This document shows positions 1 through 27,183 of a stretch of DNA of 27,183 nucleotides, piece after piece. The translations under genes were made by a program, and so were the position numbers. How positions within the stretch are numbered: the stretch's first letter is position 1; each line of letters begins with the position of its first letter. Under the pieces are notes generated by a model, which worked only from the letters and a program-made list of their open reading frames with translations, was not told the origin of the DNA and searched no databases. The DNA is from a virus, in the IMG/VR virus record IMGVR_UViG_3300017776_000142, positions 1 to 27,183 of that record; one strand, given 5' to 3'.

Positions 1-396
1 AGTCCAGTCTTGCGGAACCCCATCCACAACAGCCAATACATGACCATTTATTGATACAACCCAATTCCCACTAGGGAATTCTTTACAGAAAGAGCTGATA
101 GTCTTTGCTTTTTGATTTGGTTCTTTGTGCTTACCACTCTCTTCGATCATCCTTTGATAACCACGAAATCGTGAGCTTCCATATTCAAAAGTTCGACTGT
201 AATAAGCGAATAATTTACTGCTACTTGTTCCATCTTTATTCACTCTATCACACTCTTTTCTTATGATGTTGTGTGCTTGACGATAATCAATTTCCTGTGC
301 GTTTGCTAAAGCAAGTACCGCACAATCATTGTTCTCACGAAAGGCTCTTGAGACTCGATCATTTATCCTACTAATTTTTGTCCGTTTGTTTTCCAT
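1..396 (-). CDS. Papain/C39-like cysteine protease-fold protein (5' part; continues past left edge)
   Basis: An open frame reads leftwards off the window, giving 132 residues with no stop. The start at 396 is chosen because GGAG lies six bases upstream. An in-frame ATG at 408 (MENE) is the alternative but lacks a ribosome site. The N-terminal NDCAVLALA block looks like the catalytic cysteine motif of phage C39/papain-like proteins, which usually begin NDCxVxAL. The GNWVVSINGHVLAVVDG block near the window edge looks like the matching histidine strand, with a GHxxAVxDG pattern. Between them is a charged helical region. Family knowledge suggests a peptidase-fold protein of the phage early region; whether it cleaves anything is unknown. 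It is divergent from the late genes, so it probably belongs to a separate leftward operon. The assignment rests on motif pattern only. Confidence 0.6.
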   Translation of the reverse strand, partial: MENKRTKISRINDRVSRAFRENNDCAVLALANAQEIDYRQAHNIIRKECDRVNKDGTSSSKLFAYYSRTFEYGSSRFRGYQRMIEESGKHKEPNQKAKTISSFCKEFPSGNWVVSINGHVLAVVDGVPQDWT

Positions 397-421
397 TTCA
401 TTCTCCATTGAGTTAAAGTGT

Positions 422-533
422 AACTACCACTAGCATTTGGTTGATATCAACAGTCGCTTTCGCAACCTACTTCAAGGCTCACACCATCCCTGCATCGCTC
501 AAAAATTGCACCATCGAAGCTTGTGTGGTAGTT
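422..533. repeat. Inverted repeat AACTACCAC / GTGGTAGTT (9 bp, perfect)
   Basis: AACTACCAC at 422-430 and its exact reverse complement at 525-533 enclose 94 bases. In RNA they would close a domain of about 112 nucleotides just upstream of the leftward gene starting at 396. It could be a leader structure of that gene or a small RNA. Only the pairing is seen; the role is inference. Confidence 0.5.
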
Positions 534-802
534 GTTTTATTCTTTGTTCCGATCAGCTGTCCACTAGGTTAACCTGCCTGCTGATTCGCAACTAGCCGAG
601 TTGCCTCGATTGAGGGGTCTGACGCTAGTCGTCCACATCCGTTGGATTGGGGTCGACTGTTTAGTTGTGTCGCTCAACGCCATCACGGCTCGTCCCTAAT
701 CACAATCGCATCTCCGCTCGTCCCACTGCTCCCGTAGTCGTGGTAACTTCATGTGCCTCATCGGGCAATGTGTGAGCCTTTCACCATCGCTCACTCGCTC
801 AA
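474..802. repeat. 11-bp inverted repeat (474-484 / 770-780) and 21-bp imperfect direct repeat (482-502 / 782-802)
   Basis: AAGGCTCACAC at 474-484 is the exact reverse complement of 770-780. Overlapping it, the 21 bases at 482-502 match 782-802 at 17 of 21 positions, exactly 300 bases apart, both of the form CACCATC...TCGCTCAA. Together they bracket the hairpin-rich block. This may be an old duplication or paired protein-binding sites. Confidence 0.5.
552..658. ncRNA. Cluster of four consecutive stem-loops; possible structured RNA or regulatory DNA
   Basis: Four hairpins follow each other. ATCAGC (552-557) pairs with GCTGAT (580-585) around the 10-bp palindrome AGGTTAACCT (566-575). GCAACT (588-593) pairs with AGTTGC (599-604). 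CCTC (604-607) pairs with GAGG (612-615). AGTCG (627-631) pairs with CGACT (654-658), with an inner ATCC/GGAT stem (637-640 / 644-647). The density of pairing suggests a structured RNA on either strand, but I recognise no known family and no tRNA. Strand and function are unknown. Confidence 0.3.
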
Positions 803-918
803 CCAGTCGGCTTATTGGGCTGTCGTGTTCCCTGCGAACAAATACAAAGATACACGAATCACCGCTGATTTGAATCATTAATTTTGAATAACTGATCCTG
901 AAAAATGAAACTTTTTAC

Positions 919-964
919 ACCACAATATATGGTATGGCTACAATTTTGTACCACAAGATATGGG
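919..964. promoter_or_regulatory. Two NrdR-box-like sites, 31 bp apart
   Basis: ACCACAATATATGGT at 919-933 and ACCACAAGATATGGG at 950-964 are near-copies whose starts are 31 bases apart. NrdR, the bacterial repressor of ribonucleotide reductase genes, binds paired boxes with an AT-rich core flanked by CAC/GTG-like arms, typically about three helical turns (31-32 bp) apart. Both the sequence and the spacing fit. The second box directly abuts the -35 of the rightward promoter at 966. No nrd gene is in the window, so the regulated gene is either leftward beyond the edge or the site serves the phage switch. The call rests on motif memory, not a matrix scan. Confidence 0.45.
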
Positions 965-965
965 A

Positions 966-991
966 TTGACATCAATCGATGGATATATATC
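966..991 (+). promoter_or_regulatory. Rightward promoter P0, overlapped by the first dyad
   Basis: TTGACA at 966-971 is followed after 14 bases by TATATC at 986-991, the same geometry as four other promoters in the window. The first TCGATA-type dyad (976-993) lies across the spacer and -10 region, and an NrdR-like box ends two bases before the -35. Such overlap is what one expects for a repressed promoter. Its transcript would run through the remaining dyads toward the small terminase gene. Confidence 0.45.
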
Positions 992-1278
992 GAATAGCCC
1001 TAAAACGCACGAGGATGCTCTGTAATGGACGAACGTTTCTCAATGACTCATGTTACCTTGGAAAATGCTCAAAGCATAGAGACAATCCTCATAGGGAATA
1101 ACACCAATCGATATAAAAATATCGAAGGCATATTTGTACCTAATCGATAAGAACATATCGAATCCCTACGCACGCACGCACGGGCAGTTATCGTACCAAG
1201 GATATCGATAAAGGCGAATCGATTGCGGTTAATCGATAAAAGTATATCGAGAAAAGAATATCGGTAAAAAGATATCGA
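976..1278. repeat. Array of six 18-bp dyads, TCGATA-N6-TATCGA
   Basis: Six sites share two 6-bp arms and an exact 6-bp spacer: 976-993, 1108-1125, 1144-1161, 1205-1222, 1233-1250 and 1261-1278. Three copies (1108, 1144, 1233) have perfect arms; the others carry one arm change each (TCGATG at 976, AATCGA at 1217, TCGGTA at 1261). The N6 cores differ, so the arms are conserved, as for a dimeric DNA-binding protein. Copies four to six are spaced 28 bases start to start, and copies two to three 36. No complete dyad was noticed elsewhere in the window. They could be operators of a phage repressor, since copy one overlaps a promoter, or iteron-like origin sites, since an AT-rich stretch follows. 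Confidence 0.75.
1025..1150 (+). CDS. Possible small ORF (41 aa) downstream of promoter P0
   Basis: ATG at 1025 follows GAGGA (1011-1015) by nine bases and gives a 41-residue frame, MDERFSMTHVTLENAQ... ending NIEGIFVPNR. It lies just downstream of promoter P0 and is interrupted by the second and third dyads, so its C-terminal residues are dictated by those sites. No domain is recognisable. It may be a leader peptide, a small regulator or chance. The ribosome site and promoter support it; the overlap with binding sites argues against it. Confidence 0.3.
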   Translation: MDERFSMTHVTLENAQSIETILIGNNTNRYKNIEGIFVPNR

Positions 1279-1296
1279 TAGTTAAATAGCGAATCG

Positions 1297-1370
1297 AAAA
1301 AAAAGTTTTGGGCGGGGCATTTTTTTTGAGGCATCATCGGAATTCAAATAAATTTTATATATATATATTA
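1297..1370. other. A8/T8 pair flanking a GC core, then a very AT-rich stretch
   Basis: A8 at 1297-1304 and T8 at 1320-1327 flank the GC-rich core GGGCGGGGC (1310-1318). From 1341 to 1370 nearly every base is A or T, including an alternating TA run. Beside a dyad array this arrangement resembles an unwinding element and bent DNA of a replication origin. It could also be an upstream element of the terminase promoter. No DnaA box was recognised. Confidence 0.35.
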
Positions 1371-1399
1371 GACCTCCATCAAACTTTTAGAAATTTCAG

Positions 1400-1427
1400 T
1401 TGACGATTACCTTAGTTAATATATTTT
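1400..1427 (+). promoter_or_regulatory. Promoter P1 upstream of small terminase
   Basis: TTGACG at 1400-1405 is followed by TATATT at 1420-1425 (14-base spacer) or TATTTT at 1422-1427 (16-base spacer). A start about seven bases downstream would fall almost on the ATG at 1435, so the message would be leaderless or nearly so. Only a weak AGAG precedes that ATG. Confidence 0.5.
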
Positions 1428-1434
1428 AAAGAGT

Positions 1435-1773
1435 ATGAATGACACGCAAAGTATATACGACAGTTTGAAACAAGCAGACAACAAGCAGTTGTGGGTGATC
1501 GCAAAGGAACTTGCGGAGTCCCGTAAAAAAAATTTAAAACCTAAAGAGGATTCTATTGCTGTTGATCTTGATGACAAGGAGGCTCTTCGTCAGAGAGTTA
1601 TGGAGCATTTGTTTGCTGAGAGCAAGAAAGGCAACGCACAAGCATCAGACAAGCTCGCAAGGATAGCAGGATTGGGGGAGACTGAACAGGATATTGTTAT
1701 TGAGATTGTTAATTATAATCCACCGAAGAAGAAAGCGGTAAGGAGGAAAGCAAAATCGACTACGACGAAATGA
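1435..1773 (+). CDS. terS: Terminase small subunit (putative)
   Basis: This 112-residue charged protein would recognise phage DNA and load it on the large terminase at the prohead portal. Its size and position two tiny genes ahead of the large terminase fit a small subunit. The central segment (about residues 48-83) is helical with an RQRVMEHLFAESKKGN block, followed by DKLARIAGLGETE and DIVIEIVNY. Small terminases often end in a similar DI-rich strand and a basic tail, here PPKKKAVRRKAKS. No clear N-terminal helix-turn-helix can be named by eye. It heads the late operon behind promoter P1, and its stop overlaps the next start (ATGA). The assignment is mainly positional. Confidence 0.6.
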   Translation: MNDTQSIYDSLKQADNKQLWVIAKELAESRKKNLKPKEDSIAVDLDDKEALRQRVMEHLFAESKKGNAQASDKLARIAGLGETEQDIVIEIVNYNPPKKKAVRRKAKSTTTK

Positions 1774-1934
1774 TAGAAATTATAGCGAACTTAAGTTATT
1801 GCGAATGTAATGACTGTCATAATTATTTCTTTGTGTATGATTTACCCCTAGGAATAAATGACCCAAGCTATTGTCCGTACTGTGGAATTGATTTTACATT
1901 TATTGATGAGAAGGAGGATATAGAAGATGTATAG
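1770..1934 (+). CDS. Tiny zinc-ribbon protein (54 aa)
   Basis: The start ATG overlaps the small terminase stop as ATGA, which implies translational coupling. The 54-residue product reads MIEIIANLSYCECNDC... and then SYCPYCGIDF. Two cysteine pairs (CNDC and CPYC, about 25 residues apart) form a typical treble-clef or zinc-ribbon pattern. Phages often encode such mini zinc proteins of unknown role. Position between the terminase subunits suggests a packaging accessory or nuclease-associated function, but that is inference. The C-terminus is acidic (IDEKEDIEDV). Confidence 0.6.
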   Translation: MIEIIANLSYCECNDCHNYFFVYDLPLGINDPSYCPYCGIDFTFIDEKEDIEDV

Positions 1935-2076
1935 CTGTTATGAGTGTTGTTGCTTGGACTCTATAGATAATCCTATTATTGGGATAGAGGATATGCATGG
2001 TGTAGTATCTGAATGGATATGTAGCGAATGTTACGCAGCAGGGTTACCAGATGAAAATTCGTATTCCGACGATTGA
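1927..2076 (+). CDS. Second tiny cysteine-rich zinc-binding protein (49 aa)
   Basis: ATG at 1927 follows GGAGG (within 1913-1919) at good spacing. The frame overlaps the previous gene by 8 bases and the large terminase start by 26 bases. The 49 residues contain CYECCC near the N-terminus and CSEC near position 33, again two cysteine pairs suited to one zinc ion, and end in an acidic tail (DENSYSDD). Overlap on both sides and a strong ribosome site support expression. I do not recognise a named family. Together with the preceding gene it forms a pair of mini zinc proteins inside the terminase operon. Confidence 0.55.
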   Translation: MYSCYECCCLDSIDNPIIGIEDMHGVVSEWICSECYAAGLPDENSYSDD

Positions 2077-3463
2077 GCCTAGAGATTACCAAGTACCATT
2101 TTTAAAAGCATTTGATGCAGGTAAGCAATATTCTGTTATCTCATGGCATCGTCGTGCAGGTAAGGATGTTACTAGCTTTAACGCACTTGTGAAAAGGGCT
2201 ATGCAGAGTGCGGGTAACTATTACTATCTATTCCCTACGAGAGCTTGGGCACAACGTGCATTGTGGGACAACATTTGCGAATGGGCGGGGGGGAGAAAAC
2301 TAATTGACCTTCTATGCCCACCTGAAATAGTTAGACGAAAGAACAATAGTGATTTTTTCTTGGATTTGATTAATGGTTCAAGAATTAAGATTGATGGAAC
2401 AGATAACCTAAATTTTGTAGGACAGGGAGGTAGTGGTTATGTATTGTCGGAGTTCTCATTGCATAAAGAAGAAGTGTCAGGCTTTCTGGCTCCTATTCTT
2501 ACAGAAGGTTCTGCATTTGTTGTTTTCAATGGCACACTGCGTGGAAAGTCGAATCATCTATGGAGACTGTACGAAAATAACAAAGATCGTAAGGATTGGT
2601 TTACTCAGTGGTACACCCTTGAGGACACCAAGACTGCTTACTGGGTTGGGGATGGCGTATCAATTAATCCTGAACTGGCTGGAAAGATTAATCCGTATGA
2701 CGGCAAAAAATTTAAAAACATTCAAGATGATGTAGATAGCGGGATAATATCCTATGCAATGGCAAGGCAGGAGTATTTGAATGAGGCTGTATCTCAAGTT
2801 GAAAATAGTTATTATGGTCACGAGCTTGAACTATTACGCAGCGAGGGTCGTTTCGGAAATTATGCAACCAATGGGACAGTTTATACCTTCTGGGACTTGG
2901 GTACTTCTGACGCTACTTCTATTGTCTTTGCACAAATTAATAATGGTGTTGCAACGATTATTGACTATCACGAGTCTACGGGAAAGAAGATCGAGGACTA
3001 TGCTGTAGTTGTTAATAGCAGAAACTACAATTATGGCGGACACTACGCCCCCCATGATGTATCTAAGCGTATGTTGTTCGGTGATCTAGTAACCAGAGCC
3101 AAAGAGGTGGGTATAGACTTTAGAAGAGTTCCAAAGACTAACTCAGTATTAGAAGATATTGAGATATGTCGTAGATCTTTGAGAACATTGAGGATGCATA
3201 CTAGGTGTCAAGATCTTATGGAGCACTTAGATTCTTACAGAGAAAGCAACAGTGGCAAACCTGTTCACGATGCACACTCACATGGAGCAGATGCTTTTCG
3301 TACTATGGTGATGGCGATGCATTTGAATTTAGTTAATCCGTACTTGTCACCTTCATATTCCATAAACTTACCCAGCAGCGTTGGTGACGCTGAAGATTAT
3401 GCTATGGATAATTGGCAGGAAGAAGATAATCAAAGACCTTTATGGGAAAGATTTAGATTATAA
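2051..3463 (+). CDS. terL: Terminase large subunit (ATPase/nuclease)
   Basis: The 470-residue packaging motor pumps DNA into the prohead and cuts it. An RDYQ adenine-type motif is at 11-14. The Walker A loop is HRRAGKD at 33-39, and the Walker B-like strand YVLSEF is at 130-135, with serine in the usual acidic position followed by glutamate 134. The RNase H-like nuclease domain begins with FWDLGTSDAT, whose Asp282 is the likely first metal ligand, and ends with HDAHSHGADAF, with Asp407 and Asp414 as candidate ligands. The length is normal for the family. The ATG at 2051 lies inside the end of the preceding zinc-protein gene, so translation is probably coupled. Unlike in T7, it precedes the portal gene. 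Confidence 0.93.
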   Translation: MKIRIPTIEPRDYQVPFLKAFDAGKQYSVISWHRRAGKDVTSFNALVKRAMQSAGNYYYLFPTRAWAQRALWDNICEWAGGRKLIDLLCPPEIVRRKNNSDFFLDLINGSRIKIDGTDNLNFVGQGGSGYVLSEFSLHKEEVSGFLAPILTEGSAFVVFNGTLRGKSNHLWRLYENNKDRKDWFTQWYTLEDTKTAYWVGDGVSINPELAGKINPYDGKKFKNIQDDVDSGIISYAMARQEYLNEAVSQVENSYYGHELELLRSEGRFGNYATNGTVYTFWDLGTSDATSIVFAQINNGVATIIDYHESTGKKIEDYAVVVNSRNYNYGGHYAPHDVSKRMLFGDLVTRAKEVGIDFRRVPKTNSVLEDIEICRRSLRTLRMHTRCQDLMEHLDSYRESNSGKPVHDAHSHGADAFRTMVMAMHLNLVNPYLSPSYSINLPSSVGDAEDYAMDNWQEEDNQRPLWERFRL

Positions 3464-3478
3464 ACTTTAGAAAAGTCA

Positions 3479-3506
3479 TTGACATTATGATCTTTTAATA
3501 TATTTA
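3479..3506 (+). promoter_or_regulatory. Promoter P2 upstream of the portal operon
   Basis: TTGACA at 3479-3484, then 14 bases to TATATT at 3499-3504 (or 16 bases to TATTTA at 3501-3506). It sits in the 83-base gap after the large terminase and would yield a short leader before the ATG at 3547. Confidence 0.55.
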
Positions 3507-3546
3507 ATACACCGCATTGAACCAACCACTGGAGTAAAAATTATTT

Positions 3547-4251
3547 ATGGCTACTGAAGCGGAAAAATTACAAGAACGCATTCTTCTTAATGAGCAAAAC
3601 ATTCTTAAAGAAGCAATGGTTATGGGTGGCTTTAGTAAAGCTAATAAAGCTCCGCCTAAAACTCCTACTAAAATATCAGGTATGTACGCAGGTGAAACTC
3701 GAAAGCAACAGGCTTTCAAAAAAGCTCGTGCTGGTGCTTATGTAACAAAGGGTCAAAGAAAAACATCAGGTGGGGTTAGGGGTACTGGTCCTGTTCAGCT
3801 GGCAGATATAACAGCAAGGGCTGGATTAACTTCAGCAGACTTAACAACTTTAAGAAGTAGACTATCTAGAAGTGAATTTTTATCAGCAGCTAAGGCAAGA
3901 CAAAAAGGAGTTTCTGATGATGAGCTTGTTAAAAATGTAGGCAAATCATTAGCAGCGACAGCGGTTTTAAAGGGAACAGCAGGGCTTGCAGCTGCACCTT
4001 TAGGTAGTAGTATCCTAAGGGGTCTTGGTGGATTAGGTGGATATCTTGGTGCTCTTGGTCCTTTAGCATCAATAGCAGGAATTGGTTTTGGTTTGTATAG
4101 CTCATACAAAAAGAAAAAGAAAGAGAAAAAACAAAGAAAACAAAGAGAGCGAGCTGCTGACTCCTACACTAAAAAAATGACTGCTGATATCCAAGGTGGT
4201 CAAAGAGTAGGAGAAGGAGAAACATTTATAACAGGTGGGGAAACAGTATAA
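3547..4251 (+). CDS. Glycine/alanine-rich protein with lysine-rich segment, unknown function
   Basis: This 234-residue protein lies between the large terminase and portal genes. The N-terminal half (1-100) is basic and probably extended or helical. Residues about 135-187 form a hydrophobic Gly/Ala/Leu-rich stretch (GLAAAPLGSSILRGLGGLGG and following) that could insert in membrane or act as a glycine zipper. A dense lysine/arginine segment follows (KKKKKEKKQRKQRERA), and the tail is glycine-rich. That plan resembles small ejected or head-associated proteins of podoviruses, but I recognise no family. A GGAG lies 12 bases upstream, a long spacing. Its TAATG junction overlaps the portal start by one base, so the two are probably made together. 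Confidence 0.75.
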   Translation: MATEAEKLQERILLNEQNILKEAMVMGGFSKANKAPPKTPTKISGMYAGETRKQQAFKKARAGAYVTKGQRKTSGGVRGTGPVQLADITARAGLTSADLTTLRSRLSRSEFLSAAKARQKGVSDDELVKNVGKSLAATAVLKGTAGLAAAPLGSSILRGLGGLGGYLGALGPLASIAGIGFGLYSSYKKKKKEKKQRKQRERAADSYTKKMTADIQGGQRVGEGETFITGGETV

Positions 4252-5888
4252 TGGATGCTAAATCTTTAATAGCAATGTATCGAAGAGAAAAGTCTAGCAC
4301 TGAGCGGACGAACTTTGAAGAGCTTTACGAATCAGCCGCAGAGTTTTGTAATCCGTCTGCTGATAACATTAGAAAGAAAAAAACAAAAGGTCAGCGGGAT
4401 GATGAGCAACGCATAACAGATATTGGTATTAAAGCTCGTCGTATGTTTACTGCTGGCATGATGAGTCACTTATTCCCTCAAGGGCAAAACTGGTTGCGTC
4501 TTGTTACACAAGATAGAGACCTGATGAAAAGTGATAATGTTACAAGAGCATTATCAGCAGCTAATAAAAAATTTATTCGTGCTATTGAAGATTCCAACTT
4601 CTATGAAGAGATGGGTCAATGTATTGATCACTGTGGATATATAGGAACAACTTCTATTTATTGTGAGTCTACTGATAAGCGTATTCTTAATTTTAGATCT
4701 CATTATGTTAATCAATTTTACTTTTGTGAAAATTATCTCGGAGAAGTTGATACTGTTATTCGTGAGTTAAAACTAACAGCAAGACAGGCGGCACAGCAAT
4801 TTGTTGATGATTGTCCTGCATCGATTAAAGAGTTAGCTGCTGACCCAGTAACATCAACTAAGGAGTTTACATTTATTCACGTTGTAATGCCTCGTATGGG
4901 CTATACTCCTGACGCAACAGATAAAGAGGAAAAGAAAATTGCTTCCTACTATGTTAGCATAGAGTTAAAACAAATTGTTAGAGAGTCTGGTTTTGATGAA
5001 ATGCCTTACTCTGTAGGTAGATTTTATAAAACAAACTACGAAAAGTATGGTCGATCTCCTGCTATTGAAGTATTTAAAACTTTACCATTAATTAATCGAA
5101 TGGAAGTTTCTCGTATTCGTGGTGCAGAGCGTGTATCTAACCCGCCGTGGTTAGCACCTAATGATGGTAGTGTTCGTCGTATTAGTAACGATCAAGGTTC
5201 TATTATCTATTGGAATGCTGGCAACCCGTTATCAAAACCAGAACAGCTACGTCCTATGGATAATGTAATCATCAACGACCAGATGATTGAAAAGAAAGAG
5301 CAAGAGATATTAGATGCGTTCTATGTTCCGCTGTTTAATCCTTTAATGAACAAGCAAAACATGACAGCATTTGAATCTGCCGAAAGATTAAACCTTTCAT
5401 TGCAGTTCTTATCTCCTGCAGTTAATCGATTAAATAAATACTTTGTTACACCAATATTAGAAAGAGCATTTGGAATTATGCTGCGGTCTGGATTACTTCC
5501 AGAGCTAGATATACCAGAACTATCTGGAGCTACACTTGAGTTCGATTTAGTTGGTAAAGCATCTATTGCATCACGACAGATTGAGTTGTTTGGTACAATG
5601 ACAGCAATGCAGCAGATGATGCAGATTGCACAGTTCAAACCAGAAATATTAGATAATGTAAACTCTGATAAGACTTCAAGATTTATTCAAGAAGTAAACA
5701 TGGTGCCAGTTGACCTTCAGCTTTCTGAAGAAGAAGTAATGTTTATTCGTGAACAAAGAGCGGAAATGCAAGCACAACAAATGCAAGCACAGCAGATGCA
5801 AGCTCAAAGTGATGCTTATGTTAAAATGCAAAAGACTCCAGAGGAGGGCTCAGGAGCTGAAGTATTAATGGAACAAACAGGAGAGTAA
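4251..5888 (+). CDS. Portal (head-to-tail connector) protein
   Basis: At 545 residues this matches the T7 gp8-type head-tail connector family, close to the T7 length. Twelve copies would form the ring at one prohead vertex through which DNA enters and to which the tail attaches. Supporting segments are the N-terminal YRREKSSTERTNFEELYE block, the RMFTAGMMSHLFPQGQNWLRL stretch (about 64-84), and the conserved region around 283-310 (NRMEVSRIRGAERVSNPPWL). The C-terminus carries a glutamine/methionine repeat, AQQMQAQQMQAQ, typical of portal barrel ends. The start overlaps the preceding stop by one base and the stop overlaps the next start by one base. Confidence 0.92.
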   Translation: MDAKSLIAMYRREKSSTERTNFEELYESAAEFCNPSADNIRKKKTKGQRDDEQRITDIGIKARRMFTAGMMSHLFPQGQNWLRLVTQDRDLMKSDNVTRALSAANKKFIRAIEDSNFYEEMGQCIDHCGYIGTTSIYCESTDKRILNFRSHYVNQFYFCENYLGEVDTVIRELKLTARQAAQQFVDDCPASIKELAADPVTSTKEFTFIHVVMPRMGYTPDATDKEEKKIASYYVSIELKQIVRESGFDEMPYSVGRFYKTNYEKYGRSPAIEVFKTLPLINRMEVSRIRGAERVSNPPWLAPNDGSVRRISNDQGSIIYWNAGNPLSKPEQLRPMDNVIINDQMIEKKEQEILDAFYVPLFNPLMNKQNMTAFESAERLNLSLQFLSPAVNRLNKYFVTPILERAFGIMLRSGLLPELDIPELSGATLEFDLVGKASIASRQIELFGTMTAMQQMMQIAQFKPEILDNVNSDKTSRFIQEVNMVPVDLQLSEEEVMFIREQRAEMQAQQMQAQQMQAQSDAYVKMQKTPEEGSGAEVLMEQTGE

Positions 5889-6163
5889 TGGATATAATTG
5901 ATAAAGTGACCTACGACTTTAAGTGGGACAATGAGAAGGATTTATCAGAAGAAACCAGAAAGGCATTTGTTAGTTTGCTTAATCCAACTAATGATGATGC
6001 TTGTTTAGTAGTAAGGTTTCTAGTACAGCTTTGTAAGTGGGAGGATTATACTGAGTATAATGATCCTATTATTGAAGCAAAGATGAACTCTCTACGGAGT
6101 GTGATTCTATCTATAAAAAAACAACTGAACATGAAAGAGTTAGAGGAGGTTACCTATGAGTGA
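5888..6163 (+). CDS. Small acidic protein, unknown function
   Basis: This 91-residue protein starts on a TAATG overlap with the portal stop, preceded by GGAGAG. It overlaps the scaffold gene by 8 bases. The sequence is mildly acidic, with an N-terminal charged region (YDFKWDNEKDLSEETRKAF) and a likely helical middle (LVVRFLVQLCKWEDY). No motif is recognised. Tight packing between portal and scaffold suggests a role in head assembly, but that is inference from position only. Confidence 0.7.
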   Translation: MDIIDKVTYDFKWDNEKDLSEETRKAFVSLLNPTNDDACLVVRFLVQLCKWEDYTEYNDPIIEAKMNSLRSVILSIKKQLNMKELEEVTYE

Positions 6164-7043
6164 AGAAGTAGTTAATGAAGAAGTTGTCGAGGAAACAACA
6201 GAAGCAGTAGAGGAAACGCCAACAGAAGAAACTGTTGAGGAAAGTAATACACAACCAGAATCATTCGTTGGCTCTATGTTAAGCCAAATCGAAGATGATG
6301 AAGTAAAAGATGCTGGTTTTTGGAAGAACTTGGAGGGCAAAGATGCTACAGAAGTTGGAAAGTATATTAAAGAGCTTCAAAGTTTCGCTGGTAAAAAGGG
6401 TGATATACCTAGCTCCGAAGCAACGGAAGAAGAGTGGGGTGCTTTTCATCAAAAGCTGGGTAGACCTGAAAGTATCGAAGGATATGATTTTACCATTGGT
6501 GATGAGTTTAAAGAGCTTGTTGGAGAAGATTCAGCACCTTTCTTTGAAAAAGCATTAGATGGTTTAAAGGAACAAGCTTTTAAATTAGGAGCTTCCTCAT
6601 CTAAAGCTGAAGAGATGGCTGATTGGTATTTAGGTTATACAGCATCTCAAATAGAAGAGTCTAACGCTTCGATGAAAGAAGCAGAGGAAGAGTTAGATAA
6701 AGAGCTTCGCAAAGAGTGGGGAGATAGTTACGACGGCATGATGAACAACATTAAGTCTATGCTTAAAGCTAACGGAATGCCTGATGAAAATATTCAATTC
6801 ATGGAGCAAACTGGAATATTAAAAGACCCAGCACTTGCGACTACTCTTGGAAAAATATCTTCAAGGTTTTCAGATGATCCCGAAATCGGTCACTTGCAAA
6901 CAAATACATTAGCTGGTATTCGTGATCAATTAGCTGATGTAGAAATGGAAGTAGCTGATTATTTACGCAAGGGAGTTAAGATTCCTTCGCACATTGCACA
7001 GAAGCGAATGGACTTAATGAACAAGCTAGGTGAAGATTTATAA
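6156..7043 (+). CDS. Capsid assembly (scaffolding) protein, T7 gp9-like
   Basis: This 295-residue acidic protein sits immediately before the capsid gene, as scaffolding proteins do, and is close in length to T7 gp9. It would template prohead assembly and then leave. The N-terminus is extremely rich in glutamate, valine and threonine (about 1-35) and likely disordered. The middle holds FWKNLEGKDATEVGKYIKEL and LGRPESIEGYDF, the latter a motif I associate with phage capsid assembly proteins. The C-terminal half is helical and ends with a basic patch (HIAQKRMDLMNKLGEDL) suited to binding coat protein. GAGGAGG at 6143-6149 is an excellent ribosome site, spaced six bases from the ATG. Confidence 0.85.
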   Translation: MSEEVVNEEVVEETTEAVEETPTEETVEESNTQPESFVGSMLSQIEDDEVKDAGFWKNLEGKDATEVGKYIKELQSFAGKKGDIPSSEATEEEWGAFHQKLGRPESIEGYDFTIGDEFKELVGEDSAPFFEKALDGLKEQAFKLGASSSKAEEMADWYLGYTASQIEESNASMKEAEEELDKELRKEWGDSYDGMMNNIKSMLKANGMPDENIQFMEQTGILKDPALATTLGKISSRFSDDPEIGHLQTNTLAGIRDQLADVEMEVADYLRKGVKIPSHIAQKRMDLMNKLGEDL

Positions 7044-7051
7044 AAGATATA

Positions 7052-7079
7052 TTGACATTCTTAATAAGTTTGTTAATTC
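7052..7079 (+). promoter_or_regulatory. Promoter P3 upstream of the capsid gene
   Basis: TTGACA at 7052-7057 and TAATTC at 7074-7079 with a 16-base spacer and a TGT before the -10 (extended -10 type). It departs from the TATAT geometry of the other promoters. It would give the capsid gene its own strong transcript with a leader of roughly 140 bases. Confidence 0.45.
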
Positions 7080-7083
7080 TTTT

Positions 7084-7171
7084 ACGCAACAAAGGTGGAC
7101 AATCGAAAGACCCACCTAAGTTGCCGTCAACCCAGACGATAACTGGTAGGCAAGACCTCCTTGTGAGACAA
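7084..7171 (+). promoter_or_regulatory. Structured 5' leader of the capsid mRNA
   Basis: A two-part stem is visible. ACGCAAC (7084-7090) pairs with GTTGCCGT (7120-7127) with one bulge. After a symmetric 3x3 internal loop, GGTGG (7094-7098) pairs with CCACC (7112-7116). Downstream are CGTC/GACG (7125-7128 / 7135-7138) and two mutually exclusive hairpins, CAAG/CTTG (7151-7154 / 7160-7163) and TTGT/ACAA (7161-7164 / 7168-7171). Such a leader could stabilise the abundant capsid message, be an RNase III site, or regulate translation. No riboswitch or ribozyme class is recognised. Confidence 0.5.
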
Positions 7172-7227
7172 TCAGAGCCGATTAGTGTAAGTTAATTAAT
7201 TGAGCCTATTAAACAAGGAGTTATAAA

Positions 7228-8241
7228 ATGGCTAATGCAAACGTAATAGATACTGCTTTCGTAAAGCAGTTTGGTAATACCATTGATCTGTTAACTCAGA
7301 CCAAAGGTGGAAAGTTCTCAGGCAAGTGCCTTGAGGAGTCAATCGAAGGTGAAGAAAAGTATTATGATCAGCTTGGTGGCGTAACTGCTACTGAAGCTAC
7401 TGCTGCTTCTTCAAACGGAACAACTAACACGTTCCCTAATTCACCTGATAACTTCATTGAACACAAACGTCGTAAAGTAACTGCTACAGCTTACGACATT
7501 GGATTGATGCTTGACCGCTTCGATAAAGTTCAAATGTTGGTTAATCCTGAGTCTCAGTATGTACAACAAATGGCACATGCACTAAACCGCAAGAAAGATA
7601 TTGAGTTCTTGAAGGGTGCATTTGGTGCTGCTTCTACAGGTGCAACTGGTACTGGTTCTTCTTCTCTTGGTGCTGGACAGATTATCACTAAGAACGAGTT
7701 AGCTAGTGGTACAGCTGCAGCTAAGTTGACGCTTGATAAGATCATCGAAGCTCGCAAAACTCTTGAAGCTGCTGGCGTTGATCTTGATGATCCTTCAAAC
7801 AAGGCTTATCTTGGTATTACACCTAACAACCTTCACAACCTTCTTACTGAAGAAAAGGTTACTTCTGGTGACTATGCTGCAATCAAAGCATTGGTTCGTG
7901 GTGAGCTTAACAGCTTCTACGGGTTTGAGTTCTGCGTAAGCAACTTGATTCCGTTCATGGTAGCTGATGAGTCTGCTGTAAATCTAGCGTGGAACGACGA
8001 TGGTTCTCACAGCTCAAATGCTGCTGGTGATAAGCCTAAGCCTCCTGCTGCTGATGACAAGACTCGTGCTTGCTTTGCTTGGGTGCATTCTGGTGTTCGT
8101 CAGGTAACTAATCCTGCGATTGAAACAGAAGTTACTAAACGTGCTGACAAGCGTTTCAACTACTATGCTTATGCTGCTATGCGTACAGGTGCTGTTCGTA
8201 TGGAAGAAGAGAAAGTTGTTGTTATTGCTTGTGATGAGTAA
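7228..8241 (+). CDS. Major capsid protein
   Basis: The 337-residue coat protein builds the icosahedral head. It resembles the phage coat family whose members start with a short DxAFVKQF-like helix, then LLTQTKGGKFSG, a CLEESIEGEEKYYDQLG strand, and later YVQQMAHALNRKKDIEFLKGAFG; I believe it has the HK97 fold. A loop rich in Ala, Gly, Ser and Thr (about 130-150) and a proline-rich insertion (DKPKPPAADDK, about 269-280) are visible. A strong AAGGAG lies eight bases upstream of the ATG. It follows the scaffold, has its own promoter and leader, and is followed by an intrinsic terminator, which fits very high expression. Confidence 0.93.
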   Translation: MANANVIDTAFVKQFGNTIDLLTQTKGGKFSGKCLEESIEGEEKYYDQLGGVTATEATAASSNGTTNTFPNSPDNFIEHKRRKVTATAYDIGLMLDRFDKVQMLVNPESQYVQQMAHALNRKKDIEFLKGAFGAASTGATGTGSSSLGAGQIITKNELASGTAAAKLTLDKIIEARKTLEAAGVDLDDPSNKAYLGITPNNLHNLLTEEKVTSGDYAAIKALVRGELNSFYGFEFCVSNLIPFMVADESAVNLAWNDDGSHSSNAAGDKPKPPAADDKTRACFAWVHSGVRQVTNPAIETEVTKRADKRFNYYAYAAMRTGAVRMEEEKVVVIACDE

Positions 8242-8248
8242 TTGACCT

Positions 8249-8298
8249 GAGGGCTTTCAACGTACCTTCTCCGTTGATGTAAGACCCTCTTTTTTTTT
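8249..8298 (+). terminator. Intrinsic terminator after the capsid gene
   Basis: GAGGG (8249-8253) pairs with CCCTC (8285-8289), and CAACG (8258-8262) with CGTTG (8271-8275) nested inside, followed by nine T residues (8290-8298). It lies just after the capsid stop, the same place as T7 T-phi, and would trim transcription of the tail genes relative to capsid. The next gene's GGAGG (8299-8303) directly follows the T tract. Confidence 0.85.
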
Positions 8299-8307
8299 GG
8301 AGGTAAT

Positions 8308-8922
8308 ATGACTAAAATAGATATATGTAATCATGCGTTGCTTAAGGTAGGAGCTGATACTATTGCCTCTCTTGATATAAATCAAAATGATGCAGAAGGT
8401 GTAATATATAGTGCCAAGCTATGTAATATTTTATTTCAACAGGCATTAGATGAAACAGTTCGTATGTATGAATGGAACACCTGTAAGAAAAGAGAACAGT
8501 TAGTTAGATCTTCAGAAGCTCCAGCGTTTAAGTTTAAATATAAATATCAACTTCCAAACGCATGCATTAGAGTAATTAATTTATATGATTCAAAAGAAGG
8601 TTACGATGACGGAACTGTTTGGACTATCGAAGGTGATGAAATACTTTGTAATTATGAATCTGCCTTTCTTAGTTATGTAGCCTCACCAGAGGATGTTAGT
8701 ATTCTCGATTCTTTAGCTACACAAGTTTTAATTTTAAATCTAGCTATTAAGTTGTCAGTTCCCTTGCAGTTAGATCAGAAAATACAAAATAATTTAATAC
8801 AGGAATTGCAACAAATCGTTCTTCCGTTAGCTAAAAGTGTTGATACACTTGAAAATAAATATTGGAATATGGAAGAATCTAATTGGCTTAACTCTATTTA
8901 TAACGATTCACCAGTGATATAA
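8308..8922 (+). CDS. Tail tubular protein A (T7 gp11-like)
   Basis: This 204-residue protein matches the gp11-type adaptor that forms a ring under the portal and connects it to the nozzle. The N-terminal MTKIDICNHALLKVGAD block, an ALDETVRMYEWNTCKKR segment (about 51-68) and FKFKYKYQLPNACIRVINLY (about 75-95) are the usual family signatures. The length is normal. GGAGG lies four bases before the ATG, right behind the capsid terminator. The next gene starts two bases after its stop, consistent with coordinated production of the tail tube. Confidence 0.92.
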   Translation: MTKIDICNHALLKVGADTIASLDINQNDAEGVIYSAKLCNILFQQALDETVRMYEWNTCKKREQLVRSSEAPAFKFKYKYQLPNACIRVINLYDSKEGYDDGTVWTIEGDEILCNYESAFLSYVASPEDVSILDSLATQVLILNLAIKLSVPLQLDQKIQNNLIQELQQIVLPLAKSVDTLENKYWNMEESNWLNSIYNDSPVI

Positions 8923-8923
8923 T

Positions 8924-11900
8924 ATGGCTTTAGATTTTATTAGTTCTTTTGAATCTGGCGAGATGTCCAGAAATATGGATGGAAGGTCTGACCTTGAAGT
9001 CTATAAAAAAGGTTGTCGTGATCTCGACAACTTTATTGTATTGCAACAGGGTGGTGTTGAACGTAGAGCTGGGACTGAGTTTGTAACAAACACTAAAGAC
9101 CCTTCTAAGCCAGCAAGAATAATTAGGTTTGATTTTTCAAGCACCACTCAATACATTATTGAAATAGGTTATGATAGTGTAGCTGCAGCTGGATATGCAA
9201 GGGTTCATTATGATGGGGCTACTATTCCTGTTACTGTAACAGGTACAGTTCCATATACTGAATCAGATTTAAGAGATATACAATTTACCAGAAGGTATGA
9301 TACTCTTGTTTTAACATCTCACAATCATCCTCCGCAACTTTTAAGGCGTACTACTATTACTCCATCTTTTACTGTAGAAGAAATATCCTATGCGTATCCT
9401 CCATTATTAGAAGAGAATTTAACTGCTACAACAATTAAACCATCTGCTAAAACAGGAACTATTGATATAGATGCATCAGCCGCTATATTTTATAACAACA
9501 CTATTGATGGAAGTCATATTGGTTCTACTTGGGCTATCGAGCATATTAGAGATGCTGCTGATATATCTGTTAATTTTGAAAGTGTAAACTCTAGTGCTAC
9601 AAGCACAGCTCTTGATGTTAGCTTTCTTAACTGGGAATTAGAAACTAGCTTTCCAGTCAGTAACCAACCTTGGTATGGAAGTTTAATTATTCAGCGTCGA
9701 ATAAATAGTACAGATGATAATGACTTTGTAAACTATATTGTTATAGCTGATACTAACTCTCATAGTGAAGCTAGAAACTTTACATACGCTTCATCAGAAC
9801 CTGAAGCTGCTGGGACTGAACTTAGATTGGTTTTTGTTCGTGATGGTGGAACATTAAGTGGATCATTAAAAGTAACTGATACAGTTCATAAAGGTCTTGT
9901 AAAAGTTGCTAGTGTTTTAGGCAGCGGTAAAGTAATATCAAGTGCTACTCACTCAAGTGGAACTATGACAGTAACAGCTAATAGTCATGGGTTGGCTAAT
10001 AATGATTATGTTTTACTGACTGGATTAATTTCTAGTGATAGTTCTACTCAACCTAATGCTAACTTTCAAATTAGTAATGTTGCAACTAATACTTTTGAAG
10101 TTACTCTTTCTGGTTCAAGTACAATTACATTAAATAATAACCCAATGATTGAGGCATCTTCAGCGGCTACTGCAACTGTTGTTTCTAAATTAGGCAAGAG
10201 TGGTTCTGACTCAGGTGCTGCTACAACTAGATGGTCGGAAGCAGCGTTTAGTGGATATCGTGGATACCCGCCAGCATCAGAATTTTTTGAGAACAGACTT
10301 TGGCTTACAGGTTCTATTAACGAGCCAGCAGAAATATTTGGTTCTGTGTTTGGTGAGATATATAATTTCCTAACTGGTTCACTTCCTAAGTCTGGCATTA
10401 AAAGAGTTATAGACACGCCAGAGGAACCTAGATGGTTAAAGGGAAAACAATTTTTATTTTTAGGAACAACGGATAGCTCTGTGTCAATTAAAGCTGCGGA
10501 TAGTGATTCTCTTATTACACAAAGCAATATTGTAACACGAGTAGAAAATGCTTATGGTGCTGCGGCACTACAAGCTGAGTTAGCTAACGATACAATCCTT
10601 TATGCACAGAGGGATAAATTAAAGTTGCGTGAGCTTGTGTATAGCCAGTCAGAGAATACATTCTTAGGAAACGACCTCAACTTCCTTAGTCAAGATATTA
10701 ACTCTGGCAAGATTGCAGAATTATTTGTACAAAAAGAACCTCAACAAATTGTTTGGTGTATATTAGAGGATGGCACTGCTACTACATTAAGTTATGATCG
10801 TGGCAATAATATTCGTGGCTGGGCGAGAGTAAATACGGATGGAAAGATTTATAGTGCTGATTCTATCTCTGGAGATGGAGAAGATTTAGTATGGGCTTGC
10901 GTACAAAGAGATTTTATAGGAACACCTTGGACTCCTAATACCGCTTATGTTACTGGTAACATTGTGTCTTATGAAGGTGTTTTGTATAAATCAAAAGCGG
11001 GTGCTGATAGTGGTAACACATTTAATTCTGGTGATTGGGATGTTATTAGTAAAACAAGATATTGTATTGAAAAATTTCATCCCCGCAAAGATTTAGATTG
11101 GTATGTAGATTCTGGTAAAAAATTAGATGGTGGTAATGCCCAGAATGCTGACTCACTAAACCTAGGGACAGGTTCAGATTTTGGAACATTAGAAATAGTT
11201 AAAACAGGATTAGGCGACAATATTAGTGGCAAGGTAATTAAAATATCTAACACTAATGACCCATTACTTGATGGAAAATCTTTTAAAGGAACAGGTCAAG
11301 ATCCAAATACAATTACACTTCAAGATTTAAATGGAAATAATTTTACATACAATATCAATACTTTAACAATAAGTGAAATTACTGGTGTTAATAGTAGTGC
11401 TAATGGATCATATCAATTTACAAACGAAATAAGTAATGGTAAAAAAGTATATGAAAACTCAACAAACAGTTCACTTCAAATAAGATTTACTGGGTCTGTG
11501 TGGGATCTTAGAGCTTTTTTCTTTGGTGGAAGCACTTTGATTAGTTCTTCTTCTGATTTAAATGATATACACGCACCCACTACAGGTTGGAGCAATAGTT
11601 TAATACTTAATTATAATTTTGTTGCTCCATCTATTTTAACATTTGAGTTCATTTATAATGAGGTAACAGGGCTTGGTCATATTCAAGGTAAAACTGTTCA
11701 GGTTTTGGGTGATGACTCATTTATAGGAAATAAGACTGTTGATATTAATGGTAAAATTACATTGGATAATTATTACAATAAAATATTAACAGGATTAAAT
11801 TATACATCTTTAGTGTCTCCTATGCCTATAGAGCCATCTTTAGTTGGTAGAATATCTCAAGGTCGTGTTAAAGCTATTTCTAAAATATTTGTTAAATTAT

Positions 11901-12130
11901 TTAATACTATTGCTGGTAAGGTTGGAGAGTCTGGTAGACAACTGAGTAATTTTTCAGCTGCTTCTACAGAAGATAGTGTAGGTAAAGCATTAACCCTAAG
12001 AGCTGGCGAGCAAAGGTTTTTTGTTGCTACGGATTTTGAACGAGAAAAATTAATTGAAGTTAAACAAGATCTGCCGTATCCTATGACAGTTTTAAGTATT
12101 ACTTCTAATGTTGATGTGGAGGGAGCGTAA
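8924..12130 (+). CDS. Tail tubular protein B (T7 gp12-like nozzle), enlarged
   Basis: The 1068-residue nozzle protein is longer than T7 gp12 (about 800 residues). The family N-terminus is clear: FISSFESGEMSRNMDGRSDL, then NFIVLQQGGVERRAGTEFV. Extra material explains the length. At about 338-403 there is a tail-type beta module with NSHGLANNDYVLLTG. At 669-706 there is a WTPNTAYVTGNIVSYEGVLY...W segment shaped like a ChtBD3/CBM5-12 carbohydrate-binding module. A serine/asparagine-rich beta region follows (about 740-950). The family frame returns at the end (VSPMPIEPSLVGRISQGR and FSAASTED). It overlaps the next gene by one base. Surface sugar binding by the inserts is inference. Confidence 0.9.
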   Translation: MALDFISSFESGEMSRNMDGRSDLEVYKKGCRDLDNFIVLQQGGVERRAGTEFVTNTKDPSKPARIIRFDFSSTTQYIIEIGYDSVAAAGYARVHYDGATIPVTVTGTVPYTESDLRDIQFTRRYDTLVLTSHNHPPQLLRRTTITPSFTVEEISYAYPPLLEENLTATTIKPSAKTGTIDIDASAAIFYNNTIDGSHIGSTWAIEHIRDAADISVNFESVNSSATSTALDVSFLNWELETSFPVSNQPWYGSLIIQRRINSTDDNDFVNYIVIADTNSHSEARNFTYASSEPEAAGTELRLVFVRDGGTLSGSLKVTDTVHKGLVKVASVLGSGKVISSATHSSGTMTVTANSHGLANNDYVLLTGLISSDSSTQPNANFQISNVATNTFEVTLSGSSTITLNNNPMIEASSAATATVVSKLGKSGSDSGAATTRWSEAAFSGYRGYPPASEFFENRLWLTGSINEPAEIFGSVFGEIYNFLTGSLPKSGIKRVIDTPEEPRWLKGKQFLFLGTTDSSVSIKAADSDSLITQSNIVTRVENAYGAAALQAELANDTILYAQRDKLKLRELVYSQSENTFLGNDLNFLSQDINSGKIAELFVQKEPQQIVWCILEDGTATTLSYDRGNNIRGWARVNTDGKIYSADSISGDGEDLVWACVQRDFIGTPWTPNTAYVTGNIVSYEGVLYKSKAGADSGNTFNSGDWDVISKTRYCIEKFHPRKDLDWYVDSGKKLDGGNAQNADSLNLGTGSDFGTLEIVKTGLGDNISGKVIKISNTNDPLLDGKSFKGTGQDPNTITLQDLNGNNFTYNINTLTISEITGVNSSANGSYQFTNEISNGKKVYENSTNSSLQIRFTGSVWDLRAFFFGGSTLISSSSDLNDIHAPTTGWSNSLILNYNFVAPSILTFEFIYNEVTGLGHIQGKTVQVLGDDSFIGNKTVDINGKITLDNYYNKILTGLNYTSLVSPMPIEPSLVGRISQGRVKAISKIFVKLFNTIAGKVGESGRQLSNFSAASTEDSVGKALTLRAGEQRFFVATDFEREKLIEVKQDLPYPMTVLSITSNVDVEGA

Positions 12131-12669
12131 TGGCTAGGGAAATAGCAGGTGGTGTTGCTAGTGGTGCTACTACAGGTGCAATGGTTGGTGGACCAGTGGG
12201 TGGAATTGTTGGTGGAATTTTAGGCGGATTGTCTGGCTACTTTGATAGCAAGGCTAGAAAAAAAGAAGAAAAGATAATTAAGTCTATTCGTGATTATAAT
12301 TTAGCAATCAATAAATATAATCGAGACGCAGCAGAGGAGACTGCTTCTTATTTAACTACAGCAGTTAATACCGAAGCAAGGTATAAAAATCAACTGGATG
12401 AAATGAATGTGTACGCTCGTGGAGCTAGAGACCCACAATCTGGTGGTGATTTAAAACAACTAATTGCAAATGCAACAATGAGGCAAATGAATAACAACTT
12501 GGTTATTCGTGATCGTGATATTCAGTCTGCTAGGTCAGAGCAAGAAAGAGAGTTTATTAACTTAAAATCTCAGGCACAATTAGCTGGTGTAGACGCACAG
12601 GCTACAGCTTCTTTGTATTCGGGTATAGCTTCTGCAGGATTAGCACTAGCTAAAGGAGGGACAACATAA
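12130..12669 (+). CDS. Internal virion protein (T7 gp14-like position)
   Basis: This 179-residue protein starts on a TAATG overlap with the nozzle gene. The N-terminal 45 residues are glycine/valine/alanine-rich (ATTGAMVGGPVGGIVGGILG), a glycine-zipper-like segment able to insert into membrane, followed by basic KARKKEEKIIK. The rest is a long helix rich in Asn, Gln and Ala. The size, order and glycine-rich N-terminus match the smallest ejected core protein of T7-type phages, which forms a pore in the outer membrane on infection. Sequence similarity to gp14 itself cannot be judged by eye. Confidence 0.75.
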   Translation: MAREIAGGVASGATTGAMVGGPVGGIVGGILGGLSGYFDSKARKKEEKIIKSIRDYNLAINKYNRDAAEETASYLTTAVNTEARYKNQLDEMNVYARGARDPQSGGDLKQLIANATMRQMNNNLVIRDRDIQSARSEQEREFINLKSQAQLAGVDAQATASLYSGIASAGLALAKGGTT

Positions 12670-14405
12670 TGGCTATACAACTAAAAAGAGTTCAACAGGA
12701 CACTAGACTAAGATCACCAGAGTTATCTCAAATGCCATCTGGGTTAGAGTCTGCTATGATTCAAACAGCTGGTGCTGAGGACAGAGCTGCGGCTGAGTTG
12801 TTTTCTTCTTTGGGTGAGTCTGCTAATGTAGCCTTCCAAGAATATACAGATCGTCGTGATGAAGGTGAGTTAATTAGACTTAATAGAGAAAATGCTAATG
12901 CACAACAAACCTACTTATCTGCAATCGAAAACGAAACGAATGCAGATGTTATTCAACGACTGCAAGAAAATTACATAGGGGAAAGAAGGCAATCCTTTGA
13001 AACCTCTAAGTTAAGCAAGGGTTCAAGGAGAAAAGTTAATCCTACCTTTGAAAAGGGTTTAAATGATACTAATGTTCTTACTCTAAAAAGAATCACTGAT
13101 ATTAGCAGGGAAGAATCTGATCGGCAATTTGTAGACCTAGCGGCATCAGCTGAGTTAAATAACTTAACTACAGATCCTAGAAGTCAAAAGGCTGAAGCTT
13201 TTACATCTGCTATTGAGCAGTATAACTATGCACAAGATCAAAGGGTTAAAAATGGAACAATTGATTATGGAACTGCTGCTAAGTTAAAAGTTGGATTTAA
13301 ACAATCAGAAGATCTGCGTCTGTTTAAATTAGAAAAAGAACGACTAGAACAAGAAGAGCTTCAAAAGATGGAAATATATAGAACTGATGCTGCTCGTGAT
13401 GTTCAGGGAACATTAAATAATATTGCTGTTCAGAGAAAAAACCAAGCGTATTTAGCTAAAATAATTCCAAGTCTTGAAAAGGATTACGGAGCTGAGTGGA
13501 AAAGCAAAGCACCTAGTGATGTTGTGAAAAGGGTTAATCTTGCTGAAGATAGTATTAAGTTTAATTTAACTTCAAAAGATTTAAAAGAGTTTGAAACATT
13601 TGTAAAGGGTATGCAAACTCAAGAGCGTAACAATTTTGTTGATAACTTTTACAATACTAATTCTGATTATAATGCAAAAGTACCAGATGGAAAGTTAAAA
13701 GATCTTCAGTCAGCTTTAGATAAAGGCACAATTAATGGAACTACTTTTAAAACTTTAAAGAATGATTTACTTAATCCTCCTAATATAGAGCAAGCAACTC
13801 CAAGAATGGTAAGCGACTTTGTTAGCTTGCATGGTCAGATAACAGCAGCTAAGGGGAATCCTAATTTAATTGCAGATGTTAGAACTAAACTATTAACAAC
13901 GCCAATGCCAAAATCTCTTAAAGATACCTTAGTAAGAGTAAGTGATCAGGCTTTGCTAGATGGTCCCTCTGTTGGGGGTAAGACTGGAATAGGCTACGCA
14001 TCTGACAGAATTAGTAGTTTTATTAGTGTTAATGCATCTACTATTGGTGAAGATTTTAAACCAAGGCTACTAGGTAGTATGGGTTTGCAAGAGTTTACAC
14101 CAGAAGCTCAAAAGGATGTTGTTAACCAAGTAGAAGCTGAAATGATTACTTATATAAATAATTGGTACAGTGGCGAAAGAGCTGCCGGAAGAACACCAAC
14201 TCCAAAAGAAATAGATTCAAAGTTATTTGAGTTTATGAATATTAATTATATTAATTCAAATATAGAACTTGTAAACGCAACTGATGGTATGGTAGACATT
14301 GATTTGAACTTTGGTTTAGAAGATGCTGAGGTTACACCAGCATTAACAGTACCTCAAACGATGACAGAAATTAATGAAGTTTTTGATAGATTAGAGGCTA
14401 AGTAG
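12669..14405 (+). CDS. Internal virion protein (T7 gp15-like position)
   Basis: This 578-residue, mostly helical and highly charged protein lies between the gp14-like and gp16-like genes with a one-base overlap at its start and a one-base gap at its end. The N-terminus is IQLKRVQQDTRLRSPELSQM, followed by long stretches of alternating charge (for example LKRITDISREESDRQF and FKLEKERLEQEELQKME) that look like coiled coil (about 60-250). No enzyme motif is visible. By order and architecture it is the middle ejection protein, expected to form part of the trans-envelope channel during DNA delivery. The assignment is positional plus composition. Confidence 0.75.
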   Translation: MAIQLKRVQQDTRLRSPELSQMPSGLESAMIQTAGAEDRAAAELFSSLGESANVAFQEYTDRRDEGELIRLNRENANAQQTYLSAIENETNADVIQRLQENYIGERRQSFETSKLSKGSRRKVNPTFEKGLNDTNVLTLKRITDISREESDRQFVDLAASAELNNLTTDPRSQKAEAFTSAIEQYNYAQDQRVKNGTIDYGTAAKLKVGFKQSEDLRLFKLEKERLEQEELQKMEIYRTDAARDVQGTLNNIAVQRKNQAYLAKIIPSLEKDYGAEWKSKAPSDVVKRVNLAEDSIKFNLTSKDLKEFETFVKGMQTQERNNFVDNFYNTNSDYNAKVPDGKLKDLQSALDKGTINGTTFKTLKNDLLNPPNIEQATPRMVSDFVSLHGQITAAKGNPNLIADVRTKLLTTPMPKSLKDTLVRVSDQALLDGPSVGGKTGIGYASDRISSFISVNASTIGEDFKPRLLGSMGLQEFTPEAQKDVVNQVEAEMITYINNWYSGERAAGRTPTPKEIDSKLFEFMNINYINSNIELVNATDGMVDIDLNFGLEDAEVTPALTVPQTMTEINEVFDRLEAK

Positions 14406-14406
14406 T

Positions 14407-17400
14407 ATGGCAATTAGTTTTGAAGAGTTTGCAAAGGTAGGTCTTGAGCGTGGTTTTTCAAGAGAAGAAATTACTTCAGCATACGAAAAAGAATTTAATG
14501 TTAAGTTTCAACCAACTCCTAAGCAAGAGGATGTTGATACTTTGTTGCCTCCTGATGAGAGTAAAGAGGTTAAGCCTCCTATTGTAATAGGCGGACAACT
14601 AATCAGCAAGCCTCAACAGTACCCATCTATAACTACTCCTATGCTTCGTCCTTTGGATGAGGTTCAGTCTGCGATTAATCCTGACTCTCTTGAGATGGCA
14701 GAGGCTGGAGGAGAAAGCAAAGATAACTATCTAGCGAGTGTAGCAGTCTCTAAGTTTTTTAGTGATAGAACAGGCATTGCCCCACAAGATGTATTAAGAG
14801 TTGGTAGGGCTACATTTGATTTACCAGAGGGTAGTCATAAAGATATATATGATCAATTAAACTCTTTATTGAATCATCCTACTTATTTAAATGGTGATCA
14901 AGAAATTGGTTATCACGAGTACCTTTCTTTACAGCAAGAAATAGCTAAACAGCAACTAGGTCAAAAGGCTACTACCATTTACCCTGCACCATCTTTTACC
15001 TTACAACAAAGACCCCCTACAAAAGAAGAGAGTTTATCAAGATTTGATGGGCTAATGGAAAGAGCTAAGTGGAGACAGTACGATATTCCTGATACAGTTG
15101 CCAAACAATTAGAAGTGCTTTATAAAAATGATGCTATAGATACTGCTATATATTATGGGGGAATGGCTCCTAGGTCGTTAACAAAAGCTGTAGGTAATTT
15201 TGTTGTTAACATAGGAGATAAAGTAAATATTCCTACTCCGTGGACAGAAGGTTTAATTGAAGATATGACTTCTTTCGAGCGTGAGTACATGAATGATTAT
15301 TTTTTAGCTGGTCAAATAAATCCTTTTTTGTGGGCTAAACATACTCAAGGTGTAACCGATTTAGCAGGAAACATTTGGCTAATGGCTCAAGGAGTGAAAT
15401 CATTTAGTGCAGCTACAGGAAAGCAATTTAGTTTTTTAAAGATGCCAGCTACTACCGCTGCTGAATATCAAAAAGGAATATTTGGTAGGAGTTTATTTTT
15501 AGCAACCGCTGGGGCTTTAAACACTCCGGATGGGTTTGAAAAAACAACTGTAGGTGGTGTTCCTGTGTATGTTCCTACTGATGAGCAAATGAATACATTT
15601 GGTTTAATACTAAGCTATGCTAACACTGGTATTGTTTCTTCAAGAGCTCCTGCTCAAGCATTAACATACTTAACTGATTTAGCAATGAATGCTAGTATAA
15701 CAGCTACTTGGTCGACAGAAGAACAGCAGTATAAAGCAGGCGGTCAATATGCTGATGCGTTTGAAACGGGTGCAATGTATGCTGATGAGCTAGGGTTAAC
15801 TAAACCAGAAGTCTCTTTAGAGGAAAGTTTAAAAAATCTTTTTGGTCAATATGGCACTTCAATACAAAGGCAAGCACAAAGAGATGTTGCTCGATACGCA
15901 GAAAGATTTATGATTCAAATGAGCCAAACAATACCAATAGCTACAGCAGATGCTTTCTTTTCAGCAATGGTAAGGAGCACTAGTGGTTCTGGTCAACGAG
16001 CTTTTTTTGAAGCTCAGTCAAAACCAATTCAATTCTTTAGGGAGACTGATAAAGTAGATAAGGGAGCATCTGCAAGATATGTAGAAACATTACGATCAGC
16101 CTATGGTGATTTGTGGCGTGACTCAATGACTAGAGGTGAAGGCATAAAGCTATCTAACATAATGTTTATGGAGCAAGGGATATATGCGAAACCTGTTGAC
16201 CCTGCAATAAAATCAAGATATCCTGTACTAAAAGCATATCAGCCCGCTACGGGTTCTTTAAGAGATGTCAAGAGCAACAATCCAGTAACAATTAATAATT
16301 TACCCCCCAAGGGTACTGCAGAGCAAAATGAAAAGTTGTTAGAAAAAATCAATGTTAGGGTAAGACGTGATAATAAGTTACAACTAACACACTTCTCTCC
16401 CAAGGAGGGATTAGAAGTAATTGACCCAGAGCTTGCTGGTACTGGTCCACTTATGGGTCGTGAAAGATTTAGAGGCGGTGTTAACAAGTCATACTTTGGG
16501 ATTGAGGGTTACAATAAAGAAAGTGGCTTAGGTGATAATAGATATATTACTTCTGTTGAGTTAGATAAACTTTATCCTGCTTATGATAACCCACTTAATT
16601 TTCCAAGAGGAGATATTTCAGAATATGAAACTGCAATAAAGGATGCAGGGTTTCAGGGTTATATAGTTGAAGGTGATCCTAGGTTTGGACCAGCGGTTAT
16701 AATGTTTGATTCGCTACCAGTAGAATCTTCCTTTAAAGATAATGTAACAGTTGCAACTAGTGGTAATTTTACTTCTACAAAACTAGACGATTTTGTTGCC
16801 ACTAATATTGAAGAAGTTAAAGCACTTCCGTTAAGCGTAGAGGGTGGCGAAACATATAACCTTGATGGTACTAGATATAACGATGGCGGTGTTACTATTC
16901 CCTTTGCTTCTTTTAAAGTAAATAATGAATCTATGATTTCTAAAGATAATTTAACTGCTGACAATGTTCTTAAATTTATTCAAAGTAATGATGGTGCTAT
17001 TGTTTCTGATTTAGTTAAAGCTGGTATATACAAACCTGAAACAACGGAGGGCGAGCAAAAATATTCTATAGATCTTAACATAGTAGTACCCAAGCAATAC
17101 AAAGATCTTGGAGTAAGGTTTGCTAAAAAAGCTGGTCAAAAATCTTTGTATGACTTAGATAAAAATGAAGAAATATTAACTGGTGAAGATGGTACTAATG
17201 TAAGAGATTTTTCTGTTGATGAATTAAAAACTATACAAACCTCTCTTTCTAAGGGCAAGATGCCACCTGTGTTTGTAGAAGAGATTAAGCCTTCCTCGAT
17301 GCAAATTAAAGCAGAGCAGATATCTAAGGCTATGGAAAACCTAGAGCGGATTATGCGTAGTGATAAACGTACTGAGGTTATTACCACAGACGCAGAGCTA

Positions 17401-20208
17401 AAAGAGTTTGCACCAGACAAAGGCAAGACGAAGGCTAAGAAGGGTGATATAATACCCAGAAAGCCAAAGGTATCTCAAGTTGTTACTGAGTATGCAGAGC
17501 TTAAGAAATCACTTCAGTATCTTGCGGCATCTTCTAAAAAGAGTGCTAAGACTATTAAGGAAGAAACAAAGGTTGCTGAAAAAATTAAAGCTGATATTCG
17601 TGTAGAAAAACAAAAGGATAGGCTAGACGCTTTAAAGATTAAACAGCGTAAACTTAAAGAGCAACAGAAGAAAAAAGAAAAGGCTAGGAAAGAAGAGACC
17701 CAAAGAATTAAGGTCGAAGCAAAAGATCGTGCAATGAATATCGTTAAGGGGTTAACAACAAATACACAAATTATTAGAGAGTATGAAAAACAATCTAAAG
17801 CTATAGGAACTAGTGATAAAAAATTCTTAAAGTTTATTAATAAAGCATATACAGAAATACCTAAGTTATTAGATCAACAAGTAAGAGAGCAGGCTTCTGC
17901 TATTATTACTAAGAATGTTCCCAATATTGATTTTGAATATAGAAAAGCAGCTGATGAGATTAAAAGCTCTATTAGTATGAATACATCAGATAAAATGATT
18001 GCTAGGTATGAAGCAAGTTTGCGTTATATGGAAGAACACCCAGATGCACAACTTCCGCAAAGTTATATTAAAAAATTACGCAAGACTCCTGTGCAGAACT
18101 TATCAACAAAAGATTTAGTTGCATTTGCAAACGAAAAAGAAAGACTTATTCAGTTAGGTAAAACAAAACTTCGTTTAAGAAATAAAGAGTTTAATAATCA
18201 AGTTAATGAGCGATTGCTTGAAATAAAAGAAAACTATGAGTTCCTTAGCGAAACGATTAGAGGTGCTAATCCTAGTGATCCTTTTGTAAAAGAATTTTTT
18301 ACATTTGAGGAGAGCATTGTAAAAGGAACCAAGGTAAGAAAGCCTACGCTTAAGTTAGAAGCAATAAGACCGCAAAGATTTTTTGATATGTTGGATGGAG
18401 GTAGGGCTAAGTTTGATGGTCCTATGTATAACACATTTGTTGTGGAGCCAAATAGAGCTTACGCTGATATGGTTGAAATGAGATCAGCTAGATACGAAAG
18501 CTATAATTTACTATTACAGGATTTAAACGAGTCATCTAAAACTCTAGGAGCACCTGTTACTATTGATGGTATTAAGTATGAGCGTAGAGAATTAGCTGGT
18601 GCTTATGCAATATCTAAAAATAGAATAGGAAGAGCTGCACTTATAAACGGCAACTTTAAAAATATATCTGACGCAGAATCGCATTTAGCTAAGATTCTTA
18701 ATCATGTAGAAACAGACATTCATTTAAAGCAAATAGCAGAATACTTTTTATATGACTTCCAATACAATCAAGGCAGAGTAGAAAAAACATTAGGTCTTAC
18801 TGAAAATAAAATATTAACAATAGAAGAAAATTATTTCTCATTAGAGCGTAGGGATGTGCCGATGGAATCTTCTAAAGATTTTATGGACATGCTTGTTAAA
18901 ACTTCTGACTACACAGAAAAGCTTCCTAATGACAAGTTTGTTTTAGATCGTAAGGAGAATGATGGGTTCCAGTCACCAGTTAATCTTAATATTGATTATG
19001 TTTGGACTAGACAGACAGCCATGCAGGAGCACTACATCGCTCACGCTGGACTAGCAAAATCGTTAAACAAAATAAAATCTGATCGTGTATTAAGAGGCAC
19101 TATTGAATCTGAATTTGGCGATAAGGCTCTTCGGTATTTAGATAGACAGGTAGAATTAATTAATAACCCGAACTCGGTGTACAAAGCTCAAAGCGACTTA
19201 GAGTTAATATCAAGACAGTTAAGAGGTAACTTTGCAGGAAGTGCTCTTGGTTTAAACTTTAAAACCATATTGAAACAGATGCCTTCTGTTAATTATTATT
19301 TAGGAGAAACAACTCCAGCTCATTTGATTGCTGCTATTGATCAAGCAACTCTTGCGTTTAGAAAGGATGGGTCGAATGCAGTCTTAGATTTTGTAGCTAA
19401 GAAAGATCCTATCATTCTTGAAAGCGTTATTTCTCGTGAGCTTATCGAAATGAAAAAGACATCTCCTGATAAATACAATCGCTATATAAATAAAATAGGT
19501 GAGCTTGGTTTTAAAGGTATTGTTGAGGTCGATAGATTTGTAAGAAGCACTGGGTGGATGGCTGTGTACAATAAAAAGATTGAGGATGGCTTCTCTGAGC
19601 AAGCGGCTATTGATGCTGCTAGAAACGCTACACTTAGAACACAGCCTACTGCTAGAGCTGCAGACCTTCCTTTGATGTACACTACTGATGAGTTTCTTAA
19701 CTGGTCTTTAATGTTCTCGAACCAGTTAAATCAAATGTGGAATATGCAAACATACGATATACCAAGACGGCTTGGGAATGTGAGTACATTTATACCAGCT
19801 ATACAGCAACAAACAGGTTTAGCTTTATCTGCTATGACTATGTGGCAAATCAATAATGGTCGTGTGTTGCCCGACGAGAAAGAAGATTTACTGAAAGAAG
19901 TTTTTGCTGATCAGTTCTTTGCACAAATACCTTTAATCGGTGGTCCTATATTGCAAGGCTATAAGGGTTACAGCTTTGATCAGCCCATTGTTTCAACCTT
20001 TGAGGATGCTGGTAAGATAATGTTTAAGCTGGTGGATGGTCAGGAGGTAACCTCTGAAGAATATTTTAATGCATTCTTATTTGGTGTTGCACCATTTACT
20101 GGATTGCCTACTGTTTTTGGAAGAAGAGCTTATAATGTAATTATGGAATCTTCAGGTGTATTAGAAGGTATTAAAGAAATTACAGGCATTAAGGAACCTA
20201 AAAAATAA
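14407..20208 (+). CDS. Giant internal virion protein (gp16-like position) with ADP-ribosyltransferase-like domain
   Basis: At 1933 residues this is the largest gene, larger than T7 gp16 (about 1300), and it occupies the gp16 position. I see no N-terminal lytic transglycosylase motif, unlike T7. Residues 660-770 (LTHFSPKEGLEVIDPELAGTG, then FRGGVNKSYFGIEGY, ending FGPAVIMFDSL) strongly resemble the ADP-ribosyltransferase-like domain of phage polyvalent proteins, which opens with a THxS motif and continues to DPxxxGTG. Residues about 1034-1115 are a lysine/glutamate coiled coil. The C-terminal region (about 1608-1865; SEQAAIDAARNATLRTQPTA, FSNQLNQMWN) resembles the C-terminal helical domains of large polyvalent proteins. 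It is expected to be packed in the head and ejected into the host, where it could modify host targets. Catalytic activity is unproven. Confidence 0.8.
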   Translation: MAISFEEFAKVGLERGFSREEITSAYEKEFNVKFQPTPKQEDVDTLLPPDESKEVKPPIVIGGQLISKPQQYPSITTPMLRPLDEVQSAINPDSLEMAEAGGESKDNYLASVAVSKFFSDRTGIAPQDVLRVGRATFDLPEGSHKDIYDQLNSLLNHPTYLNGDQEIGYHEYLSLQQEIAKQQLGQKATTIYPAPSFTLQQRPPTKEESLSRFDGLMERAKWRQYDIPDTVAKQLEVLYKNDAIDTAIYYGGMAPRSLTKAVGNFVVNIGDKVNIPTPWTEGLIEDMTSFEREYMNDYFLAGQINPFLWAKHTQGVTDLAGNIWLMAQGVKSFSAATGKQFSFLKMPATTAAEYQKGIFGRSLFLATAGALNTPDGFEKTTVGGVPVYVPTDEQMNTFGLILSYANTGIVSSRAPAQALTYLTDLAMNASITATWSTEEQQYKAGGQYADAFETGAMYADELGLTKPEVSLEESLKNLFGQYGTSIQRQAQRDVARYAERFMIQMSQTIPIATADAFFSAMVRSTSGSGQRAFFEAQSKPIQFFRETDKVDKGASARYVETLRSAYGDLWRDSMTRGEGIKLSNIMFMEQGIYAKPVDPAIKSRYPVLKAYQPATGSLRDVKSNNPVTINNLPPKGTAEQNEKLLEKINVRVRRDNKLQLTHFSPKEGLEVIDPELAGTGPLMGRERFRGGVNKSYFGIEGYNKESGLGDNRYITSVELDKLYPAYDNPLNFPRGDISEYETAIKDAGFQGYIVEGDPRFGPAVIMFDSLPVESSFKDNVTVATSGNFTSTKLDDFVATNIEEVKALPLSVEGGETYNLDGTRYNDGGVTIPFASFKVNNESMISKDNLTADNVLKFIQSNDGAIVSDLVKAGIYKPETTEGEQKYSIDLNIVVPKQYKDLGVRFAKKAGQKSLYDLDKNEEILTGEDGTNVRDFSVDELKTIQTSLSKGKMPPVFVEEIKPSSMQIKAEQISKAMENLERIMRSDKRTEVITTDAELKEFAPDKGKTKAKKGDIIPRKPKVSQVVTEYAELKKSLQYLAASSKKSAKTIKEETKVAEKIKADIRVEKQKDRLDALKIKQRKLKEQQKKKEKARKEETQRIKVEAKDRAMNIVKGLTTNTQIIREYEKQSKAIGTSDKKFLKFINKAYTEIPKLLDQQVREQASAIITKNVPNIDFEYRKAADEIKSSISMNTSDKMIARYEASLRYMEEHPDAQLPQSYIKKLRKTPVQNLSTKDLVAFANEKERLIQLGKTKLRLRNKEFNNQVNERLLEIKENYEFLSETIRGANPSDPFVKEFFTFEESIVKGTKVRKPTLKLEAIRPQRFFDMLDGGRAKFDGPMYNTFVVEPNRAYADMVEMRSARYESYNLLLQDLNESSKTLGAPVTIDGIKYERRELAGAYAISKNRIGRAALINGNFKNISDAESHLAKILNHVETDIHLKQIAEYFLYDFQYNQGRVEKTLGLTENKILTIEENYFSLERRDVPMESSKDFMDMLVKTSDYTEKLPNDKFVLDRKENDGFQSPVNLNIDYVWTRQTAMQEHYIAHAGLAKSLNKIKSDRVLRGTIESEFGDKALRYLDRQVELINNPNSVYKAQSDLELISRQLRGNFAGSALGLNFKTILKQMPSVNYYLGETTPAHLIAAIDQATLAFRKDGSNAVLDFVAKKDPIILESVISRELIEMKKTSPDKYNRYINKIGELGFKGIVEVDRFVRSTGWMAVYNKKIEDGFSEQAAIDAARNATLRTQPTARAADLPLMYTTDEFLNWSLMFSNQLNQMWNMQTYDIPRRLGNVSTFIPAIQQQTGLALSAMTMWQINNGRVLPDEKEDLLKEVFADQFFAQIPLIGGPILQGYKGYSFDQPIVSTFEDAGKIMFKLVDGQEVTSEEYFNAFLFGVAPFTGLPTVFGRRAYNVIMESSGVLEGIKEITGIKEPKK

Positions 20209-20218
20209 AGATAAGTGT

Positions 20219-20246
20219 TTGACAAATAATGCAGTATTTATATACA
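20219..20246 (+). promoter_or_regulatory. Promoter P4 upstream of the tail fibre gene
   Basis: TTGACA at 20219-20224, then 14 bases to TATATA at 20239-20244, or 16 bases to TATACA at 20241-20246. It sits in the short gap after the giant virion protein gene and ahead of GAGGG and the fibre ATG. Confidence 0.55.
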
Positions 20247-20265
20247 ACAACTAGCGAGGGACAAC

Positions 20266-21594
20266 ATGGCGTTATCAACAACTAATAATAAAGTTTCATA
20301 TTCACCGACAACTGCGACAACCAGTTATCAGTTTAATATTCCATATTTTAATAATGAGGATATATCTGTTTCTGTGTCTGGATATAATGCATCTGGAAAT
20401 GTAGACGTAACAGCAGTTACTACTTTAGTTTACAATTCATCTCCAACTGCTGCTAATGAATTTAATATTACACCAACCAATGGAGACCCAGCACAGGGTG
20501 CAGTAATTACCACTGTTACTGGATATGCTAGTGGCACTGTTACTATCAGCAGGATCGTTGCTTACACACAAGAATATGATTTACAAGAGGGTTCAACTAT
20601 TGATCCTACAGCGTTAAACAAAGCATTGGATAGAGTGGTTGCACAAAACCAACAACAGAATGAGGAAGTAACAAGACAAATTATTCATCCAGTAACAGAC
20701 CCAAATGGATTAAGTTACACTGTTGGTAATGTAAATTCTCGTAAGAATAAAGCATTGGGTTATGATGCATCAGGAAATGTATCAACTATTGACTTAGTAT
20801 CATCTGGAGTTGTAGCAGGCGGAGCTGGCATTAGTGTAGAAAGCAATCAGATTTCGGCTAATGTTGATAACACCTCTATAGAAATAGATGGTAATAGCAA
20901 ATTGTCAGTTAAGGATGATGGCATAACGAACGCTATGCTTGCTGATAACTCCGTGCAGTCCGCACAAATAGCTAACAACGCTGTACAAACATCGAGAATA
21001 CAGGACGATCAGGTTACTTATGCAAAGCTGCAAGATGTAACAACTAACCTTAGAGCACTAGGTGCGATCACAGCTGGTACAGTGGGAGAGATTCCTATTG
21101 ATACGGACTTAACTTCTATTACAGATACTCACAGTGAATTAGCTACAGCTAAAGCTATTAAAGCGTATGTAGACGCAATACAACCTACGTTTGTAGCTAT
21201 TAATGGTACTAATGGAAGCACACCCTTAACATTTACGGCAGATGTTAGATCATCATTTGGCAATGAAACAACTTGGAATCTTAGTGATTTTACATCTACA
21301 GGTGCAGGAAATACTCCTACATTAGATATTAACAAATGTACTGAAATACATATAAACATTACTATAATTGTAAGTGTTGGGGCAACAGGATTTTCTGCTG
21401 AATATCCAGATGGAACATATAGAGAAATAGCTATTGATAATGCTGGAGGTAGTGGTGATTCTGGTAGAATGGATTTTGTTGCAAGAGTTCCAATTAATCC
21501 ATCATTAGGACAAACAACTTTTAAAATGAAATGTTTAAGAAATCACTCTAGTGATTCTGGGGTAGCAGTTATAACAGGTGCAACACAATTTTAA
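20266..21594 (+). CDS. Tail fibre protein with T7 gp17-type N-terminal adaptor
   Basis: This 442-residue protein has the N-terminal domain of T7-type fibres (about 1-150): YQFNIPYFNNEDISVSV, RIVAYTQEYDLQEGSTID and ALNKALDRVVAQNQQ. That domain docks the fibre on the tail nozzle. Residues about 215-262 form a repetitive trimeric helical region (ITNAMLADNSVQSAQIANNA and following), a pattern common in fibre shafts. The C-terminal 130 residues are beta-rich and glycine-rich, probably a receptor tip or a docking site for the following proteins. GAGGG lies five bases upstream. It is shorter than T7 gp17 (553), so the receptor-binding function may be shared with the lectin-like protein downstream. 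Confidence 0.9.
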   Translation: MALSTTNNKVSYSPTTATTSYQFNIPYFNNEDISVSVSGYNASGNVDVTAVTTLVYNSSPTAANEFNITPTNGDPAQGAVITTVTGYASGTVTISRIVAYTQEYDLQEGSTIDPTALNKALDRVVAQNQQQNEEVTRQIIHPVTDPNGLSYTVGNVNSRKNKALGYDASGNVSTIDLVSSGVVAGGAGISVESNQISANVDNTSIEIDGNSKLSVKDDGITNAMLADNSVQSAQIANNAVQTSRIQDDQVTYAKLQDVTTNLRALGAITAGTVGEIPIDTDLTSITDTHSELATAKAIKAYVDAIQPTFVAINGTNGSTPLTFTADVRSSFGNETTWNLSDFTSTGAGNTPTLDINKCTEIHINITIIVSVGATGFSAEYPDGTYREIAIDNAGGSGDSGRMDFVARVPINPSLGQTTFKMKCLRNHSSDSGVAVITGATQF

Positions 21595-21617
21595 TTAACA
21601 TAAAGGTAAGGTAAGGT

Positions 21618-21944
21618 ATGAGCGTACAAATAGCAGAAGATAAATATAAAAATAAATTACAGTTTGCACATTTAAAGGTGTCAACTGCAAAGAACTTAGC
21701 GGCAGCGTCTACAACTGTATGGGATACAACTGGTGATCGTCATGTTGTAATCACACCAACAGCGGCAGATGCGTATGTGTCAGTAACACCTAATGGAACA
21801 TCTACTGTTCCTAACGGAAGTGGCACTGGATACAGCTTAGGTAAGCTGGTTACATTCGGGAGTTCTTACACTACTATTGTTCGTGCAGGTGAGCGTATTG
21901 CTACCTCTGCGATTATTAATGTGGTGTCACTCGGAGAAGTGTAA
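21618..21944 (+). CDS. Small beta-rich virion-associated protein
   Basis: This 108-residue protein lies between the fibre and the lectin-like tail protein and overlaps the latter by one base. The sequence is beta-rich with many Thr, Ser and Gly (WDTTGDRHVVITPTAADAYV, GTGYSLGKLVTFGSSY) and ends INVVSLGEV. Such single-domain proteins accompany fibres or decorate capsids in marine phages. I cannot assign a family. The ribosome site is AAGGTAAGG just upstream of the ATG. Confidence 0.7.
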   Translation: MSVQIAEDKYKNKLQFAHLKVSTAKNLAAASTTVWDTTGDRHVVITPTAADAYVSVTPNGTSTVPNGSGTGYSLGKLVTFGSSYTTIVRAGERIATSAIINVVSLGEV

Positions 21945-24133
21945 TGAGCTTTGGTTCGTTTGGAGCGGGCTTCGGTTCATTCGGTGCTGGTGTTGGAGGG
22001 TTGCTACCCGTTATAAATGACAACTTAAAGTCATGGCTTCGTATTCCTACAGCAGATGGCAAAACACTCGCTAACTCTCAGGGTGCAAGTGTTAACCTAA
22101 AAAATACTAACTGTATTAAAACCGACAACAGTTCTAGTCATACTGCCACAATGTCTACTGGACAAATATTTACAACTGGTTCGGTTTTCTCAGCTGATAT
22201 ATTAGTTCACGGAAGTACAGGTGGAAGTAATCGTCACGCTTTATTAGGTAGTTCGAGTGTAAATGGTTGTTTTGTTATTCTTGGAAATGTTCCTAAATTC
22301 CGAACCAATGGACTAGTAAACGATTTAACATTTTCTACTTTAACAGTTTCTGACAATGTAAATTATAATATTAAATATGAACGGACATCCGCAGATACTT
22401 TAGTTTGCACATTAACAAACTTAGATACGGGTGCTGTTGCTTCAGAGACAGGAACTTTAACAACCCTAGCTCAAAATAGTTATATGAATAGTGTAACACT
22501 TAACAGAATAGGAACTTCGGGATCTGTTTATAGTAAGATTAAATTTACTAATGTTGTTTATAATAACTGGAAATATCCATTGCAAGAAGGCTCTGGCACA
22601 AGGTGTTTTGATATAGGAGGCGAAGGCAACCACATTACATTAGGTGCAGATATTTGGGATACAGAAAACTCAAGAGCTTCGCATAATCACGAGTATGGAT
22701 TTAGTGGTAATGCTGTATTTGATGGTATAGATGATTACATTGAAACTGGTGTAGTAGCAAACGATAACTATACGTTAGAATTTAGAGCTAAACTTGAAAA
22801 TGATAACGCTTATATGGGGTCGTTTAATTTAGTAGATAGATTTTTTATAGGAAGAAATACATCTAGCGTACTTCGCCTTGGTTATAAAAGTTTTAATAAT
22901 ACTGCATCTGTAAGTTCTAGTATTTATTCAAAACTTACGACCTATAAAATACAAGGTGGTAAAGGGTTTGTTGATGGCGTAGAGGTTATTAATTCTGGGG
23001 TGTCACCTACAGGTGCTACTGTTGGCGAGTTATACGTTGGTGCTAGAAACTTGAATGGCACAGCAGACAGCTTCGTACAAGCAGATTTAGAATACTATAG
23101 AATTTATGACGATAGCGGTGTTCTTGTTAGAGATTTTGTTCCATCTTCAAATGGCTTATACGACAAAGTAAATGGCGTTTATTATTCCAATGATGGTACT
23201 GGCACTACAACAGTAAAACGAATACCCGCACTCAACACCAAGACTACACAGGTTGCTACCTTTGATGGTACGGCTGACTTAGTTGATTTTGGAACACACG
23301 CTATACCTGCATCTGATTCTATTGAGGTAGTGTTTACACCACAAGATGAAGCGGATAGCGGTATTGTGTATTCAATGGGTAGACCTTCAGGCGGGTCGGG
23401 ATTTGGAATAAAGTGGGATGGTACAAACGACAGAATTTCATTTAGAACTGCCGATGTTCCTAGAAATAATATTTTAAATTTAGTAACATCTACTAACAGT
23501 TGTGTTGCGGATGGAACTACATACAAAGTAACTTATGATTATGATTCATCAGCAGGTACAGCTACACTTGTTCTTTTTAATGCTGATACAGGAGCTACTA
23601 TTGAAACCGAGTCAGCGACAGGCGTTGCTACAGCCGCATTTGATGTAGGCTCAAGTAGACCACTAAAAATTGGTGCAGACCAGTTTAACCTTGATGATTA
23701 TTTAGGTACTATTCATTCCGTTAAATCTTCTTTTATTGATGTAGATTTTCAAGCTAATATCGGAGCTACAACAGTAATAGACAACTCAGGAAACGGCAAC
23801 AACGGCACAGTTACAGTAGGCTCTGGTGGTACAGCAACATTCTGGGGTACTCGTGTAGCAGACACAGCAGGTTCGCTTGTGAGTGCAGACTACGCCACAG
23901 GTAACACAACTATTAGCAACCCCGCAGGGTTCGTTCATAACGGCTCTGAGTGCGGGTTTGAAACTGGATTACAAGAGCTTACTTCTACTCAAATATTTGC
24001 TATCGATAATAATGATTCAGGTTCTCAACAATTATTCATTCGTAAAGACAATGGAAATGTTACTCAGTTTCTTGAGTATGAAGCTAATTTAACAGGAACA
24101 GATTTAACAAGGACTAGAGCTTATGTCGGATAA
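21944..24133 (+). CDS. Tail protein with three laminin-G/concanavalin-like modules
   Basis: This 729-residue protein opens with a repeated GSFGAGFGSFGAG segment, likely a flexible anchor. Three beta-sandwich lectin-like modules follow, inferred from pattern: about 25-215, about 250-420 (FDGIDDYIETGVVANDNYTL, then FFIGRNTSSVLRLGYKS and LYDKVNGVYYSNDGTGT) and about 434-640 (FDGTADLVDFGTHAIP, then FGIKWDGTNDRISFRT). Phage laminin-G modules commonly end in a GxYDxxxxxxYSN-like strand as seen here. The likely job is binding cell-surface polysaccharide as a receptor-binding or spike protein. Its end overlaps the next gene by 11 bases. Confidence 0.8.
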   Translation: MSFGSFGAGFGSFGAGVGGLLPVINDNLKSWLRIPTADGKTLANSQGASVNLKNTNCIKTDNSSSHTATMSTGQIFTTGSVFSADILVHGSTGGSNRHALLGSSSVNGCFVILGNVPKFRTNGLVNDLTFSTLTVSDNVNYNIKYERTSADTLVCTLTNLDTGAVASETGTLTTLAQNSYMNSVTLNRIGTSGSVYSKIKFTNVVYNNWKYPLQEGSGTRCFDIGGEGNHITLGADIWDTENSRASHNHEYGFSGNAVFDGIDDYIETGVVANDNYTLEFRAKLENDNAYMGSFNLVDRFFIGRNTSSVLRLGYKSFNNTASVSSSIYSKLTTYKIQGGKGFVDGVEVINSGVSPTGATVGELYVGARNLNGTADSFVQADLEYYRIYDDSGVLVRDFVPSSNGLYDKVNGVYYSNDGTGTTTVKRIPALNTKTTQVATFDGTADLVDFGTHAIPASDSIEVVFTPQDEADSGIVYSMGRPSGGSGFGIKWDGTNDRISFRTADVPRNNILNLVTSTNSCVADGTTYKVTYDYDSSAGTATLVLFNADTGATIETESATGVATAAFDVGSSRPLKIGADQFNLDDYLGTIHSVKSSFIDVDFQANIGATTVIDNSGNGNNGTVTVGSGGTATFWGTRVADTAGSLVSADYATGNTTISNPAGFVHNGSECGFETGLQELTSTQIFAIDNNDSGSQQLFIRKDNGNVTQFLEYEANLTGTDLTRTRAYVG

Positions 24134-24542
24134 TTTAACAGACCTTGAACCACATAAGTACGATAAGTTTCTACACACTAATGGAGTAGCTTATGCGTTC
24201 TTGGAAGTACCTGTAGCGTTCCTTGATCAGCAAATGCCCGACTATGCTAACTGGGCTGTAGCCGAGGAAGATGAGGAAGGCAACCCAACCGAGTACAAGA
24301 CACTAGGCGAGTACACGATAGGTCAGGTTCTATCAATAGACGGCACTACAGTTGTTATCACACTAGCGGCAATGCAAGCGGCAACCTACCGCACACCCGC
24401 TATAACCTACGATGATATGCAGGATTGGGAAGACTGGCTCGGATTACACGGATATACTATTGATGACTGGTTAACCATAGAGGAACGGAATTCTTTGTTA
24501 GCTACTGAGGCTTATGGATTAGGGAATATTGGAGATGAATGA
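24123..24542 (+). CDS. Small acidic tail-associated protein, unknown
   Basis: This 139-residue, strongly acidic protein starts inside the end of the lectin-like gene. It contains aromatic and acidic blocks (PDYANWAVAEEDEEGNPTEY, DDMQDWEDWLGLHGY). Acidic small proteins just after receptor-binding genes can be fibre assembly chaperones, which would fit, but I recognise no family. Its stop lies within the start of the holin frame, linking structural and lysis genes. Confidence 0.7.
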   Translation: MSDNLTDLEPHKYDKFLHTNGVAYAFLEVPVAFLDQQMPDYANWAVAEEDEEGNPTEYKTLGEYTIGQVLSIDGTTVVITLAAMQAATYRTPAITYDDMQDWEDWLGLHGYTIDDWLTIEERNSLLATEAYGLGNIGDE

Positions 24543-24687
24543 TATTATTGAAAAGGGATGTGTGGGTTCGGTTGGATTCATCTCAAGCGTTGGCTTGGTT
24601 AACGTCAACCAAGTGTTGTCTGCGATTGTGGCGATTCTTACTATTATTTACTTGGTTATTAGTATTTCCAAAAAACTCGGAGAGTAA
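24535..24687 (+). CDS. Holin-like single-TM membrane protein (50 aa)
   Basis: The frame starts at ATG 24535 and gives 50 residues, MNDIIEKGCVGSVGFISS and onward, with one strong transmembrane segment at about 27-44 (VLSAIVAILTIIYLVISI) and a short basic end (SKKLGE). Small single-TM proteins right before the endolysin act as holins that open the inner membrane at a set time. AGGGA at 24521-24525 is the likely ribosome site. The start overlaps the upstream stop by 8 bases. A second ATG, four bases later in another frame, opens an N-terminal extension in frame with the endolysin (see endolysin entry). Holin identity is inferred from context, size and topology. Confidence 0.65.
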   Translation: MNDIIEKGCVGSVGFISSVGLVNVNQVLSAIVAILTIIYLVISISKKLGE

Positions 24688-24688
24688 A

Positions 24689-25225
24689 GTGTACCAAAAA
24701 GAAGAAGTTACATCTATGCTAAAAGCCAATGAAGGCTCTAAGTATAACGATAGTGGACAAATGATTTCCTATGTTGATAGTCGTGGGTATTTAACCGCTG
24801 GCTACGGGCATAAAATATTAGATGGCGATCTCGATTTTAATGGAGACCCAATAACCAAGAAGGGTCAGGTTATTTCTACTAAACAGGCTGATGATTGGTT
24901 TGACTCTGATTCAAGTTTCGCTATGGAATTTGCTGAGTCTATACCTATGTTTGATAAGATGAGCAAGGCTAGACAAGAGGTTATGATTGATCTTACTTTC
25001 AATATGGGTAGAGGCTGGGTAAAAGAGTTTACTAATTTGTATATGCTGGCTACTAATGCTCCTAAGTATAGCGACTCTAGACAACATGATAACTTATGGA
25101 AAGCTGCGGCTGGTGAGTTAAGATACAAAGACCCCCGTTCTATTAATATGATCAACAGTGATTACTGGGGACAGGTTGGCAATCGTGCCGTGAGAAACTA
25201 TAACAAGCTGTTAAAGGGAGGTTAA
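24689..25225 (+). CDS. Endolysin (T4-type lysozyme, muramidase), GTG start
   Basis: From GTG at 24689 the product has 178 residues and hydrolyses peptidoglycan at lysis. The T4-lysozyme-type catalytic triad is visible: Glu15 in MLKANEGSK, Asp30 in YVDSRG and Thr36 in LTAGYGH. The Asp-Thr spacing equals T4; the Glu-Asp spacing is six longer. Further conserved segments are DLTFNMGRGW and NRAVRNYNKLL. GTG is preferred because GGAG lies six bases upstream and the start follows the holin stop by one base. The frame is open back to ATG 24539. That would add 50 residues including a hydrophobic run (FLLLFTWLLVF) resembling a signal-arrest anchor, but those residues are read from holin DNA in another frame. 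Confidence 0.88.
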   Translation: MYQKEEVTSMLKANEGSKYNDSGQMISYVDSRGYLTAGYGHKILDGDLDFNGDPITKKGQVISTKQADDWFDSDSSFAMEFAESIPMFDKMSKARQEVMIDLTFNMGRGWVKEFTNLYMLATNAPKYSDSRQHDNLWKAAAGELRYKDPRSINMINSDYWGQVGNRAVRNYNKLLKGG

Positions 25226-25226
25226 T

Positions 25227-25409
25227 ATGGCTAAGAAATACACATCCAAAGTTAATCAAGCTGGCAACTACACTAAGCCTACAATGCGTAAGCGTTTGTT
25301 TAATCAGATCAAAGCGGGAAGTAAAGGCGGTAGCTCAGGGCAGTGGTCTGCTCGCAAGGCACAAATGTTAGCTCGTATGTATAAGGCTAAAGGAGGAGGG
25401 TATCGATGA
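25227..25409 (+). CDS. Basic mini-protein 1 (60 aa)
   Basis: This 60-residue, strongly basic protein starts one base after the endolysin stop with AGGGAGG upstream. Its sequence (KPTMRKRLFNQIKAG, SGQWSARKAQMLARMYK, GGGYR) recurs, as I remember it, in marine phages as a small conserved protein of unknown role. The density of Lys and Arg suggests nucleic acid or membrane-surface binding. It is the first of four such genes joined by overlapping or near-adjacent starts. No function can be assigned. Confidence 0.75.
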   Translation: MAKKYTSKVNQAGNYTKPTMRKRLFNQIKAGSKGGSSGQWSARKAQMLARMYKAKGGGYR

Positions 25410-25639
25410 AGCCATCACAGAAATCACTGAAGAAGTGGACAAAGCAAAAGTGGCGTACTAAATCTGGCAAGAAGTCTAGCGAGACTGGTGAGCGTTACCT
25501 ACCCGAAGCTGCGATCAAAGCTCTTAGTTCTGCAGAGTATGCGGCAACAACCAAAGCCAAACGTGAGGGAAAGAAGAAGGGTAAACAGTTTGTTAAGCAA
25601 CCAAAATATATAGCCAAGAAAACATCGAGGTACAGATGA
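25406..25639 (+). CDS. Basic mini-protein 2, DUF5872-like (77 aa)
   Basis: The ATGA overlap with the preceding stop and GGAGGAGGG six bases upstream give strong support. The 77 residues contain KKWTKQKWRTKSGK, GERYLPEAAIKALSSAEYAA and GKKKGKQFVKQPKYIAKKT, the pattern I associate with DUF5872-type phage proteins. It is lysine-rich throughout. It may bind DNA or condense it, but nothing in the sequence proves this. The ATGA junction with the next gene indicates coupled translation. Confidence 0.8.
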   Translation: MKPSQKSLKKWTKQKWRTKSGKKSSETGERYLPEAAIKALSSAEYAATTKAKREGKKKGKQFVKQPKYIAKKTSRYR

Positions 25640-25917
25640 GCCAGTCACTATTAAAGCGTATAGGTGTTAGTGGTTACAACAAACCAAAGCGTACATCTGG
25701 TCATCCCAAGAAGTCTCACGTTGTTGTAGCTAAGTCAGGTGGTAAGGTAAAGACAATTCGATTTGGAGAACAGGGAGCTTCTACAGCAGGTAAACCTAAA
25801 GCGGGTGAGTCAAAGCGTATGAAGATGAAACGTAAATCATTCAAGGCTCGGCATCGTAAGAACATTGCAAAGGGTGTAATGTCTGCTGCATACTGGGCAA
25901 ACAAAGTAAAGTGGTAA
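25636..25917 (+). CDS. Basic mini-protein 3 (93 aa)
   Basis: The 93-residue product contains KVKTIRFGEQGASTAGKPKA, RKSFKARHRKNIAKG and SAAYWANKVKW, a conserved block I recall from many marine tailed-phage genomes. It starts on an ATGA overlap with the previous gene. The C-terminal half is dense with Lys, Arg and His and ends with the WANKVKW motif. The function is unknown in the family as I know it; nucleic-acid binding is plausible. Confidence 0.8.
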   Translation: MSQSLLKRIGVSGYNKPKRTSGHPKKSHVVVAKSGGKVKTIRFGEQGASTAGKPKAGESKRMKMKRKSFKARHRKNIAKGVMSAAYWANKVKW

Positions 25918-25927
25918 GGAGATAGTT

Positions 25928-26065
25928 ATGCCAAAGGTGGGAAACAAACACTTCAAGTACACTAAAAAAGGAATGGCTCAGGCTAAAGCGTATGCTAAGT
26001 CTAGTGGTCAGGATGTTAGTTACGGCAAGAAGAAAAAGAAGATGACTAAACGCAAGAGTTATTAA
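25928..26065 (+). CDS. Basic mini-protein 4 (45 aa)
   Basis: A short frame of 45 residues starts at ATG 25928 with AAGGAGA six to seven bases upstream. The sequence MPKVGNKHFKYTKKGMAQAK, then YGKKKKKMTKRKSY, is lysine-rich and has the recurrent HFKYTKKGMAQAKAYA-like segment seen in small phage proteins. The TAATG junction overlaps the next gene by one base. It completes a run of four tiny basic proteins. Function unknown. Confidence 0.7.
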   Translation: MPKVGNKHFKYTKKGMAQAKAYAKSSGQDVSYGKKKKKMTKRKSY

Positions 26066-26328
26066 TGCCAAAGATAGAAGAGAACACAGATATAACTATT
26101 CCCCTAAGGAATCTTCTATCAATTATTGGCGGGGTTGCTATCGCAGTCGTTGGTTACTTTCATGTGGATGAGCGTATAATGCTACTGGAGCATGAGCAAG
26201 TAAGGATGATAGACGATATAAAAGCTAGTGAAAAATGGATTGATGAGTGGGAGTCTGGAGGTATGCTCCCATTGGATGCTGAACAAAATATTAGATTAGA
26301 TGTAATTGAACGGGAGTTGTATAAATGA
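26065..26328 (+). CDS. Membrane-anchored coiled-coil protein, inner-membrane spanin candidate
   Basis: The 87-residue protein has an N-terminal transmembrane segment (about 14-32, LRNLLSIIGGVAIAVVGYF) followed by a charged helical stretch (HVDERIMLLEHEQVRMIDDI). This plan, a TM anchor plus coiled coil in the envelope, fits an inner-membrane spanin (Rz-like) that disrupts the outer membrane in lysis. No nested lipoprotein (Rz1-like) frame was found, so the role is uncertain. Similar proteins in marine phages are often left unannotated. It overlaps its neighbours by one and four bases. Confidence 0.6.
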   Translation: MPKIEENTDITIPLRNLLSIIGGVAIAVVGYFHVDERIMLLEHEQVRMIDDIKASEKWIDEWESGGMLPLDAEQNIRLDVIERELYK

Positions 26329-26750
26329 GTATGGAGTTAATCGCAATGCTAGGTGGTTCGCTATCTGGATTTGTAATGAAGTTAATAGCTGCACAAACAC
26401 AGTCGCAAGCAGCTCAACTAGAGTCTATGCTTAAGAAGCAGGGAGTAGCTGATGACTCGGCTGATCGTGCGGCTAAACGAGATGGGGTAGCAGGACAAGT
26501 CGTCCGCAGAACTATTGCGTTGTGTACACTCTTCGCTGTTATATTTGCTCCGTTTATTCTTGCGTTCTTTAACGAGCCTGTTACTATTGAAGCCAATCCT
26601 ACGGGCGGTATATTCGGATTTATTTTTGGTAATTTATTCTCCAAGGGAAATGGTTGGGTTGAACTGCAGGGTTATGTGTTACTGCCTGAAGTTCGTCAGA
26701 CTATGTTAGCACTTGTCGGGTTTTACTTCGGCAGCTCTCAAGTAAAATAA
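26325..26750 (+). CDS. Multi-TM membrane protein near lysis genes (holin-like candidate)
   Basis: This 141-residue protein has an N-terminal amphipathic/hydrophobic segment (MLGGSLSGFVMKLIA), a polar linker with AAQTQSQAAQLESMLKKQG, a strong transmembrane segment at about 62-82 (RTIALCTLFAVIFAPFILAFF) and two weaker hydrophobic segments near 95-107 and 120-136. The arrangement resembles phage membrane proteins annotated as possible holins. With the holin-like gene at 24535, the cassette would contain two candidates. It closes this operon; a weak terminator follows. Confidence 0.6.
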   Translation: MSMELIAMLGGSLSGFVMKLIAAQTQSQAAQLESMLKKQGVADDSADRAAKRDGVAGQVVRRTIALCTLFAVIFAPFILAFFNEPVTIEANPTGGIFGFIFGNLFSKGNGWVELQGYVLLPEVRQTMLALVGFYFGSSQVK

Positions 26751-26776
26751 TTTGTTATTGGTTAGGTAGTTATCCT

Positions 26777-26798
26777 AGGGGTTACATTTCCCCCTTTC
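26777..26798 (+). terminator. Possible weak intrinsic terminator
   Basis: AGGGG (26777-26781) can pair with CCCCT (26791-26795) across a nine-base loop, followed by only three T bases. It is placed at the end of the operon, but the stem and T tract are short. Confidence 0.3.
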
Positions 26799-26868
26799 TG
26801 CGGTGGTGGAGCTCATCGTTAAAACTACTAACGCTCCATTTAATTCTTTTAATTTTAATGGAGGACGT

Positions 26869-27033
26869 ATGTCTATGTTTTTAGTTGTTGACTCGAAAGG
26901 TAATGAAACAGTTGTCGAAGTAGCTGAGTATAATAGAGGTACAGTTTTAGATAAGGCTTGTAAGCAGTTGTATGGTGAATCTACCATTGAGTTAATGATA
27001 GGACACTTTAGAATAACTCCTTTAACTTCTTGA
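26869..27033 (+). CDS. Small protein, unknown function (54 aa)
   Basis: ATG at 26869 follows GGAGG (26860-26864) by four bases and gives MSMFLVVDSKGNETVVEVAE and onward, 54 residues ending HFRITPLTS. An upstream in-frame GTG at 26803 would add 22 residues but has no ribosome site, so the ATG is chosen; the ATG of residue 3 is a second option. The composition is ordinary and soluble. No domain is recognised. It lies after the lysis block and just before another promoter, so it may start a different small-gene region. Confidence 0.5.
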   Translation: MSMFLVVDSKGNETVVEVAEYNRGTVLDKACKQLYGESTIELMIGHFRITPLTS

Positions 27034-27057
27034 CAATGAATTTAGTTTTTATATATT
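27030..27057 (+). promoter_or_regulatory. Promoter P5 before the last, partial gene
   Basis: TTGACA at 27030-27035, then 14 bases to TATATA at 27050-27055, or 16 bases to TATATT at 27052-27057. The leader that follows can pair CGTTC (27069-27073) with GAACG (27110-27114), enclosing GTAC/GTAC (27093-27096 / 27102-27105), and ends in GGAGG (27125-27129). Confidence 0.6.
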
Positions 27058-27136
27058 GGCATTAAGATCGTTCAAGCTCTTGCTCGGAAGTAGTACATAG
27101 TGTACGAAGGAACGCACTAACATTGGAGGTATTACA

Positions 27137-27183
27137 ATGGAAGTGACTCTCAACTATCGAGGCTCGACTTACGTTAAAGTAAT
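27137..27183 (+). CDS. Start of a further gene (cut by right edge)
   Basis: ATG at 27137 has GGAGG seven bases upstream and its own promoter and leader. Only 15 complete codons are in the window, MEVTLNYRGSTYVKV. The YRGxxY pattern recalls the start of DUF4278-type small proteins, but that is far too little to name a family. Confidence 0.6.
   Translation, partial: MEVTLNYRGSTYVKV

Follow-up and report, generated by a model that had tools for sequence, protein, structure and literature searches.

Which protein reads the cluster of TCGATA-N6-TATCGA dyads that lies between the early and the late genes of an uncultured marine phage, and what might it do there? The sites are contained in a part of this phage's genome that was analysed as one stretch of 27,183 nucleotides (hereafter the window), within a non-coding gap of 1 kb at 409–1434. 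We tentatively favour, at somewhat less than an even chance, a fast-evolving operator array in the early/late control region, which would serve a dimeric regulator that is most likely encoded by the host.

Genomic setting of the array

The right end of the window overlaps the left end of contig G003, from which locus L007 is taken, over 98 of 98 bases, and the other end of G003 matches the window over 16,499 of 16,505 bases, so that the joined map closes into a circle of 35,248 bp. The early genes run leftward from the gap and comprise the PHROG 3754 gene, a replication initiator, a DnaB helicase, an HNH protein, a phosphoesterase and small proteins, while the late genes run rightward, starting with terS and terL. 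We assign TerS by position and conservation; its sequence has no family match in Pfam or PHROGs. A sigma-70 promoter scan of 1–2000 gave six matches compared with 5.9 in shuffles and thus no excess. The features of the region are as follows:

1–408, minus strand: PHROG 3754 gene (function unknown), transcribed leftward next to the gap and truncated at the window edge
920–963, unstranded: two CCACAANATATGG boxes (CCACAAnATATGG), 31 bp apart, left of the dyad at 976
976–993, unstranded: isolated dyad, TCGATG-N6-TATCGA, one mismatch; ortholog in L008 (contig G004, 9737)
1108–1125, unstranded: isolated dyad, exact, CGATATAAAAATATC; core kept at G004 9868, G008 11183 and G019 12937
1144–1161, unstranded: isolated dyad, exact; ortholog at G004 9904
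1167–1182, unstranded: TACGCACGCACGCACG box; by eye, similar boxes lie between dyads and G-runs in many relatives
1205–1292, unstranded: tandem block of six overlapping dyads in a 14-bp register (dyad starts 1205, 1219, 1233, 1247, 1261 and 1275); counterpart in L008 at about 4152–4270
1310–1404, plus strand: G-run, CATCGG, TAGACC..CAAACTTTT element, directly 3' of the array and outside it, conserved in the phage group
1435–1773, plus strand: small-terminase-like gene (terS), first late gene, 112 aa
2051–3463, plus strand: large terminase gene (terL)

Nine dyads and a 14-bp register

We found nine dyads at 976–1292, three of them exact (1108–1125, 1144–1161 and 1233–1250), four with one mismatch (starting at 976, 1205, 1261 and 1275) and two with two mismatches (starting at 1219 and 1247). 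The preliminary description of this DNA had reported six copies with the same arms, ending at 1278; the dyads are indeed real and non-random, but only three are exact, the total is nine and the array extends to 1292. TCGA-like tetramers recur every 14 bp from 1205 onward (1205, 1219, 1233, 1247, 1261 as TCGG, 1275, and 1289 as GCGA), and the 18-bp dyads of the block consequently overlap by 4 bp, with neighbours sharing a TCGA.

In comparison to 2000 dinucleotide shuffles of 409–1434, the gap is strongly enriched in both patterns: it holds seven dyads with at most one mismatch (shuffle mean 0.009, maximum 1) and six TCGA-N10-TCGA pairs, which reflect the 14-bp step (shuffle mean 0.035, maximum 2). 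Neither pattern occurs in the rest of the window. The earlier statement that no complete copy exists elsewhere therefore stands for sites with up to one mismatch, but two-mismatch matches are present outside the gap at 4266 and 5051, both in coding sequence. With up to three mismatches, the whole window contains 23 matches compared with a shuffle mean of 10.8, a count that was reached by none of 100 shuffles. A scan at 13 bits or more with a weight matrix, which was derived from the nine sites themselves, returned nine sites in the window and nine in G003, which belongs to the same phage, all of them in the gap.

Conservation, gain and loss among relatives

A search with terL yielded 68 viral loci, 58 of which were examined; 19 with fewer than 1100 bases upstream of terL were left out, and 39 were counted. 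The 14-bp array is present in nine of these 39 loci (L005–L007, L008, L011, L072, L024, L026 and L027), where L005–L007 belong to the phage of the window, the array of L011 is partly TTGA, and L024, L026 and L027 have one dyad each by the stricter regular expression and three each with at most one mismatch. The other 30 loci lack the array, and their upstream sequence contains no site with up to one mismatch, except for one in L021. The array is thus not essential to the group. Conservation in close relatives, which had been set beforehand as a test that could refute a functional array, gave a divided answer: the sites are kept in L008, but most of the counted loci are without them.

Locus L008 (terL 88%) retains the isolated sites, a longer tandem block, the same order and the same flanking boxes. 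Across the three isolated orthologous sites shared with the window, the arms are identical at 32 of 36 positions and the cores at 12 of 18, with six of the twelve core matches coming from site 1108 alone. Variable cores between conserved arms, as previously proposed, are therefore the general pattern, but site 1108 departs from it, with a core that L008, G008 and G019 retain. Together with the exact spacing and the position in a control region, the better conservation of the arms supports the earlier proposal of an array for a dimeric DNA-binding protein. At least one site with up to one mismatch was found in 12 of 25 whole records, and two 17-bit sites, 29 bp apart, are present in L169, a more distant record.

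Gain and loss were observed even among closely similar phages. L024, which carries the array, and L034, which does not, are identical at 456 of 469 positions in TerL (97%) and at 102 of 115 in TerS (89%); L072, with an array of three units, and L036, with none, share 88 of 106 TerS residues (83%). Gene content was compared by leftward ORFs of at least 40 aa in 20 contigs (4 carriers and 16 others), a small sample that includes several short contigs, and the sole carrier-specific ORF found in at least three carriers was an other-frame ORF within dnaB. Of the real genes, it is the PHROG 3754 gene whose distribution most resembles that of the array, with three of the four carriers and one of the 16 other contigs having it; its protein has no DNA-binding match, and a scan with this protein gave matches only in the same phage.

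A putative operator array for a host regulator

Each 18-bp dyad would, in the mechanism that we propose, be the site for one dimer of a sequence-specific DNA-binding protein. In the block at 1205–1292, dimers could stack in the 14-bp register on shared TCGA half-sites, which would result in cooperative, dose-sensitive binding. As the array sits between the leftward early genes and the rightward late genes, its occupancy would tune one or both promoters of the gap. Dimer binding, cooperativity, the transcriptional effect and the host origin of the binder are what we infer from the arrangement of the sites and their distribution.

Operators of CI/Cro-type phage repressors are clustered dyads between divergent gene sets, and the dyads described here are likewise clustered between divergent gene sets. 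Unlike in those systems, the early proteins scanned, a subset of the ORFs, showed no recognisable repressor-like domain, and they lend no support to the phage repressor operators that had been suggested at first. Conserved phage proteins such as TerS or the initiator probably do not read the sites. More likely binders are a host protein or a small phage protein that escaped recognition, because both of these phage candidates fail to covary with the array (see below) and no repressor was found among the proteins scanned.

Two further candidates came from viruses outside the group. GP88 (PF17338) genes occur in nine of the 23 viral contigs from outside the group that bear an array (G026–G048), two of the nine being near-identical, and GP88 was rejected as the binder since it occurs in none of 17 records of this group. 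In L077, L094 and L144, all outside the group, a TCGATA array precedes a gene for a T7-like RNA polymerase; one of these proteins was assigned by Pfam and the others were grouped with it by BLAST. This link was dropped, as no single family is common to the viral arrays. The arrays of L080 and L081 lie inside ORFs and may be due to chance.

If the dyads are operators for a host regulator, they would visibly connect the early/late switch of these uncultured marine phages to the physiology of their host, and their rapid gain and loss would constitute a natural experiment.

The replication initiator and possible origin iterons

Two other functions, iterons of a replication origin and packaging sites, are possible but less likely than an operator array. 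The former we regard as unlikely. The 211-aa winged-helix initiator, which is encoded directly before the DnaB-type helicase, would in that case bind the dyads and load the helicase, as lambda O loads helicase at ori-lambda. The protein families fit this role, as the initiator matches PHROG 11233 (replication initiation, 8.6e-24), 6493 (DnaD-like helicase loader) and 678 (O-like), and dnaB follows directly after its gene. Moreover, an AT-rich stretch (1310–1434, 28.8% GC) adjoins the array. A model of low confidence (mean pLDDT 57, above 70 at residues 10–80) shows a winged-helix-like N-terminal domain of the initiator and gave weak fold matches to 4pql (N-terminal domain of a DNA binding protein) and 5kbj (a Rep-DNA complex) with E-values of 5.5e-3 and 1.0e-2; none of its fold matches, which include PadR and Rep initiator domains, has an E-value of 0.001 or below. 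An exact dyad inside dnaB of G010 and a one-mismatch dyad inside dnaB of G004, apparently at the same coding position, could be read as stray iterons, but they fall in conserved coding sequence.

The distribution of the array argues against the initiator as its reader. The recognition helix YWSTHKLHRLL is common to G003 and G004, which carry the array, and to G008, which has one gap dyad, and the helix of G010 (YWSTHKLHRML) is one residue off, yet there are no gap sites in G010. Conversely, G006 carries the array and has a different recognition helix, and G011 carries the array and gives no initiator match by tblastn, with a different 179-aa ORF preceding dnaB. The array thus does not follow the initiator. 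Initiator genes hold only two-copy short repeats and no TCGATA array. As array and recognition helix do not co-occur, we consider the initiator less likely as the binder, and the earlier proposal of origin iterons loses ground despite the initiator-DnaB pair. In the initiators of the group, one C-terminal domain is combined with N-terminal DNA-binding domains of two or more types; in seven relatives, two of them near-identical, the N-terminal domain is differently built, as judged by eye from the alignment.

The lambda origin consists of four 18-bp iterons and a 38-bp AT-rich stretch (PMC3349717). Common to both systems are several 18-bp repeats suited to a dimeric initiator and an initiator-helicase gene pair in the phage genome. 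In contrast to the lambda iterons, the dyads studied here overlap with a step of 14 bp, the initiator gene is about 4 kb away from them, and among relatives their presence does not track the initiator.

TerS and a candidate packaging site

A packaging array, cosB or pac-like, in which the dyads would be TerS sites beside a conserved cleavage element, seems less probable still. The array lies directly 5' of the element at 1310–1404, in which G-runs, CATCGG, TAGACC and a CCAACTTTTnAAAATTTGAC-like stretch follow each other in an order that is conserved in much of the group, although our search expressions for it matched some loci and not all. The element is located 3' of terS in seven relatives (L040, L041, L044, L045, L046, L047 and L050), as would be expected of a free-standing module; because it is found on either side of terS, it behaves as a free module and is perhaps a packaging site. 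We consider it a candidate cos or pac site. The occupation of the array position by different repeats in some relatives, for example L045, would also be compatible with packaging sites.

TerS itself fits less well. The presence of the array differs between L024 and L034 and between L072 and L036 despite TerS identities of 89% and 83%, which makes TerS less likely as the binder, and the TerS model consists of helices only (pTM 0.37), with no fold match at an E-value below 8. Lambda cosB and small-terminase sites (PMC7617512) likewise lie beside terminase genes and a conserved element, but the presence of the array described here does not follow TerS. Contig starts cluster at the G-runs, where G019 carries a scaffold gap of 10 N inside a G-run; since the gap falls there, the clustered contig ends may be an assembly effect, and they were dropped as proof of a genome terminus. 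G019, a contig of 62,102 bp, contains two terminase genes of this group in addition to the N-gap and is probably a joined assembly of two phages.

The same dyad in bacteria and a possible link to Rex

In 84,980 prokaryote genomes, a search pattern of 2.5 perfect TATCGATA-N6 units, which has the 14-bp register built in, matched at 46 loci (L097–L142). A rex gene starts between -60 and 200 bp from the array in 24 of them, Fe-ADH in five, adhE in two and a nuoE-like gene in one, so that at least one of these genes lies at this distance in 32 of the 46 loci found with this one pattern. None of six query proteins, which were taken from the 46 loci themselves, was found anywhere in the locus in ten cases, and a LysR-type gene is present in 14. 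The four rex genes that were checked match NCBIfam NF003994 best. Canonical-like Rex operators (TTGTGA/TTGTTA arms, up to two mismatches) occur within 400 bp of the 24 rex arrays in four loci, with five matches. Judging by record titles, there is no obvious marine planktonic host among the 46 loci. Such tandem arrays immediately precede rex, alcohol dehydrogenase and NuoE/F-like operons in many bacteria, most of which are anaerobic.

These bacterial arrays, which are a subject separate from the phage, look like an unusual operator class of the Rex regulon. A putative TCGATA-specific Rex class may be characteristic of rex and alcohol-dehydrogenase operons in Clostridia, Spirochaetes, Planctomycetes and Ignavibacteria, although the bacterial dyads might be read by Rex, by the LysR-type protein or by another protein. 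The occurrence of the same dyad upstream of rex and other redox genes indicates that it has an operator-like role outside the phage. Among the papers listed in a limited search of open-licence literature, none reports TATCGATA as a Rex operator, iteron or phage site; two Rex papers contain TCGATA in primer tables only.

The host regulator of the phage array might thus be pictured as a TCGATA-specific, NADH-sensing repressor of the Rex type, whose operators would wire the early/late region to host redox state or titrate the repressor, but we give this specific version only a slim chance. Related phages would then gain and lose such redox wiring quickly, perhaps with a change of host. The Rex operator of these redox-sensing repressors is given as TTGTGAAW4TTCACAA in PMC2883068. 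The phage dyad resembles it in its length of 18 bp, its 6-bp arms and its 6-bp spacer, and phage arms and 14-bp register recur upstream of bacterial rex and alcohol dehydrogenase genes. It differs in that its arms are TCGATA rather than TTGTGA and in that its neighbours are terS and the PHROG 3754 gene, with no rex or redox gene seen beside the array.

Binder-free explanations

An AT-rich palindrome might also have expanded in tandem at a fragile, hypervariable spot as a neutral or selfish repeat, which would need no binder at all. Such an origin, to which we likewise give a slim chance, would explain that close relatives differ in the presence of the array and that other repeats are found at the same place elsewhere. 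Among relatives without the TCGATA block, such repeats occur in L045 (12-base lag by autocorrelation, z 5.8), in L025 (by eye) and, more weakly, in L021. However, three of the dyads are isolated in unlike DNA, their order is kept in L008 and their arms are better preserved than their cores. That the dyads act as RNA hairpins in a leader transcript is very improbable: any of them could fold as a hairpin, and 1100–1165 has a more stable fold than shuffled sequences (z -3.7, 1 of 200), but folding of the tandem block is unremarkable (z -1.8 and -1.4 for the two strands, -1.1 for the L008 block), arm mismatches are uncompensated, and the gap has no Rfam match at the gathering threshold, with two sub-threshold ones at E-values of 0.62 and 3.3.

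Further elements of the gap and the window

The operator reading is accompanied by other potential regulatory elements in the same region. First, the gaps of G006, G008, G010 and G019 contain several clustered copies of another dyad, TAAGTnGTTGATnATCAACnACTTA, which is absent as a cluster from the gaps of G003, which is this phage, and G004 (L008); isolated weak half-site pairs occur elsewhere in several genomes. Second, the box pair at 920–963 resembles an NrdR box pair. The sequence ACCACAATATATGGT recurs in G004 and G022 (9298–9341 in the latter), and a related pair is found in the loci of G053 and G054. The presence of the TAAGTnGTTGATnATCAACnACTTA class in this gap in relatives, and of the NrdR-like pair beside dyad 976, fits the expectation of a regulatory region. 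NrdR-like boxes about 31–32 bp apart are also seen in distant relatives, beside a AAAACGCA..GGA stretch that appears conserved by eye.

The non-coding stretch at 409–900 is GC-rich (49%) and partly alignable with L006, L008 and L025; it is possibly a leader RNA of the early operon. At the right end of the window (27067–27183), we found a glutamine riboswitch (RF01739, 48.5 bits). Glutamine riboswitches are described in PMC9004378 from an OM43 phage, from contigs of phages thought to infect SAR11 and also from cyanobacteria, and with reports from all of these the element does not settle the host. The riboswitch is followed by an ORF of 20 residues from 27137 (MEVTLNYRGSTYVKVIKLDK), which crosses the window edge into G003.
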